Source of the DNA: Gammaproteobacteria bacterium
GTDB lineage: Bacteria > Pseudomonadota > Gammaproteobacteria > Pseudomonadales > Cellvibrionaceae
Length of the DNA: 64,000 bases
Direction of reading: 5' to 3'
Assembly (NCBI GenBank): GCA_004172865.1
Contig: SEBV01000001.1
Location: forward strand, 248,001 to 312,000
Made by a program: the position numbers and the translations under genes. Positions 1 through 64,000 of the stretch are shown one piece after another (within the stretch, counting starts at the first letter, position 1; each line of letters opens with the position of its first letter). Under the pieces are notes generated by a model that saw only the letters and a list, made by a program, of their open reading frames with translations, was not told where the DNA came from and did not search any database.

Positions 1-113
1 GTAAATGGTCGTAATTTTTCAACAGTTTCTGCCCATGCCGTGCAATGACAACATGCATGAAGTTCGGTAATAGCATCAGCAACGGTGAGCTGATTAAATT
101 CGTTCAATGTCAT
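1..113 (-). CDS. uraD: 2-oxo-4-hydroxy-4-carboxy-5-ureidoimidazoline (OHCU) decarboxylase, N-terminal fragment cut by window edge
   Basis: Reverse strand from ATG at 113 reads MTLNEFNQLTVADAITELHACCHCTAWAETVEKLRPF, matching the UraD N-terminus; overlaps the xdhC stop by ATGA. Confidence 0.75.
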   Translation of the reverse strand, partial: MTLNEFNQLTVADAITELHACCHCTAWAETVEKLRPF

Positions 114-1063
114 ACTTTTTGTACTACTTCTTCAATCTGCACTTCTTGCGCAATAGTTTCTACGACGCTTACTTTTTTGCTGCTTTGCAAAATGGTTTTA
201 ATTTCACGCCAGCTGGTTGAGTTAGCCTTGGGTTTTGCTTCAGCGTAATGAAGGCTTTGCAATTGAGCGGCTATAGACACGGCAACCTCCATCGGAAATT
301 TACCTTTGACATCTGGCAAGCCGATAGGGCTGTGCATTTCTGCAATTAAGTGTTCATCGAAGCCTGCGAGCGCTAAACGTTTTCTAAAACGTAGTGCTTT
401 TGTTTCTGAACCGATTAATCCTAGGTAACGATATTGATTGGTCGCGAGAAATTCGCTGCACAAATTAAAATCCAGACTGTGATCGTGTGTGAAAATAATT
501 GCCCATGAATTCGCAGGTAAGATTGCAACAGCATCTACTGGATTAATGTGATATTCGTAGGCACAGTTGCTTGGAATTGGATAAGTAAATAATTCAGTAC
601 GGTTGTCGATCACTCTTACTTTGCACGGCAAACCGCCGAGAATCGTCATCAACGCCTGGCAAACATGACCTGCACCAAAGAGTGCAATTTGCCAATCGCT
701 TGCAGCGAAACACTCGAACATAACCGTGACATTTCCACCGCAGCATTGCGCCGCTTCCGCGGCGAGCGGAAAGGGTTTTAATATTTGACAGGCTTGGTTT
801 TTGGTAATCAGTTCGCGCGCCTGTTGCACAATTAAAAATTCAAGTTGGCCGCCGCCAATGGTGTCGTAGGTATGTGTGCTATCAATCACTATTTTTGAGC
901 CGCCATCGCGCGGTGTTGATCCTTGGGTGTTGATAATTGTTGCAATAACGTAGCCGTTGCCGATTTTTTCGCAATGTTGAATAGCGTCAGACCAAGTCAA
1001 CATTTTTGTTTCGACAAAGCTTTTAGCGAAACTTTTCTTAAAATCTTTCGGGGAGTTTTTCAT
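110..1063 (-). CDS. xdhC: Xanthine dehydrogenase accessory protein XdhC
   Basis: 317 aa; QGSTPRDGGSKIVI, GGGQLEF, Rossmann-like FGAGHVCQAL, LIGSETKALRFRKRL, GLPDVKGKFPMEVAVSIAAQL; adjacent to xdhB/A. Confidence 0.9.
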   Translation of the reverse strand: MKNSPKDFKKSFAKSFVETKMLTWSDAIQHCEKIGNGYVIATIINTQGSTPRDGGSKIVIDSTHTYDTIGGGQLEFLIVQQARELITKNQACQILKPFPLAAEAAQCCGGNVTVMFECFAASDWQIALFGAGHVCQALMTILGGLPCKVRVIDNRTELFTYPIPSNCAYEYHINPVDAVAILPANSWAIIFTHDHSLDFNLCSEFLATNQYRYLGLIGSETKALRFRKRLALAGFDEHLIAEMHSPIGLPDVKGKFPMEVAVSIAAQLQSLHYAEAKPKANSTSWREIKTILQSSKKVSVVETIAQEVQIEEVVQKV

Positions 1064-3432
1064 GCAGTAATTTCCTCCGCGCGATTATCGACCGATTCGT
1101 TAAATTTTTTGCAATCCTCAAGTGCCCAGTAAATCCGCTCTGGTGTTGCAGGCGTATCCAATCGTGGACTAGAACGATAATGGGTTGTGCTTGCGCAGGC
1201 ATCACGCAATGCAGCCCACACGGAAATAGCCAACATTAGCGGCGGTTCGCCAACGGCTTTGGAAAGATGAATAGTGTTTTCATTGTTAGCTTGATCAAAT
1301 AACTCAACGTTAAAAATTTCCGGCACGTCGAATGCGGTGGGAATTTTGTAATTTGCGGGACTATTGGAGATCACACGGCCTTTGTTATCCCACAGTAATT
1401 CTTCTGTAGTCAGCCAGCCCATGCCTTGAATAAATGCGCCTTCAATTTGGCCGATATCAATGGCGGGATTTAGTGATTTACCCACGTCATGCAAAATATC
1501 CACGCGTGTTACGCGATATTCACCGGTGAGCGTGTCGATAATAACTTCAGACGCTGCGGCGCCATTGGCGAAATATAAAAATGGTTGGCCTTTCGCGGTT
1601 TCGCGGTTGTAAGAAATTTTTGGTGTGCGATAAAAACCGGTAGCCGAAAGTGCAACGCGATTCAGGTAAGCGAATTTAATAAAAGTTTCAAAGCTAATAG
1701 ATTCATCGCCAAGATAAACCTGATCTTCCGCGAAGCGAATTTGGTCTGCGGTTAATTGATAGTGCTCCATCGCAAATGCAATTAAATCTGCTTTGATTTT
1801 ATCGCAAGCATCTTTTGCGGCCATGCCATTTAAATCGGTGCCGGACGATGCTGCAGTCGGCGATGTGTTTGGAACTTTGTCGGTACGTGTTGAGGTTACA
1901 ATGACGCGATCGCTGGAAACACCAAAAGCGCTGGCCACAATTTGACGAATTTTGGTGTAGAGCCCTTGGCCCATTTCTGTACCGCCGTGGCTGATTTGCA
2001 TGCTGCCATCGGTGTAGATATGCAAGAGCGCACCAGCCTGGTTTAAATGTTTTGCGGTAAATGAAATTCCAAATTTAACGGGCGTAAGAGCAATACCTTT
2101 TTTAACAAATTTATTGGTGCGATTAAATTCAGTGATCGAATTTCTGCGCGCACGGTAGTCGGAATTTTTTTCCAAGCGCTCGATAATTTCTGCGAGTTGG
2201 TGCTGCTCAACTTTTTGGCCGTAAGGTGTTTCATCGCGTCCCGGTTGGTAGAGATTTACTTTGCGCACGTCGAGCGGATCTTTTCCTAAATGGCGAGCTA
2301 TATCATCCATTAAAGTTTCAACTGCCATCATACCTTTCGGGCCGCCAAAGCCGCGAAATGCTGTATTGGAAACTGTGTGAGTTTTGCAGCGTAAACCAAG
2401 GATTCGTGTGTTATTTAAAAAGTAGGCGTTGTCCGCATGGAACATGGCGCGGTCGACTATGCCATCGGATAAATCGGGCGAATAGCCGCACTTGCCAGCG
2501 AGAACCATGGTTACCCCTTCAAGGCGGCCATCATTATCAAAACCTGCTTGCCAGCGATTTAAAAAATCGTGGCGCTTGCCGGTCTGAATCATGTCATCGC
2601 GGCGCGCCATGCGATAGCGCACCGGGCGTTTTAAACGTTTTGCAAAAATTGCGGCCATACAGGCGAGCGGTGCAGCTTGGGTTTCTTTGCCACCAAAACC
2701 GCCGCCCATGCGTCGTACTTCGGCAACGACTAAATGCAGCTGCACACCAAGTACTTCGGCGACCAGCTTTTGTACTTCAGTGGGATGTTGCGTGGAGCAG
2801 ATAATGTGAACGCCACCGTCTTCGTTAACATTCGCCTGGCTAATTTGGCCTTCGAGATAAAAATGTTCCTGGCCACGCACGTAAATTTCGCCGCTCAACT
2901 TATGTTGTGCGTGTGCAATTGCTGCGTCCGGTTCGCCCATAAGTAATTGATGCTGCGGCAACACAAAAATATTGGCGTCGAGCGAGTCTTGAATTGTGAG
3001 CAATGCGGGTAAAGGTTCGTAGTCGATTTCAGCTAAGGCGACCGCGCGTTGCGCCGCTTCAAAGCTGGTGGCCGCCACCGCAAAAATAGCCTGGCCGATA
3101 AATTCAACGATATCGCCAGCGAGCAGAGGATCACCACCGTAAACCGGGCCGACGTCTACTTTGCCGGGAATGTCTGCTTGTACGATGACATCGACAACAC
3201 CCGCTGCGGTTTTAACGCGGGAGAGATCAACGCGCGTAATGCGCGCGTGGGCTTGAGTTGATTGGCCGACGGCGACAAAAACCATGTTGGCTGGCGCGGG
3301 CAAGTCGTCCACATATTCGGCGGTGCCGCACACATGTTTGATGGCAGATTCATGGGCAACCGAGTGGCCAACGCCGCCTTCTTTGAAAGCTTCGCGTGCG
3401 TGGGGTTCGAGATTAATTTTACGCATATTCAC
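1060..3432 (-). CDS. xdhB: Xanthine dehydrogenase molybdopterin-binding subunit
   Basis: 790 aa; RRMGGGFGGKETQA, NTAFRGFGGPKGM, GGTEMGQGLYTKIRQIVA, KAVGEPPLMLAISVWAALRDA. Confidence 0.95.
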   Translation of the reverse strand: MNMRKINLEPHAREAFKEGGVGHSVAHESAIKHVCGTAEYVDDLPAPANMVFVAVGQSTQAHARITRVDLSRVKTAAGVVDVIVQADIPGKVDVGPVYGGDPLLAGDIVEFIGQAIFAVAATSFEAAQRAVALAEIDYEPLPALLTIQDSLDANIFVLPQHQLLMGEPDAAIAHAQHKLSGEIYVRGQEHFYLEGQISQANVNEDGGVHIICSTQHPTEVQKLVAEVLGVQLHLVVAEVRRMGGGFGGKETQAAPLACMAAIFAKRLKRPVRYRMARRDDMIQTGKRHDFLNRWQAGFDNDGRLEGVTMVLAGKCGYSPDLSDGIVDRAMFHADNAYFLNNTRILGLRCKTHTVSNTAFRGFGGPKGMMAVETLMDDIARHLGKDPLDVRKVNLYQPGRDETPYGQKVEQHQLAEIIERLEKNSDYRARRNSITEFNRTNKFVKKGIALTPVKFGISFTAKHLNQAGALLHIYTDGSMQISHGGTEMGQGLYTKIRQIVASAFGVSSDRVIVTSTRTDKVPNTSPTAASSGTDLNGMAAKDACDKIKADLIAFAMEHYQLTADQIRFAEDQVYLGDESISFETFIKFAYLNRVALSATGFYRTPKISYNRETAKGQPFLYFANGAAASEVIIDTLTGEYRVTRVDILHDVGKSLNPAIDIGQIEGAFIQGMGWLTTEELLWDNKGRVISNSPANYKIPTAFDVPEIFNVELFDQANNENTIHLSKAVGEPPLMLAISVWAALRDACASTTHYRSSPRLDTPATPERIYWALEDCKKFNESVDNRAEEITA

Positions 3433-3434
3433 CT

Positions 3435-4886
3435 CTACGCATGGTCAAAGACTCCCTGACTCAGCTCAGCATTCAAAAGCAGTGCATAACAGGCTTTTTT
3501 GAGCAGGCTACAAGCCATCGCCATGCGATAGGCGGAGGAGGCGCGAACATCGCTCAGTGGTGAAAATTCGCTGGCGAGAATGCCGCAGGCTTGTTCGATA
3601 AGCTCATCATCGAGTTGGTCTGCATGCTGGTGTAAAAAAGCCTCGGTGAGGCGCGCGCGCTTGGGCGTCGCAGCCATACCACCGAAGGCAATGGAGAGTC
3701 GTTTATTTGCATCGCAACGAAATGCGCCCATAACGGCGGAGATATCGTCTTCGTAGCGTTTAGTGATTTTGAATAATTTCAGTGGCTGCGCCAGTGCACT
3801 GCGCTCAATGACAATCTGCGCGAGATATTCGCCGCGAGCGAGGGTGGTGCGTTTGTAATCAAGATAAAAATCGGTGAGAAATTCGCGACGATATTCGCCT
3901 GCGCTATTGCCGATGATAAGTTCAGCATCTAGCGCCAACAAATAAGGCGGGCAATCGGCGATGGGCGATGCATTGCAAATATTGCCTCCCAAAGTTCCGC
4001 GGTTGCGAATTTGGCGTGAGCCCAGACGACCTAGCAACTTCACAAATTCGGGCGAGAGTCTTGCCAGTGCGGTTTCCACATCGCTGTAAATAACCGCTGC
4101 GCCGATAGTTACATGGGTATCGCTAACATCCAGATTTTTTAAACTTTGAATCGCATTGAGATCGATGAGTTGCGGCAAACTTTTATAGAGCTGGGTAACT
4201 TCCAGCATCAAATCGGTTCCCCCGGCAATAAGACGGGCGTCGGGGTAACCTCTGAGTAGAGATTGCAATTGTGTTTCTGTTGCAGGCTGCCAATAAAAAT
4301 CGTCGGCCTGAGTGAGTGCAGGTTTGCTCGCTAAAGGTGCATTGGGCCGCCACTCTTGCACAATATTGACCGTTTGGGCAGGAATTTTAAGCGCTTGAAT
4401 TCCCGCATCAATAATTGGACGGTAGCCGGTGCAGCGGCATAGATTGCCAGAAATTGCATCCAGGATTTTAGGGCGAAGTTCTTCATCTGATGCATTTTGT
4501 AAGTCTTCTGCATTGCCATGCAGCGCCGCGAGTGACATCACAAAACCGGGTGTACAGAAGCCGCATTGCGAACCGTGGCAGGTCACCATGGCTTCCTGAA
4601 CGGGATGCAAAGACCCGGTTGAGTCTGCATCTTGAAGACCTTCTACTGTGATAACGTATTGATTTTGCAAGCTGCCGAGCGCGCAAATGCAACTATTAAC
4701 TGCCGTGTAAGCCACGCCGTTAGGGCTTTTATGGCCGACTAATACAGTGCAGGCGCCACAGTCGCCAGAAGCGCAACCTTCTTTGGCGCCATTTAAATGT
4801 TGCTCGCTACGCAGGTAGCGCAGGAGCGTCATATCGGGCGCGATATTTTCCAGATCTACCAAATTGTTATTCAATACAAACTGCAC
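3435..4886 (-). CDS. xdhA: Xanthine dehydrogenase small subunit (2Fe-2S and FAD domains)
   Basis: 483 aa; GCASGDCGACTVLVG, QCGFCTPGFVMSL, NLCRCTGYRPI, FAD domain LGGNICNASPIADCPP. Confidence 0.95.
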   Translation of the reverse strand: MQFVLNNNLVDLENIAPDMTLLRYLRSEQHLNGAKEGCASGDCGACTVLVGHKSPNGVAYTAVNSCICALGSLQNQYVITVEGLQDADSTGSLHPVQEAMVTCHGSQCGFCTPGFVMSLAALHGNAEDLQNASDEELRPKILDAISGNLCRCTGYRPIIDAGIQALKIPAQTVNIVQEWRPNAPLASKPALTQADDFYWQPATETQLQSLLRGYPDARLIAGGTDLMLEVTQLYKSLPQLIDLNAIQSLKNLDVSDTHVTIGAAVIYSDVETALARLSPEFVKLLGRLGSRQIRNRGTLGGNICNASPIADCPPYLLALDAELIIGNSAGEYRREFLTDFYLDYKRTTLARGEYLAQIVIERSALAQPLKLFKITKRYEDDISAVMGAFRCDANKRLSIAFGGMAATPKRARLTEAFLHQHADQLDDELIEQACGILASEFSPLSDVRASSAYRMAMACSLLKKACYALLLNAELSQGVFDHA

Positions 4887-5196
4887 TAACTTCTCTCCGG
4901 CTCACTATTTCGACTGCGTATTACCAGGATTTCATCGCTGGTTTTTAAGGTCATCTGATATCGATAAAGCAAAAGACTGGCCAAACAGACAATTTTTTCT
5001 AAAAGTTTTTCATCGCGATAAGCTCATCCCGCCTGTGGCATAACAATTGCTAAATCTTTTCTATCTTTTTTGTCTAATTAGTCAGGTTTGTTTTGCCGAT
5101 TATTTTTAAAGCCGCTAATTAACTTTGTTTTATGAAATTCGTTGTTGTTTGTTGATGTTCGTTAATGTTGGTTAATGACAGGATCGAGAAGAATCT

Positions 5197-6756
5197 ATGC
5201 GTCTGGAACTGCTTTCTGTTACCAAAGCCTATCCCGGCTGTATTGCAAACGATGCAGTCAGCCTGAAGGTAGAGCCGGGTGAGATCCATGCTTTATTAGG
5301 CGAGAACGGTGCCGGTAAAAGCACCTTAATGAAAATGATTTATGGCGTGGTGAAACCTGACTCCGGCCAAATGACGTGGAATGATCGCGAAGTTGTTATT
5401 AGTGGCCCAGCTCAGGCACGCCAATTAGGCATGGGCATGGTGTTCCAGCACTTTTCCTTATTTGAAACGCTCACCGTTACTGAAAATATCGCCCTTTATT
5501 TAACGCCCGCCGAATACGGCACCATGGCTTTGTTACGCGAGCGCATTGTTGCCGTGGGCGAAGAATACGGCTTGGCGATTAACCCAGATCGTTTAGTTCA
5601 TACGCTTTCAGTCGGTGAGCAACAACGTGTTGAGATTATTCGTTGTCTCTTGCAAGACATTCAATTACTGATTCTGGATGAGCCCACGGCGGTATTAACG
5701 CCACCAGAAGTTGATCAACTCATTCAGGTGCTAAAAAAACTCGCCCGCAAAGGGTGCAGCATTTTATTTATCTCTCACAAATTGCACGAAGTTAATGCGC
5801 TCTGCGACCGCGCCACCATTTTACGAGGGGGCAAGGTAACGGGCACCTGCATTCCTTCTGAAACATCCGCGAGCCAAATGGCGCGTTTAATGTTGGGTGA
5901 TGAGTTGGAACTGCAAGACAGCATGCCAGCGGGCAATGCCGGTGCAACGCGCTTAACGCTTAATAAAATCGATGTAAAACCCCGCGATACTTTTGGAATT
6001 CATTTGCGCGATATAGCACTCACTCTAAACGCGGGCGAAATTCTCGGCCTAGCCGGTGTAGCCGGAAACGGTCAGGACGAATTGGTAGATTTAATTAACG
6101 GCGAACTTTTCCCCGACAGCGGTGAATTATCTTTCGATGGCAAATCCATCGCCAAATTGGGCGTTCAAGCCAGACGCAAATTGGGATTAGGCGTGGTGCC
6201 AGCAGATCGAATCGGGCGCGGCGCCGTGGCGAATATGACGCTCATCGAAAATGATTTACTAACTGGCTACGTTACTCACGGCGTTAAGCCCGGTATTAAC
6301 TGGGTGAGTTGGGGCGGGTTGCGTAAACGTGCGGCGGAAATCATCGCGCAATACAAAGTTAAGGCCACTGGGCCGGAAGCAACGGCGCGCAGTTTGTCGG
6401 GCGGTAATCTGCAGAAATTTATTATCGGGCGCGAAGTTGCGCAGAATCCCAAAGTGCTGGTGTGCTTTCACCCGACCTGGGGTGTAGATGTAGGCGCGGC
6501 GAATTTAATCCATCAACAACTTATCGCCTTGCGCGATTCCGGTGCGGCGATTCTGATTATCAGTGAAGATTTGGATGAGCTTTATTTACTGGCCGATAAA
6601 CTCGGTGCAATTTGTGGTGGGCAGTTATCGCCTATTCGAGCGAAAGCAGAAGTGCCGCTAGCGATTTTAGGGCAATGGATGACGGGGGAGTTTGATGCGG
6701 TAGCGACGCAAACGAATTCATCCAACATAAATGTGGAGGCAGCTCATGCGCATTGA
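5197..6756 (+). CDS. Nucleoside/purine-type ABC importer, ATP-binding protein (duplicated ATPase)
   Basis: 519 aa; LLGENGAGKSTLMKMIYG, LSVGEQQRVEI, second domain LAGVAGNGQDELVDLI and LSGGNLQKFIIGREV, HPTWGVDVGA. Confidence 0.93.
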   Translation: MRLELLSVTKAYPGCIANDAVSLKVEPGEIHALLGENGAGKSTLMKMIYGVVKPDSGQMTWNDREVVISGPAQARQLGMGMVFQHFSLFETLTVTENIALYLTPAEYGTMALLRERIVAVGEEYGLAINPDRLVHTLSVGEQQRVEIIRCLLQDIQLLILDEPTAVLTPPEVDQLIQVLKKLARKGCSILFISHKLHEVNALCDRATILRGGKVTGTCIPSETSASQMARLMLGDELELQDSMPAGNAGATRLTLNKIDVKPRDTFGIHLRDIALTLNAGEILGLAGVAGNGQDELVDLINGELFPDSGELSFDGKSIAKLGVQARRKLGLGVVPADRIGRGAVANMTLIENDLLTGYVTHGVKPGINWVSWGGLRKRAAEIIAQYKVKATGPEATARSLSGGNLQKFIIGREVAQNPKVLVCFHPTWGVDVGAANLIHQQLIALRDSGAAILIISEDLDELYLLADKLGAICGGQLSPIRAKAEVPLAILGQWMTGEFDAVATQTNSSNINVEAAHAH

Positions 6757-7858
6757 AAAACGCCTTCATGATTCAAAGGTGATGCTCTACGCATCGCCCT
6801 TGCTCGCGCTTTTATTAACACTGTTATCCGGTGCATTGATGTTTGCTTTGCTGGGCCGCGCGCCGCTGCATAGTTTGTATATCTTTTTTATCGCGCCTGT
6901 AAGCGAGCTGTACGGCCTTTCCGAATTGGTGGTGAAAGTTACGCCGCTGTTGCTCTGCGCTATAGGTTTAACGCTGTGTTTCAAAGCCAAAATCTGGAAT
7001 ATAGGTGCAGAGGGGCAATTTGTTTTTGCAGCCATGATTGGCGGCGCGGTTTCCTTGCAGCTCGCAGAATCCCAAGGTTTTTGGGTCTTGCCTACGGTAA
7101 TTATCAGCGGCGCTTTGGCGGGCATGGCGTGGGCAGCGATTGCGGCTTTATTGTTAACACGCTTCGGTGCCAACGAAATTCTCACCACGATTATGCTGAA
7201 TTATATTGCGGTAAATCTTTTGTTGTGGGGTGTGCATGGCCCGCTCAAAGATCCCAATGGCATGAATTTTCCGGAGTCGGCACTCTTTGCTGCCCAGACG
7301 ATGTTGCCCGTTTTATTCGATGATTATCGCGTGACTATCGCGATTCTAATTGCGCTCTTCATGTTGGTAGTGATTTGGGTTTTATTGGGTCGCACACTGC
7401 TCGGTTTTCAATTGCGGGTGATGGGTGAAAATCGTAACGCTGCACGCTTCGCCGGTTTTAAAAGTAATGCGCTTATCTGGTTTGTGTTGTTGTTTAGCGG
7501 AGCCATGGCGGGCTTGGCAGCGGTATCTGAAATTAACGGCCCGGTTGGCCAACTGATTTCAACTTTGTCGCTCGGTTATGGTTACGCGGCGATCATTGTC
7601 GTGTTTATGGGGCGCATGCATCCGCTCGGAATTTTGCTCGCGAGCTTCTTGCTCGGCCTCACTTATTTAGGTGGCGAGATGTCGCAAATGGAATTGGAAT
7701 TGCCCAAATCCATCACCGGATTATTTCAGGGCATGTTGTTATTTTATTTGCTCGCGTGCGATTTATTGATTGGCTATCGCGTTGTCTTTAGTAATCGCAC
7801 TTTAGGTAAACATCCGGCAATTGCTGCAGCTGTTTCCACGCCACCGGTTTCCCAGTAG
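6746..7858 (+). CDS. ABC importer permease (nucleoside/purine type)
   Basis: Start set at ATG 6746 (GGAGG RBS upstream) rather than 6731; multi-TM, KIWNIGAEGQF and LRVMGENRNAARFAGF motifs. Confidence 0.9.
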   Translation: MRIEKRLHDSKVMLYASPLLALLLTLLSGALMFALLGRAPLHSLYIFFIAPVSELYGLSELVVKVTPLLLCAIGLTLCFKAKIWNIGAEGQFVFAAMIGGAVSLQLAESQGFWVLPTVIISGALAGMAWAAIAALLLTRFGANEILTTIMLNYIAVNLLLWGVHGPLKDPNGMNFPESALFAAQTMLPVLFDDYRVTIAILIALFMLVVIWVLLGRTLLGFQLRVMGENRNAARFAGFKSNALIWFVLLFSGAMAGLAAVSEINGPVGQLISTLSLGYGYAAIIVVFMGRMHPLGILLASFLLGLTYLGGEMSQMELELPKSITGLFQGMLLFYLLACDLLIGYRVVFSNRTLGKHPAIAAAVSTPPVSQ

Positions 7859-7868
7859 GTTTGATTTT

Positions 7869-8795
7869 ATGGATATTCATTTACTCGAAAATGTACTTTT
7901 TGCCATGGTTCGCACGGGCACGCCGCTCCTGTTAGTAGCTTTGGGCGCGATGATGTCTGAGCGCGCTGGCGTACTCAACCTCGGCCAGGAGGGCATGATT
8001 TTGGTGGGCGCCGTGTGCGGTTTTATCGTCGCTTACACATCGCACAATATGGGGTTTGGAATACTTGCCGGCGTCATCGGCGGAGCATTGGTGTCGCTGA
8101 TATTCGGTTTTATCGCCTTAACCTTAATTGCAAACCAGGTGGCCACTGGCCTTGCGCTTACGATTTTCGGAACGGGGCTAAGCGCGTTTGTAGGCGCGGG
8201 TTATGTGGGCCAATCGTTAATTGGTTTAGCGCCGCTGGAAATTCCGCTGCTATCCAAGATTCCGTTGATCGGCAAAGCACTTTTTGCGCAGGATATTTTG
8301 GTTTACCTCGCCTTCGTTTTATTTGCCGGAATTTTCGTCGTCATGCGTTACACGCGCTGGGGCTTAATTATTCGCGCCGTGGGTGAAAATCCAGAAGTTG
8401 CGCACGCATTGGGTTACAAAGTTTTGCTCGTGCGTTATTGCGCAATTATGTTTGGTGGCGCAATGGCGGGCTTGGCGGGCGTGTATTTATCGCTCGCCTA
8501 TACGCCCATGTGGTCTGAAGGAATTGCGGCCGGCCGCGGGTGGATCGCGCTCGCATTAGTTGTCTTCGCAAGCTGGCGTACCGAGCGAATTTTGTTGGGT
8601 GCGTGGCTGTTTGGTTTCGCGAGTATTTTGCATTTATTATTGCAAGGTTATGGTTACGAAATATCGCCAAACTTGCTCGCTATGTTGCCTTATATCGTCA
8701 CGATTCTAGTGTTGGTAATGATGATGACGCGCAAACAAGGCCAGGGAAATTTTGCGCCGCGCTCACTCGGCCAACCCTATTATCCGCAGCGCTAG
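7869..8795 (+). CDS. ABC importer permease (nucleoside/purine type)
   Basis: Start set at 7869 (MDIHLLENVLFAMVRTGTPLLLVALGAMMSERAGVLNLGQEGMIL); typical second permease. Confidence 0.9.
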   Translation: MDIHLLENVLFAMVRTGTPLLLVALGAMMSERAGVLNLGQEGMILVGAVCGFIVAYTSHNMGFGILAGVIGGALVSLIFGFIALTLIANQVATGLALTIFGTGLSAFVGAGYVGQSLIGLAPLEIPLLSKIPLIGKALFAQDILVYLAFVLFAGIFVVMRYTRWGLIIRAVGENPEVAHALGYKVLLVRYCAIMFGGAMAGLAGVYLSLAYTPMWSEGIAAGRGWIALALVVFASWRTERILLGAWLFGFASILHLLLQGYGYEISPNLLAMLPYIVTILVLVMMMTRKQGQGNFAPRSLGQPYYPQR

Positions 8796-8862
8796 TGTTG
8801 CGGATTTGCTGAAGAATTATTTTTAATTTTGAATTCATTTAATAATTTACGAGGAATACATA

Positions 8863-9933
8863 ATGCGCCTTGGTCACCTATTTAAGCTTGCCGCTGCAAC
8901 GATTTTCTGTTGCGCAACTGCGGTAAATGCCGCGCCGCTCAAAGTTGGTTTTGTTTATGTAAGCCCCATCGGCGACGCAGGTTGGACTTACCAACACGAT
9001 GAAGCTAGAAAAATTGTACAAAAAGAATTTGGTGATAAAATCGAAACCACTTTTGTAGAAAGCGTTGCCGAAGGTGCGGATGCTGAACGCGTTATCCGCA
9101 ATATGGCATCACACGGTTACGATTTAATTTTTACGACATCATTTGGTTACATGAACCCAACAATTAAAGTTGCGAAGATGTATCCCAAAGTAAAATTTGA
9201 ACACGCCACCGGTTACAAAATTGAAAACAATATGGGCAATTACCAAGCGCGCGATTATCAAGGTCGTTACCTTGCAGGTATGGTTGCAGGCGCTATGAGT
9301 AAAAGTGGAACTATCGGTTATGTAGGCGCGTTTCCCATCCCGGAAGTGATTCGCGGCATCAACGCTTACATGCTCGGCGCGCAAGCGACTAATCCTGCCA
9401 TAAAAATGAAAGTGGTTTGGGTAAACAGCTGGCACGACCCAGCCAAAGAACGTGAAGCGGCAGAAAGTTTAATGCTGCAAGGTGCAGATGTACTCACCAT
9501 GCACACAGATTCTGCTGCAGTGGTTCAAGCGGCGGCTGCAAAAAATGTGTATGCCGTTGGCTTTAATTCAGACATGAGCGCTTATGGCCCAAAAATTCAT
9601 TTAACCTCTTCGGTACAACATTGGGAAAGTATCTACCGCACAAAAATTCAGGCGGTAATTAACGGAACCTGGAAAGCGGATGCAGTGTGGGATGGTTTGA
9701 AAGAAGGCGTTGTTGCGCTATCGCCAATCAACCCTGTAGTGCCAAAACCAGTTGTTGCGAAAGTTGAACAATACAAAGCAGAAATTATTGCGGGCAAACG
9801 CGATGTTTACCAAGGCCCAATTTACAAACAGGACGGCACACTTGCAGTCGCTCAAGGAAAAGCACTGACGGACGCCGAGTTGCCTAAAATCGATTGGTAT
9901 GTAAAAGGTATTGAAGGCAACGTGCCTAAATAA
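8863..9933 (+). CDS. BMP-family ABC transporter substrate-binding protein
   Basis: 356 aa; signal peptide; KVGFVYVSPIGDAGWTYQHDEAR; GRYLAGMVAGAMSKSGTIGYVGAFPIPEV. Confidence 0.92.
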   Translation: MRLGHLFKLAAATIFCCATAVNAAPLKVGFVYVSPIGDAGWTYQHDEARKIVQKEFGDKIETTFVESVAEGADAERVIRNMASHGYDLIFTTSFGYMNPTIKVAKMYPKVKFEHATGYKIENNMGNYQARDYQGRYLAGMVAGAMSKSGTIGYVGAFPIPEVIRGINAYMLGAQATNPAIKMKVVWVNSWHDPAKEREAAESLMLQGADVLTMHTDSAAVVQAAAAKNVYAVGFNSDMSAYGPKIHLTSSVQHWESIYRTKIQAVINGTWKADAVWDGLKEGVVALSPINPVVPKPVVAKVEQYKAEIIAGKRDVYQGPIYKQDGTLAVAQGKALTDAELPKIDWYVKGIEGNVPK

Positions 9934-9967
9934 ATGAAATAAATGAAATAAATGAAATAAATGAAAT
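9932..9967. repeat. Four tandem copies of 9-bp unit AAATGAAAT
   Basis: Perfect tandem repeat starting inside the stop codon of the BMP-protein gene. Confidence 0.95.
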
Positions 9968-10079
9968 GAAAAATGTTAGAGCCGCAATGCAAAAAACATT
10001 GCGGCAGTTAACCTGATATTTACCTGATAGTAAAACCTGATCGTAAACCCAGAAGGAGCTTCCAGCATGAGACATAATA

Positions 10080-10889
10080 ATGAAAGCAAATAAATTGCCA
10101 GAAAAAAGTTTAATTGAAAAAGCGGCGGATTTTGATCCTACCGAAACGCCAACCGGAAAATACAAAGCCGGAAAAATTCGCGACAGAAATTTAAACAATA
10201 TCATCAGCGCCGCTGAAGAAGAATTTGTGTTGCACGGTTATCGCGGCACCAGCATTCAAGCTATCGCTGATCGCGCGGCAATTCCCAAAGCCAATGTGCA
10301 TTATTACTTTAAAAGTAAATCTAATTTATACGTGGCGGTGCTCGATAACATTATTCATTTATGGAACGACCAGCTCGATGTTATTACGGTAGAAGATGAC
10401 CCTGCCACTGTGCTCGATCAATTTATTCGCAAAAAAGTTGAGTTGTCGTACACACATCCGCGCGCATCAAAATTGTACGCCATGGAAATGATTCAAGGCG
10501 CACCGCATTTGAAAGGTTACATTCGCACTGAAATGCGCCAATGGGTGAGACGTAAAGTACAAGTCATTGAACAATGGATTGAACAGGGCCGAATGGCGAA
10601 TGTTGATCCTATGCATTTGATATTTTTAATTTGGTCGTCAACACAACACTACGCCGACTTCGATGTAAAAATTTTAACGGTGATGAATCGTGCTGAATAC
10701 GAGCCGGATATGATTCGTGATATCTCCAACTTCTTGAGCAAAATGATTTTAAGTGGCTGCGGTCTTGTTCCTCCGCAATTAGCAGATCAAGCGCAGACGA
10801 TAACTGCTGTTAAAGAAACTAATCTTAAAGAAGTGGATATTAAAACTGGTGTTGTTAAAGAAGTTGGTCTGAAAGAAGTGAAAAAATGA
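10080..10889 (+). CDS. TetR-family regulator, RutR-like
   Basis: 269 aa; TetR HTH (GYRGTSIQAIADRAAIPKANVHYYFKSKSNLY) with RutR-type C-terminal domain; next to purine genes. Confidence 0.85.
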   Translation: MKANKLPEKSLIEKAADFDPTETPTGKYKAGKIRDRNLNNIISAAEEEFVLHGYRGTSIQAIADRAAIPKANVHYYFKSKSNLYVAVLDNIIHLWNDQLDVITVEDDPATVLDQFIRKKVELSYTHPRASKLYAMEMIQGAPHLKGYIRTEMRQWVRRKVQVIEQWIEQGRMANVDPMHLIFLIWSSTQHYADFDVKILTVMNRAEYEPDMIRDISNFLSKMILSGCGLVPPQLADQAQTITAVKETNLKEVDIKTGVVKEVGLKEVKK

Positions 10890-12286
10890 TTGCGTTTGAA
10901 AATGATAGAGTGAAAGAAACCGTTTCTAAAAAAGGTAAATGCACATGGATTAAAAATCCACTCGCATGTTGGACCGGCAATTCGCAAGATGCCAGCAACG
11001 GCATGGTTATTTGTGACAATATTATTGTTGAGCTAGTTGCTGCGGGCAACACGCCCATTACGCAATATCAACAAACCTTTGATGCATCGGCCCACGTAAT
11101 TTTGCCGGGCTTAATTAATTGCCATCACCATTTTTATCAAACGCTAACGCGCGCTTTACCGAACGCGTTGAACAAAGAATTATTTCCCTGGCTGCAAGCG
11201 CTTTACCCTGTGTGGGCGAATTTGAATGACGATGCAATTTTTGCATCCACGCAATTAGCTTTAAGTGAATTGCTGTTATCCGGTTGCACGACGGCTGCAG
11301 ATCATCATTACGTATTCAGCAGCATTATGCCGCACGCGATTGATGCTCAAGTTGCTGCAGCAAAAACCATTGGCAATCGCGTAACTTTAACACGCGGCTC
11401 TATGAGCTTGGGCCAATCCAAAGGTGGTTTACCGCCAGATTCGGTGGTGGAAACTGATGAAAAAATTCTCGGTGAAAGCGAACGTTTAATTAATACGTAT
11501 CACGATTCTTCAGAAGAATCTTTCTGTCAAATAGCACTAGCACCTTGCTCACCGTTTTCGGTAACGCCGGATTTAATGCGTGAAACTGCAAAGTTATCGC
11601 AACAAAAAAATGTGCTTCTACATACACATCTCGGTGAAACTGAAGACGAAAATGATTTTTGTCTCGAAAAATTTGGTATGCGTCCCGTCGATTATCTTGA
11701 AGATGTAGGCTGGCTCAATGACCGTACCTGGCTCGCGCACGGAATTCATTTTAATGATGATGAAGTAAAGCGTCTTGGTCACGCATGTACCGGTATTTGT
11801 CATTGTCCATCATCGAATATGTTGTTGGCATCCGGCATGTGCCGTACGCTGGATTTGCGCAGCGCCGGTGCGCGAGTTGGTTTGGGTGTGGATGGTTCTG
11901 CATCTAATGACGGTTCCAATATGATTCAGGAAGTTCGTCAGGCAATGTTGTTACAAAAATTGCGTTACGGCTCTGCAAAATTTTCGCACCACGACGCACT
12001 CACCATGGCAACCCGCGGCAGCGCGACTTTATTGCATCGTAAAGAATTAGGTGAAATTGCCGTCGGCAAGCAGGCAGACATAGCGCTTTATAGTTTGGAT
12101 GAACCGCGATTCTCCGGTTACGGCGACGCAGTTGCAGCATTAATTTTATGCGGCGCTACCAAAGCAGATCACGTTATGGTCGCCGGTGAATGGAAAGTAA
12201 AAAATGGTGTGATGGTAGATGTGGATATTCACGAAATTATGGCGCGCCACCGAATAGCAGCAGATCGCTTGGTGCAGCAGTTTTGA
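10886..12286 (+). CDS. 8-oxoguanine deaminase / guanine deaminase-like amidohydrolase
   Basis: 466 aa; HVILPGLINCHHHFYQTLTRALPNA, CTTAADHHYVF, LLHTHLGETEDEN, WLAHGIHF, CPSSNMLLASG, GLGVDGSASND. N-terminus uncertain. Confidence 0.88.
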   Translation: MIAFENDRVKETVSKKGKCTWIKNPLACWTGNSQDASNGMVICDNIIVELVAAGNTPITQYQQTFDASAHVILPGLINCHHHFYQTLTRALPNALNKELFPWLQALYPVWANLNDDAIFASTQLALSELLLSGCTTAADHHYVFSSIMPHAIDAQVAAAKTIGNRVTLTRGSMSLGQSKGGLPPDSVVETDEKILGESERLINTYHDSSEESFCQIALAPCSPFSVTPDLMRETAKLSQQKNVLLHTHLGETEDENDFCLEKFGMRPVDYLEDVGWLNDRTWLAHGIHFNDDEVKRLGHACTGICHCPSSNMLLASGMCRTLDLRSAGARVGLGVDGSASNDGSNMIQEVRQAMLLQKLRYGSAKFSHHDALTMATRGSATLLHRKELGEIAVGKQADIALYSLDEPRFSGYGDAVAALILCGATKADHVMVAGEWKVKNGVMVDVDIHEIMARHRIAADRLVQQF

Positions 12287-12369
12287 TTCTGTTGATTTAA
12301 TTCATTTGATTTGCATTGGCCGCATCCTTGCGGCCATATAAATTGTTCGGCAAAAATCCTAACTAAAAC

Positions 12370-13371
12370 CTAGTCAAAAAATCGATTTTTTAACTCGGCG
12401 TGTTGTTCTGCTTTCAAGCGTGGCCCAAATTGCGAAACCACTTTGGCTGCTGCCAAACTTGCAAAATCCCCCGCGGTTTTATAATCCTTACCTTGTGCCA
12501 CGGCATACAAAAATGCACCCGCAAACATATCACCTGCGCCGTTAGTATCTACAGCAGTTATTTTGTTACCGGCAATTTCAATAAATTCGTTGCCATCAAA
12601 AACCAGCGCGCCTTGGCTGCCACGGGTAATCACAAAATGTTTGCTGAATTTTTTTAGGGCTTCAGCGGCAGCTTCGAGATTTTCAGTTTGGGTAAAGCCA
12701 ATCGCTTCATCGCTATTGCAGAATAAAATATCCACACCGCCGCCAATCATTTCCAATAAACCGTCACGGAAAAACTGCACCATAGCCGGGTCAGATAAAC
12801 TCAGTGCTGTGCGTGTGTTATTCGCTTCCGCATGTTCACGCAGAACAATGGCGGCCGCACGGCCCGTGGGTGAGGTTACTAAATAACCTTCAATGTAAAC
12901 GAAATGTGATTGCGCGATGGCCGCTACATCCAGCTCATCAACCGACAAGTGTTCGCTGATTCCTAAAAAGGTATTCATTGTGCGTTCAGCGTCAGGTGTA
13001 ATCATCACCAAACATTTACCAGTGACGCCTTGCTGCAAGTTCACGTGCGCTGGATAACTGACACCGGCGGCTTTTATGTCGTTAATGTAAAAGTGGCCAA
13101 GCTCATCGTCGGCCACTTTGCAGGAGTAAACATTGTTACAGCCGAAGTAGCTGGCTGCGATAATGGTATTAGCCGCAGAACCGCCGCTGGCTTTGTGCGA
13201 TGCAACCAGGTGATCGGCCAAATAACTGATGAGTTCGCTCTGGCGCGCTTCGTCCACTAAAGTCATAACACCTTTATCGACTTTCATGGCTGCGAGGTCG
13301 GCATTGCTTACGCTGATTTCAGTATCGACCAAGGCGTTGCCTATGCCGTAAATGTGATATTGCTTGCTCAT
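12370..13371 (-). CDS. PfkB-family carbohydrate/adenosine kinase
   Basis: 333 aa; IYGIGNALVDTEI, GGSAANTIIAASYFG, AVDTNGAGDMFAGAFLYAV. Confidence 0.88.
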   Translation of the reverse strand: MSKQYHIYGIGNALVDTEISVSNADLAAMKVDKGVMTLVDEARQSELISYLADHLVASHKASGGSAANTIIAASYFGCNNVYSCKVADDELGHFYINDIKAAGVSYPAHVNLQQGVTGKCLVMITPDAERTMNTFLGISEHLSVDELDVAAIAQSHFVYIEGYLVTSPTGRAAAIVLREHAEANNTRTALSLSDPAMVQFFRDGLLEMIGGGVDILFCNSDEAIGFTQTENLEAAAEALKKFSKHFVITRGSQGALVFDGNEFIEIAGNKITAVDTNGAGDMFAGAFLYAVAQGKDYKTAGDFASLAAAKVVSQFGPRLKAEQHAELKNRFFD

Positions 13372-13566
13372 GAATAAACCTTAGGGAAGTAAAATGTGAT
13401 GGACTTGAGAATAAGTGTTTGGAGAATAAAGTGTGATTGCCTAAAGCAAAAAATATGACCGATTAACAGGGCGAGCATTATGCAAAAAAGGTTTCACTCG
13501 ATAAAGCCTTATCTAACCCGTAAAATGCCCACAATTTCGTATTTATCCTCTTTTTGGATGTAATTA

Positions 13567-15909
13567 ATGACCAAACGTCGTTTTATGAGTCGTGGAAAAA
13601 AATCCGGTGGCGGATCTTTCCATTTTAACTGGATGCTCCTGTTGTGGATTGTGCTCGGTTTTGCCGTAGTGGTTGCCTTGGTTTTAGGCATTTGGAGCCT
13701 GTACCTTGATAAAGTCGTGCGTGAAAAATTCGAAGGCAAAAAATGGTCGTTACCTGCGCGCGTTTATTCGCGTCCGCTCGAATTGTATGAAGGCCTGCCG
13801 CTAACGCCGGTGTTATTTGAAAAAGAATTGGAAGCCTTGGGCTATCGCACCACGCCGAGCGTTACTGCTTCCGGCCAAGTGTCGCGCCGCGCCGCAAGTG
13901 CGCAGGAAGTGACCTATGAAGTGCTCACTCGCGGTTTTGATTTTTGGGATAAAAAAGAAGGCTCGCAGAAATTTGTGCTGAGAATTGATTCCGGCAAAAT
14001 TGCATCCTTAATGGACGAAAAAGGTGTTGCTCTGCCGCTGGTGCGGATGGAGCCTGAAGAAATCGGCGGCATTTATCCTAACAATATTGAGGACCGTGTA
14101 TTAGTAAAATTAGATCAGCTTCCTCCGTTGTTAGGCGAAACTTTATTGGCGGTTGAAGACAAACATTTTCTTGAGCATCACGGCGTATCGCCTGAAGCGA
14201 TTTTGCGTGCAATGTGGGTGAATGCGCGCGAAGGTGAAGTGGTGCAGGGCGGAAGCACGCTCACGCAACAATTGGTAAAGAATTTTTATCTCACCTCCGA
14301 ACAAAGTTTAACGCGCAAAATTCCTGAAGCGATTATGTCGCTGCTGTTGGAATTGCATTACAGCAAATCAGAAATTTTAGAAACATATGTTAACGAAGTT
14401 TATTTAGGCAGAAGTGGATCGCGCGAGATTCACGGTTTTGGATTGGCATCGCAACATTATTTCCGTCAACCTTTGCATGAACTAAATGCGCAAGAAGTTG
14501 CTTTGCTAGTTGGGCTTGTTAAAGGTGCATCTTACTACAATCCCTGGCGCAATCCGGAGCGCGCAAAAACTCGTCGCAATTTAGTATTAAATGTAATGCA
14601 CACCGAAGGTTTAATTGACGACAAACAATTTAAAGAAGCGCAAGCATCGCCTTTAGGTTTAGCTGCAGAAACGGACGCGAGTTTAATTAATTACCCTGCG
14701 TTTGTTGATCTCGTAAAGCGCCAATTAAAACAAGATTATCAAGACGATGATTTGCGCAAAGAAGGCCTGCGTATTTTTACGACTATTGCACCTATGGTTC
14801 AGCGCCTTGCTGAAAAATCTGTGGCAACACGCATCGCGCAAATTGAAAAACAATACAAAATAAAAGATTTGCAAGTCAGTATGGTTGTCACTTCTGTTGG
14901 CAGCGGCGAAATTCTTGCGCTAATTGGCGATAAAAATCCGCGCTTCCCCGGATTGAATCGCGCGCTCGATGCCCACCGCCAAATTGGTTCCTTGATGAAA
15001 CCATTTGTGTATCTAACGGCGCTCGAACAACCGCAGACTTATAATTTGGCAACGCTAATTAGCGATGATCCCGTTAGCATAAAAGGTGGTGATGGAAAAT
15101 TGTGGGAACCAAAAAACGCCGATAATTTAAGTCACGGCAATATGCCGCTTTATCGTGCCCTCGCAAATTCTGAAAACCAGGCAACTGTGCGTTTAGGTAT
15201 GCAACTTACTGTTAAAGCGGTTGTGAAAACAGTAAAAGCGGCGGGCTACGATGGCGAGATTCCACAAGTGCCATCCATATTAATCGGCGCGGTGGATATG
15301 TCACCTATTGAAGTTACCAATATGTATCACACGCTCGCCGCTGAAGGCGTACACACACAGTTGCACGCCATTCGCGAAGTATTAAATGCAGAAGGCCAGC
15401 CACTTAAACGTTATCCTCTAGAATTGGATCAACGTTTTTCTGTGCAAAGTACATTTGAATTACAACACGCATTACAAGCCGTTTTGCGCGAAGGTACCGG
15501 TCGCAGCGTTTATAATTCTTTCCCGGAATCATTACCGCTCGCAGGCAAAACAGGCACAACCAATGATCAGCGCGATAGCTGGTTTGCCGGTTTCAGTGGC
15601 GAGCATTTAGCTGTGGTTTGGGTTGGTAAAGATGACAACTCCAAAACACCGCTAAGCGGCGCAAGTGGCGCCCTACAAGTATGGGCTGATTTAATGCGAC
15701 AACTACCAACCCAAGGCGTAAATCAACAAGCCCCCGAAGGCGTGAGCTATGATTGGCTTGATGCAAATACCGGTTTGCTAAGCGCAGAACAATGTGAAGG
15801 CGCCATGTGGCTGCCATTGCACAACGACTACAAACCAAAAGAATCTGTAGAATGTAAAATTAGAGAAGGTGTCGACGAGCAACACTGGTGGCAGAAGATT
15901 TTCCGTTAA
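13567..15909 (+). CDS. mrcB: Penicillin-binding protein 1B (bifunctional transglycosylase/transpeptidase)
   Basis: 780 aa; AVEDKHFLEHHGVSPEAILRA, QGGSTLTQQLVKNFYL, SLMKPFVYLTAL, LAGKTGTTNDQRDSWFAGF. Confidence 0.95.
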   Translation: MTKRRFMSRGKKSGGGSFHFNWMLLLWIVLGFAVVVALVLGIWSLYLDKVVREKFEGKKWSLPARVYSRPLELYEGLPLTPVLFEKELEALGYRTTPSVTASGQVSRRAASAQEVTYEVLTRGFDFWDKKEGSQKFVLRIDSGKIASLMDEKGVALPLVRMEPEEIGGIYPNNIEDRVLVKLDQLPPLLGETLLAVEDKHFLEHHGVSPEAILRAMWVNAREGEVVQGGSTLTQQLVKNFYLTSEQSLTRKIPEAIMSLLLELHYSKSEILETYVNEVYLGRSGSREIHGFGLASQHYFRQPLHELNAQEVALLVGLVKGASYYNPWRNPERAKTRRNLVLNVMHTEGLIDDKQFKEAQASPLGLAAETDASLINYPAFVDLVKRQLKQDYQDDDLRKEGLRIFTTIAPMVQRLAEKSVATRIAQIEKQYKIKDLQVSMVVTSVGSGEILALIGDKNPRFPGLNRALDAHRQIGSLMKPFVYLTALEQPQTYNLATLISDDPVSIKGGDGKLWEPKNADNLSHGNMPLYRALANSENQATVRLGMQLTVKAVVKTVKAAGYDGEIPQVPSILIGAVDMSPIEVTNMYHTLAAEGVHTQLHAIREVLNAEGQPLKRYPLELDQRFSVQSTFELQHALQAVLREGTGRSVYNSFPESLPLAGKTGTTNDQRDSWFAGFSGEHLAVVWVGKDDNSKTPLSGASGALQVWADLMRQLPTQGVNQQAPEGVSYDWLDANTGLLSAEQCEGAMWLPLHNDYKPKESVECKIREGVDEQHWWQKIFR

Positions 15910-15983
15910 TTGTAAAAATAGAGATAAACAATTAACACTTTAAAATTTAACAGATCGAGCAAATTCATTTTTTAGGAAATATC

Positions 15984-16457
15984 GTGAAAAGATTTTTTTT
16001 ATGTGCAGGTTTAATTTTTATATTCACGCAATTGGTTGGTTGTGCAACGCATTCCAGAACCGAGTCAGCGCCACCAGTGATTGAAAAATCTGAGCCAGTA
16101 ACGCCCGAAGTGAAAGAACCTGAAAAGCCTGTTGAGCCGGTGGCTCCACCGCCGGTTGTTCCACAAACCCAAGCGCCTGCGCCAGTTGCTACAAGTAATG
16201 CTACAGCGAGTTTGGTTAGCCAGGCGCGCGCGCAGTATCAAGCAAAAAATTATCAAGCGGCAATTGCTACAGCAGAGCGCGCGTTACGTATTGATCGCCG
16301 CTCTCCAGAAGTTTATTTAGTTCTCGCGCAAAGTTATGTGCAGTTAGCGAACACACAACTGGCTATGCAGTTCGCACAACAGGGAATACGTTATTCCCAG
16401 GCGGGAACAGAATTGGCTAAGACCTTAGCACAAGTTCGAGATTCATTGCAGAAGTAA
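15984..16457 (+). CDS. TPR-containing lipoprotein, LpoP-like candidate PBP1b activator
   Basis: 157 aa; lipobox LVGC, Pro-rich linker, two TPR-like helices (AQYQAKNYQAAIATAERALRIDRRSPEVYLVLAQSYVQLANTQLAMQFAQQGI); directly downstream of mrcB. Confidence 0.75.
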   Translation: MKRFFLCAGLIFIFTQLVGCATHSRTESAPPVIEKSEPVTPEVKEPEKPVEPVAPPPVVPQTQAPAPVATSNATASLVSQARAQYQAKNYQAAIATAERALRIDRRSPEVYLVLAQSYVQLANTQLAMQFAQQGIRYSQAGTELAKTLAQVRDSLQK

Positions 16458-16545
16458 ATTTTTCTTCAAATTGATTGCGAAAGGATTCGCTTAAATAATT
16501 AATACCAAGCTTCAAATAATAAAAACTATTTCCCGAGCAACCTCT

Positions 16546-17133
16546 ATGAAGTCTGCCAGTAAAATAATTTTCCTATCTATTACTTTTATTCTCTCAACAA
16601 ATTCCGGATTAGTTTTCGCTGCAGAAAAATCAGTGGATAGTAAAACTGCGCATTACACAAAACTCAATGCAAAAGGCAAAGCGGCGGGTGATAAAGTAAA
16701 TGCAGCGCGCTGTGTTATTGATAACCAAACCGGTCTGGTATGGGAATTAAAAACCGATGATGATAGCGTTCACGATAAAAATAATACTTATCGTTGGGGC
16801 GGTCGCGGTGCTGAGCAAAGTGGTGCGATATTTTTTGACGATTGGAATACATTGCTCGATGCAACCAATAAAGAAAAATTATGCGGCTTTAATGATTGGC
16901 GTGTACCTAATATAGATGAATTAAAAACGCTGGTTGTTACTGGCGCGAATCCCGCTATTGATATAATTTTTTTCCCGCTAACTTTGCCGAAACCTTATTG
17001 GTCGGCATCCGCTTATAAAAATTATCCCGAGCATGGGCAAACCGTACATTTTGAAACGGGTGCTTCTTATTATTACAACGGCTTTCGCGGTGATCGCTTG
17101 CCGCTACGTTTGGTACGCAGCAAATCGCAATAA
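16546..17133 (+). CDS. DUF1566 (Lcl C-terminal)-type exported protein
   Basis: 195 aa; signal peptide; VIDNQTGLVWELKT, CGFNDWRVPNIDELKTLV, YWSASAYK. Confidence 0.8.
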   Translation: MKSASKIIFLSITFILSTNSGLVFAAEKSVDSKTAHYTKLNAKGKAAGDKVNAARCVIDNQTGLVWELKTDDDSVHDKNNTYRWGGRGAEQSGAIFFDDWNTLLDATNKEKLCGFNDWRVPNIDELKTLVVTGANPAIDIIFFPLTLPKPYWSASAYKNYPEHGQTVHFETGASYYYNGFRGDRLPLRLVRSKSQ

Positions 17134-17157
17134 CAATCTAATGAATGATTTAAAAAA

Positions 17158-17191
17158 AAGCCCCGAGTGCCTAAACGCTCGGGGCTTTTTA
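17158..17191. terminator. Bidirectional Rho-independent terminator
   Basis: AAAAAAAAGCCCCGAG...CTCGGGGCTTTTT between convergent genes. Confidence 0.9.
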
Positions 17192-17206
17192 TTGCGATAA
17201 GAAAAA

Positions 17207-19108
17207 TTACTGACCAAAACTCCAACGTAATCCTGCTCGCCATAATAATCCCGGGGTGGGGAAGCCGACGGCGGTGTGGGCGGTTTTATCGAGTACATTT
17301 TCTAGCGTGAAATTCAGTGTGAGTGAATTGTTTAGTGCCCAGAAAATAGTAGCGTCTATGCGTTCGTATCCGTTCAGCGTTTCAAGTGTTGCATCGCCAG
17401 TGTGTTGGCTGGTGGCGTATTGGTCGGCGAATTGTTGATAGTCCAGACTGCTGCGCCATTGGTCGTTAATTTGCCACATTGCAGCTACACCGGCGTGCCA
17501 TTTTGGTCGGCCCGTTAATACAGACGCGCTATTTTTTATATCGATATCTGTGTAAGTCGCGTTGGCGTTTATGCGGAAGCGGTTATTGGTGCTGTGCCAG
17601 TTCGCTTGCCATTCCACGCCGCTGGTGTCGATTTGTTCGCGATTGACGTTGGTGAAAAGCTCCGCATCGAAATCGATAAAATCGCGATAGGTATTTTGAA
17701 AATAATCGACGCTGGTGGATAGTTGTTCGCTGGCTTGCCAGGTAATGCCTGCATCCCAACTCTTAACGCGTTCGGGCTTCAAATTCGGGTTGCCGACGAG
17801 TGGATGACCGAGGGCGTAGAAGCTCGGTAATTTGTAGCCATTGCCGATGTTAGTGTGAAAAATAATTGCCTCATCTAGCTCATAGCGCAGCCCGATTTTG
17901 GATGAAGTTCTATTGCCGAAATCATCGTTATCATCATTGCGCGTGCTGGCTTGTAGCAAGAGTTTTTCATTCACTTGCGCGTTCAAGTTTACAAATAAGC
18001 TATTGGTGGCGCGTTCAAGGGCGAAATCCGTCGGCATCACGAAACCGAAATCCAGATAACCTTTGCTATCGCCTTTTTCGTTGAGATGTTCCAGTCCCAC
18101 ATTCGCCCATAATTTTCCTTCCTGACCAAGGGTATTAACCCAGGTTATTTGCTTGCGTTCAAATTCGGTGTTTGCGCCGTTAGGCGGAATGGCGTTATAG
18201 GGTGCGATTCCCGGCGATGTGTAGTCTTCGCTGCGGCGATAAAGAGTTGCTTGTAGATTACTTTTCCATTGGTCGGCGATTTGATATTGCCAGCCGAGTG
18301 CGCCGCTCTTATCGGTAAAGTCGGTGTGATCGAGTAGGGGGGATTGTGCGAATTCGGGGCCTCCGCTTTGCTCGGGGTAGCTGCTGCGTTTGCCATCGAA
18401 ATAACGCAGGCTGGCGGTAATGCGGTGTGCGTCCGACGGTTTCCAGCCCAAACGCAAATTGACTTCGCTATCTTTTGCTTCGCTGCCTTGCACTGGTTCG
18501 CCGCTGTCGCGGGTGCGTGCCTGGAATGAATAATCGGTGGTGTCAGTTGCGCCGAGCGCGCTAAAGCCTGCTTGTTGATAACCGTCTGCGCCGCCAGATG
18601 CGGTGAGCATTTGCTGATGTCCATTCGCGGGCCGCAAGCTGATGATATTAATTACGCCCGCTACTGCATTCGCGCCGTAAATTGCCGATTGCGGGCCACG
18701 CACAATTTCAATCCGTTCAATCGAATCGGGATTAATGCTGCCCAAATCAAAAGCGCCGCCACGGCTATTGCCGGGGTCGTTCATGGCTACACCGTCAATC
18801 ATCACCACGGTGTAATTAGAGTCGCCGCCGCGAATGGATGCTACTGCCAAACCGCCAGGGCCGCCCTGGCGCTCCACTAAAATACCGGGAACAGTTTGCA
18901 GTAGATCGGCCAAATTGGTTTTGTTGAGCGAGGCGATATCGGCGCGATCAAGCACGCTTACGGCTGATGAAATTTGCTCAACCGGCGTTGGGTTGTAGGT
19001 GCCGGTCACAATTACTTGTTCTGCGGATTGGTCTGCATACACAGATAATGATGCGATTGCCAAGGCTGCAGGCAGTACGGCAATGGGAAAATGTTTTATA
19101 AGTTTCAT
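17207..19108 (-). CDS. TonB-dependent outer-membrane receptor (BtuB-like)
   Basis: 633 aa; EQVIVTGTYNPTPVEQISSAVSVLDRADI (TonB box/plug), IERIEIVRGPQSAIYGANAVAGVINI. Confidence 0.88.
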   Translation of the reverse strand: MKLIKHFPIAVLPAALAIASLSVYADQSAEQVIVTGTYNPTPVEQISSAVSVLDRADIASLNKTNLADLLQTVPGILVERQGGPGGLAVASIRGGDSNYTVVMIDGVAMNDPGNSRGGAFDLGSINPDSIERIEIVRGPQSAIYGANAVAGVINIISLRPANGHQQMLTASGGADGYQQAGFSALGATDTTDYSFQARTRDSGEPVQGSEAKDSEVNLRLGWKPSDAHRITASLRYFDGKRSSYPEQSGGPEFAQSPLLDHTDFTDKSGALGWQYQIADQWKSNLQATLYRRSEDYTSPGIAPYNAIPPNGANTEFERKQITWVNTLGQEGKLWANVGLEHLNEKGDSKGYLDFGFVMPTDFALERATNSLFVNLNAQVNEKLLLQASTRNDDNDDFGNRTSSKIGLRYELDEAIIFHTNIGNGYKLPSFYALGHPLVGNPNLKPERVKSWDAGITWQASEQLSTSVDYFQNTYRDFIDFDAELFTNVNREQIDTSGVEWQANWHSTNNRFRINANATYTDIDIKNSASVLTGRPKWHAGVAAMWQINDQWRSSLDYQQFADQYATSQHTGDATLETLNGYERIDATIFWALNNSLTLNFTLENVLDKTAHTAVGFPTPGLLWRAGLRWSFGQ

Positions 19109-19146
19109 GATGGTCTCTTTACAAAAAATGGTCTCTTACAAAAAAA
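19109..19146 (-). repeat. Tandem duplication in TonB-receptor leader (ATGGTCTCTT(T)ACAAAAA x2)
   Basis: Read from sequence: atggtctctttacaaaaa / atggtctcttacaaaaaa. Confidence 0.85.
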
Positions 19147-19147
19147 A

Positions 19148-19171
19148 GTCTGCGCTGTTTCCAGCGCAGAC
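19148..19171 (-). terminator. Terminator downstream of the large dehydrogenase gene
   Basis: Perfect 10-bp stem GTCTGCGCTG/CAGCGCAGAC followed on the minus strand by TTTTTTTT. Confidence 0.85.
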
Positions 19172-19210
19172 AAAGGGAGCTTAGGATTACAAGGAGTTAC
19201 TTGTTAGAAG

Positions 19211-22200
19211 TTATTTATTAGAAGTCCATTCAATGGCTTTGCGGATCATCTCGGTCATATTCGGGTCCGAGAAATTCGCGTCCACGTGTCCAACGGCGGT
19301 ATAGAAAGTACGGCCTTTACCGATGGTGCTGGTGTAAATCACCGGGTGATCCGCGACCGGGTAATTCGAGGTGTAACTGGTGCGATCCAGAGTCCCGAGC
19401 ACTTGTACTGTCGGTACGTTGCGTGGATCGGTTTTCCAGAAATACCACTCATCGCTCAACCACCATTCGGCGCCAATGTGATTTACCAAGCTATTGGTTT
19501 GTTGCTCGATTTTCACTTTCGCCCGTGGAATACCATCGCCGTGGTGAATAAATTCACCGCCCGCCAAGAGTGTTCCGGTGTACCAGGGCCAGTTGTGCTC
19601 GGTATCCGCTGCTGAGTGAGTACCTACCCAACCGCCGCCGTTTTCAATGTAAGCCTGGAATGCGGCTTTTTGATTGGCATCGAAGATATCGCCAGTGGTG
19701 TTCATAAACACAACCGTTGAGTACTTCGCCAAATTGGCGGTAGTGAACAAGCTTGCATCCTCAGAAGCCGCCACTGTGTAGCCATTTTCAGCAGCGATTT
19801 TTTGCAGCATGGCGATACCGGCTGGGATTGAATCGTGACGGAAGCCAGAAGTTTTCGAGAAAATCAGTATGCTCGGGCAGCTGGTACCACAGCTGACGCG
19901 GAACTTACGGGTTTTCGGCACGCTGACTTCAACACCGCTGCTATTTACCAGACTCACTTTCAGGGTGTGCGGCCCAGTCGCTAACAAGCCGAGGTTGATG
20001 GCATTGAGGTTATTCACTTTTACCGGTGCGTTGTAGTCGAGGTAATAGTTGTAACTGCCGTTTGGAACCCAGCTGGTGTCAGAGATAGCCACTTGCAGGC
20101 TTACGTTGGTGGTTTTGGCGATAACAGCATCGGCTGCTGGCGCTACAAAACTGATCAACGCGGGATTGGTATCCACCGCAATGCCATAGGTTTCAAACTC
20201 AAACAGTGAATAGCCGTAAGTCGTTGCCCGTACAGTTCCGCGCATGCGGATGTAACGACCGCGTTGGCCATCCAATGTGATGGTTTCAATCCCGCCAATG
20301 CCGTTGTTGTTAGTGTAGGCGTTGGTCCAATCAGTACCGTTTTCAGATACATCGATGGTGTAGGCCTTGGCGTAAGCCGGTTCCCAATTCAGCAGAACTT
20401 TGGTGAAATAGAAGCTCTTACCCATATCCAGTTGCAGATATTGTGGATCGGCAGCCGCACTTTCCCAGCGAGTGGTGGTGTTTCCATCAATCGCCGCCGC
20501 CGCCGTATTAGCACCAAGAATCGTAGACGCCGACGCCGATACCGGAGTCAACTTTGCAGGGCTTGGCGTAACCGGTGTAGTACCGCCGGTTTTCACGGTG
20601 AAAGTACGGCTGGCAGCTGTGCCTACTACGGCGTTGGCGGCGTTGTACAAGGTTGCCGTTACGGTGTGAGTACCCACTGCTGGTGCACCGAGGTTGACCG
20701 CATTCGCATTGGTGACTTTTACCGCCGTACCGCTATTCAGTTTATAGCTGTAGCTATTGCCCGCGGTAAACCAGGCGGCATCGCTAATGGCGACTTGCAG
20801 GCTTACGTTGGTGCCAGAGTTATATTCCTGACTCGCCGTTGGCGTTGTGATGCTGATCGTCGGTGTACCTGCTGCGGCCACACTGAACGTGGTGGTGACA
20901 GCTGTACCGACTACCGCATTCGCAGCGTTGTACAGGGTTGCGGTAACTGTATGAGTACCGACTGCTGGGGTTCCAAGATTAACCGCGTTGGCGTTAGTCG
21001 CTTTTACGGCAGTCCCGTTATCCAGCTTGTAGGTGTAGCTATTGCCAGCGGTGAACCAGGCTGAATCGCTAACGGCAACTTGCAGATTAACTGCCGTGCC
21101 CGATGTAAACGACTGGTTAGCTGTGGGCGCTGTGATCGCAATCGTTGGCGTTGAGCTGCCAATCGCACTGCCAAGCACAGTGAATTCCCACAAGGAGAAG
21201 CCCCATTGCGTCGCACGAGTTACGCAATTCAAGCGCACATAACGACCTTGACCGCTGACGGTCAGGGTGTCTATGCCACCATCGCCGGTAGTCGTTGTAT
21301 AGAGTTGCGTCCAGGGTGCAGCACCGGTATCCGATACCTGAATGTTGTAACCCTTGCCGTAAGCACCTTCCCAATTCAATACCACCTGGCTGATATTCAT
21401 CTTCGAGCCTAGGTCGATTTGAATGTATTGGTTGTCCGCCAACGCACTTTCCCAACGGGTATTGGGATTGTTGTCTGTCGCATTGGCCGCAACGTTGGTT
21501 CCGGTAATCGCTGAACTGGTGACTGGTTTGCCAACCGAAATTGGCGCTGCAGCCACAGCATTTACCGTAAACGAACGTGTAACCGCCGTACCAACTGCTG
21601 CACCCGCTTTGTAAAGCTGCAAGCTGAGGTTGTGAGTGCCAACTGCTGGCGTACCGAGGGTTACGGCATTGCCATTGGCGACGGTAACTGCAGCCGCATT
21701 ATCCAGCGTGTATTTATAGCTGTTGCCAGCGGTAAACCAGGTTGAGTCAGACACTGCTACTTGTAAACTAACTGCGGTGCCCTGGTTATATTGCTGGCCT
21801 GCCGTTGGCGTAGACACGCTGATGGTTGGCGTTGGAGTGCCCACCACATCGCTGCTGCCCCATACTTCAAATTCAAACAATGAATAACCGTAACCAGTCG
21901 CTCGCGTAGTGCCGGTCAAACGAATGTAGCGATATTTGCCGGTAACTTTGTCGTGGATTTCAATACCGCCGGTGCCGTTATTTTGCGTCACCAGATTGGT
22001 CCAGGTGGTGCGATCAAGCGAGCCATCAACCTTGTAGACTTTGCCGTAAGCCGCTTCCCACTGCAGCATTACTTCGCTGATGTTGTAGGCTGCTTGCAGG
22101 TCAATCTCAAAAGTTTGTGGATCGGCAAAGGCGCTGCCCCAACGAGTGGTTGGGTCACCATCAACCGCTTTATTCCCCGTCAAATCACCTTCAAAGGAAG

Positions 22201-25042
22201 ACACAGTGACTGGCTTGCCTTTGGAGAGCAGTATTTTTTCGGTCGGTTGCGTCGTGCCGCCCAAGCCGGCAATCCATTGGCTCAGCAGCGTTATGTATTC
22301 GCTGTGTTCCAAAGAACGGCCAATCGGTGGCATACGGTCGTTGGTATTGATGCTCTTGTCGCGAATATAGAGGATGGATTCAGTCGCTTTACCAGACGCA
22401 ACTACCTTGGCGTTGAGAATGCCGTAGTCCTTATCGTACTCACGAATACCGGTAGTAAGCGCATCCACAATCTTCATTTGCGCCAGTGGCGTGTTGTAGC
22501 GCGCATCCCATTGCGACGCGCCGTTGCCGGTGCCGTGGCAGTGCGCACAGTTAGCATCGAGATAGGATTTCACGCGTTTTTCCAAATCCGCACTGGTATC
22601 ACTCAATGCAGCAAGCTTGTCGTAAGTACCGACTTGCGCGTTGTTGAGAGCAGGCGTGAAGAGCGCGAGATTGTTGAAATGCACCAGTTGATTTTCAGTA
22701 ACGTTACCGGGGTAGGTGTAGTTACTGTTGAGTTGGCGCGTGCTCAGACCGAGGATTTGCGATGACTCCGCGTTGTGGCAGGCCAGGCAATCTGATGGGC
22801 TTGGGTAAGTCCAGGTTTGTTTGCTCGTGGTATTGTCCGCATTGGTAATGGTGAAATCTTGCGTTGCACCTGTGGTTAACAAATCTGCATCAGTACCATC
22901 TGCGCGCCATTTATAGGTTACGCCGTAGACTTTGCCGTCAGCTTTGGTAACGATCAAACGTGTCTCCAGCGGCTTAACGGTGGCGGGATTTTTCGCATCC
23001 ACTGGCAAGGCAAAGTGTTTAACCGCAACTGTACCTTGTGGGTAAGTCCAGTTGTCTTTCGCGCTCCAATTGATTTTTTTGGATTTGGGAATGGAGATCC
23101 AGCGTGATTTTACTGCGCGATCAGACCAGAGTTGGCTGATAGGTGCAAAGGGAATCAAGTTGGCCGAAGGCACAAAGTTAGCATTGGTAAGGCTGGTAAA
23201 TGCACCGGTTTGCGATAACAACTTGGGTACGCCGGTGAAAGCTGCGTCCAGAGTTTTGGGCATATTCAAGTAAGCGAATTCAGTCAGTGGCTCTTCCGGC
23301 GTGGTCGCCTTGGCCGCGTAAACTTCGAATTCATAAATTGAATGGCCGTAAGCACTGGCGCGTGCCAAACCGGTAAAGCGAATGTACTGGTACTTTTTGG
23401 TGGAGTTGATCATACGCAACTCGGTCGCACCGGTACCGGCTTTTTCATCTACTAACAAATCCCATGGGCCGTTCGCGGTTGTAGAGGCTTCGATGGTGTA
23501 TTTCGAGCTGTAAGCGGCTTCCCACTTGATCTTGATGCTCGCAATATCTGTCGCTGCACGCAGGGCGATATTCAGTACTTGTGGATCAGTAGCGGCAGTT
23601 TCCCAACGAGTTGTCTCGCTACCATCCACAATATTCGATGGAAGGTTACCGTTTACTGAGTTACCAGTGACAGTTGCGCCCAGGGCAAGGTTTGGCCCGC
23701 TGTCGCGGTCGCCAATGTAATCAAAACGATAGAGCGAACCGTTATTGAAGGGTTCGTGATCGCAGCAACCTGAACCCCATTGCAACACGTAGAGTTGTTG
23801 TGTGCTTGGGTCGAACTCGGCGTCGTTAGCGCCCTGGAAGTTGGTGGTATTGAGCGGTAAATCTTCTGGAATTGAAGGTCTGGTTTGATCAGCCACTTTA
23901 ATGGTGAAGAATTTACTGCTGTTAAAATCCCAATAAATCAAGCGGCCATCAAAATAAGCCGGCAATTTAAATTCATTTTTTATCGCATCATTAATACGGT
24001 AAACCGGGCCCGCCATAGTAGCGCGGTGCAGAATCGTCCAAATCGCTGGTTTGTTAGGTGGAAGGGTTTTAGCACCGGTGTTGGTCGCGTAGTTATTGGT
24101 GTTGTTAAGCGCGTTGTAACCCGCATAAGGTTCGTTAAAACCGAGCACATAGGGCCAACCGTAGTTGCCGGGTTCTTTCAATTCATTGAGTTCATCCATA
24201 CCCATTGGGCCTTCTGCGCTAGCAGCTGAAGCATCTGGGCCAATATCGCCAACGTAGGTGATGTTAGTTAAAGGATCGATATTCAAACGATAGGGATTGC
24301 GAAAACCCATACCGTAAATTTCACCGCGATGGGTTGAATCCTGCGGGAAGAGGTTGCCTGCAGGAATGGTGTAGCCACCCGCTGCCGTGGGGGTGATGCG
24401 CAACACTTTACCGCGCAAGTCATTGGTATTGCCCGAAGTCTCTTGGGCACCGGCAGAGAAATAACCGGTTGCCGCATTGTTATCACCGGTGGTGATGAAC
24501 AAATTGCCGTTCTTATCGAACTTGAGCGAGCCGCCCATATGGCCGTTGGCTTCGCGGCCAGTAATCCATTCCAGTACAATTTTTTCTGAAGCGGTATCCA
24601 GTGAGTTATCTGCTTTTACAACAAAGCGAGATACGCGCGTTTTGCTGCCAGGTGAGGTGTATTGCAGGAATACATAGCCGTTGGTGGTGAAGTTGGGGTC
24701 AAGCGCAATGCTCAACAAACCATCTTCAAATTCACAGCGCACGTTCGGCACTATTGAAGTCGGGTTGGTGTTGGCCGGGCCGCTAAGTTTCCAACCGAAA
24801 AACTTGCCGCATTTGCTGACAATAAAAACGCGGCCATCTTTAGAAATTTCAAATGCCGTTGATAAATCCAGCCCCGTCGCAATTACCGTGCGCTGGAAGT
24901 CGGTAGCTACAGGCGCTTGCGCGCTTGCTGAGCCAATCATAAACACGTTCAGGGTGAAAATAGAAAGCAACAGCCAAAGCCGTTTACACATTGTATTACT
25001 TGCAGCGAACCGCATAGCTATCAGGTTTATTAAGATGTTCAT
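19211..25042 (-). CDS. Secreted multidomain protein: PQQ-type glucose/sorbosone dehydrogenase, discoidin, di-CxxCH cytochrome region, discoidin/Ig repeats, ThuA-like domain
   Basis: Start moved to M11 of the ORF (25042, GGAG upstream). GSDH-like residues ~56-455, discoidin ~459-587, heme motifs CLACH (762-766) and CAHCH (842-846), discoidin ~945-1073, ~1175-1301 and ~1504-1631, Ig-like ~1080-1172, 1307-1400, 1402-1495 and 1636-1727, ThuA ~1733-1953 (ORF numbering). Confidence 0.88.
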   Translation of the reverse strand: MNILINLIAMRFAASNTMCKRLWLLLSIFTLNVFMIGSASAQAPVATDFQRTVIATGLDLSTAFEISKDGRVFIVSKCGKFFGWKLSGPANTNPTSIVPNVRCEFEDGLLSIALDPNFTTNGYVFLQYTSPGSKTRVSRFVVKADNSLDTASEKIVLEWITGREANGHMGGSLKFDKNGNLFITTGDNNAATGYFSAGAQETSGNTNDLRGKVLRITPTAAGGYTIPAGNLFPQDSTHRGEIYGMGFRNPYRLNIDPLTNITYVGDIGPDASAASAEGPMGMDELNELKEPGNYGWPYVLGFNEPYAGYNALNNTNNYATNTGAKTLPPNKPAIWTILHRATMAGPVYRINDAIKNEFKLPAYFDGRLIYWDFNSSKFFTIKVADQTRPSIPEDLPLNTTNFQGANDAEFDPSTQQLYVLQWGSGCCDHEPFNNGSLYRFDYIGDRDSGPNLALGATVTGNSVNGNLPSNIVDGSETTRWETAATDPQVLNIALRAATDIASIKIKWEAAYSSKYTIEASTTANGPWDLLVDEKAGTGATELRMINSTKKYQYIRFTGLARASAYGHSIYEFEVYAAKATTPEEPLTEFAYLNMPKTLDAAFTGVPKLLSQTGAFTSLTNANFVPSANLIPFAPISQLWSDRAVKSRWISIPKSKKINWSAKDNWTYPQGTVAVKHFALPVDAKNPATVKPLETRLIVTKADGKVYGVTYKWRADGTDADLLTTGATQDFTITNADNTTSKQTWTYPSPSDCLACHNAESSQILGLSTRQLNSNYTYPGNVTENQLVHFNNLALFTPALNNAQVGTYDKLAALSDTSADLEKRVKSYLDANCAHCHGTGNGASQWDARYNTPLAQMKIVDALTTGIREYDKDYGILNAKVVASGKATESILYIRDKSINTNDRMPPIGRSLEHSEYITLLSQWIAGLGGTTQPTEKILLSKGKPVTVSSFEGDLTGNKAVDGDPTTRWGSAFADPQTFEIDLQAAYNISEVMLQWEAAYGKVYKVDGSLDRTTWTNLVTQNNGTGGIEIHDKVTGKYRYIRLTGTTRATGYGYSLFEFEVWGSSDVVGTPTPTISVSTPTAGQQYNQGTAVSLQVAVSDSTWFTAGNSYKYTLDNAAAVTVANGNAVTLGTPAVGTHNLSLQLYKAGAAVGTAVTRSFTVNAVAAAPISVGKPVTSSAITGTNVAANATDNNPNTRWESALADNQYIQIDLGSKMNISQVVLNWEGAYGKGYNIQVSDTGAAPWTQLYTTTTGDGGIDTLTVSGQGRYVRLNCVTRATQWGFSLWEFTVLGSAIGSSTPTIAITAPTANQSFTSGTAVNLQVAVSDSAWFTAGNSYTYKLDNGTAVKATNANAVNLGTPAVGTHTVTATLYNAANAVVGTAVTTTFSVAAAGTPTISITTPTASQEYNSGTNVSLQVAISDAAWFTAGNSYSYKLNSGTAVKVTNANAVNLGAPAVGTHTVTATLYNAANAVVGTAASRTFTVKTGGTTPVTPSPAKLTPVSASASTILGANTAAAAIDGNTTTRWESAAADPQYLQLDMGKSFYFTKVLLNWEPAYAKAYTIDVSENGTDWTNAYTNNNGIGGIETITLDGQRGRYIRMRGTVRATTYGYSLFEFETYGIAVDTNPALISFVAPAADAVIAKTTNVSLQVAISDTSWVPNGSYNYYLDYNAPVKVNNLNAINLGLLATGPHTLKVSLVNSSGVEVSVPKTRKFRVSCGTSCPSILIFSKTSGFRHDSIPAGIAMLQKIAAENGYTVAASEDASLFTTANLAKYSTVVFMNTTGDIFDANQKAAFQAYIENGGGWVGTHSAADTEHNWPWYTGTLLAGGEFIHHGDGIPRAKVKIEQQTNSLVNHIGAEWWLSDEWYFWKTDPRNVPTVQVLGTLDRTSYTSNYPVADHPVIYTSTIGKGRTFYTAVGHVDANFSDPNMTEMIRKAIEWTSNK

Positions 25043-25487
25043 TGAGTTTCTCCAATAGAACAGGAATAGCACAGGTCATCGCGAGGCCGCTTTGAGGGAT
25101 GTGCATCAGTTTAAGGACGTGGAGATAATGAAATTACGGAAAGAAATTTCACGTTAAGCGGCTCGGTACAAAACCTGTTTATTAATTATGTGGTTTGTAG
25201 AGCTAGCCTATAGTGAAGTAAGCGCTTGCGGGTATCGTCTCAGTTTTGGTTATTGGTTAAACATGGGAGAAAACGGGAAAAATACATGAAAATCGCGCCG
25301 AAAAGTCGTGCGAGTATTGATTGCAGCTACAAAACCTACGTTCTGATCTGCGTGTAGGAGTACGAGTGCGATTGATATTTATAAGGCGTACGTTGGTTTG
25401 CGATCCAGTGCGCCAGCGAATGAGATCTAGATCACAAGCGCTGCGCAACTAAATTTAAAAATCGCTAGGAATTGTGGAGAAAAATAA

Positions 25488-25973
25488 CTAATTTTTTGTG
25501 TCGTTTTTATATGAGTAAATCACCAACAAAAATACGCCAGCCATAATGGCCATATCCGCAACATTAAAAATACCGGTGCGCAAACCGCCAATTCCCATAT
25601 TCATAAAATCCACTACGCCGCCGTTATTAGTGATGCGGTCATAGAGATTACTGAAGCCGCCGCTCAACACTAATCCACAGGCAAGGTTTTGAATATCATT
25701 CATGGTTTTGTCGCGCAATGCATAAATACTAAAACCAATTAAAAATACGCCAACTAGCCCACTGAAAATTAAATTGCGTATGCCCTCGGGCAAAGTATTT
25801 CCCAATCCTAAAAATGCGCCGTGATTAATGGAGTAGGTCAGTACAAAAAAATCGTTCCACCAACTGAGTTCTTCATGGCCAAACAAATGCTTAGTGGCGA
25901 GAACTTTTGTGTATTGATCGATAGCGATAGAAATTAACGAGGTAACGCCGATAAATAATAATTTTTTGTTCAT
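25488..25973 (-). CDS. lspA: Lipoprotein signal peptidase (SPase II) family
   Basis: 161 aa; DQYTKVLA, GGFSNLYDR, GVVDFMNMG, FNVADMAI with both catalytic Asp contexts; 4 TM. Confidence 0.85.
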   Translation of the reverse strand: MNKKLLFIGVTSLISIAIDQYTKVLATKHLFGHEELSWWNDFFVLTYSINHGAFLGLGNTLPEGIRNLIFSGLVGVFLIGFSIYALRDKTMNDIQNLACGLVLSGGFSNLYDRITNNGGVVDFMNMGIGGLRTGIFNVADMAIMAGVFLLVIYSYKNDTKN

Positions 25974-26638
25974 TAAGCTTTTCCTGAAAGCGCCATAAAA
26001 ATCCCGGCGGCAATTAATATAAGACCTGAAATCGTGTTAAACCACAGTTGATGTTTGGGTGCTTTAAGCCAGCGCATAATTTTATTGCCAGCAATAGCGT
26101 AGGCAAACATCCACAAAAAATCGGTAATCAAAAAAGTAAGGGTGAGAACCAAAAACTGCGGCACTAAAGGTTGGTGATAGTTAATAAATTGCGGAAAGAG
26201 CGCGCCGAAATAAATCAAACCTTTAGGGTTGCTAATCGCGATGAAAAACGAATTCCAGCCCACGGATTTGGCAGAATATATTTTGGTGTCAGTTTCAACC
26301 TGGCCGATGTTTATGGGAGTGCGAATTATCTGCACACCTAAAAACGCTAAGTAGCCCGCGCCGCCCCATTTTACGATATTAAATAACAAATCGTTTTGGC
26401 TGACGATAAGTCCCAAACCCAGCGCCGACAGCGCCACCAACACTAAATTGCCAGCGCATGCGCCCAACATTCCCGCCATCGCCTTACGCATGCCCAAACG
26501 TCCACCATTAGTCATGCAAGACAGCATTACCGGCCCCGGGCTCGCAGACACAATAAAAGTAATGGAGAAAAACAGGCTGAAATTCGTAATAGGCATCGGG
26601 GTGCTCTCGACCAAGGCCGCTATCTTAGTCGAGGCCAT
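25973..26638 (-). CDS. LysE/RhtB family transporter
   Basis: 221 aa; SASPGPVMLSCMTNGGRLGMRKAMAGMLGACAGN, NPKGLIYFGALFPQF. True start may be M15 (26596). Confidence 0.85.
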   Translation of the reverse strand: MASTKIAALVESTPMPITNFSLFFSITFIVSASPGPVMLSCMTNGGRLGMRKAMAGMLGACAGNLVLVALSALGLGLIVSQNDLLFNIVKWGGAGYLAFLGVQIIRTPINIGQVETDTKIYSAKSVGWNSFFIAISNPKGLIYFGALFPQFINYHQPLVPQFLVLTLTFLITDFLWMFAYAIAGNKIMRWLKAPKHQLWFNTISGLILIAAGIFMALSGKA

Positions 26639-26732
26639 GCATGTGAGCTAGTCCAACGTGCGCGGGCGGCGTATTTGGGATTTTCTTCTATACTCAGGAA
26701 ATTCCTAATGGCGAACATTTAAAAGGTGAATC

Positions 26733-27062
26733 ATGTCCAACGATAGTATTGCTAAAGCGGTAAAAATTCTCGAAGGCTTATCAGCAGGTTTGGATGAAGC
26801 CTATTGGGAAGCCAGCACCATTGAGCGAAAAGACTTTTTCTACGACATCATCAGCGCCGTGCATTCCGAATTATCTGAAATTGGCAAACTAAGTGTGTTG
26901 GATCACGATTTGGTTTATGAGCCAATCACTGTTGAGTTTCGCGCGGCCCGCGCAAAGCTGAGCAAGCTGCGTAAATTGTTAGATGAATTCGTATTGCGCT
27001 CAGCGACAGCAGCGCGTTTGGAAACCTTGATTAACGACGCCGTTTCATTACCACTTCGTTGA
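26733..27062 (+). CDS. Hypothetical protein, helical
   Basis: 109 aa ORF with GGTGAATC upstream, no overlap with other genes; no family recognised. Confidence 0.55.
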   Translation: MSNDSIAKAVKILEGLSAGLDEAYWEASTIERKDFFYDIISAVHSELSEIGKLSVLDHDLVYEPITVEFRAARAKLSKLRKLLDEFVLRSATAARLETLINDAVSLPLR

Positions 27063-27280
27063 AATCGAGCGTGTTTGCAGATCTTTATAGCGTTTTTAAA
27101 TGAGTTTGTGCGGTTTATCTCAAATTAATGTAAAAAATCATATTTTTAAACTGGAAATTTTTTGATCAGCACCAATACTTAAAAAACTGATGGATGCATT
27201 GAGTTGCACGTTGGCATCAGTGGGTTTAATTGTTACCCAGTTGGAATTCCCTTTTATTTTGTACTCTAGTATGGTCTTGG

Positions 27281-27308
27281 CCGGTGCTGTTTCAGCACCG
27301 GTTTTTTT
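27281..27308 (+). terminator. Terminator or attenuator just upstream of the 27333 gene
   Basis: CCGGTGCTG-TTT-CAGCACCGG-TTTTTTT. Confidence 0.8.
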
Positions 27309-27332
27309 ATGTTTAAAATTTGGCGACGATCT

Positions 27333-27785
27333 ATGAAAAATCTACTGCTGTTATTATTTGGTTTTGTTGCAATTGATGCGAGCGCACAAAGCTGTTTGCC
27401 AGTGAAAAAGTTAATTGCGCTAGACACTCGTTATGAGGAAGCAACTCGAATTGGTGATGCGGATTTTTTGCAAAATCTTTTAGCGGATGATTTCGTCTGG
27501 GTTCACAATCTTGCCTCTGCAATTGAAAATAAATCGGTCATCATCGCTCGCGCAAAAAATCCACAAGAAATTCCCAAGGCAAGAACGACCAGCGAATTGA
27601 ATGCACATGTGTTAAAAAACACGGTTGTGTTGCGCGGTTTAAGCAGCGTGGACAAATGGAACGCCGATGGTAAAACCTGGCGTACATCGCGTTACCAATT
27701 TATGCGAACTTATGTGAGCACCAGCAAAGGCTGTAAATTGCTTTCAGCGCAAACGATGAAAGTGTGGTCGAGTGATGGCAGCTAA
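27333..27785 (+). CDS. Exported NTF2-like (DUF4440-type) protein
   Basis: MKNLLLLLFGFVAIDASAQ signal peptide; LLADDFVWVHNLASAIENKSVII. Confidence 0.65.
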   Translation: MKNLLLLLFGFVAIDASAQSCLPVKKLIALDTRYEEATRIGDADFLQNLLADDFVWVHNLASAIENKSVIIARAKNPQEIPKARTTSELNAHVLKNTVVLRGLSSVDKWNADGKTWRTSRYQFMRTYVSTSKGCKLLSAQTMKVWSSDGS

Positions 27786-27800
27786 TAATTACCGCCAACT

Positions 27801-27829
27801 AAAAATGCCCGCAGAGTGCGGGCATTTTT
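27801..27829. terminator. Bidirectional terminator
   Basis: AAAAATGCCCGCAGAGTGCGGGCATTTTT between convergent genes. Confidence 0.9.
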
Positions 27830-27845
27830 AGTTGATTTTGAAGCG

Positions 27846-29066
27846 TTAATTTTTTAGCGGGTATTTCTCAGCCCATTTTTTATATTTCAGCAACACTTTA
27901 TTCCCCGCCGTGTTGTACCATCCATAACCATTGCGTCGCTCTTCTGATATTTCGCTCACCGTGTAATGAATTGAACTATCGCGATCACCGAACACAGGTT
28001 TGTTGGTACCAATTTCATAAAATCTCGCCCACATCGGTGGTGCCTGCGGATCAGCTTGCGGCGCCACATCATTATGGGCCCAACGCTGCCCAACAATTTT
28101 ATTATCATCCAACCATTTCGCTGCGGCATGAATAGCTTTAATGGTGTCGGTATCGGGAGATTTTATATCCATCAAAAAATTAATGAGCGAAGCACTTTCT
28201 GAAGTAGAAAGCGAAATCATTTCAAAGTTGCGCGCTTTCGCGGGCGCAAGCGTTACACGGTCATGTTGCGCCCCCCAAATAGTTAATTGTCCGTTGGTGA
28301 CAACCTGGGTTTTCTTAATGCAATCCAATCCTTTCGCAAAACTTTGCTGCGCAAGCTCGCGTGTTTTTTGCGATGTAAACGCATATTCATTTTTGCCCTG
28401 GCCAATGTCATACAACAACTCCATTAAATCTTTCATAAGATTATCGTTGTAAGTAATGTGATCGTGATAGCCGCTTACCAAGGGATAATTTTGCGGCCAG
28501 CCACCATTGGGGTACTGCGCATCCAAAATTAACTGCACGCCGCGTTCAAACGCATCGGAATAAATTTTCTTTTGTGTTAGCGAATAAGCTCGGGCAAGTA
28601 ATTGTAATTGCGTGCTAGTGGCATCGTTATCGAAGGTGGGAATGTAATCTGCTTCAACACCAAATGCCTGGCCTTTCTGACGCGGGCCTTTTGCCATGTC
28701 AGTACGTTTTGACCATCCGCCTGATGGCGTTTGGAAAGAGAGAATATTATTTAAAATGCGCTCGCCTTCTTCACTTTTAAACCAATCATCAGTCTGCTTA
28801 GGGTCGAATCCAAATTGATTGATGTGTTCGGGAAGTGTCGCTTTATTGAGGCCGAGTGCTTTTACTTCCGCTGCAATTTTAGCTTGGTCGAGTTTTTGTA
28901 ATTTGTTGGATTTTTCAATGTAGGCACGCCATTCCGGTGTATTGGGAACGGGGTTTTTAGTATGTTCTTCGCCTGTGGCAGCGAAGCTTGAGATGCTTAA
29001 TAACAACAGACTTGAAAGGCAATATTTTAAATATTTCGCGCATAGAAAATGTAATTGGATTTTCAT
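27846..29066 (-). CDS. Pectate lyase, PL10 family
   Basis: 406 aa; signal peptide; QTPSGGWSKRTDMA, FDNDATSTQLQLLARAY, YPNGGWPQNYP, HDHITYNDN, PPMWARFYEIGTNKPVFGDRD, RRNGYGWY. Confidence 0.88.
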   Translation of the reverse strand: MKIQLHFLCAKYLKYCLSSLLLLSISSFAATGEEHTKNPVPNTPEWRAYIEKSNKLQKLDQAKIAAEVKALGLNKATLPEHINQFGFDPKQTDDWFKSEEGERILNNILSFQTPSGGWSKRTDMAKGPRQKGQAFGVEADYIPTFDNDATSTQLQLLARAYSLTQKKIYSDAFERGVQLILDAQYPNGGWPQNYPLVSGYHDHITYNDNLMKDLMELLYDIGQGKNEYAFTSQKTRELAQQSFAKGLDCIKKTQVVTNGQLTIWGAQHDRVTLAPAKARNFEMISLSTSESASLINFLMDIKSPDTDTIKAIHAAAKWLDDNKIVGQRWAHNDVAPQADPQAPPMWARFYEIGTNKPVFGDRDSSIHYTVSEISEERRNGYGWYNTAGNKVLLKYKKWAEKYPLKN

Positions 29067-29188
29067 AAATCACTCAGCGGTTGGTTTTTAAATTTATATT
29101 TGCTAATGGCAAATTTTTTAGTATTGACCGAGTGACGAATCCATTCGACAGTTTTTTGATTTGAATTTTTTTGTACTAATTGACTAGC

Positions 29189-30037
29189 TTAGTTGAAAGT
29201 ATTTTCTTCGCCAGGGAAAATTCCGGCTTTTACATCGGCAACATATTTTTGCATGGCACCGGCAATATCGTTGGTTTCCAGCAAAAAGTTTTTAGAGAAT
29301 TTTGGCGGCTGCTCGGTGAGTCCTAAAATATCGTTAATCACCAATACTTGCGCATCCGTATCTTTACCCGCGCCTATGCCGATAACGGGCACCGAAAGCT
29401 CGGCGGTAATTTTGGCAGCGAGCGAAGCGGGCACGCATTCCAATAACACCAAATCTGCACCAGCGGCTTCGAGAAGTTTTGCATCTGCCAGAATTTTATC
29501 GGCTTGTAATTGATCGCGGCCTTGCACGCGAAAGCCGCCAAATTTATTAACGGATTGCGGCGTTAATCCCAAATGCGCGCACACTGGCACTCCGCGTTCA
29601 GACAACATGCGAACTGTATCGGCAAGCCATTCTCCGCCCTCTAGTTTTACCATGTGCGCACCGGCTTGCATGATGCGCGCGCAATTGCGCATCGCATCTT
29701 CAGGCGTGGCGTAAGTCATAAAAGGTAAGTCGCCCATAATGAGCGATTTTTTATTGCCGCGCGCTACCGCTTCCACGTGATAAATCATGTGTTCCATAGT
29801 CACTGGCAAAGTGCTGTCGTAACCGAGAACAGTCATCCCTAATGAATCGCCCACCAACACAACTTCTACGCCGCAACGCTGCGCCATATTGGCCATGTGC
29901 GCATCGTAGAGCGAAATCACCACAAACTTTTCGCCGCTACCTTTGAGCTTGTGCAAAGTCGTCGTCGTAACGGCTTTGGTGAGCGCGCTATTAGTGGTAG
30001 GTGTGCTGTGTGAAATGGTTCCGTAGGGCATATTCAA
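29189..30037 (-). CDS. panB: 3-methyl-2-oxobutanoate hydroxymethyltransferase
   Basis: 282 aa; VVLVGDSLGMTVLGYDSTLPVTMEHM, MGDLPFMTYATPEDAMRNC, VCAHLGLTPQSVNKFGGFRVQGR. Confidence 0.95.
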   Translation of the reverse strand: MNMPYGTISHSTPTTNSALTKAVTTTTLHKLKGSGEKFVVISLYDAHMANMAQRCGVEVVLVGDSLGMTVLGYDSTLPVTMEHMIYHVEAVARGNKKSLIMGDLPFMTYATPEDAMRNCARIMQAGAHMVKLEGGEWLADTVRMLSERGVPVCAHLGLTPQSVNKFGGFRVQGRDQLQADKILADAKLLEAAGADLVLLECVPASLAAKITAELSVPVIGIGAGKDTDAQVLVINDILGLTEQPPKFSKNFLLETNDIAGAMQKYVADVKAGIFPGEENTFN

Positions 30038-30115
30038 GTCGTCTTTTTAAATGAGCAAATTAAATGAGCAAAAATGCGGTTTGAAAATATCACAACTCAC
30101 GCTGACAACTTTCGT

Positions 30116-30799
30116 TTAAAGCATGGGAGTTGGATTGTAGTAATGGCGTCCACTTTTAATGGTAAGAATATATTCCACCAACTGCTTAAAGTGCTCTCGG
30201 TTTTGCGCGAGATTTAAATCTTTAGCGTTGACGATAAGTAATGGCGCACCATCGTAGTAATGGAAAAATTCGGTGTAAGCATCGTTAAGCGCTTTAAGAT
30301 AATCGTTGCTGATGTGTTGCTCGCTGGAAATGCCGCGCTGACGAATTCGGTCTGCCAATACGTCCAAAGGTGCTTGTAAATAAATCACCAAATCGGGACG
30401 CGGAGCGTCAATCAAAAGCTTGTCATACACCTGACGATAGATATTGAGTTCGTCATCGTCGAGCGTCACTCGCGCAAACAATTGATCTTTCTCAATCAAG
30501 AAATCCGCAATACGCACCGGCTCAAACATATCGTTTTGGCGCAGGCTTTGGAGTTGATTCGCGCGTTGGAATAAAAAGAATAATTGGGTGGGTAAGGCGG
30601 TGGATTTTGGGTCTTTGTAAAAACGCTCCAGAAATGGATTGTCTTCTGGCTGCTCCAGCAACATATCGTAATTGAAGAGCTTGGCAATATTGCGAGCGAG
30701 TGTGGTCTTGCCGACACCAATACAGCCTTCAACGGCGATGTAACGCGGCAGGCTGGTGTTCGTTAAATCCAATGACAAGTCTTCAAAAACAGGGTTCAC
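30116..30799 (-). CDS. Deoxyadenosine/deoxyguanosine-type deoxynucleoside kinase
   Basis: 227 aa; IAVEGCIGVGKTTLARNIA, EQPEDNPFLERFYKDP, LVIYLQAPLDVLADRIRQRG. Confidence 0.88.
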   Translation of the reverse strand: MNPVFEDLSLDLTNTSLPRYIAVEGCIGVGKTTLARNIAKLFNYDMLLEQPEDNPFLERFYKDPKSTALPTQLFFLFQRANQLQSLRQNDMFEPVRIADFLIEKDQLFARVTLDDDELNIYRQVYDKLLIDAPRPDLVIYLQAPLDVLADRIRQRGISSEQHISNDYLKALNDAYTEFFHYYDGAPLLIVNAKDLNLAQNREHFKQLVEYILTIKSGRHYYNPTPML

Positions 30800-30831
30800 A
30801 GCAAGCTCCTGGTTTGTGGGGAATAACTCAG

Positions 30832-31311
30832 TTATTGGTTTAGTTCTTCAAGCCCATCGCGCGGACATTGAGCCATAAGTTCTTGCAAATGTTTGCCGTC
30901 GGGCAATGTCAGCTCCGGGGCAAGGTCCGCCAAAGGATAAAGCACAAAGCTGCGTTGGGCCAGATAGGGATGCGGCACCGTGAGACGCTCGCTAGTGATT
31001 ATCTGGTCATCGAGCAGCAGTATATCCAGATCCAGCGTGCGTGGTCCCCAATGCTCAATACGGACGCGTTTGTGGCTGTGTTCTAAGGTTTGCAATGCAT
31101 CCAGCAATTCGAGCGGCGATAACTCGGTGTTTAGCAAAGCGGCCGCATTGATGTAATCAGGCTGATCGCCAGGCCCAACTGCACGACTACAGTAAATCTT
31201 TGAGCGCTTAACTAATTGGGTATTGGGAATTTCACCAAGCTCAGTGAAGGCTTGTTCAACATGCGCACGCGGGTTATCCAAGTTACTGCCAAGACCGATG
31301 TAGGCAAGCAT
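30832..31311 (-). CDS. folK: 2-amino-4-hydroxy-6-hydroxymethyldihydropteridine diphosphokinase
   Basis: 159 aa; AYIGLGSNLDNP, HWGPRTLDLDILLLDD, VPHPYLAQRSFVLYPL. Confidence 0.95.
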   Translation of the reverse strand: MLAYIGLGSNLDNPRAHVEQAFTELGEIPNTQLVKRSKIYCSRAVGPGDQPDYINAAALLNTELSPLELLDALQTLEHSHKRVRIEHWGPRTLDLDILLLDDQIITSERLTVPHPYLAQRSFVLYPLADLAPELTLPDGKHLQELMAQCPRDGLEELNQ

Positions 31312-31313
31312 GC

Positions 31314-32681
31314 TTATTCGATATCGGGCGTAGTGTTTGAAACTGTTCCATCGGTCGGTTTGCGCGGACGGCGACGGCGTGGACGACTAGTGGCGTTTTG
31401 CTTGCCTAGGTCTTTTACCATTTGCTCGCGATTTTCATCGCTAGCACTTTGGAAGCTGGTCCACCAACTTCCCAAGCCATTTAATTTCTCGCCAGCATCT
31501 TCGCGCATGAGCAAAAAGTCGTAAGCGGCACGGAAGCGCGGGTGATCGAGCAAACGCAAAGCACGCATTCCCTGACGACCGGGTAAACGCGATTGCAGAT
31601 CCCAAATTTCGCGCATGGGAATCAAGAAGCGTTTTGGAATTGAGGTGCGAGCCAGCTGTTGACTGATTACGCGTTGGCAAGCTTCGAGATAAGCGGCTTG
31701 TGGCGGCATCTTCTCGGCGAGACGCGCTTGTTCTTGCTGTAGCGCTGGCCAGAGCAGCGCGGCATAGATAAACGCAGGCGTTACCGTTTTTTCAGCGCGA
31801 ATGCGTTTGTCGGTGTTAATCATGGAGCGCTCAATAAGCGCTGCGCCCAAGGTGTCGCCAGATTTAATGGCGGCATCCGCACCGGGGAAAAGTTGTTTCA
31901 GCAAATCGTATTCGCTCAGCAGATGAAAGGTCGCTGTCGCTGATCCACCTAAAAATAACTTGAGTACTTCTTCAAACAGACGGGCTTCAGAGATATTGCC
32001 AAGTAAAACGCTTAACTCGCGAATCGGTTGAGCAGTATTAGGTTCGATCTTGAATCCCAATTTAGCCGCAAAGCGTACGGCGCGCAGCATGCGCACAGGA
32101 TCTTCTTTGTAACGCGTTGCAGGGTCGCCGATAATGCGCAAGGTGCGATTTTTAATGTCTTCCAGACCGTTACAGTAGTCATGCACAGAGAAGTCGCGGA
32201 TGGTGTAGTAGAGCGCGTTGACGGTGAAATCACGACGAGCAGCATCGGTTTCGATAGTACCGTAGACGTTATCCCGCAACAACATGCCTTCGTCAGTTTT
32301 GGATTTCGCGTGGGCAACATCTTCGTGATGGCCGCGAAAGGTAGTCACTTCAAATATTTCACGGCCAATACGCACGTGAACAATCTGGAAGCGGCGACCG
32401 ATAATGCGCGCGCTGCGGAAGATGCGTTTTACTTCCTCTGGCTTGGCATCGGTTGCTATATCGAAATCTTTGGGATGGTTACCGAGTAGCAAATCCCGTA
32501 CACCGCCGCCGACCAGATAGGCCTTAAAACCTGCTTCTTCGATTTGCTTAATAATCTTGATAGCTGCGGGGCTTATATTTTTGCGCGAAATATTGTGCTG
32601 ATCGCGAGGTATCACCACCGGGCCGCTTGTAGCAGAGGCAGCTTGGCGCGAGGAGATAAAGTTGAACAGACGTTTCAGCAT
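31314..32681 (-). CDS. pcnB: Poly(A) polymerase I
   Basis: 455 aa; AYLVGGGVRDLLLGNHPKDFDIATDAKPEEVKRIF; C-terminal basic tail. Confidence 0.94.
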   Translation of the reverse strand: MLKRLFNFISSRQAASATSGPVVIPRDQHNISRKNISPAAIKIIKQIEEAGFKAYLVGGGVRDLLLGNHPKDFDIATDAKPEEVKRIFRSARIIGRRFQIVHVRIGREIFEVTTFRGHHEDVAHAKSKTDEGMLLRDNVYGTIETDAARRDFTVNALYYTIRDFSVHDYCNGLEDIKNRTLRIIGDPATRYKEDPVRMLRAVRFAAKLGFKIEPNTAQPIRELSVLLGNISEARLFEEVLKLFLGGSATATFHLLSEYDLLKQLFPGADAAIKSGDTLGAALIERSMINTDKRIRAEKTVTPAFIYAALLWPALQQEQARLAEKMPPQAAYLEACQRVISQQLARTSIPKRFLIPMREIWDLQSRLPGRQGMRALRLLDHPRFRAAYDFLLMREDAGEKLNGLGSWWTSFQSASDENREQMVKDLGKQNATSRPRRRRPRKPTDGTVSNTTPDIE

Positions 32682-32893
32682 AGTTTTTTTCGTGCAGATT
32701 GGATGACGACGTAGACGAAATTTGATTATGGTACAAATTAGTGGGCGCGAGTGTAGCAGATGCAGTCTGACAGAGGAAACTCAAGTGCCTATTGGCGTCT
32801 CTGAACTTATTTATAGGTGGCTGGTCTTTACAATAACAATTGAATTGAACGTATTGATTAGGTGGATAGGAAATCGGGTAGAGAGGAAAGCAA

Positions 32894-32920
32894 AACGGGA
32901 AAGCTTTTGGCTTTCCCGTT
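32894..32920 (-). terminator. Terminator hairpin of the CrcZ-like RNA
   Basis: 11-bp stem AACGGGAAAGC/GCTTTCCCGTT, weak T-rich tail (TTTTGCTTT, first TT in stem). Confidence 0.65.
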
Positions 32921-33100
32921 GGGAGGGTAGCACAACAGAGGTGCTCATTAAGGCAATTAAATGGGGTGCTTCCGTGCCCATCTCTAACTCTCTTGCTATC
33001 CCATCCTCTGCCTAATTGGTATTCCGCTTTATTTTAGTATCTTATTGCTCTTGTCTTCTAGCGCTGGTCTTGCTCAATCCACGTATCGTTATTTTTATGT

Positions 33101-33203
33101 TTCTGCTTATTATTGTTTTTTGTTGTTATTAAGTTTTCAGTTTCTTATTGTTTCTTGTTGTTATTAGTAAATTTCAGTTTCTTATTATTTCTTGTTGTTA
33201 TTA
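33101..33203 (-). repeat. Three tandem A-rich ~35-37 nt units (TAATAACAACAAGAAAYAATAAGAAACTGAA)
   Basis: 33136-33166 and 33173-33203 differ at one position; a third diverged copy at 33101-33131. Confidence 0.85.
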
Positions 33204-33252
33204 TTTTTACGCTTTTTTAATTATTATTTATTGTTTTTAGTGCTCGACATAG

Positions 33253-33268
33253 AGCACTTCCTATGCCA
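33253..33268 (-). promoter_or_regulatory. Sigma54 (-24/-12) promoter
   Basis: Minus strand TGGCATAGGAAGTGCT: GG-N10-GC, against consensus TGGCACG-N4-TTGCW. Confidence 0.8.
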
Positions 33269-33363
33269 ATAAAAAATTTTCCTTATGAATCAATCGGTTG
33301 ATGTTTTTGGGTGTGTTTTTATAACTTTTTGTTATTTCTAAGGGTTACAAAATTATGGAACTT

Positions 33364-33428
33364 TGTTACCGAGGGTTGTGTCCGGTAACACTTTTGCGTG
33401 CGGTAACAGTTTCGTAGATGGGGGTAAC
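33364..33428. promoter_or_regulatory. Candidate CbrB upstream activating sequences
   Basis: TGTTAC-N15-GTAACA inverted repeat (33364-33390) plus GTAACA at 33403 and GTAAC at 33424, about 120-185 bp upstream of the predicted start. Confidence 0.65.
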
Positions 33429-33483
33429 GGAGTGGCATCTAGATCAACTTTCTGATCAAAAAACATGCAAAAGCGTAACGCCA

Positions 33484-33516
33484 CCACTTTTAGTTGTCGG
33501 CTAAAACTAAAAGTGG
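33484..33516. repeat. Perfect 12-bp inverted repeat CCACTTTTAGTT-N9-AACTAAAAGTGG
   Basis: Just downstream of the cbrB stop; no T-tract. Confidence 0.85.
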
Positions 33517-33574
33517 GACGCTGAAAATAGTTATAAATTGATATTTTTCGATAGAGCAATCTCTGAATGAGATG

Positions 33575-34996
33575 CTATTTGGCGAGACTTGAGGCGCTAT
33601 TTTTCGTGCGTGGAATTCCCAGACGCTGACGACGTTCCCATAAACACTTACGACTTACACCCAGTTTACGAGCCAATTCTGTCTCGCTCATAGAGTCCTG
33701 ATGTTCAATCACAAAGCGTTGGAAGTAGTCTTCCAATGACAAATCTTCTGAAGCTTCCTTGGTTGGCCGCTGAATAGGATTGCCAGCAAGAGTTCGGGTC
33801 TGTCCGAAAATCATATCGCCAGTTTCGAGCGTATTTTGAGATGGAGAATCTGATTCAATCGATAACAACAATGAACTGATCTCGTTACTATCTTCACAAA
33901 GAATGACAGCTCTCTGCATGGCGTTTTCGAGTTCGCGTACATTGCCTGGCCAAGCATAGGCCATGATGGCATCAACAGCGTCTGCAGAAAGTTTGAGTTG
34001 AGGTTTGCCGAACTGGGTGCAGTAACGTTGTAAAAGCGATTCAGCGATATTGATGATGTCGCGCCCGCGCTCGCGTAGGGGCGGCAGTGTCAACTGAACA
34101 ACGTTGATGCGGAAATATAAGTCTTCGCGGAATTTGCCTTCTTTAGCCAGTTTGCGCAGGTCGCGGTGGGTTGCGGCGACCAAGCGTACATCCACCTTGC
34201 GCGATTCAACTGAACCCAGCGGACGCACTTCACCTTCCTGCAAAACGCGCAGCAAGCGAGCTTGAGCTTCAAGCGGCAATTCGCCGATTTCATCTAAAAA
34301 CAGAGTTCCGCCATCTGCAGCAGCAACCAGGCCTTCACGGTTGCTTGCGGCACCGGTGAATGCGCCTTTTTCGTGGCCAAAGAGTTCAGACTCGATCAGG
34401 GTTTCTGGAATGGCGGCGCAGTTTACCGAGATCATCAGGTGGTTATTGCGTTGGCTTTCTTCGTGCAGTGCACGAGCAACTAATTCTTTACCGGTACCTG
34501 TTTCACCGTGGATCAACACAGTGGCGGCGGTAGGAGCAACTTTGTGGATGCGGTTATAAAGATCCTGCATTACATCGCTGCTGCCAATCATCCCGGCAAT
34601 GGCTTTGCTAGCAGTAAGACCTTGAGTGGCAACTTTATTGGCGGCTTTGGCTTTGCCGATAACACGTTTAACCGCGTTGACCATTTCATCGTGGTCGAAG
34701 GGTTTGGCAACGTAATCGACAGCGCCCATACGCATTGAATCGACCGCTGAACGCAGGCTTGCGTAGCTGGTCATAATCAGTACCGGCGTTTCGCCAGCAA
34801 GTTTAATGAGGTCTGTGCCTGGTGCACCCGGCAGTCGGAGGTCACTGATAATGAGGTCGAAATCCTTGAGGCTAAATTTGGATGTAGCTTCCTTTACCGA
34901 TGGAGCTTCACTCACTTCATACTGGTTGCGCTCTAACAGCTTGCGCAATGCATTGCGAATGATGGTTTCATCTTCAACAATAAGAATCTTACTCAT
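33575..34996 (-). CDS. cbrB: Sigma54-dependent response regulator CbrB
   Basis: 473 aa; receiver, AAA+ with [15 protein letters not shown] and KGAFTGA, C-terminal Fis-type HTH; downstream of cbrA. Confidence 0.9.
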
Positions 34997-35057
34997 AGCT
35001 TTCGACTTGTCTAAACGGTTATCAGTACACTCAGGTCAGCGGCTGCACGCGCTCTGA

Positions 35058-35109
35058 CCTAAAAACTTGGAAGGCTATCCAATTAGCCTAAAAACCAGGA
35101 TGGCTATCC
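35058..35109 (-). repeat. 23-bp direct repeat x2, 29-bp period, in cbrA-cbrB gap
   Basis: CCTAAAAACTTGGAAGGCTATCC and CCTAAAAACCAGGATGGCTATCC (20/23 identical). Confidence 0.85.
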
Positions 35110-35113
35110 TACC

Positions 35114-38086
35114 TTAAATATCGACTAAAGAATCAACATGGCGCGGCAATTTGACGATGAATTGTGCTCCGCGATTCCGCTGTGTGTCCACCGGGCTGAC
35201 GATATCCAATAGGCCGCCATGATCTTCCACAATACTATAGACCATTGCCAGTCCTAAGCCTGTACCTTCGCCGGGTTCCTTGGTGGTAAAAAAGGGCTCC
35301 AGAATTCGATCCTGAATGTCGGGCGGAATACCGCTGCCTTCATCCGTAACCGTGATATCGATGGAGTATTCATCTTCATTGCTGGCGAGTAGCACGCGGC
35401 CATTTTCGGGGCTGGCATCGCGCGCGTTGGAGAGCAGGTTAATGAACACCTGAATCATACGCTGAGTATCGCCAGCTACAATGGCATTTTTAGGAATTTC
35501 GTTAATAAATTGTACTTGCTGCTTATCTTTTTGGAGGGATAACAGGCTAATCGCCTCATGAGCACAGTCGCGCAAAATAACGGCCTGGAATTCGCTCTTG
35601 GCGGTGTGGCCGGTGTGCGAGAAACCCACTAAAGATTGCACGATTCGCGTAACGCGATCTGTCTGGCTGAGAATTTGTTCGGCAGTTTCCAGCACTTCAG
35701 GATTGTCCGAATCGTAACGCAAATTCTGCGCTAGACAGGCGATACCCGTAATCGGGTTGCCAATTTCGTGAGCCACACCTGCGGCCAATCGCCCAACCGA
35801 TGCCAAGCGCTCACTGTGTACCAGCTCCTGCTCCAATAATTGGGTTTCAGTTACGTCTTCCAGCATCATTACCTGATCGTAAACGCCTTCGGTAATTGGC
35901 CCCTCAATGGTTGCTTTATGCAAGCTGATCCAATGGGGATGGCCTTCGAGTTCGATTTCGCGACGGTAGTAATGCATTTCACGGCTCTTGCTAAAGTCCG
36001 TAAGCAGGGTTCGCCAGGGTTCGGCGATATCTTCCAAATAAGAACCGGTCACTTGTTCGCTCGGTGTGTGAGTCAGCCCGGCCATGGCGTGGTTCCACAT
36101 GAGGATTTCCGTATCTGGTCCCAATGAGCACACCGCCATAGGTAATTCTTGCAAGGTTTTGCGATGATAAAGGCGCAAGTTGTTCAGCTCTGCGGCCATA
36201 CCCGTAAGGTGGTTTTGATACTGTGCGAGGCGATTTTCGATCAGATTAATATCCAGCGTTTCGCGCACGTCGGCCACTTTGTAGGGAAGATGGCTATCCA
36301 TAATTTCACTGGCAACGTGAATACCCATCAATGCAGACAAGTTGCCTTCAAGTTGGTCGCGCAGGCGGCGCAGAGCGTAAGGGCGACGCTCATTATTGCT
36401 TAGGTCCAATTGCTTAAGTGCATGATCGACTTCACGGCTGGCGGTTACTTTGCCGAGCGGTTTGGCAAGGCGATCTTTAAATTCAGCAGCAGAGTGTACA
36501 TCCAGCGCTTGGCGAACAGGATGACTAAGTTCATCGGCAGCACATAAATCCGCGCTGTAATGTTCTTCTTCCGATTGCTCCGTTATCAGCGACACAGCGA
36601 TAAAAATCGCCGTGTTCAAGCCCAGTGAAAAGAGCGTAATGCTATTCCAATATTCATTCCCGACCGGAATGTAAAACTCGGAAAAGGGAATGTGCAGAAC
36701 TTTCATGCCGGTGATGATTGGTAGCAAGAGTCCAAAAAACCAGATCACTGTACCAACTGACAATCCGGCGATCATACCGCGGCGATTTCCCGGGCTCCAA
36801 AACACAATCGCAAAAGTACCGGGCAAGAATTGCAGGGTTTCGATAAAAGCGGCGAACGCCAAATCGGTAAGGCTGTAGCGATTGTTGAGTACCCAATAAA
36901 ACAGATAGCCGCCAAAGAAAATCGCGGCAATCAAAATTCTGCGCAACCACAAGAGTTGGCGATAAAGATCATTGCGGGCGGCGAGTCGCAAACTTGGCAG
37001 CAGCCAATGGTTCATCACCATGGTCGCCAGCGCCAGGGTTATAATAATCATCGCGCCGGTTGCTGCGGATAATCCACCGATAAATGCAAAAATGGTTAAC
37101 GCGGGCGAGTTAAACAGAATCGGTACGCCCAAGGTGAAATATTGCGGATCAAGAGGAACCGCGAGTTCCGAGCCGGCCCACAAAATCGGGAATATGGGCA
37201 GCGCCATAAACAGCAAGAACAGAGGGAAGGCCCAAGTAACCGTGCGCGAGTTGCGCATCAGGGGATTTTCCGCCAAGCCCAAATGGAAAATGTGTGGCAT
37301 GGTCACAGCGGTAGCGACGAATACTAGAAGCAGTGTATGGGATGATCCATCCTGAATTGGTGTATGCAGCAACGCGAGATTTTCGGGGTGATCCGCAAGC
37401 CATTCATTGAGACCGTCGATACCGTGAAATACGCCAAACACCGATACCATTCCTACCGCAAACATCGCGCAGACTTTAAGCAGGCTTTCAAATGCCATGG
37501 CGGTAATAAGGCCGCGATGCTGATCGCGATTGGAGCCAAATAAAATCGTAAAAAGCGCGAGTATGGCGCAGTAGCAAAGCGCCATTACATCTTTAAAGGT
37601 GAGACCGTTATCAGCCACCGTGAGCGATGGATTACCGCTTCCGCTGACCACGAGAATGTGCATGGTGTCGGCAATCGCCTGAATCTGCAGCGCCATTAAC
37701 GGCAAAATCCCCAGTAGCATGCAGAGTGTAGTAAGCGCACCTACGGCATTACTGTGGTAGCGAAACACCAACAAATCCGCCAGTGAATGTACCTGATGGC
37801 GCCGCGCTAACTCGGCGAGTGGGGCAAGCGCAACGGGCGCAAATAAAAATAAGGCGCCAGTGCCAAGATAGTAAGCGAGCGCGCCGTAACCGAATTGGAA
37901 GGCGAGGTCGACCACACCGTAAAACGCCCAGGCGCTGGCAAAAATTCCGAGGGAAAAAATATAGGTAACGGGATGGGTGGTAATTCGTTCGGGAATCCAC
38001 CCGCGTTCGGTGATATAGGCGATCCCGAAAAGTAACAAGAGGTAGCTGATGCCGATCAGGGCAACCTGGCTGAAATCAAAAGTCAT
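35114..38086 (-). CDS. cbrA: Sensor histidine kinase CbrA (SSS-type transporter domain, PAS, HisKA, HATPase)
   Basis: 990 aa; ~12 TM symporter-like N-terminus, RLAAGVAHEIGNPITGI H-box, GEGTGLGLAMVYSIVEDHGG. Confidence 0.9.
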   Translation of the reverse strand: MTFDFSQVALIGISYLLLLFGIAYITERGWIPERITTHPVTYIFSLGIFASAWAFYGVVDLAFQFGYGALAYYLGTGALFLFAPVALAPLAELARRHQVHSLADLLVFRYHSNAVGALTTLCMLLGILPLMALQIQAIADTMHILVVSGSGNPSLTVADNGLTFKDVMALCYCAILALFTILFGSNRDQHRGLITAMAFESLLKVCAMFAVGMVSVFGVFHGIDGLNEWLADHPENLALLHTPIQDGSSHTLLLVFVATAVTMPHIFHLGLAENPLMRNSRTVTWAFPLFLLFMALPIFPILWAGSELAVPLDPQYFTLGVPILFNSPALTIFAFIGGLSAATGAMIIITLALATMVMNHWLLPSLRLAARNDLYRQLLWLRRILIAAIFFGGYLFYWVLNNRYSLTDLAFAAFIETLQFLPGTFAIVFWSPGNRRGMIAGLSVGTVIWFFGLLLPIITGMKVLHIPFSEFYIPVGNEYWNSITLFSLGLNTAIFIAVSLITEQSEEEHYSADLCAADELSHPVRQALDVHSAAEFKDRLAKPLGKVTASREVDHALKQLDLSNNERRPYALRRLRDQLEGNLSALMGIHVASEIMDSHLPYKVADVRETLDINLIENRLAQYQNHLTGMAAELNNLRLYHRKTLQELPMAVCSLGPDTEILMWNHAMAGLTHTPSEQVTGSYLEDIAEPWRTLLTDFSKSREMHYYRREIELEGHPHWISLHKATIEGPITEGVYDQVMMLEDVTETQLLEQELVHSERLASVGRLAAGVAHEIGNPITGIACLAQNLRYDSDNPEVLETAEQILSQTDRVTRIVQSLVGFSHTGHTAKSEFQAVILRDCAHEAISLLSLQKDKQQVQFINEIPKNAIVAGDTQRMIQVFINLLSNARDASPENGRVLLASNEDEYSIDITVTDEGSGIPPDIQDRILEPFFTTKEPGEGTGLGLAMVYSIVEDHGGLLDIVSPVDTQRNRGAQFIVKLPRHVDSLVDI

Positions 38087-38105
38087 AGGTGCAATTCAAA
38101 AAATG

Positions 38106-38288
38106 TTATTCGAGGTTCTGCGGTTTTTTGCGACGCCATTGAAAAATAAAGGTCACCAGTACCAAGCCCATCCAAAAAATGTAGGGGCGATACCACACAC
38201 CATTAGGGCTGATAATCCAGGTAAATAGGGACGGCGAAAATAAATAGGCGATAAGCAACAGCAGAATGATAAGACGTTGATGATTCAT
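38106..38288 (-). CDS. Small two-TM membrane protein upstream of cbrA, CbrX-like
   Basis: 60 aa MNHQRLIILLLLIAYLFSPSLFTWIISPNGVWYRPYIFWMGLVLVTFIFQWRRKKPQNLE; 20 bp before cbrA. Confidence 0.7.
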   Translation of the reverse strand: MNHQRLIILLLLIAYLFSPSLFTWIISPNGVWYRPYIFWMGLVLVTFIFQWRRKKPQNLE

Positions 38289-38331
38289 GATGGCTTCATT
38301 GTTTGACGTTTATAGCGCAACTATAACGCTT

Positions 38332-39297
38332 TTAGCTGTTATTCGTGATTATTTCTGGGCGGATGTTTGCTGGTGAGTAGATTGCACTCAAACCTTTAAT
38401 GGCCGAACGCTGCCAGTGTATTTTCGCCCAGGCGAGCAATTCGGCAGGTGTGGCGCCATAAAGTTCCGGTGGTGGATTTTGCTGTAAAAATGCGAGTGCT
38501 TGCCAAATATTCGCGCTGGCATTTTTTGAATCGAGCGCGGGCGCGAGATTTTGTTTGCTAAGTTTTTGTCCATTGGCTTGGCTTGCCAGAGTCACGTGAC
38601 CATAGTGCGGAACCGGCGCGTCGAGAAGTTCAAATAGCAGAATTTGGCGGGCGCTGACTTCTAACAAATCGCTGCCGCGAATGATGTGCGTGATTCCTTG
38701 CTCGATATCGTCTACGACGACGGCAAGTTGGTACGCATACAAATTATCTTTGCGTTTTAGAATTTGATCGCCAGCTTGGGTGCGCAGGTTTTGCTGTTGT
38801 TCGCCTTGAATCAGATCGTTGAAGCGCAGTTCATCTGGAAAAGAAAATTGTTCTGGCAGATCGTAAAGTTTCAGGCGTTGTGCGTGAGGTTTTCGGGTAT
38901 CAACAGTTCGTGTTCGGCAGCGTCCGTTGTAAATACCGCCCATTGTTTGTAAGTCTTGCCGAGTGCAATCGCAGGGGTAAATGAGATTCTGTTGACGCAA
39001 ACGATAGAGGTAATCTTCATAAATATCCCAGCGCTGACTTTGGTAAACCACATCGCCATCCCACTCTAGACCGTAATCTTGCAGGCAACGCAGAATTTCA
39101 TTGGCAGCGCCCGTTTGTTCGCGAGGCGGGTCAAGATCTTCCATGCGAACCAGCCATTTGCCATTGTGGTGATGTGCATCCAAATAGCTGGCGATAGCGC
39201 TGACGAGCGAACCAAAATGTAAAGGGCCGGTGGGCGAGGGCGCGAAGCGGCCAATATAGGCCTGATTATGTTGAGAGGAATTATTTACTGAGGACAT
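38332..39297 (-). CDS. gluQ: Glutamyl-Q tRNA(Asp) synthetase
   Basis: 321 aa; GRFAPSPTGPLHFGSLVSAIASYLDA, LVRMEDLDPPRE, QKLSKQN; downstream of dksA. Confidence 0.93.
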   Translation of the reverse strand: MSSVNNSSQHNQAYIGRFAPSPTGPLHFGSLVSAIASYLDAHHHNGKWLVRMEDLDPPREQTGAANEILRCLQDYGLEWDGDVVYQSQRWDIYEDYLYRLRQQNLIYPCDCTRQDLQTMGGIYNGRCRTRTVDTRKPHAQRLKLYDLPEQFSFPDELRFNDLIQGEQQQNLRTQAGDQILKRKDNLYAYQLAVVVDDIEQGITHIIRGSDLLEVSARQILLFELLDAPVPHYGHVTLASQANGQKLSKQNLAPALDSKNASANIWQALAFLQQNPPPELYGATPAELLAWAKIHWQRSAIKGLSAIYSPANIRPEIITNNS

Positions 39298-39300
39298 ATA

Positions 39301-39324
39301 AAAACGGCGAGGTTTCCCTCGCCG
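39301..39324 (-). terminator. dksA-gluQ intergenic terminator/attenuator
   Basis: CGGCGAGG-GAAA-CCTCGCCG then TTTTTAT leading straight into the gluQ ATG. Confidence 0.88.
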
Positions 39325-39351
39325 CCTGATTTGTTACTGAAACCTGCGCGC

Positions 39352-39795
39352 TTAGCCGCCGATTTGTTTTTCTTTGATTTCTGCAAGAGTTTTGCAATCC
39401 ACGCAGAGCGTTGCGGTTGGGCGCGCTTCAAGGCGACGGATACCAATCTCAACACCACAGGCATTGCAGTAGCCGTAATCATCGTTCTCAATCAACTCAA
39501 GGGTGCTGTCGATTTTCTTGATGAGCTTGCGCTCGCGGTCACGGGTACGCAATTCCAGGCTAAATTCTTCTTCCTGGCTGGCGCGGTCGGCTGGATCGGG
39601 GAAGTTCGCGGCCTCATCTTTCATATGAGATACGGTGCGATCAACCTCTTCCATCAACTCGGAGCGCCAGTTGAGCAACAGGTTGCGGAAGTGTTGCTTC
39701 TGGTTGTCATTCATATACTCCTCGCCTTTTTTCTCCTCATAAGGAGTAAATGGACGTAGAGCAAAAGTTTCAGTTGAAGGAGTTTTTTTCGCCAT
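39352..39795 (-). CDS. dksA: RNA polymerase-binding transcription factor DksA
   Basis: 147 aa; PADRASQEEEFSLELRTRDRERKLIKKID, CNACGVEIGIRRLEARPTATLCVDCKTLAEIKEKQ. Confidence 0.96.
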   Translation of the reverse strand: MAKKTPSTETFALRPFTPYEEKKGEEYMNDNQKQHFRNLLLNWRSELMEEVDRTVSHMKDEAANFPDPADRASQEEEFSLELRTRDRERKLIKKIDSTLELIENDDYGYCNACGVEIGIRRLEARPTATLCVDCKTLAEIKEKQIGG

Positions 39796-40062
39796 AGCTG
39801 TAGCGCCTCGTAGTGCTAATTATCTCGTTCTTGAAAAACCGGCTAGCGGCGCTAGTCTCGGCACGTGGGGCAGCATGGTGCAACCACAGAGAATTTGAAG
39901 GGGAGGCAAGCTACCAGATAATAAAACAGGGTGCCAGCGATTTTTCGCCACATGCTTTATAACCGCCAAAGATCGCCCAAAAACGCTCGAAATGTGGTTC
40001 AATCCTGCGCAATTGTTACTTTGGGCTCCGCCTTTCCTTCTCATTATTCTCGTTGATCAAGT

Positions 40063-40782
40063 ATGCCTCCAGAACCCAAACCGCTTCAGTTATTTCCCGC
40101 ACAGTTAATCCAACGCTATAAGCGCTTTTTGGCGGATATTATTTTACCCATCGGTGAAACCATTACCGTGCACTGTCCAAATACCGGGTCGATGAAAAAT
40201 TGCATTTCACACATGAGCCCGTGCTGGTATTCAACATCTGAAAGCGCCGCCCGTAAATATCCCAATACCTTGGAAATTGTCACCACGCCAAGTGGCGATC
40301 TCGCAGGCATAAATACATCGCGCTCAAATAATTTGGTGGCGGATGCAATTTGCGCTGGCGTTATCGGCGAAGTGCAAGGTTACGACATTACTCGCCGCGA
40401 AGTTGTTTACGGCAATGAAAAATCCCGCATAGATTTTTTGTTGGAGCGAGCTAATGAGAAATGTTTTTTAGAAGTTAAAAATGTCACTCTTATGGAAGCC
40501 AAAGGCCACGGGTTATTTCCAGACGCTGTGAGTGAACGCGGCACCAAACATTTGCGCGAATTGATGCAAATGGTACGCGATGGACATCGCGCCGTTTTAC
40601 TGTATTGCGTGCAACACACTGGTATTAAATGGGTGGAACCCGCGGACGCTATTGATCCACTTTATGGGAAGACGTTACGTGAAGCAATTGCAGAAGGTGT
40701 TGAAGTAATTGCTTACGGTGCGGAGATAAAGCCGGAATTAAATCGAATTGTTTTAAACAAAAAACTTGTAGTAAAAATTTAA
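40063..40782 (+). CDS. sfsA: Sugar fermentation stimulation protein SfsA
   Basis: 239 aa; RYKRFLADI, HCPNTGSMKNC, SRIDFLLE, FLEVKNVTLME, FPDAVSERGTKHLREL. Confidence 0.93.
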   Translation: MPPEPKPLQLFPAQLIQRYKRFLADIILPIGETITVHCPNTGSMKNCISHMSPCWYSTSESAARKYPNTLEIVTTPSGDLAGINTSRSNNLVADAICAGVIGEVQGYDITRREVVYGNEKSRIDFLLERANEKCFLEVKNVTLMEAKGHGLFPDAVSERGTKHLRELMQMVRDGHRAVLLYCVQHTGIKWVEPADAIDPLYGKTLREAIAEGVEVIAYGAEIKPELNRIVLNKKLVVKI

Positions 40783-40827
40783 TTTCTATTTGGTTTATTT
40801 TATTTCAGGTAATGGTGTGAGTTTTAT

Positions 40828-40857
40828 CTCGTTCCCAAGCAGGCGCTTGGGAACGAG
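40828..40857. repeat. Perfect 13-bp palindrome CTCGTTCCCAAGC-AGGC-GCTTGGGAACGAG
   Basis: Isolated palindrome between convergent sfsA and Fe-ADH; no T-tract on either side. Confidence 0.85.
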
Positions 40858-40876
40858 TTGAACCGAATAATAAAAA

Positions 40877-42031
40877 CTACGCCGCCGCATCCAAAATTTT
40901 ACGTGTTATCTCTGCCGTAATATCTTGCTTTTCACCCAGCGGATTCGGGTTGTGGCGAATTACGTTGTCGACTAAAACAGGAATCGAACTACCATCTAAT
41001 CCGTAACCTTTGAACGTTGTAGGTACGCCCATTTGCTCGAAGAAATTTTTGGTGGCGGCGATAGCTGCATCGATTATTTCATCTTCATTGTCGTTGGATA
41101 GATTCCAAACGCGTTTGCCATATTGAATTAATTTTCCGCGTTTTTGTTCGCGTTGTTGATTCATCAGCGATGGCAAAACAATTGCCAATGTTTGCGCGTG
41201 GTCGAGGCCGTGTAGTGCTGTTAGTTCGTGGCCGATGCAATGGGTTGCCCAATCTTGCGGAACGCCTACGCCGATTAAACCATTCAATGCCATAGTGGCT
41301 GCCCACATAACATTTGCGCGAATGGCGTAATCTTTTGGTTGTGCTAAAACTTTTGGGCCCTCTTCAATTAGCGTTAAAAGCAAACCTTCGGCAAAACGAT
41401 CCTGAACTTTTGCATTTACGGGATAAGTTAAATACTGTTCCATGATGTGCACGAACGCGTCCACAACGCCGTTTGAAATTTGGCGTGTTGGTAATGAGTA
41501 AGTTGTAGTTGGGTCGAGGATTGCAAATTGTGGATAAACCAGTGGGCTACCGAAGGCCAGTTTTTCTTGCGTGGCCGCTTTGGTAATTACCGAGTTGCCA
41601 TTGCTTTCGGTGCCGGTTGCGGGCAGCGTTAATATGCAGCCGATGGGTAGGGCGCTGGTGAAAGTTGCGTGTTTTTCTAAAATATCCCACGGCTCACCGT
41701 TAAAGTTAACGCCTGCAGCAATTAATTTGGTTGCATCAACAACGCTACCGCCGCCGACTGCAAGTAAAAAATCGATATTTTTTTCTTTGATAAGTGCTAT
41801 AGCTTTTTGGCAAGTTTCATAATGCGGATTTGGTTCTATGCCAGAAAATTCAAAAAACGTTTTGCCTTCAAGTGCTTTGATTACTTGATCGTAAACGCCA
41901 TTTTTTTTGATTGAGCCACCGCCATAAGTTAATAAAATACGTGCGTTCGCTGGAAGTAAATCAGCAAGCGCACTGATTTGGCCTTCGCCGAAAATAATAT
42001 TAGTTGGATTGTGAAAACTGAAGTTGTTCAT
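40877..42031 (-). CDS. Iron-containing alcohol dehydrogenase (YqhD-like)
   Basis: 384 aa; NPTNIIFGEGQI, LLTYGGGSIKKNGVYDQV, LAVGGGSVVDATKLIA, LPATGTESNGNSVIT, HALGLDHAQTLAI-type metal motif. Confidence 0.9.
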   Translation of the reverse strand: MNNFSFHNPTNIIFGEGQISALADLLPANARILLTYGGGSIKKNGVYDQVIKALEGKTFFEFSGIEPNPHYETCQKAIALIKEKNIDFLLAVGGGSVVDATKLIAAGVNFNGEPWDILEKHATFTSALPIGCILTLPATGTESNGNSVITKAATQEKLAFGSPLVYPQFAILDPTTTYSLPTRQISNGVVDAFVHIMEQYLTYPVNAKVQDRFAEGLLLTLIEEGPKVLAQPKDYAIRANVMWAATMALNGLIGVGVPQDWATHCIGHELTALHGLDHAQTLAIVLPSLMNQQREQKRGKLIQYGKRVWNLSNDNEDEIIDAAIAATKNFFEQMGVPTTFKGYGLDGSSIPVLVDNVIRHNPNPLGEKQDITAEITRKILDAAA

Positions 42032-42186
42032 GAGGTAATCCTGTGTGCGAGTAAAGTGCTGAATCTAAATGAACGGCATACTCTAGGTAAGTTTATTTAC
42101 GGATGTTTACTGAGCGGCATTTAATATGCCTTCTGCTATGCCCATTTGGTTGTTGTCGTTGTGTAAAGCGCGAACGTACTGGTAAA

Positions 42187-42513
42187 TCAATTGGGTTGCT
42201 GTAGGCAAATAAATCCGTCAATCACATCGAAGTTAATAGCAATCAGTTTTTTCCCATTACATGGGCCCGTAACGCAGGCGCCATTCTCAATAACAAAAAG
42301 TGCGCCGTGATTGGCGCACTGAATCATGCTGTGGCTGCTATCCAAAAATTGGTCTTCAACCCATTCAAGTGGAATGCCAATATGCGGACATGCATTTTTG
42401 TAGACGTAAATTTTATTTCGCGTTTTTACCGCAAAATATTTTTGATTATTTACCTCAAAACCTTTGCTGCTGTTGTCGAGAATATCGTTGATATTTAATT
42501 CTGTCCGCAGCAT
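42187..42513 (-). CDS. Rieske [2Fe-2S] domain protein
   Basis: 108 aa; CPHIGIPLE and CANHGALF cluster motifs. Confidence 0.85.
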   Translation of the reverse strand: MLRTELNINDILDNSSKGFEVNNQKYFAVKTRNKIYVYKNACPHIGIPLEWVEDQFLDSSHSMIQCANHGALFVIENGACVTGPCNGKKLIAINFDVIDGFICLQQPN

Positions 42514-42531
42514 ATAAAATCCAGAAAATAA

Positions 42532-43614
42532 TTAAGGCTTACTGACGGGCGGTGGTGCAAGCGTGAGCGAGCGCTTAATCACTTTGCCATCGCGTACCAA
42601 TTGTATTTCCACGGTGTCACCAGGTTTGTGGCTTTCCAGAATACTCATGTACGCATCGTTATTAGGCGTAAGTTTGCCATCAATCGCCACAACCACATCG
42701 CCTAATACAAGCTGGCCCCAGTTATTGCGAGTTACACCTTGCAAACCCGCTTGTTGCGCTGGTGAATTATTAAATACGCGTAAAATTGGTAAACCTTCGA
42801 TGCCGCTTTGCAGTGCCCATTGCTCGGGTGCAGATTCAAAACCAATTACGGGGCGAATAATTTTCCCATTCTTAATCAACTGCGGCACTACATCTTTTAC
42901 GGTGTTAACGGGAATCGCAAAACCAATGCCCGCGCTTGCACCACTCGGGCTATAAATCATGGTATTTACGCCAACCAATTGACCTTGCGAATTCAGTAAC
43001 GGTCCGCCGGAATTGCCGGGGTTGATGGCGGCATCCGTTTGAATAACGTTGCCAATTTTACGTTGATTGGGCGATTCAATTTCACGGCCCAATGCACTGA
43101 CAACGCCGGTAGTGAGAGTAGCGTCTAGACCAAAAGGATTGCCGATGGCGAGAACTTTTCTGCCGACAGTAAGCTGACTCGAATCACCCAAACTCAATGC
43201 AAGAAGTTTTTCATTGGGCGCGATAATTTTTAATACAGCAAGATCGCGTTCAGGTGCAAGGCCGATCACTTTTGCGGGCCATGAGGTTTGGTCTTGCAAG
43301 GTGATCATTACCTTGTTCGCACCTTCAACCACATGGTAATTGGTAACTATATAGCCGTCTGCACTCCATACAAACCCCGTCCCGGAACCGGCGGGTACAC
43401 TCATAATATCGAATGAGCGTGGGTCGCGCGCTAGTTGCTCGTTGGTCACAAACACCACGCTAGGACGTGCCTGCTCAAATACTTGCATGCTGTTGCGTTC
43501 GTCATCCGTCGCAAATTCAACGGCGGCGTGCGCGGCAGATGCAAGCGTTGCAAGACCTAATGCCAAACTACTTAACCATTTAGTGATGAAATTTTTTCTT
43601 GCTAACATTTCCAA
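42532..43614 (-). CDS. S1C trypsin-like serine protease with one PDZ (DegP/HtrA-like)
   Basis: 360 aa; TNYHVVEGA, ERDLAVLKI, INPGNSGGPLLNSQGQLVGVNT; C-terminal PDZ. Confidence 0.9.
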   Translation of the reverse strand: MEMLARKNFITKWLSSLALGLATLASAAHAAVEFATDDERNSMQVFEQARPSVVFVTNEQLARDPRSFDIMSVPAGSGTGFVWSADGYIVTNYHVVEGANKVMITLQDQTSWPAKVIGLAPERDLAVLKIIAPNEKLLALSLGDSSQLTVGRKVLAIGNPFGLDATLTTGVVSALGREIESPNQRKIGNVIQTDAAINPGNSGGPLLNSQGQLVGVNTMIYSPSGASAGIGFAIPVNTVKDVVPQLIKNGKIIRPVIGFESAPEQWALQSGIEGLPILRVFNNSPAQQAGLQGVTRNNWGQLVLGDVVVAIDGKLTPNNDAYMSILESHKPGDTVEIQLVRDGKVIKRSLTLAPPPVSKP

Positions 43615-43656
43615 TAATTCCCCTAAAAATTGTTTTTATTAAGAGATATAACCGTT

Positions 43657-43683
43657 AAAAAAAGAGGCTTAAAAGCCTCTTTT
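43657..43683 (-). terminator. htpX terminator
   Basis: AAAGAGGCTT-TT-AAGCCTCTTTTTTT on minus strand. Confidence 0.85.
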
Positions 43684-43700
43684 GTTGGACATGGTATTGA

Positions 43701-44663
43701 TTAAGAAAGGCTTTGGCGCAAAGCTTCCGGACTATTGTGGCCGTTACGCAAAGCTTGAATGCGATCTGCAAGTGGTGGATGGCTGGCAAAAAAACGACCC
43801 ATTCCACCAGCGATACCAAAAGCTTGCATGCTGGCAGGCAAGGATGTTTCAGCACCTTGTCCGCTCTCAGCTTGTAAACGTTGGAGCGCACGAATCATTG
43901 CATTGCGGTCGGCCAGATTTGCGCCAGCTTCGTCCGCACGGTATTCACGGTAACGAGAAAAAGCAGCAACAATCATAGAAGCCAAAATCCCGAAAATAAT
44001 TTCCGCCACAAATGTACCTATGTAATAACCCATGCCTACGCCGTTGCTGCGTTCGTTGTTACCCTGCAGTGCTTTGTCGATGGCGAAGCCGACGATACGT
44101 GCAAAGAACATCACGAAAGTGTTCACTATGCCTTGAATCAGGCTGAGCGTAATCATGTCACCGTTAGCGACGTGGCCAATTTCGTGGGCGAGTACTGCAC
44201 GCACTTCATCGCGCTCAAAGCGTTGTAATAATCCTAAGCTCACTGCAACTAAAGCGTCGTTACGATTCCAGCCGGTAGCGAATGCATTAGATTCTGGCGC
44301 AGGGAAAATACCCACTTCAGGCATCTTAATGCCAGCTTTTTGGGATAAATCCGCAACGGTTTCCATTAACCAGCGTTCATCAGCGTTGCGTGGACTAACA
44401 ATAAGCTCAACGCCCATGGAGCGTTTTGCCATCCACTTGGAGATTAATAAGGAGATAAACGAGCCGGTAAAACCAAAAACCGCACAAAATATTAACAAGC
44501 TTTGCAGGTTTAACTGGCCTTGGCTAATGAATCTACCCACGCCCAGAAGGTTGATGACGACGCCCGCAACAAGCATGACGGCCAAGTTGGTTAACAAAAA
44601 CAAGCCAATACGTAGCACGATGAAATCTCCTCGATTGAAAATAGGTGGACTGCTTTCAGACAA
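43701..44663 (-). CDS. htpX: Protease HtpX
   Basis: 320 aa; [46 protein letters not shown]. Confidence 0.95.
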
Positions 44664-44769
44664 TCTAGCCCATATATATGTTCAATTTGGTGAAATTCAA
44701 TGTATTAAGATGTTTAGAAATGAAAAGAATACTCGATTCCTAACCAAGTATTCTTTTGAGTGACGGGTC

Positions 44770-45552
44770 TTATTGTCTGGCGAGGAGTTGATTATTCAAT
44801 TGATTAATCTTAGTGGCCATCTCTTCAATTAAACCCAAACAAATCTGTGGCTGATGATCGATGAGGTCAATAAATTCTTCTTTGCGAACTGCCAATACGG
44901 TGCAATCTGAAGTTGCAATGACAGATGCAATACGCGGCTGGCGAGTAAATACTGCAAGTGCTCCAAAAATTTCATTTGCATTTACGTCGCCAACTTTCAC
45001 GCCGTCACAAATGGCATCGGCGCTGCCATCTAGCAAGGTATAAACCTTATCGGCTGGGTCGCCTTGGCGAATAATGGTTTCGCCTTCGCTGAAATGTACA
45101 AAGCCGGCTTGCGGTTGAAATTCCGCGCGGATTTCCTGCGCGAGCGAATTTTGGAAAAAGGCGATATTGCATACTAGATAATGCGTCCAGTTTTTCTGCA
45201 ATTTAGCGTCAGCATGAACGTGTGCGATAAGTTCATCGCGGTCATAAGGCACAAGTTGTACGTCCTCAATACAACTGAACAAACCTTCGTTTAGGTTTAA
45301 TGAACGCGTCAGCCCAATCAAATCCCCTTCTTCTAATACCGCAACCAATTTGCCGCGCACGCGATAAAATACCTGACCTTCGGTAACAAGAAATAAGCGA
45401 GTAGTGGGCTGGCCTTCAAACACATCGTTACTGACAGTAAGTTCAACGGGTTTGCCGGATGGCAACAAGTTTTGCAGAAAAAGCTCAGTCAAACTGCGAG
45501 ATTTAATCGCAATGTCGGTGATGATGTCAGATTGTTTGGTGGGCAAATGCAT
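44770..45552 (-). CDS. Cyclic-nucleotide-binding domain protein (two CAP-ED-like domains)
   Basis: 260 aa; EGETIIRQGDPADKVYTLLDGSADAI, GEIFGALAVFTRQPRIASVIA-like. Confidence 0.82.
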   Translation of the reverse strand: MHLPTKQSDIITDIAIKSRSLTELFLQNLLPSGKPVELTVSNDVFEGQPTTRLFLVTEGQVFYRVRGKLVAVLEEGDLIGLTRSLNLNEGLFSCIEDVQLVPYDRDELIAHVHADAKLQKNWTHYLVCNIAFFQNSLAQEIRAEFQPQAGFVHFSEGETIIRQGDPADKVYTLLDGSADAICDGVKVGDVNANEIFGALAVFTRQPRIASVIATSDCTVLAVRKEEFIDLIDHQPQICLGLIEEMATKINQLNNQLLARQ

Positions 45553-45653
45553 AGCATCCTCGGTAAACAGTACACTTATTTTCTAAGTGTAGCTGGTTAC
45601 CGAGGAAAATCTGCCGACGATGGCTCAGACTGACTATTTAGCGAATGCCTGAA

Positions 45654-45950
45654 TTAAGCGTAAACCTGCTGACCGTGACCATTACTGAAGCCTTGCTCGG
45701 CTTCGGCCACTAACTGCAGTTTCATTTCAGGCTCAAGATCGTTCCAATGAACATTCAGCAATGCGCCTTGCAGGGCGTAGAGCATTACTTTGGAGACATT
45801 GATATCGCGTGCTTTTATTCGAAGGTAAGCTTCAACTGCGCCAACACGGCGAAGATCAGCAAAAGTATTGATTCCGACCGCGTGAAGAATATTCACTGAG
45901 GCCATACCGAGGTTTTTTAATTGGAGTAACTCACTGTGACTTGTCGTCAT
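45654..45950 (-). CDS. TfoX C-terminal domain protein
   Basis: 98 aa; LLQLKNLGMASVNILHAVGINTFADLRRVGAVEAYLRIKA...LYALQGALLNVHWNDL. Confidence 0.85.
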   Translation of the reverse strand: MTTSHSELLQLKNLGMASVNILHAVGINTFADLRRVGAVEAYLRIKARDINVSKVMLYALQGALLNVHWNDLEPEMKLQLVAEAEQGFSNGHGQQVYA

Positions 45951-46102
45951 GAAGATCCCGCTCCGCTTATTAAGTTATGATTATTGTTCCCGCTGCCTAA
46001 AAATTTCCGTTTGTAGCGCGTCCTTATAGTAACCTGTTCGTAATCCAGTGCAATTACTTTGTGTCCTTGAACGCCAGTTTATGGCTTAAAAAAGGTGTAA
46101 AT

Positions 46103-46828
46103 ATGAAAGATGCCGTGCAAAATTTCGTAAAGACGGATGTTATTCCAGATTTATTACAAAGTTTTGACCTTTTCGGTATCAGTGATGAGCATTTAATAAG
46201 TCTTCCGCAGCAACAAATTAAAATTCATCCGCAAGTTTTAAATTCACTAATGGAAATAATTGCGCGTGCGGCAGCAGCAGGTTTTGATCTGCAAATTGCC
46301 AGTGGCTTTCGCAGTTTTGAACGGCAATTATTAATTTGGAATGGAAAGGCAAATGGTTTACGTCCAGTTCTCGACGAATTTGGGCAAGTAATTGATTTAA
46401 ATAATCTGAACGATGATGAAAAAGTTTATGCAATTTTACGATGGTCTGCATTGCCGGGCGCATCGCGGCATCATTGGGGAACAGATATAGATGTCTATGA
46501 TGCGTCGCGCATTGACGATTCCTATCAATTGCAATTAACTGTAGAAGAAACAGAAAATGGCGGTCCATTTGCAGAATTTCATGCGTGGCTCTCGCAAGAT
46601 TTACAGCAAAATCCGCAGAAGTTTTTTCGTCCTTATATCGCCGGTGTGGGAAGCATATCACCAGAGCCCTGGCATTTAAGTTACGCTCCACTTGCTGGAT
46701 TATTTGCAGCTCAGCTCAGCGAAAATATTCTGCGTGAAAAAATCCAGGCAACCGATATAGAGTTGAAAGAAAGTATTTTGAAAAATCTCACCGATATTTT
46801 TGATAATTATATAAAACCTTATCAATAA
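46103..46828 (+). CDS. M15-family D-alanyl-D-alanine carboxypeptidase-like
   Basis: SGFRSFERQLLIWNGKA, LPGASRHHWGTDIDVYD, PEPWHLSY. Start chosen at M15 of the ORF (AAGGTG upstream). Confidence 0.85.
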   Translation: MKDAVQNFVKTDVIPDLLQSFDLFGISDEHLISLPQQQIKIHPQVLNSLMEIIARAAAAGFDLQIASGFRSFERQLLIWNGKANGLRPVLDEFGQVIDLNNLNDDEKVYAILRWSALPGASRHHWGTDIDVYDASRIDDSYQLQLTVEETENGGPFAEFHAWLSQDLQQNPQKFFRPYIAGVGSISPEPWHLSYAPLAGLFAAQLSENILREKIQATDIELKESILKNLTDIFDNYIKPYQ

Positions 46829-46843
46829 CAAAATCTGGAGCTT

Positions 46844-48247
46844 ATGTTGAGCGATTCTTTATTGACTCCACCTGTTAACAAACGCGGCATTATTGGTTGG
46901 ATGTTTTATGATTGGGCCGCGCAGCCTTTTTTTACGGTTGTGCTGACCTTTATTTTTGGTCCCTATTTTGTATCGCGTTTAGTTGAAGACCCGAATATGG
47001 GGCAGGCCGCGTGGGGTTATACTGTCACCATTTCCGGCATCATAATTGCGCTCTTATCGCCAGTGTTAGGAGCGATTGCCGATGCATCCGGTTCGCGTAA
47101 AAAGTGGATTGGATTTTTTGCGCTTATTAAAGTTACTGCGCTCACTTTTTTATGGCTGGCAGCACCTGGTTCTGAATTATGGTTGCCTATGCTTTGCGTA
47201 ATATTGGCAACCGTAGCCGCAGAATTTTCAATTGTATTTAATGACTCCATGATGCCGCGCTTAGTGAGCAAAGAAGATGTTGGCCGCATTTCAAATACTG
47301 CATGGGGTTTAGGTTATGCCGGCGGTTTAGTAGCATTATTTATCGTTCTCTTATTGTTGGCGGGAAGCCCCACCACGGGTAAGACATTAATTGGATTATC
47401 GCCGCTGTTTGGTTTGGATCCTGCGCTTGGTGAAGATGCAAGAATTACCGGCCCGCTCGCAGCCTGCTGGTATTTTATTTTTTTAATTCCGATGTTTTTA
47501 TTTACACCCGATGCTCCCTCTGGATTACCCTTAAAACAAGCCGTCAAAACCGGCTTGAATGAATTACTGGGAACACTAAAAGAATTAAAACATCGCGTGG
47601 CAATTTTAAAATTTTTAGCCGCGCGTATGATTTATCAAGACGGTGTTAATGGTTTGTTAGCCTTGGGTGGAACCTTCGCCGCGGGTATGTTCGGTTGGAA
47701 AACCGTTGAAATGGGAATCTACGGAATTTTGCTCTTAGTTGTAGCCATATTCGGATGTTATTTTGCGGGTAAATTAGACACTTTTATTGGCTCGAAAAAA
47801 GTTGTTTCTATCAGTCTGGTGTGTTTAATAATTTCTACAATTGGAATTGTTTCTACTGGCCCTGGCTATACATTATTTGGATTGCTGCAATTATCAACGC
47901 TAGATAACGGTGGTTTGTTTGCGACTGCAGCTGAAAAAGCTTATATCGTTTACGGCTTATTAATTGGCTTGGTGTTTGGCCCCGCACAAGCATCTTCTCG
48001 TTCCTATTTAGCGCGTAGTGTCAGTCTTGAAGAGGCAGGGCGGTTCTTCGGTTTATACGCATTGTCTGGTCGCGCAACTTCATTTTTAGCACCCGCTGCC
48101 GTGGCAACTATTACGGTACTAACTGATTCCGCACGCACTGGTATGTGTGCATTAATTGGCTTTTTAGTAGTCGGGTTTTTATTATTGTTGGCTGCTCCTT
48201 ATCCAGCAATCGACAATAAATCTGTTATCAATAATTCTGTAGGGTAA
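46844..48247 (+). CDS. MFS transporter, UMF1/Atg22-like
   Basis: 467 aa; GWMFYDWAAQPFFTVVLTFIFGPYF, NDSMMPRLVSKEDVGRISNTAWGLGYAGG. Confidence 0.88.
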   Translation: MLSDSLLTPPVNKRGIIGWMFYDWAAQPFFTVVLTFIFGPYFVSRLVEDPNMGQAAWGYTVTISGIIIALLSPVLGAIADASGSRKKWIGFFALIKVTALTFLWLAAPGSELWLPMLCVILATVAAEFSIVFNDSMMPRLVSKEDVGRISNTAWGLGYAGGLVALFIVLLLLAGSPTTGKTLIGLSPLFGLDPALGEDARITGPLAACWYFIFLIPMFLFTPDAPSGLPLKQAVKTGLNELLGTLKELKHRVAILKFLAARMIYQDGVNGLLALGGTFAAGMFGWKTVEMGIYGILLLVVAIFGCYFAGKLDTFIGSKKVVSISLVCLIISTIGIVSTGPGYTLFGLLQLSTLDNGGLFATAAEKAYIVYGLLIGLVFGPAQASSRSYLARSVSLEEAGRFFGLYALSGRATSFLAPAAVATITVLTDSARTGMCALIGFLVVGFLLLLAAPYPAIDNKSVINNSVG

Positions 48248-48255
48248 ATTAATTT

Positions 48256-48975
48256 ATGTTAGTTATTTTTGATTGTGATGGTGTTTTGGTAGATAGCGAA
48301 ATTTTATCTGCGCAAGTTTTTTCTGAATGCCTCGCGGAAGATTACGATATTCATGTGAGCCCACATTATTCGCTTGAAGCTTATCGCGGAAAATCAGTTC
48401 CCGATTGCATCAGTATGATCACAGAGGAATTAACGGAAAAATTAAATTGGCAGGATTTACCTCAAGCAGAGCGCGACGAGCGCGGCAGAAATTTTTGGCG
48501 TCGCGTGCAATTACAAACCTTGGTTGCCTGCGAAAACCGTTTATTTCCGGTGACTGGCGTTGAGAATGTTTTAAAACAATTACAAGATAAAAAAATACCT
48601 TTTTGTGTAGCGTCCAACGGTAGGCATGAAAAGATGGCGGTTACTTTGGTAAAAACTAATTTATTAAAATATGTTGAAGGCAATATATTTAGTTTTGAAG
48701 ATGTAGCCCGCGGAAAACCAGCGCCAGATTTATTTTTATACGCGGCTAAAACCATGGGAGTTCCAGCTAGCGATGCTATTGTTGTAGAGGACTCATTAAC
48801 CGGCGTTATTGCAGCCAAAGCCGCAGGTATGCGTCCTTTGGCTTATTGTCCACCGGACGATGAGGGTATTGCGAATAGCTTGGTTGGGGAAATGCGTAAT
48901 TTGGGTGCTGAAGTTTTTACGAGTATGGATGATCTTATTGCTCTAATCCTTGAGTCTGCAGCTAAACCTGCATGA
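48256..48975 (+). CDS. HAD-superfamily hydrolase (phosphoglucomutase/phosphatase-like)
   Basis: 239 aa; IFDCDGVLVDSE, CVASNGRHEKM, GKPAPDLFLYAA, VVEDSLTGVIAAKAAGM. Confidence 0.88.
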   Translation: MLVIFDCDGVLVDSEILSAQVFSECLAEDYDIHVSPHYSLEAYRGKSVPDCISMITEELTEKLNWQDLPQAERDERGRNFWRRVQLQTLVACENRLFPVTGVENVLKQLQDKKIPFCVASNGRHEKMAVTLVKTNLLKYVEGNIFSFEDVARGKPAPDLFLYAAKTMGVPASDAIVVEDSLTGVIAAKAAGMRPLAYCPPDDEGIANSLVGEMRNLGAEVFTSMDDLIALILESAAKPA

Positions 48976-48996
48976 CAGACTGGCTACACAAAATTT

Positions 48997-49233
48997 CTAA
49001 ACAAAATTTTCGTCATCACTTTTGCCGTCATGAAGCCACGCCAGCACAGACTGGCGGCTTTTTAACATGGCTTCGTAGGTTTCAATAACAACAGAATTCG
49101 GAATTTTTTGTTTTTTCATCAAGTTAATTCGATGCTGTAAAAACGCAATATCTTGTTCTACTTTTGTTTGCACGCTTGAGGCTTCAGTTAATTGTCCATC
49201 AACTACAATCTTACGTTGATACAAAACATTCAT
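48997..49233 (-). CDS. Hypothetical protein
   Basis: 78 aa; plausible helical ORF with AGGAG upstream; no family recognised. Confidence 0.55.
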   Translation of the reverse strand: MNVLYQRKIVVDGQLTEASSVQTKVEQDIAFLQHRINLMKKQKIPNSVVIETYEAMLKSRQSVLAWLHDGKSDDENFV

Positions 49234-49327
49234 AACGTCTAAAACTCCTTTAAAATACTTAACCAGTAATAACAGCTATCATTGAAGTATGGTTTGATAT
49301 TTTGGGGTTGCCACTTTGTTGTGATAC

Positions 49328-49363
49328 TTTTTTGGAACATATACCTTGGTTTTTGGAACATAT
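49328..49363. repeat. Direct repeat TTTTTGGAACATAT x2, 21-bp spacing
   Basis: Between divergent 49233 and 49470 genes. Confidence 0.85.
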
Positions 49364-49469
49364 GATGATTTTTGTTTGACACAAAAACTATGTGAGCAAA
49401 AAATGTCCTTCGACTCTTATTGGCGGCGGGCTATGAAACTGAAAAATTTGTGAGTGGATTAACAATATC

Positions 49470-50327
49470 ATGAGCGATCAAGAATTCGACATCATATTTC
49501 GTGGCGACATAGTTTTCGGTCATCAGTTAGCCGATGTAAAAGTTCGGCTGCAGCAATTATTCAAAGCTGACTCGGCAAAAATTGAAGCGCTTTTCAGTGG
49601 CCGCCCGGTTCCTCTCAAGCGCGGTTTGGATAAAGCGAGCGCTGAAAAATATAAAGAAGCCCTAGGTAAAGCTGGTGCCCAGGTGGACATCGCGCCTGGT
49701 GGTGCTACTAAGCCCGCCCCTCCTGAGCAGACAGTAATGAAAACTGCCGCACCTGCGTTAACCTTGGCGCAGCGTTTGGAGATACAAGCTGAAGCCGACA
49801 AAGTAGCGGCTGAACAGGAGGTTACTCGACGTGAAGAGGCTGCACGCGAAGCCGCGCTTAATCCTGCGACTCAGGCAGCCACCCAATCAAATTGGAGCTT
49901 GGCACCTGTTGGCGCCTATCTATTACAGCCTTCAGAAAAGGCCGCAGAAAAAGCCATAACCATTGATACAAGTGCAATTAGTTTGCGTCCTCCAGAGGCT
50001 GGAAATATTTTAGACATAAGCGAACAAGCACTAGCGCCGCGGGCCGTAGTTGTTGCTCCCGATTTTGAAGTGGCAGAAGTAGGAGCAGATTTAGTGCGTG
50101 CGGATGAAAAGATGGAGTTGCCATTATTGGAGTTGGAGCTTGAAGATTGGACGCTGGCAGATTTAGGCGAGGATTTAATAGCAGCGTCCGAAAAAGCAGA
50201 AGTCCTTATTCCGGTCATTTCTGATTTGGATGTGGGGCTCGCACCTGTGGGCGCAGATCTTGGTCAATTAAAACCTAAAATAAATATTGTCGTGCCTGAT
50301 ATCAGCGGTCTTAGTTTGGCCGACTAA
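49470..50327 (+). CDS. Hypothetical protein with C-terminal LAPVGADL-type repeats
   Basis: 285 aa; N-terminal globular FDIIFRGDI...LFSGRPVPLKRGL; four repeats after residue 140. Confidence 0.7.
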   Translation: MSDQEFDIIFRGDIVFGHQLADVKVRLQQLFKADSAKIEALFSGRPVPLKRGLDKASAEKYKEALGKAGAQVDIAPGGATKPAPPEQTVMKTAAPALTLAQRLEIQAEADKVAAEQEVTRREEAAREAALNPATQAATQSNWSLAPVGAYLLQPSEKAAEKAITIDTSAISLRPPEAGNILDISEQALAPRAVVVAPDFEVAEVGADLVRADEKMELPLLELELEDWTLADLGEDLIAASEKAEVLIPVISDLDVGLAPVGADLGQLKPKINIVVPDISGLSLAD

Positions 50328-50480
50328 GTTATTTACTTAAAATATAAAATAATTATCCATTACAATAGCGACTATTAATTGCGCGAATAATTAAACTGAA
50401 CAGAGAAAATAAAAAGCGCAGATAAAAAAATAAAGTCGCCTTGTAATTCATGGCTTTTCCAGGAGCCGGTATAATCGCTT

Positions 50481-51656
50481 ATGAAAACACCTATTTTTAA
50501 TTTCCACGATTTGATTCTTGTGCTTACACTTTCCGTGTGTTTGTTGCTGGTTATTTTTCAATTATTGCTGTCGAAACAAAAAGTCATCGCCTCACGTTTA
50601 TTATCGCTATTTTTTATTTGCGTAGGCGTAAGTGCACTTTGTAATTTATTGTTGTGGAATAATTATCTTCATATTGAATCCGCTTTTGCGAAAGCATCAG
50701 TGGCTTGGGGAATTAGCTTTGCGTTGGTAGGCAAGAGTGTCTTTCTTTATTTATATGTCGTCAGTATTACCCGTGAAAATTTTCGGTTTGAATCGCGCCA
50801 GTGGCTGCATTTTATTAATTTTATTGTAGTGATTGGGTTGTTGTTAGTGGGTGCGTTAGATAGTGAGCGTTTACGTTTTACATCACCAACACAAACCGCA
50901 TTTAGTATTTCACTGGTTAATGATTTTTGGCACTACTTGAAAATGCTGCCGGTAGTTTATGCAATAAGCGCTGTGTGGGTAGCTAGCCACTATAAGAAGC
51001 AACTAAAGGAGTTTTACTCAAGTTTGAGTTTGGATGGCCCGCAATGGTTAATGCTGTTAACACTGGGTTTTGCAATCAATTGGTCGTGGTCGCTAGCAGT
51101 ACATATTATTGGCCAAACAGCGGGTACTAATACTGCGGATAGCTTCGGCATTCTGGATAATTACATTACGTTTATCTTGGTCAATGCACTTTTTGTGTAC
51201 AGTTTGTTGTACGCGCATCAGTTGTTGGAACCCAAAAATATCGTAAAAGAAAAAGTTGCTGTGGCTGTTGATGAGCCTGCGCCTGAACTTATTGCGCGTA
51301 TTCAAAATGGTATGGATGGACAACAATTGTATTTGAAGCAAAATTTAAACATCGAAGAGTTTGCGAAGCATGTGGGTATTCACTATCGCGAAGTTTCAGC
51401 CATTATTAATAAGCACTTCAATACTAATTTTTTTGAGTTCGTAAATTCTTATCGCGTTAAACGCGCGCAGGAAATGCTGCTCGACCCTGCATACGCTGAA
51501 ATGACGATTCTGGATATTTTATTGGAGTCAGGCTTTAACAGTAAGTCTGCCTTCCATAGATTTTTTAAACGATACACAGGTATGTCTGCTGCCGAATATC
51601 GTAAACAAAAATCTGTTAGTGATACCGCAAGTGTAGTGAATGCAAAGAGCGAATAG
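50481..51656 (+). CDS. AraC-family regulator with N-terminal 7-TM-like domain
   Basis: 391 aa; hydrophobic N-half; C-terminal NIEEFAKHVGIHYREVSAIINKHFNTNFFEFVNSYRVKRAQEML...ILLESGFNSKSAFHRFFKRYTGMSAAEYR. Confidence 0.88.
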   Translation: MKTPIFNFHDLILVLTLSVCLLLVIFQLLLSKQKVIASRLLSLFFICVGVSALCNLLLWNNYLHIESAFAKASVAWGISFALVGKSVFLYLYVVSITRENFRFESRQWLHFINFIVVIGLLLVGALDSERLRFTSPTQTAFSISLVNDFWHYLKMLPVVYAISAVWVASHYKKQLKEFYSSLSLDGPQWLMLLTLGFAINWSWSLAVHIIGQTAGTNTADSFGILDNYITFILVNALFVYSLLYAHQLLEPKNIVKEKVAVAVDEPAPELIARIQNGMDGQQLYLKQNLNIEEFAKHVGIHYREVSAIINKHFNTNFFEFVNSYRVKRAQEMLLDPAYAEMTILDILLESGFNSKSAFHRFFKRYTGMSAAEYRKQKSVSDTASVVNAKSE

Positions 51657-51704
51657 CCAGTTCACTTTTTGTTTGTTTGACTCTACCAGTAGATAATTTT
51701 TATC

Positions 51705-51731
51705 AAAAAAAACGGCGACAATTGTCGCCGT
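51705..51731 (-). terminator. Terminator of GH16 gene
   Basis: 20-bp palindrome ACGGCGACAATTGTCGCCGT then TTTTTTT on minus strand. Confidence 0.88.
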
Positions 51732-51870
51732 GCAAAACAGAAGTGCGTGCAATTCACTTCTTGATTCGGGATCTTTGTAGCTCTCTATTCCTCAAATCTG
51801 CTTTTCTTAACGTTCGTTAGGAATTTCTGCGTTTTTACAGCTATCTTTTTGTGGCTTTCTTTTTTAGATA

Positions 51871-53043
51871 TTAGATTTTTGTCAGCTTTAGCCAATCAAT
51901 ATTGAATCCGCCTGAATTAGCGTAAATTGCCAAATTCTGTACGCCTGCGGTCAAATTAATGTTGTGAGATATCGTTGTGTAAGTTCCCCATCCGCCGGTG
52001 TTAGGCACGCTGATGGTTCCCAAGCCAACGCCGTTTTTGTCCAAGGTGAATTGTGCAGTAGTCAGTGCAGACGCAACGCGATATTCAACTTTGTAGGTGC
52101 CGGTTGCGGGGATATTAACGTTGGTATATTTGAACCAGTCGCCAGCGTCGATGTAGCCAACTACCCCGCCGGACACAGTTACGCTTCCGCCCACTTCGTT
52201 AAAATTTTCCGCTTCGATGTACACGCTCGGAGCCGGCGTTGTAGTTGTGCCGCCATCTACAGGAACTGTACCGGTAAAGCCAGTTGCGCCTTCACGAGTC
52301 AGTGCAAGAACCAGAGTTCCATCTTTTACTACGACATTGTTGGTATCAAAGTCGGCGTAGTTTTCAGTGAATGTCCAGTTGGCTTTGCTCCAGCGACCAG
52401 TATCGAAGCTGTTGAAGTCGTCGCGCCAGCTGCCAGTAGTGGTAAAGCTGTTGGTGGAAGCGCTGTAAGGTTTGTATTCGATATAGTTAACGAATTGGTA
52501 CACAGGCAATACGTTCGCATCAAATGCGCCTACCCATTCAGCGATATTGGCGGCCCAAACGTTAAAGCGAATGTCTTGATTACTAGTGAGACTGGTAACA
52601 AATTGTCCGCCGGTAATGCGACGAACTTCGCCACCATCTACAAACCAGGCGATGTAATTTGGTGTCCATTCCAATACGTAGGTGTGATAACCATCGCCTA
52701 ATGATACTGGCGCTGTATGCACTCCTTCAGTTTTCGTGGTGGGGCGGTTAGAGCCGATAATCACATTGCTTTGCCATTGAGTGGCGTTATTTTTACCGAA
52801 AACTTCGATGTCTATTTCTTCCCAAAACGTATTGCCAATTTCTGAACCGTTTTTATAGGTAAAGAATGTTGAGAGCACGCCGCTGCCCTTAGCGACCTTC
52901 ATGCGTACCTCATAGCGACCGTAGTGATAGGTTTGGTTGGAGTAAATTTCTGCTGCTTTGTATGGCTTGGCGCTAACGCTTGCGACAAACAGACTTGCTG
53001 CAAATACAGTTGACCAGCGAATGACATTTAGGATTTTTAACAT
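51871..53043 (-). CDS. Circularly permuted GH16 beta-glucanase (lichenase-like) with C-terminal CBM6
   Basis: 390 aa; signal peptide; YGRYEVRMKVAKGSGVLSTFFTYKNG, catalytic EEIDIEVFGKN, HTYVLEWTPNYIAWFVDG; WRDDFNSFDTGRWSKANWTF... lies C-terminal to the catalytic core; CBM6 ~274-390. Confidence 0.9.
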   Translation of the reverse strand: MLKILNVIRWSTVFAASLFVASVSAKPYKAAEIYSNQTYHYGRYEVRMKVAKGSGVLSTFFTYKNGSEIGNTFWEEIDIEVFGKNNATQWQSNVIIGSNRPTTKTEGVHTAPVSLGDGYHTYVLEWTPNYIAWFVDGGEVRRITGGQFVTSLTSNQDIRFNVWAANIAEWVGAFDANVLPVYQFVNYIEYKPYSASTNSFTTTGSWRDDFNSFDTGRWSKANWTFTENYADFDTNNVVVKDGTLVLALTREGATGFTGTVPVDGGTTTTPAPSVYIEAENFNEVGGSVTVSGGVVGYIDAGDWFKYTNVNIPATGTYKVEYRVASALTTAQFTLDKNGVGLGTISVPNTGGWGTYTTISHNINLTAGVQNLAIYANSGGFNIDWLKLTKI

Positions 53044-53303
53044 GATGAGTACCTTTATTGGTTATTAGACTCGTTTGACCCGGCAGCCGAAGCTAGCCCG
53101 TCAACACATAATCGGCTGGAACTCACTGTGGGTCGCACCAGTTTGCGCGAATTACCTAAGCTGGTGCCTTGGTTCAAGAAGCTGTTACCTTACGTAAAGG
53201 CATCACTTTGTCATTACGTAAAATGGTGCAGGTGGTGTGTAGATTGGGAAAATGGGGTAACGAGTATCAGGAAAAAACAAAAGGTGGAACGTGGTGGGGA
53301 CAA

Positions 53304-53333
53304 ATAAAAACGGCTGCAGGTGCAGCCGTTTTG
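53304..53333 (-). terminator. Terminator of AmpG-like MFS gene
   Basis: AAAACGGCTGC-ACCT-GCAGCCGTTTT-ATTT on minus strand. Confidence 0.8.
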
Positions 53334-53350
53334 GTCGATGAGCTAGATTA

Positions 53351-54649
53351 TTATGCTCTGTCTTCTTTGATGTTGAAGGGCGCATACCAACACACAAGAA
53401 AGGACGGGATGGTAGCGACCATCACAAAGATAAAGTAGTGAACGTAACCAAGGTATTCCTGCAAGTGTCCGCTCAAGGCGCCAGTCACCATCATACAAAG
53501 TCCCATTAGGCCCGTACCAAACGCATAGTGGGTGGTGGTGTATTTGCCCGGTGCGAGTTGTTGCATCAGATAGATCATGAAGCCAACTGAGCCGAAACCG
53601 AAAAAGAACTTCTCAACTGCAACGCCCGCAGTAATTAAAAGCGGATCAGTAGGTAAGTAGATGCTCATGATCAGGAAGGTTACGTTGGGAATGTTAATCG
53701 CGCAGCACAATAAAAATAACGTAGGTTTTAGACCGCGGCGCGCTACAAACATCCCGCCTAACAATGAGCCCACAACTACCGCAATCAAACCATAGGTGCC
53801 ATAAATAACACCGAGCTGTTCGTTAGAGAGTCCCAGGCCGCCTTTAGTCGCGGGGTCAACCATAAAGAAAGGGCCAATCTTTTCCAGAAATCCAATACTC
53901 AGACGGAACAGGAATGCGAACGCCAGCATGATCCAGATATCTTTCTTCTGCAGTAGCGTAACGAATGAATCCCACAAAATCAGCAGCGCTTCTTTGGCTG
54001 ACTTCGGTGTGTTCTCGGCGCGGGCGCCATCGGGCATAACGCGCATGTGCCAGAACGCCATGACGACAGTGATTGCGGCTACGATGAAAAAGATAATGCG
54101 CCAGGAGTCGATCCAGTCGGGACCGAAAACTGCTGCATCGTGGTGAAAATAGTCGGTATGTAATTTACCGCTCAGGTAAACCAGTCCACCCATGGCAACA
54201 ATAGGGCCGACGTTCCAGCTCAAGCTTTGCACGCCGCAGTAGAGCGACTGCGTTTTGCTATCCAGTGAGGTAACGTAAACGCCGTCCGACGCAATGTCCT
54301 GGGTCGCGCCCACAAATGACAATACGAAAAACAGGCTCATGAGAATAATCATGTAGTTGGGCAAACTCATGGCAAGTGCTACGCCGAGAAAGCCCAAGCC
54401 CACAGTGATTTGTGCGCAAAGTACAAAGAATTTTTTGGTTTTGTACATCTCCACAAAGGGAGCAAAAAGCGGCTTTATGGTGTAGGCGAGAATTAAGTAA
54501 CTTGCATATTCTGCGGCTGTACCATTATCGAGGCCCAAATTTTTGAACATGATGGCGCTGACGCTGGTTAGCGTCATGTAGGCAAGAGCCATCGTAAAAT
54601 AACCAGTGGGTACCCATAGCAATGGATGTTTGACAGGAGCGGAGGTCAT
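53351..54649 (-). CDS. MFS transporter, AmpG-like (putative oligosaccharide/muropeptide permease)
   Basis: 432 aa, 12 TM; GATQDIASDGVYVTSLD AmpG-type motif. Confidence 0.82.
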   Translation of the reverse strand: MTSAPVKHPLLWVPTGYFTMALAYMTLTSVSAIMFKNLGLDNGTAAEYASYLILAYTIKPLFAPFVEMYKTKKFFVLCAQITVGLGFLGVALAMSLPNYMIILMSLFFVLSFVGATQDIASDGVYVTSLDSKTQSLYCGVQSLSWNVGPIVAMGGLVYLSGKLHTDYFHHDAAVFGPDWIDSWRIIFFIVAAITVVMAFWHMRVMPDGARAENTPKSAKEALLILWDSFVTLLQKKDIWIMLAFAFLFRLSIGFLEKIGPFFMVDPATKGGLGLSNEQLGVIYGTYGLIAVVVGSLLGGMFVARRGLKPTLFLLCCAINIPNVTFLIMSIYLPTDPLLITAGVAVEKFFFGFGSVGFMIYLMQQLAPGKYTTTHYAFGTGLMGLCMMVTGALSGHLQEYLGYVHYFIFVMVATIPSFLVCWYAPFNIKEDRA

Positions 54650-54806
54650 TTAAATACCTATTATTTATATGTGCTGTTGTCTAGGTGGTAACTTTTGTTA
54701 CTCACTGCCTCTGGTTTTTTTGCAGACACTTTTTCCCTGTATCTGTTTTATAAATCTATTTCTTGTAAATCTGGTTTTGGTTTCGCTCTCACCCGAAACT
54801 TAAAAC

Positions 54807-54833
54807 AACAACGACCACAATGTGGCCGTTGTT
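54807..54833 (-). terminator. ppa terminator
   Basis: AACAACGaCCACA/TGTGGcCGTTGTT then T-rich on minus strand. Confidence 0.7.
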
Positions 54834-54842
54834 TACTACTTA

Positions 54843-55373
54843 TTACTTAGCGGCGTTGTAACGCTCTACGGCATCAAGAATTTCTTTGCGTGCTGCTTCC
54901 AAATCGCCCCAGCCTTCAACCTTTACCCACTTACCTTTTTCCAAATCTTTGTAATGCTCAAAGAAATGGCCGATTTGCTGTAACAAAATCTCAGGCAAAT
55001 CTTGCAGGGTTTTTACGTGGCTGTAGAGTTTGGTCAATTTGTCGTGCGGAACGGCAAGGATTTTTGCATCTTCACCGGCTTCATCGGTCATCTTTAATAC
55101 GCCGATTGGGCGGCAACGGATGACTGAACCAGCTTGTACAGGTTCTGGGAAAAGCACTAATACGTCTGCTGCATCGCCATCGCCGCACAACGTTTGTGGG
55201 ATATAGCCGTAGTTTGCAGGGTAGTGCATTGAAGTACTTACCAGGCGATCAACAAAAAGTGCATCAGCATCTTTATCGATTTCATATTTAATTCCGCTGT
55301 TTAAAGGAATTTCGATAACAACGTTAAAATCATCTGGCAGACTTTTGCCCGCTGGTATTTTTTCAAAGCTCAT
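54843..55373 (-). CDS. ppa: Inorganic pyrophosphatase
   Basis: Start at 55373 ([35 protein letters not shown]); [23 protein letters not shown]. Confidence 0.95.
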
Positions 55374-55431
55374 GTTGGGTTCCTGATGGAGGTTGTCATA
55401 TAGGTGTAGTAAAAAATAGGCGGCGCAGATT

Positions 55432-56265
55432 CTACCACAAGAATTTGCTGCCAATCACCGCTAATACAAGGAGGATTACGCCGAATAAAATCCATTTCCA
55501 CTTTCGCGGAGCGTGTTCTTCTAAAGCTGGTTCTATACGGTTGCCGGGAGAGGTTGGGCGAGTTTTCCAGCGCTTGGGTTCGCTGCTGGTTTGTTTGCGT
55601 TCGATGGGTTTACTGATTGCATCTATAGAGGCGCGAATTCTGGTTTTATGAGCTTCAGTATTGGGGGCGACCAATCGAAAGGTATAAACATCGAGTCGCA
55701 GTCGGTCACCATCATTCGCAAACGCTTCGGTGATACTTTTGTCATTAAGGAAGGTGCCGTTGGCTGAACCCAAATCTTTGATAAACATCTTATCGCCCTG
55801 AATACATAGCTCAGTATGGCGACGAGATAAATGAGTTCCCGGGATCGTAATATCACATTGTTCGGTGCGGCCAATGGTCACCGAGCGCTCGGCGGGGATC
55901 ACAAAGGTTTTTCCCGGTAACCAACTGCCATCCGACACCAAGCGCCAGGGAGCACTGTTTTGGGCATCGCCTTCCTGCAAGCGGCGCGGATCTAAAACAA
56001 TTATTTCAGTTTTACCTAAACGGATAATATCGCCCGGAAGAATTTCTTTTAGGGTGATGCGTTGGCCGTTGATAAAACAGCCAGTACTACTGTTATTGTC
56101 TTTAAGGATATATTTATCGGCTTCTGAAAAAAGTTTCGCATGTATTGGGTCCACGCTAGCGTCGTGGATGACGAGTTGATTATCAGTGGCTGACCCAATC
56201 GAATAAAGCTTTTCCGTTACCCAAAAAGCGGCTTGACGGTTATCCTTAAAATGGAGTTTGAGCAT
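55432..56265 (-). CDS. Double FHA-domain protein with C-terminal TM
   Basis: 277 aa; two FHA modules ([14 protein letters not shown] and [10 protein letters not shown]-like [30 protein letters not shown]); C-terminal hydrophobic helix. Confidence 0.88.
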
Positions 56266-56337
56266 TGATGATTTCCGCTAACCAAATTCGACGACATATA
56301 ATACCCCCGATTGTATCAACTCATATTAGGTTTGTTT

Positions 56338-56679
56338 ATGACCATTTCGACTGACTTGTCGCCAGAATCTACGGATGTGGCGAATAAAGTAACTATTCAT
56401 TACTGCAACCAGTGTCGCTGGATGTTGCGTTCCGCGTGGCTCGCGCAGGAACTGCTCTCGACCTTTGATGGCGATCTTCACGAAGTCACTCTCAAACCCG
56501 GAACCGGCGGTGTGTTTGAAGTTTGGTTAAACGGTGAATTAATTTGGGAGCGCAAACGCGATAATGGTTTTCCGGAAGCGAAAGAATTAAAGGTTCGCGT
56601 GCGCGATATGTTGTGGCCGGAGAAACCTTTGGGTCATATAGATGGTCACAAAGCCAGCATCAAAGCGGATTCTGATTAA
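56338..56679 (+). CDS. SelT/SelW/SelH (Rdx) family protein, Cys form
   Basis: VTIHYCNQCRWMLRSAWLAQELLSTF, PGTGGVFEVWLNGELIWERKRDNGFPEAKELK. Confidence 0.88.
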   Translation: MTISTDLSPESTDVANKVTIHYCNQCRWMLRSAWLAQELLSTFDGDLHEVTLKPGTGGVFEVWLNGELIWERKRDNGFPEAKELKVRVRDMLWPEKPLGHIDGHKASIKADSD

Positions 56680-56881
56680 CGGCCGTTAATATTCTATTCA
56701 TGTGTTGAGCTGATAATTGTCACCCCTTGCGATGCGAGGGGTAATAAGGATTCTCATCAGCGCCTTGCTCGCGCATAATAGCATCCAGTTTTTCCTGTCT
56801 CAGCAGTTGCTGGCCTTGTTACTCTGGCGTCTGGCAGATACGTAACAAACATCTCAAGCAAATTGAAAAGGTTTTTCCCTC

Positions 56882-59473
56882 ATGTTGCAAACCGTGCAAA
56901 ATAAAATATCGTCATTTTATCAAGCCACAATTATCAAACGCCCAGCCACTATATTAGTGGGCCTATTTATTCTCACTGTTGTCGCCATATTGGGAATGCC
57001 CAATTTTAAATTGGATGCATCTGCCGATTCGCTCACGCTTGAGCACGACACTACCATCGATTATTTTCGCGAAATTAATCAGCGCTACCAACGTGGCGAT
57101 TTTTTAGTTGTTACTTATTCGCCGAAAGCAGATATGTTTTCCGATGAATCGATTAATACCCTGAAAAATTTGCGCGATGAACTTGCGAAAGTGGAAGGCG
57201 TACAAAGCGTTAATTCCATGATCGATGTTCCTTTGATTTACAGTCCAATGCGTTCGCTCGCAGATCAACAAAAATCAACACGTACATTATTAACACCTGA
57301 CGTGGATCGCGCGCAAGCCAAGCAAGAGTTTTTAACCAGCCCGATCTATCGCAATATGTTGTTGAGCCCTGACGGTAAGACCACGGCGCTTCTAATGAAT
57401 CTGGATGTAAATAATCATTCGATTGAATTAGTTCGCAAGCGCGATGCCTTGCGAGCAAAACGTGATGCAGAATCTTTAACCAAAGAAGAACAAGCTGAAC
57501 TCAAACAAGTATCAGCAGAATATTTAAAACTTCGCACCGAAGCCGCAGCGGTTGATAGCCAACGCGTAGAAGTAGTTCGTGGAATTGCAGAAAAATATCG
57601 CGGCAACGCCGAAATATTTTTAGGCGGCGTGACCATGATTACGTCTGACATGCTCACTTATATTAAAAGTGATTTGGTTGTGTTCGGTGCAGTTCTCGTT
57701 GTATTTATTATTTTGGTACTCGCGATTATTTTCCGCCAATGGCGTTTTATTATTTTGCCATTGCTCACGTGCTTAACATCAGTTGCCCTAATGCTTGGTT
57801 GGTTAAGTTGGATTGATTGGCGACTCACGGTTATTTCTTCTAACTTTGTTGCGCTCCTGCTAATTATGGCCTTCGCATTTACCATTTATGTGGTAGTGCG
57901 CTACCGTGAAATTCATGCTAAACATCCTGAATGGGAACAAGCCGACTTGGTAATGGCGACTGTAAGAGCAATGGTAGAACCCTGCCTGTTTTCTGCCTTA
58001 ACAACTATAGTTGCGTTTATGTCCTTGGTGATGAGCGGCATTCGCCCGGTAATTGATTTTGGTTGGATGATGACCATAGGTTTAACCGTCGCCTTTATTT
58101 TATCTTTTGTAGTTGTGCCTGCCGGTTTAATGTTGTTGAAAAAAGGTGAACCAAAAGATCGCGGCGATAAATCTGCAAAATTAACTTTACCCTTTTCGCG
58201 CATTGCTGAATTTCACGGCGGCACCGTTCTCGGCGTTACTGTTTTGGCTGTAGTGGTTTCTGTTTACGGTTTAAGTAAGCTTGAAGTTGAAAATCGGTTT
58301 ATCGATTATTTCCATTCCGACAGCGAAATCTACCGTGGCTTATCCGTTATTGATAAACAATTAGGCGGCACTGCGACGCTGGAAATTATTTTAGATGCAC
58401 CTAAAGCTGCTGAGCCAGCAGCATCTAGCGATGCATCAGCTACGCAGGAAGAAGATCCATTTGCTGAAGCTGATAACAAAGCAGCAGATGCTACAGGTTC
58501 AGATAATAAAGCCGCAGGTGAAGACGATCCATTTGGTGAAGCCCCAACACCAGGCGGTGAACCAAAAGCTAAACGTGTGAATAGTTATTGGTTCACTACC
58601 GGCGGATTGGATCAAATCAAACAGTTGCACGATTATCTCGAATCTTTACCTGAAGTTGGCAAAGTGCAATCGCTCGCCATCACTTATCAAGTTGCTCACG
58701 ATATTAACGGCGGGAAATTAAATGATTTTGAATTGGGCGTAATGCGCAATGCTTTATCTAGAGATATTCAGGATATTTTAATTGCGCCTTATTTGTCTGA
58801 TGAAAAACAACAAGCTCGCATCACCTTGCGTGTGAAAGAAACTACGCCGAATTTGCGCCGCGCAGAATTAGTTGAGCGTATTGGTCGTTATGCAATTAAC
58901 GATGTAAAACTGCAGCCTGATCAAGTGCATTTCACCGGCATGCTTACGCTTTACAACAATATGTTGGCGAGTTTATTTGAATCGCAAATTAAAACTATCT
59001 TTGTGGTGTTTATTTCAATTGTATTGATGATGCTCGCCTTGTTCCGTTCATTTAGCATCGCATTAATTGCAATCTTCCCCAATATTTTAGCGGCGGGAAT
59101 TGTGTTGGGCGGAATGGGCTTGGCGGGAATTCCTATGGATATGATGACAACTACTATCGCGGCGATTGTTGTCGGCGTTGGTGTGGATCAGTCAATTCAA
59201 TATATTTATCGCTTCAAAGAAGAATTTGCGGCATGCGGAAATTATATTGAATCCATGCATCGCTCCCATGCGTCAATCGGCCGCGCTATGTTTTATTCGT
59301 CGGCAACCATTGTTATTGGCTTCTCGATTCTCGCGTTGTCGCAATTTATCCCTTCAATTTATTTCGGTGTGTTAACGTCGTTTGCAATGTTCACGGCAAT
59401 TATTGGTACCCTAACACTTTTGCCGAAATTGATTTTGATGTTTAAGCCGTTAGGGCCAGAGCACGCCGTTTAA
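56882..59473 (+). CDS. MMPL/RND-family transporter
   Basis: 863 aa; duplicated 6-TM halves; large extracytoplasmic loops; acidic low-complexity insert EEDPFAEADNKAADATGSDNKAAGEDDPFGEA. Confidence 0.88.
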   Translation: MLQTVQNKISSFYQATIIKRPATILVGLFILTVVAILGMPNFKLDASADSLTLEHDTTIDYFREINQRYQRGDFLVVTYSPKADMFSDESINTLKNLRDELAKVEGVQSVNSMIDVPLIYSPMRSLADQQKSTRTLLTPDVDRAQAKQEFLTSPIYRNMLLSPDGKTTALLMNLDVNNHSIELVRKRDALRAKRDAESLTKEEQAELKQVSAEYLKLRTEAAAVDSQRVEVVRGIAEKYRGNAEIFLGGVTMITSDMLTYIKSDLVVFGAVLVVFIILVLAIIFRQWRFIILPLLTCLTSVALMLGWLSWIDWRLTVISSNFVALLLIMAFAFTIYVVVRYREIHAKHPEWEQADLVMATVRAMVEPCLFSALTTIVAFMSLVMSGIRPVIDFGWMMTIGLTVAFILSFVVVPAGLMLLKKGEPKDRGDKSAKLTLPFSRIAEFHGGTVLGVTVLAVVVSVYGLSKLEVENRFIDYFHSDSEIYRGLSVIDKQLGGTATLEIILDAPKAAEPAASSDASATQEEDPFAEADNKAADATGSDNKAAGEDDPFGEAPTPGGEPKAKRVNSYWFTTGGLDQIKQLHDYLESLPEVGKVQSLAITYQVAHDINGGKLNDFELGVMRNALSRDIQDILIAPYLSDEKQQARITLRVKETTPNLRRAELVERIGRYAINDVKLQPDQVHFTGMLTLYNNMLASLFESQIKTIFVVFISIVLMMLALFRSFSIALIAIFPNILAAGIVLGGMGLAGIPMDMMTTTIAAIVVGVGVDQSIQYIYRFKEEFAACGNYIESMHRSHASIGRAMFYSSATIVIGFSILALSQFIPSIYFGVLTSFAMFTAIIGTLTLLPKLILMFKPLGPEHAV

Positions 59474-59503
59474 TAATTGTATTTAGCTTCTCGATAGGTT
59501 GAT

Positions 59504-59537
59504 AAAAAAATGGCGCTCATTGAGCGCCATTTTTTTA
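59504..59537. terminator. Bidirectional terminator
   Basis: AAAAAAATGGCGCTCATTGAGCGCCATTTTTTT between convergent genes. Confidence 0.92.
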
Positions 59538-59558
59538 TTTAACGATTAAGACAGATCC

Positions 59559-60632
59559 CTACCATTTCATAATAGCTTTCAACTGTGGCGTTAAATCTTT
59601 TGCCATAGCCGCATGTTGTTCTTTAGTGGGGTGCGCATCAGTTTTATCGCCGGGGTAATGATTCGATTTTGCGATATGCACGCGTTTGTCATCCACACGT
59701 TTTACCGCTTCAGCGAGATAATCTATTAACGCCGCTTTTTTATCGCCATCCAAAATCGCACCTTCAGTTAATACAATTTGCGCGTGTTTATGATTGTTCA
59801 GCAAGGTAAGCAGAAGTTTTACATAAGTTCTCACGTAAATTTCTTTTTCGGGGATTCCTAAGCTGAAATCGTTGGTGCCAATAGCACTTACGATTAAATC
59901 TGGATCATATTGGGCGTGATCCCAAATCAGCGGATTATTATCGGTCGCGATGGAGAATTGATAAAAGTCCGGCAAATTATGTTCATCGGTTTTTCCATTC
60001 CAACTGCGAATTAAACCGCGTCCACCCATGCACACTAAATTTACTTGGGCTTTAAGTGCTTTGGCGGTGAGCATTCCATAAGACAGGCGCGGGTTCCACC
60101 AGCTCGTATCTTTTTTTCCTCCATCGACACGATCAATTGCTTCGCTGCACGTCACTGAATCGCCCAGCACGAGAATTTTTCGTGTTGGCAAAACAGGTGG
60201 CTGAAGAAATTTTCCGTCGGTAGTGAATTTTTTTATACTCACTATGCCATGCCAGGTTTCCGAGCGATGAATAATTTCCACGCTGTGTTTTTTAATGCTG
60301 CTATCTTGCACAAGATTTATGGTCTGTGTGCTTGACGATAGTTTGATAATTTTCGGTTCACCTTTGTCCACTATAGCTTCAATGTAGCTTTGGTCGCCGC
60401 TACTTTGTGCTTCCAGCGATAAGGTTTTGCCTTCGAAGCCAACAAAAAAACTTACACCGGGGAAACCAAAACGAGCGCTGCCATCAGCGCTTTTTTCAAT
60501 GCGTCCCATGTTGAGGATATGTGAATCTGTAGCAGCAATAGAACTCAATGCTGGCTCCTGTGTTTCTGCAGCGGTAAATGCGCTATTGAATAATAAAATT
60601 GCGGCGGCGGTTGTAGCAAAAAAAATACGCAT
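59559..60632 (-). CDS. CE2-type acetyl esterase (jelly-roll plus SGNH domain)
   Basis: 357 aa; signal peptide; N-terminal beta domain then LVLGDSVTCSEA, GGRGLIRSW, IVSAIGTNDFS, DAHPTKEQH. Confidence 0.82.
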   Translation of the reverse strand: MRIFFATTAAAILLFNSAFTAAETQEPALSSIAATDSHILNMGRIEKSADGSARFGFPGVSFFVGFEGKTLSLEAQSSGDQSYIEAIVDKGEPKIIKLSSSTQTINLVQDSSIKKHSVEIIHRSETWHGIVSIKKFTTDGKFLQPPVLPTRKILVLGDSVTCSEAIDRVDGGKKDTSWWNPRLSYGMLTAKALKAQVNLVCMGGRGLIRSWNGKTDEHNLPDFYQFSIATDNNPLIWDHAQYDPDLIVSAIGTNDFSLGIPEKEIYVRTYVKLLLTLLNNHKHAQIVLTEGAILDGDKKAALIDYLAEAVKRVDDKRVHIAKSNHYPGDKTDAHPTKEQHAAMAKDLTPQLKAIMKW

Positions 60633-60641
60633 AAACTCACC

Positions 60642-61379
60642 TTATTTTAATAATTTTTGAATATCAGGAAGCATAGCGTCTACCCAAATTTGGTAGCCTT
60701 TGGCCGTGGGATGTAAAAAATCGCCCATGATTTCTTTTGAAATGCTGCCGTCAGCTTGCAAAAATAATGCGCCGTAATCTTTTACGAATACATGCTTGTG
60801 GTCGTCGAGTTTGGCAACCAACGCATTTACTTCTTTTACCTGCGCGCGTTTTGGGCTAGCGGCAGATTCTTCAAAAGGAAAAACGCCATTCACCAAAATT
60901 TTTGCTTTGGGATAATTTTCGCGCAGAGTTTTAACAACCGCTTTAATTCCATCAAACACTTGTGCTGGCGTTTCATTGAGGTGACCAAAATTATTAACGC
61001 CAATTAACAGCACAACTAGTTTGGGTTTTAAGTTGCCTTTATCGCCGTGTTGTAAGCGCCACAATAAGTTGCCGGTATGGTCGCCACCCACGCCAAAATT
61101 GGCAGGATTATATTGTGCAAAATTCTTTTGCCAGATATCCCAATTCCAGCCAGCAGTAATTGAATCGCCTACGAACAATAAATCCACGCCGCCTTTTTCG
61201 GCAACAGCCACGTCTTCAGCCTGCATTTTGTTCCAGGTATCTACCGACATCCACGAATATTCAATCGTGCGTGGGGCAGGTGTCGTGCCGGAAAGTTTGG
61301 CTTCATCCGCCAGGCTAAATTGAACGGCTAATGTCAGGATTGAGCCGCATATAAGACTTGTTAGTTGCAACAGTTTCAT
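60642..61379 (-). CDS. SGNH/GDSL hydrolase (PAF-acetylhydrolase-like)
   Basis: 245 aa; signal peptide; LLFVGDSITAGWNW, NFGVGGDHTGNLLWRL, LLIGVNNFG, DFLHPTAKGYQIW. Confidence 0.88.
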   Translation of the reverse strand: MKLLQLTSLICGSILTLAVQFSLADEAKLSGTTPAPRTIEYSWMSVDTWNKMQAEDVAVAEKGGVDLLFVGDSITAGWNWDIWQKNFAQYNPANFGVGGDHTGNLLWRLQHGDKGNLKPKLVVLLIGVNNFGHLNETPAQVFDGIKAVVKTLRENYPKAKILVNGVFPFEESAASPKRAQVKEVNALVAKLDDHKHVFVKDYGALFLQADGSISKEIMGDFLHPTAKGYQIWVDAMLPDIQKLLK

Positions 61380-61499
61380 CGTTATTCTCGCAAATTTTTT
61401 GTAATGGATTGCCTGACTTTGTAAAAGCCTGACAGAGGATGTTTTTGGGGCTGTTGTTTTTGTGTATTCGCCGTCCGTGACGATTTTTATAAGTAGTAT

Positions 61500-62549
61500 T
61501 TAGATTCTTAAGCTTAGTTTTTCATTGGCGGGATGCAAGCTTTGCACGCCTGATAAATTGAGTACGAGATCCAATAGTTCATCCCAGGGCTCTGCGTTGC
61601 GCATTCCTTTTACGGCTTTATCAATGCCATTGGCTTTGCGTAATAACTGTTGTAGTTGCGCTGGCTTTATTCGGTTCAATGCGCCGCGAAACAATGGCTG
61701 CTTTTTATCCCAAACACCAGCTTGTTTGGCGGCCCAGTCAAAGTTCTTTCCTTGACTGGTCATGAGGGAAATTTGCACCAGGCTGCGGATGTCACGAGTG
61801 AGTGCCCACAATACGGCGATGGCTTCGGTACCTTCTGATTTCAAACCGTGCAAGGTTTTAACGGCAGCGCGGGCATCGCCATGCAAGGCTTTGTCGGATA
61901 AACCGAATACATCGTAACGTGCGCTATCGGCAACGACGCTTGCCATTAACTCCATGCTGATCACATTGGTCGGTGCGAGCAATTTTAATTTTTCAATTTC
62001 CTGAACCGCCGCAAGCAAATTACCTTCTATGCGCGATGCCAATAAATCAATTGCGTTGCTATCTGCTTGCAAGCCAACTTGTTTTAAGCGCGCGCCAATC
62101 CAATGGGATAAATTTTCTGAGGTTACCGGCCAATGTTGGATGTGTACGCCTTGCGCTTCGAGGGCGCTAAACCATTTTGATTTTTGCGTGGCGCTATCGA
62201 CTTTTTCGGTGATGACCAATAACAGATTATCGGGGGAGGGTGATTGCGCGTATTCCTGTAAAACTTTTCCGCCTTTATCGCCAGGCTTGCCGCTGGGAAC
62301 GCGCACTTCAATAATTTTTTTATCGGCAAATAACGACATGCTATTTGCGGATGCTAACACCTGGCTCCAATCAAAATGATTATCGGCGTGATACAAATCG
62401 CGCTCAACAAAACCTGCTTTGCGCGCGGCGGCGCGAATGGCATCGCAGGTTTCCTGAATTAATAAAGGTTCTTCGCCAGTGACAATATAAATTGGCGCTA
62501 AACTTTTATTGAGCGCTGCGCTCAGTTGTTCAGGGCGCAGTTTTGCCAT
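61500..62549 (-). CDS. holA: DNA polymerase III subunit delta
   Basis: 349 aa; PIYIVTGEEPLLIQETCDAIRAAARKAGF; next to lptE and leuS. Confidence 0.93.
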   Translation of the reverse strand: MAKLRPEQLSAALNKSLAPIYIVTGEEPLLIQETCDAIRAAARKAGFVERDLYHADNHFDWSQVLASANSMSLFADKKIIEVRVPSGKPGDKGGKVLQEYAQSPSPDNLLLVITEKVDSATQKSKWFSALEAQGVHIQHWPVTSENLSHWIGARLKQVGLQADSNAIDLLASRIEGNLLAAVQEIEKLKLLAPTNVISMELMASVVADSARYDVFGLSDKALHGDARAAVKTLHGLKSEGTEAIAVLWALTRDIRSLVQISLMTSQGKNFDWAAKQAGVWDKKQPLFRGALNRIKPAQLQQLLRKANGIDKAVKGMRNAEPWDELLDLVLNLSGVQSLHPANEKLSLRI

Positions 62550-63153
62550 TTTGGGTATCGCTAGGAATAGATGAAGCTGATGCTGAACTTGAAGAGTTCG
62601 TTTTCAAAGTTCCATTGTTGTTGCTGGTAACGACTGCGTTTAAACGACGTAACATTTGTTGCGTTAAATCGCGGCGCATTTCCTGGTCCAACAAAATTTC
62701 TTGTTGCGTGGCGCTATTAATTGCAGCGGTATTGTAGTTAAAGCTACGCACACTTATCGCAGATGCTTTGGTAATTTCGTTAGAATTTCTCAGATGAATT
62801 TCGTAGTCAGCTTTAAGTGTTATGTCATAAGAGCTACTCAGTGCATCGCCACCAACACCGGAACTTCTGCGATCTTTGGTTTCTTCTACGATATTCAACG
62901 AGTAGTTAGCCTGACTCTCATCTTCCACCAAAGATACGCGATTGGTTTTTAATAGCTGACGCAATTCGGTGATGAGCGCACCTTTACTATCCACCGCGTT
63001 AACATACAAATTGGTTAAATTTTTGGGCAATTCAATCGCGCCGCGAACGTGCCAGCCGCAAGCGTTAATGAATAACATGATGAATAAACAGGTGGTTATT
63101 TTTTTCATAAATTTACCGCGTTGATTTTTGCGGCGACTAAAAAGTCGCCGCAA
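62530..63153 (-). CDS. lptE: LPS-assembly lipoprotein LptE
   Basis: 207 aa; lipobox INACGWHVRGAIELPKNLTNLYV; leuS-lptE-holA synteny. Overlaps holA start by 20 bp. Confidence 0.9.
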   Translation of the reverse strand: MRRLFSRRKNQRGKFMKKITTCLFIMLFINACGWHVRGAIELPKNLTNLYVNAVDSKGALITELRQLLKTNRVSLVEDESQANYSLNIVEETKDRRSSGVGGDALSSSYDITLKADYEIHLRNSNEITKASAISVRSFNYNTAAINSATQQEILLDQEMRRDLTQQMLRRLNAVVTSNNNGTLKTNSSSSASASSIPSDTQNGKTAP

Positions 63154-63161
63154 GGCTGCCG

Positions 63162-64000
<839 letters not shown>

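Follow-up and report, generated by a model that had tools for sequence, protein, structure and literature searches.

The window, that is, the whole stretch of 64,000 nt of DNA that was analysed, carries on its minus strand a gene for a fusion protein of 1,943 amino acids, in which a signal peptide is followed by the modules GSDH-CBM32-diheme-CBM32-Ig-CBM32-Ig-Ig-CBM32-Ig-ThuA. The parts of this gene and the features next to it are listed here with their coordinates in the window.

16546..17133, plus strand: 195-aa protein with a leader and an Lcl_C domain, its gene convergent with that of the receptor; a homologue lies near the fusion in 6 loci
17207..19108, minus strand: BtuB-like TonB-dependent receptor, 633 aa, directly downstream of the fusion (profile and locus comparison)
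19148..19171, minus strand: terminator-like hairpin between the fusion and receptor genes, 10 bp stem with 7 GC pairs, T8 tail
19211..25042, minus strand: fusion gene, 1,943 aa (intact ORF, Pfam, TIGR03806, relatives)
19223..19870, minus strand: ThuA domain, residues 1725-1940 (Pfam PF06283; Foldseek 4jqs)
20183..20545, minus strand: F5/8C (CBM32-like) domain 4, about residues 1500-1620 (Pfam; phmmer; 4zxe/4zy9, 49-50% identity)
21170..21532, minus strand: F5/8C (CBM32-like) domain 3, about residues 1171-1291 (Pfam; phmmer 2rva/4zz5)
21848..22210, minus strand: F5/8C (CBM32-like) domain 2, about residues 945-1065 (Pfam)
22265..23227, minus strand: TIGR03806 (SO2930-family) diheme cytochrome domain, residues 606-926 (profile match, AF2)
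22535..22549, minus strand: haem c motif 2, CAHCH, residues 832-836, inside the TIGR03806 match
22775..22789, minus strand: haem c motif 1, CLACH, residues 752-756, inside the TIGR03806 match
23312..23689, minus strand: F5/8C (CBM32-like) domain 1, about residues 452-577 (Pfam; Foldseek 4zxe, 37% identity)
23708..24913, minus strand: GSDH six-bladed propeller, residues 44-445 (Pfam PF07995, phmmer to Asd structures, Foldseek, residue table)
24920..25042, minus strand: Sec signal peptide, residues 1-41 (hydrophobic leader; cleavage between ASA and QAP, judged by eye)

The reading frame runs from an ATG at 25042, with an RBS-like GGAG directly 5' of it, to a stop at 19211 and contains no internal stops. 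Chance motifs, a frame artefact, and mis-assembly were ruled out by the full-length TIGR03806 match and by the recurrence of this domain order in 14 other relatives of full length. The single chain with GSDH, diheme, four discoidin domains, and ThuA that had originally been predicted is thus a stable fusion, and its coordinates and domain order proved correct by Pfam and TIGR03806. Secretion, which was part of the same prediction, is supported by the Sec-type leader with its putative ASA/QAP site, and the mature N-terminal start of the protein is kept in the relatives.

Domains and genomic neighbourhood

The match to TIGR03806 covered profile positions 2-313 of 314 (E 4e-67) with 226.6 bits, which is below the curated cut-off of 313.3, as are the scores of the other GSDH-fused TIGR03806 members tested (197-286 bits). 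As both CxxCH motifs, which are retained in all 15 fusion proteins compared, lie inside this full-length match, the haem region corresponds to an established domain, and the diheme assignment that had been made from the two motifs is supported. Using AF2, two pieces of the fusion were modelled separately, with only the fusion protein and its relatives as input. The diheme domain was predicted as a beta-rich part followed by a helical haem part, and the model of the N-terminal GSDH-diheme piece (pTM 0.57) does not fix where the haems lie with respect to the propeller.

Four stretches matched the Pfam family F5_F8_type_C above its gathering score (E 1.7e-72, 242 bits). These discoidin domains are 42-50% identical to the chitosan-binding modules 4zxe/4zz5 of Paenibacillus IK-5, and the AF2 model of the C-terminal piece matched the chitosan-binding CBM32 4zxe as well as the ThuA-like structure 4jqs in Foldseek. 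The proposed CBM32 character of the discoidin domains therefore stands, in that they are of the glycan-binding kind and close to chitosan-binding CBM32s, and this degree of identity is no more than suggestive of carbohydrate binding. As they resemble 4zxe/4zz5, and as binding to laminarin, chitin, and lichenan has been shown for a discoidin domain from Paenibacillus (PMC2789033), beta-1,3-glucan or chitosan is our best guess for the substrate. The ThuA domain is complete, as had been claimed, since PF06283 was matched at positions 2-209 of 209 (E 2.4e-62, 211.3 bits in comparison to a gathering score of 33.4) and the fold agreed with 4jqs (TM 0.76 on target).

In 7 of the 15 loci, the next gene downstream of the fusion, in the same orientation, encodes a BtuB-like TonB receptor, and the remaining neighbours are mostly different. 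The receptor of the window scores below the BtuB cut-off. At the positions of the PqqU residues Y99, K274, R304, R365, N477, and R536 it has A, F, R, S, Y, and a gap, and these contact residues rule it out as a PQQ importer. An ordinary operon of fusion and receptor is weakened by the strong terminator-like hairpin between them. A hairpin of different sequence is found at the same place in six other receptor loci (L032-L036 and L043), and the element could be a terminator or an attenuator. The pairing of fusion and receptor is thus conserved, while simple co-transcription is not supported. No Rfam element or riboswitch was detected ahead of the receptor, nor anywhere else in the window, at gathering threshold.

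The fusion is preceded by genes for di-haem oxidoreductases (PF06537) in three loci (L039, L040, and L043), and such genes are found farther away in L032/L033. GH16 genes are located near the fusion in L037 and L041. With respect to the suggested coupling to an LPMO, two AA10-type genes were found elsewhere in the window's genome. In two loci (L041:13402-17821 and L042:13888-18420), the fusion is followed by apparent FecI/FecR-type genes and an STN-type TonB receptor, which suggests surface-signalling control of the fusion in the genus concerned. A pectic acid lyase gene (PF09492) is located near the fusion in the window (27846-29066, minus strand). A homologue of it beside the fusion was not found in the relatives examined, and we read this gene as a sign of a plant-polysaccharide lifestyle.

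The propeller, its cofactor site, and the source of PQQ

The GSDH family PF07995 was matched by residues 63-309 (E 1.7e-36, 126.6 bits with a gathering score of 25 bits), and the AF2 model of the propeller resembled the Asd/sGDH structures 2ism, 2g8s, and 1qbi (Foldseek, E about 1e-20), with HHIP structures also among the top fold matches. With the sGDH model TIGR03606, the propeller scored 56.6 bits, below the curated cut-off of 434.55 bits. The landmarks are His168, Arg248-Asn249, Gly278-Pro279, His339, and Cys426-Cys427. In the alignment, the catalytic His168, Arg248-Asn249, the Ca-site Gly278-Pro279, and Glu105-Asp106 were invariant in all 15 fusion proteins, and most of this set persists in permuted relatives. 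The PQQ carboxylate anchors of sGDH/Asd, Lys377, Arg406, and Arg408, are replaced in every fusion member, the aligned positions being F373/N374, G404, and N406 (Ile in relatives). The sGDH numbering is in part the one that we take to be in general use and otherwise that of the AA12 structure paper.

PQQ is held in this fold by different residues in the AA12 structure (PMC6881789). We also compared the AA12 pocket, which comprises Arg273, His363, Arg430-Asn431, His539, His560, Trp563-Asn564, and Arg621. The His and the Arg-Asn pair are kept in the fusion, K77 and H339 are plausibly placed, and an equivalent of Arg621 is absent; the fold match was weaker for AA12 than for Asd/sGDH (Foldseek). 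As the fold tolerates other residues, and yet Arg621 of AA12 is gone as well, we consider PQQ binding by the propeller plausible and go no further than this. The original assignment as a PQQ sugar dehydrogenase was therefore overstated: the invariant catalytic residues and the Asd/sGDH-like fold agree with it, whereas the carboxylate-anchor half of the site is missing in all members and pqqC and pqqE were not found in the genomes tested.

A check for PQQ biosynthesis genes had been suggested along with the original prediction. Neither pqqC nor pqqE was detected in any of the 19 genomes tested, and the same pqqC model matched 25 of 117 genomes of the order as a positive control. The membrane glucose dehydrogenase TIGR03074 was likewise not found in the fusion-bearing genomes. 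A homologue of the importer PqqU is present in 10 of the 13 fusion-bearing genomes, with scores below the model's own cut-off. The contact residues for PQQ have been described for E. coli PqqU (PMC12124388), and in two aligned homologues K274, R304, R365, and R536 were kept and Tyr99 was replaced by Phe. As pqqC and pqqE were not found and most of the genomes have a PqqU-like importer, PQQ, if used, would be scavenged. The search for PQQ users in the importer paper covered PF01011, PF13360, and PF13570 and not GSDH (PMC12124388), and GSDH-type proteins are therefore a possible overlooked destination of imported PQQ.

The window's own genome also encodes an AA12-like GSDH with an RGSWNR loop (L068:3932-5761, on contig C30 of genome G000), which is oddly fused to a PEBP (YbhB-like) domain and is the likelier canonical PQQ user. 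Cys78, Cys103, and the vicinal pair Cys426-Cys427 are invariant in the fusions and absent at those places in E. coli Asd. In ThuA-first GSDH proteins (L010, L046, L086, and L087), vicinal cysteines stand directly before the position of the catalytic His (CCH motif); in the window-type GSDH, the pair sits late in the propeller. Such pairs recall the vicinal disulfide of methanol dehydrogenase.

Distribution and relation to known systems

Among the 118 genomes searched, full-length fusions occurred in 8 genomes of the same genus (very probably Cellvibrio), including the window's, and in 4 genomes from 3 other genera of the family. Three genomes hold two copies; these paralogues (L035/L039 in G011, L033/L040 in G012, and L043/L044 in G050) differ in length and neighbours. 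The 15 proteins compared, that of the window and 14 others, have lengths of 1,540-2,038 aa and share the order GSDH-CBM32-diheme-variable middle-CBM32 or Ig-ThuA, so the middle of the chain varies and the catalytic, haem, and ThuA parts are constant. A set of 274 genomes from across the class yielded GSDH-diheme and GSDH-CBM32-multihaem chains (the latter L080 and L081) but no additional full fusion. GSDH-diheme chains are L009, in the window's own genome, and L082-L085. A permuted ThuA-GSDH-diheme chain (L046) occurs within the family, a ThuA-GSDH-PKD-cytochrome c chain (L010) in the window's own genome, and ThuA-GSDH chains outside the phylum in Bacteroidota and one halophilic archaeon. That the three modules have been joined repeatedly and in changing order is a good argument for a joint function. 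A Paenibacillus plasmid match was discarded as an example of the fusion, as it had neither an annotation nor an open frame of at least 900 aa.

The modules are known ones, and databases already contain pairwise fusions of them; the fusion of the window is a new arrangement of such modules. The proteins WP_284686271.1 of Chondrinema and WP_227778265.1 of Haladaptatus also combine ThuA with a GSDH of this type (annotated as 'ThuA domain-containing protein'), but there ThuA is N-terminal, whereas the fusion of the window has a C-terminal ThuA and in addition the TIGR03806 diheme and four CBM32-like domains. GSDH-fused TIGR03806 cytochromes of the SO2930 family share the full-length diheme domain after the propeller; in comparison to these, the fusion has a CBM32-like insert between the two parts and the added ThuA. 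The fungal AA12 enzyme CcPDH (AA8-AA12-CBM1) likewise unites a quinoprotein propeller, a haem domain, and a carbohydrate-binding module in one chain, and some of the pocket residues are shared (PMC6881789), but CcPDH has a b-type haem and an unrelated CBM and is without ThuA, and the fusion is missing the equivalent of Arg621.

With the sGDH/Asd structures 1qbi, 2g8s, and 2ism, the fusion shares the propeller fold, the catalytic His, the Arg-Asn pair, and the Ca-binding Gly-Pro; it differs from them in being multidomain, in an identity of about 20%, and in the replacement of all three carboxylate anchors. The CBM32 modules of the Paenibacillus IK-5 chitosanase/glucanase, which have the same fold as the C-terminal discoidin copy (42-50% identity), are attached to a hydrolase, whereas the discoidin domains of the fusion are attached to an oxidoreductase. 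The ThuA family is also represented in the ThuAB trehalose-maltitol pathway of Agrobacterium/Rhizobium, but there ThuA is encoded apart from the dehydrogenase ThuB and not within a GSDH-cytochrome chain.

Proposed function and alternatives

We propose that the fusion is a sugar dehydrogenase that is secreted, tethered to polysaccharide, and equipped with a haem relay of its own, a reading for and against which the evidence seems to us evenly balanced. The four discoidin domains would anchor the fusion to a polymer of the beta-glucan or chitosan type, judging by their relatives of known structure. The propeller would oxidise a saccharide end or an oligosaccharide, with Ca2+ and PQQ taken up from outside as the most likely cofactors, although only half of the classical site is kept. 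The electrons would pass to the two c-type haems, whose motifs are present in the same chain, and then leave the protein, with another cytochrome or the di-haem oxidoreductase that is encoded beside some relatives as conceivable external acceptors. Propeller and diheme domain would thereby form a possible self-contained oxidase with its own electron acceptor. As thuAB has been genetically linked to 3-keto-disaccharides (PMC7404187), the C-terminal ThuA may act on sugars and bind or process the oxidised, possibly 3-keto, product, and uptake of this product or of a cofactor may be the task of the adjacent TonB receptor. A more far-reaching version, which we consider improbable, is a hydrolase-free oxidative attack on polysaccharides by one chain, in which the CBM32 domains would provide the tether, GSDH would convert a ring hydroxyl to a keto sugar, the diheme domain would remove the electrons, ThuA would cleave or rearrange the keto-glycoside, and the TonB receptor would take up the product.

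It is also conceivable that the propeller has no catalytic role and serves for binding or as a scaffold, as in the hedgehog-interacting protein (HHIP), and that the fusion is a surface protein which carries haem and binds glycans multivalently. This would account for the loss of the carboxylate-binding residues in every member and agrees with the HHIP structures among the top fold matches and with the missing PQQ synthesis genes. However, we regard it as unlikely, as the His168, Arg248-Asn249, Glu105-Asp106, and Gly278-Pro279 set is invariant in the fusions and mostly kept in the permuted relatives, and as the constant linkage to a cytochrome makes little sense without a redox role. A catalytic propeller with a cofactor other than canonical PQQ, be it another quinone or a redox-active Cys pair (Cys78/Cys103 or Cys426-Cys427), is in line with the altered carboxylate pocket, with the invariant cysteines that E. 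coli Asd does not have, and with the CCH motif of the ThuA-first proteins. But these cysteines may be plain structural disulfides, PqqU homologues are encoded in most fusion-bearing genomes, and we are not aware of another cofactor in any protein of this fold, so that we find this explanation distinctly doubtful.

The role of ThuA can be questioned independently of the propeller. ThuA could be an extra glycan-binding module only and the chain an ordinary dehydrogenase with an extended tail for binding, which is compatible with the rest of the tethered-dehydrogenase reading and which we see as a real possibility, though one on the unlikely side. In a surface protein of Bacteroides, levan is bound by a domain with a ThuA-like fold (PMC7618045), and our literature search found neither proven catalysis for any ThuA nor papers on ThuA-GSDH proteins. 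On the other hand, the ThuA core with HHGDGIP, DEWY, and ADTEH belongs to the most invariant stretches of the chain, and fusions of ThuA with GSDH recur in phyla that are far apart.

ThuA and the ThuA-associated GSDH propellers are widespread, and a biochemical characterisation was not found in the literature search. The conserved chain brings ThuA, GSDH, a haem relay, and glycan-binding domains together, and their joint function is testable with one expression construct. The fusion is a possible destination of imported PQQ in bacteria that seem to rely on uptake of PQQ and not on its synthesis, and it could be a bacterial counterpart of the fungal AA8-AA12-CBM1 enzymes.

Three other large proteins of the window's genome contain a DHOR di-haem oxidoreductase domain (L092:3447-6287 and L092:6847-10389, on the minus strand of contig C91 of G000, and G000:C227:436509-439463). 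Two of them also carry CBM32-like discoidin domains, and discoidin-linked haem proteins are thus a recurring build in this lineage.

Follow-up and report, generated by a model that had tools for sequence, protein, structure and literature searches.

The cluster of GTAAC/GTTAC half-sites lying between cbrB and pcnB in a Cellvibrio relative very probably serves as the upstream activating sequence through which CbrB controls a single-copy CrcZ-like small RNA, a reading which, judged from sequence, would encompass CbrB binding, IHF bending, sigma54 activation and Hfq/Crc titration. Pseudomonas is known to have this layout; in the present case it occurs in a Cellvibrio relative and includes two extra binding repeats. 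The window analysed is a stretch of 64,000 nt corresponding to positions 248,001 to 312,000 of contig SEBV01000001.1 (GCA_004172865.1), forward strand. All three neighbouring genes are encoded on the minus strand: cbrB (33575..34996), whose product, the presumed binder, comprises a receiver, a sigma54 AAA+ domain and a C-terminal Fis-type HTH; cbrA (35114..38086), coding for the partner sensor with a long membrane-type N-terminal part and histidine kinase domains; and the conserved downstream neighbour pcnB (31314..32681; TIGR01942, 547 bits, above the NCBIfam subfamily cut-off). A CbrB enhancer had been proposed at this location in the sequence-only reading, and the adjoining cbrB gene, the near-invariance of the CbrB HTH recognition region among 108 relatives, a core of the P. 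putida type and subsite positions fixed across the order all argue for it.

On the plus strand of the window, TGTTAC (33364-33369) is separated by N15 from GTAACA (33385-33390), with GTAACA following 18 bp on (33403-33408) and GTAACG a further 21 bp on (33424-33429). Every letter and spacing previously reported for these four half-sites is therefore present, and their position, given as about 120-185 bp upstream of the start, is measured as ∼122-187 bp with the start at ∼33241-33242. The inventory was nevertheless incomplete, as a third core subsite, R2 (33343-33348), had been overlooked. On the minus strand, the strand of the sRNA, and with the T of the -24 box (33268) as reference point, five subsites are predicted in the order F3-F2-F1-R1-R2 toward the promoter: the extra distal subsites F3 (CGTTAC, 33424..33429, -161) and F2 (TGTTAC, 33403..33408, -140), 21 bp apart, then F1 (TGTTAC, 33385..33390, -122), R1 (GTAACA, 33364..33369, -101) and R2 (GTAACC, 33343..33348, -80; GGTTAC on the plus strand). 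The extra half-sites are thus promoter-distal, while the core F1-R1-R2 reads TGTTAC-N15-GTAACA-N15-GTAACC and the positions of F1 and R1 recur in relatives. The likeness to Pseudomonas CbrB sites noted earlier holds for this core, which fits the P. putida pattern, but not for the isolated palindrome as the unit. The N15 palindrome was dropped as a functional unit since relatives carry F-R-R. In addition, R2 is invariant as TGTAACC in 7/7 Cellvibrio-like loci, and in P. putida crcZ substitution of R2 (GTAACg) had the strongest effect among the three subsites (PMC6296734); the unit is therefore F1-R1-R2 rather than a lone palindrome. Alignment of the Cellvibrio-like loci indicates that the subsites are kept while the spacers diverge. 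Just downstream of R2 is another block, GAAATAACAAAA (33327-33338, minus strand, approximately -70 to -59 from the -24 box), which hardly varies among seven Cellvibrio-like loci but is not conserved order-wide. Situated ahead of the predicted start of the RNA, it could represent one more R subsite in degenerate form (ATAACA at -67) or a different kind of element.

A chance pile-up of a common hexamer would be compatible with the frequency of GTAACA itself, which occurs 24 times in the window against 27 expected and so shows no enrichment, and the evidence therefore resides in clustering. The cbrB-pcnB gap of 894 bp has five GTTAC/GTAAC words inside a 90-bp span, whereas 5000 dinucleotide shuffles never gave more than three, and the array is the sole cluster of at least four half-sites per 90 bp among the 135 half-sites of the 64 kb. 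Similarly, TGTTAC-N10-20-GTAACA occurs twice in 64 kb with 0.01 expected. Clustering above all 5000 shuffles, together with conservation of the subsite positions across the order, which already contradicts the chance reading, renders it extremely improbable.

The elements expected downstream of such an enhancer are predicted in the appropriate order. An IHF consensus, AATCAATCGGTTG (WATCAANNNNTTR, zero mismatches; 33288..33300, plus strand), is located between the enhancer and a sigma54 -24/-12 promoter, TGGCATAGGAAGTGCT (33253..33268, minus strand), which is predicted from sequence and precedes a predicted CrcZ-like small RNA of ∼360 nt (32885..33242, minus strand) ending in a predicted intrinsic terminator (32894..32920, minus strand). 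Two cues suggest a start near 33241: the position of the -12 element, and a relative, L056, in which the Rfam CrcZ match begins 27 nt from the -24 box. The predicted sRNA lies near cbrB, between cbrB and pcnB, behind the predicted CbrB/sigma54 promoter, and contains 22 AANAANAA (CA) motifs, a number which none of 2000 shuffles reaches (mean 4.1, maximum 16). An Rfam scan of the window returned zero families at gathering threshold, and against the CrcZ model (RF01675) the predicted sRNA scores 19.8 bits, far below the gathering score of 95, so that RNA homology derives from synteny, promoter and CA motifs only. By these three properties the predicted RNA is CrcZ-like, while lying outside the Rfam CrcZ family as modelled.

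The genome also encodes Hfq (hfq), RpoN (rpoN), IHF-alpha (himA) and a Crc-like protein; the solved chains nearest to the latter, 4jg3 and 4f1r (3e-75), bear the name catabolite repression control protein. The sites with their positions and conservation, the gene context and the presence of RpoN, IHF-alpha, Hfq and Crc genes are computed results, while CbrB binding, DNA bending by IHF, activation, the action of the RNA and the part played by F2/F3 are inferred, as follows. CbrA would activate CbrB, the product of the gene just upstream, which would bind F1, R1 and R2 on one DNA face. IHF at 33288-33300 would bend the DNA such that the CbrB assembly contacts sigma54-RNA polymerase at 33268-33253, which would then transcribe the RNA rich in AANAANAA motifs. 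This RNA would titrate Hfq (with Crc), relieving carbon catabolite repression, and F2/F3 would probably raise local CbrB occupancy.

Conservation of this arrangement is observed across the order. A CbrA relative was detected in 145/195 sampled genomes (E <= 1e-100), with pcnB located downstream in 92 of 100 CbrA-positive relatives for which 5 kb of downstream sequence was taken per genome. Promoters were chosen by -24/-12 score and the presence of at least four CA motifs, irrespective of half-sites, yielding 104 promoters from 83 other genomes of the order in 29 families. Not one of the 104 has fewer than two half-sites in the interval from -170 to -60. An R-type site is found at -83 to -77 in 78 promoters (20 families), an F-type site at -126 to -120 in 64 (19 families) and an R-type site at -105 to -99 in 47 (14 families), family counts being given because relatives are not independent. 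Control counts taken far upstream are biased low, as some stretches end at cbrB; the contrast with neighbouring positions is equally clear. The distance from R2 to the -24 box in the window, 80 bp, is the order-wide mode, and an IHF consensus with at most one mismatch occurs at -32, its location in the window as well, in 59/113 promoters. In L056, where Rfam CrcZ matches with 309 bits, the subsites lie at F-124/R-102/R-82, as compared with F-122/R-101/R-80 in the window.

Other features of these loci were also observed. Two to four tandem CrcZ-like units, each consisting of an array, a sigma54 promoter and a CA-rich stretch, occur downstream of cbrB in 17/83 genomes (L054, L055, L057, L059, L063, L064, L070, L081, L086, L089 with four units, L094, L097, L111, L118, L119, L125 and L140). 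Three members of the order with cbrB (L116, L122 and L130) have a downstream region without pcnB, array or CA-rich RNA. Between cbrB and CrcZ in L056 (1593-1653), a match to Rfam P36 (RF01679, 'Pseudomonas sRNA P36') covers CbrB subsites and a terminator-like hairpin, which suggests that the P36 model describes a terminator plus enhancer and not a separate sRNA.

With one genome taken per genus, subsites cluster near -80, -90, -101, -112, -122, -133 and -143 from the -24 box, the strongest periodicity being 10.5-11 bp and R2 at -80 being the most constant position. The core F1-R1-R2 falls on this lattice, on one helical face, with spacings of 21 and 21 bp. The extra half-sites had been described as phased, which holds for F3 with respect to F2, and the core is also phased, but fails for F2/F3 with respect to the core, as F2 (-140) and F3 (-161) lie approximately a third of a turn off core phase, the step from F2 to F1 being 18 bp. 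This offset would be in keeping with an enhancer consisting of F1-R1-R2 only, in which F2/F3 serve another function, for example binding of a second DNA-binding protein or action as a CbrB-bound tuning, non-activating element. Confinement of the pair largely to the family, both positions being filled in 1/97 promoters outside it, also favours separate function; within the same family, Microbulbifer-type loci often have, close to -137, a site that may face either way. F2 on its own is likewise kept in Cellvibrio-like loci and rare beyond the family. Against this, F2 is a perfect TGTTAC like F1, F3 deviates at the first base only, and the F3-F2 spacing is 21 bp in 6/7 Cellvibrio-like loci, equal to the F1-R1 spacing in the window. 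We regard an enhancer limited to the core as rather unlikely, although it is the alternative to be taken most seriously. By sequence comparison, F2/F3 is a conserved, lineage-specific distal extension, one that in the preferred reading would belong to the CbrB enhancer.

The specificity of the arrangement was investigated using the pattern GTAAC-N14-18-GTAAC-N70-82-TGGCAY-N6-TGCW in 41 whole genomes, 21 with and 20 without a CbrA match. The pattern was present in 20/21 CbrA-positive genomes, by coordinates solely in the cbrB-pcnB gap, and in 1/20 genomes scored as CbrA-less (G086), where it is flanked by pcnB and by a homolog of cbrB (48% identity). Further targets, for which a genome scan had been advised, did not emerge, pattern searches of the bacterium's own genome revealing no convincing second CbrB target. 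Zero matches were obtained in a search for F-R plus sigma54, a negative result that is weak because the distance range left out the window's own R1. A search for R2-like sites plus sigma54 returned the window site and four others, all rejected: one lone half-site ahead of an acyltransferase gene (L150), one match inside an ORF (L148) and two similar matches 600 bp apart which look like repeats (L151, L152). Other TGTTAC-N11-19-GTAACA matches in this genome were without a convincing sigma54 promoter, including one that resembles a terminator hairpin (L003) and one beside polA (L005), neither of which was retained as a target. At the latter locus, eight GTAAC/GTTAC half-sites in two clusters (L005, 1314-1544) lie between polA and a metal-binding-protein-like ORF, possibly as the box of another regulator, Zur-like as a guess. 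These polA-side half-sites indicate that the GTAACA word is not unique to CbrB, and such a dense group in the same genome, lacking a convincing sigma54 promoter, lends something to the proposal that the half-sites of the array bind another regulator with a GTAACA-like box. Binding by such a regulator is nonetheless very unlikely, as in the 41 genomes the spaced array with its -24/-12 promoter is found solely next to cbrB and, beyond the order, these half-sites again occur in the vicinity of cbrB. Both observations favour CbrB as the cognate protein.

Published accounts restrict CbrAB to Pseudomonadaceae or pseudomonads (PMC8871633, PMC6296734). Among 232 genomes sampled from the class, 23 from other orders gave CbrA matches, and cbrB was seen in 19/20 loci fetched from these. 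In those 19 cbrB loci, pcnB was absent from the fetched stretch and an array with a CA-rich RNA was not found. Three genomes of other gammaproteobacterial orders (L159, L169 and L170), in which the CbrB recognition region is also close, have tandem GTTAC-N5-GTAAC pairs near cbrB with a sigma54-like promoter, preceding a DUF294/CBS-type gene (assigned by Pfam in two and by eye from the translation in the third); in L170, a gene for a small membrane protein and a symporter-like gene come next. These arrays resemble that of the window in half-site, downstream sigma54-like promoter and nearby cbrB, but differ in their N5 paired palindromes, shorter distance to the -24 box and protein-gene target, with no crcZ seen nearby. 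Occurrence of the same half-sites near cbrB in three genomes outside the order suggests, as a hypothesis, that the preference for this half-site arose before crcZ did. Combined, the observations allow a scenario to which we give somewhat less than an even chance: CbrB recognition of GTTAC/GTAAC would predate crcZ, driving a DUF294/CBS-type operon from tandem palindromes in other orders, whereas in Pseudomonadales an F-R-R array beside cbrB would drive an Hfq-titrating RNA, to which the Cellvibrio lineage would have added out-of-phase F3-F2, giving a distinct enhancer of five subsites whose dose response would differ.

CbrA, CbrB, the enhancer geometry and the CrcZ-like RNA recur in most sampled families of the order, Cellvibrio-type bacteria included, and CbrB-CrcZ-Hfq/Crc control of carbon use is therefore likely to be much wider. 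Analysis of 104 promoters in 83 genomes reveals the 10.5-11 bp lattice of subsites counted from the -24 box, which is beyond the reach of single-species work. Literature searches for CbrB with Cellvibrio found no paper in the library consulted, and nothing relevant came from combining other genera of the order with CrcZ or CbrA.

In P. putida, mutagenesis, EMSA and footprinting established the CbrB consensus TGTTAC-N12-14-GTAACA-N15-19-GTAACA (PMC8871633), with IHF and sigma54 both required (PMC6296734, PMC8871633). The cooperative oligomer binding suggested in the sequence-only reading is a hypothesis for the array; P. putida CbrB was a monomer in solution, and binding that accumulates over non-palindromic subsites is what the authors of that work propose (PMC6296734). 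The core in the window fits this consensus except for the first spacer, N15, which is 1 bp beyond the range, and the last base of R2, and the sixth base of R2 is not A in either case, being g in P. putida crcZ and C in the window. The crcZ promoters of P. putida and P. aeruginosa share with the window the F-R-R order, spacings of ∼21 bp, R2 ∼80 bp before the -24 box, the IHF site, the -24/-12 promoter and the gene order cbrB-crcZ-pcnB. Unlike these promoters, the window has two extra distal F subsites, its genome lies outside Pseudomonadaceae, and the body of its RNA is too diverged for the Rfam CrcZ model. The P. putida crcY promoter (F1, R1, R2 and R') is like the window in carrying a subsite beyond the three-subsite core, but the addition there is a single R', substitution of which was without effect (PMC6296734), whereas the additions in the window are two distal F sites that are conserved in the lineage.
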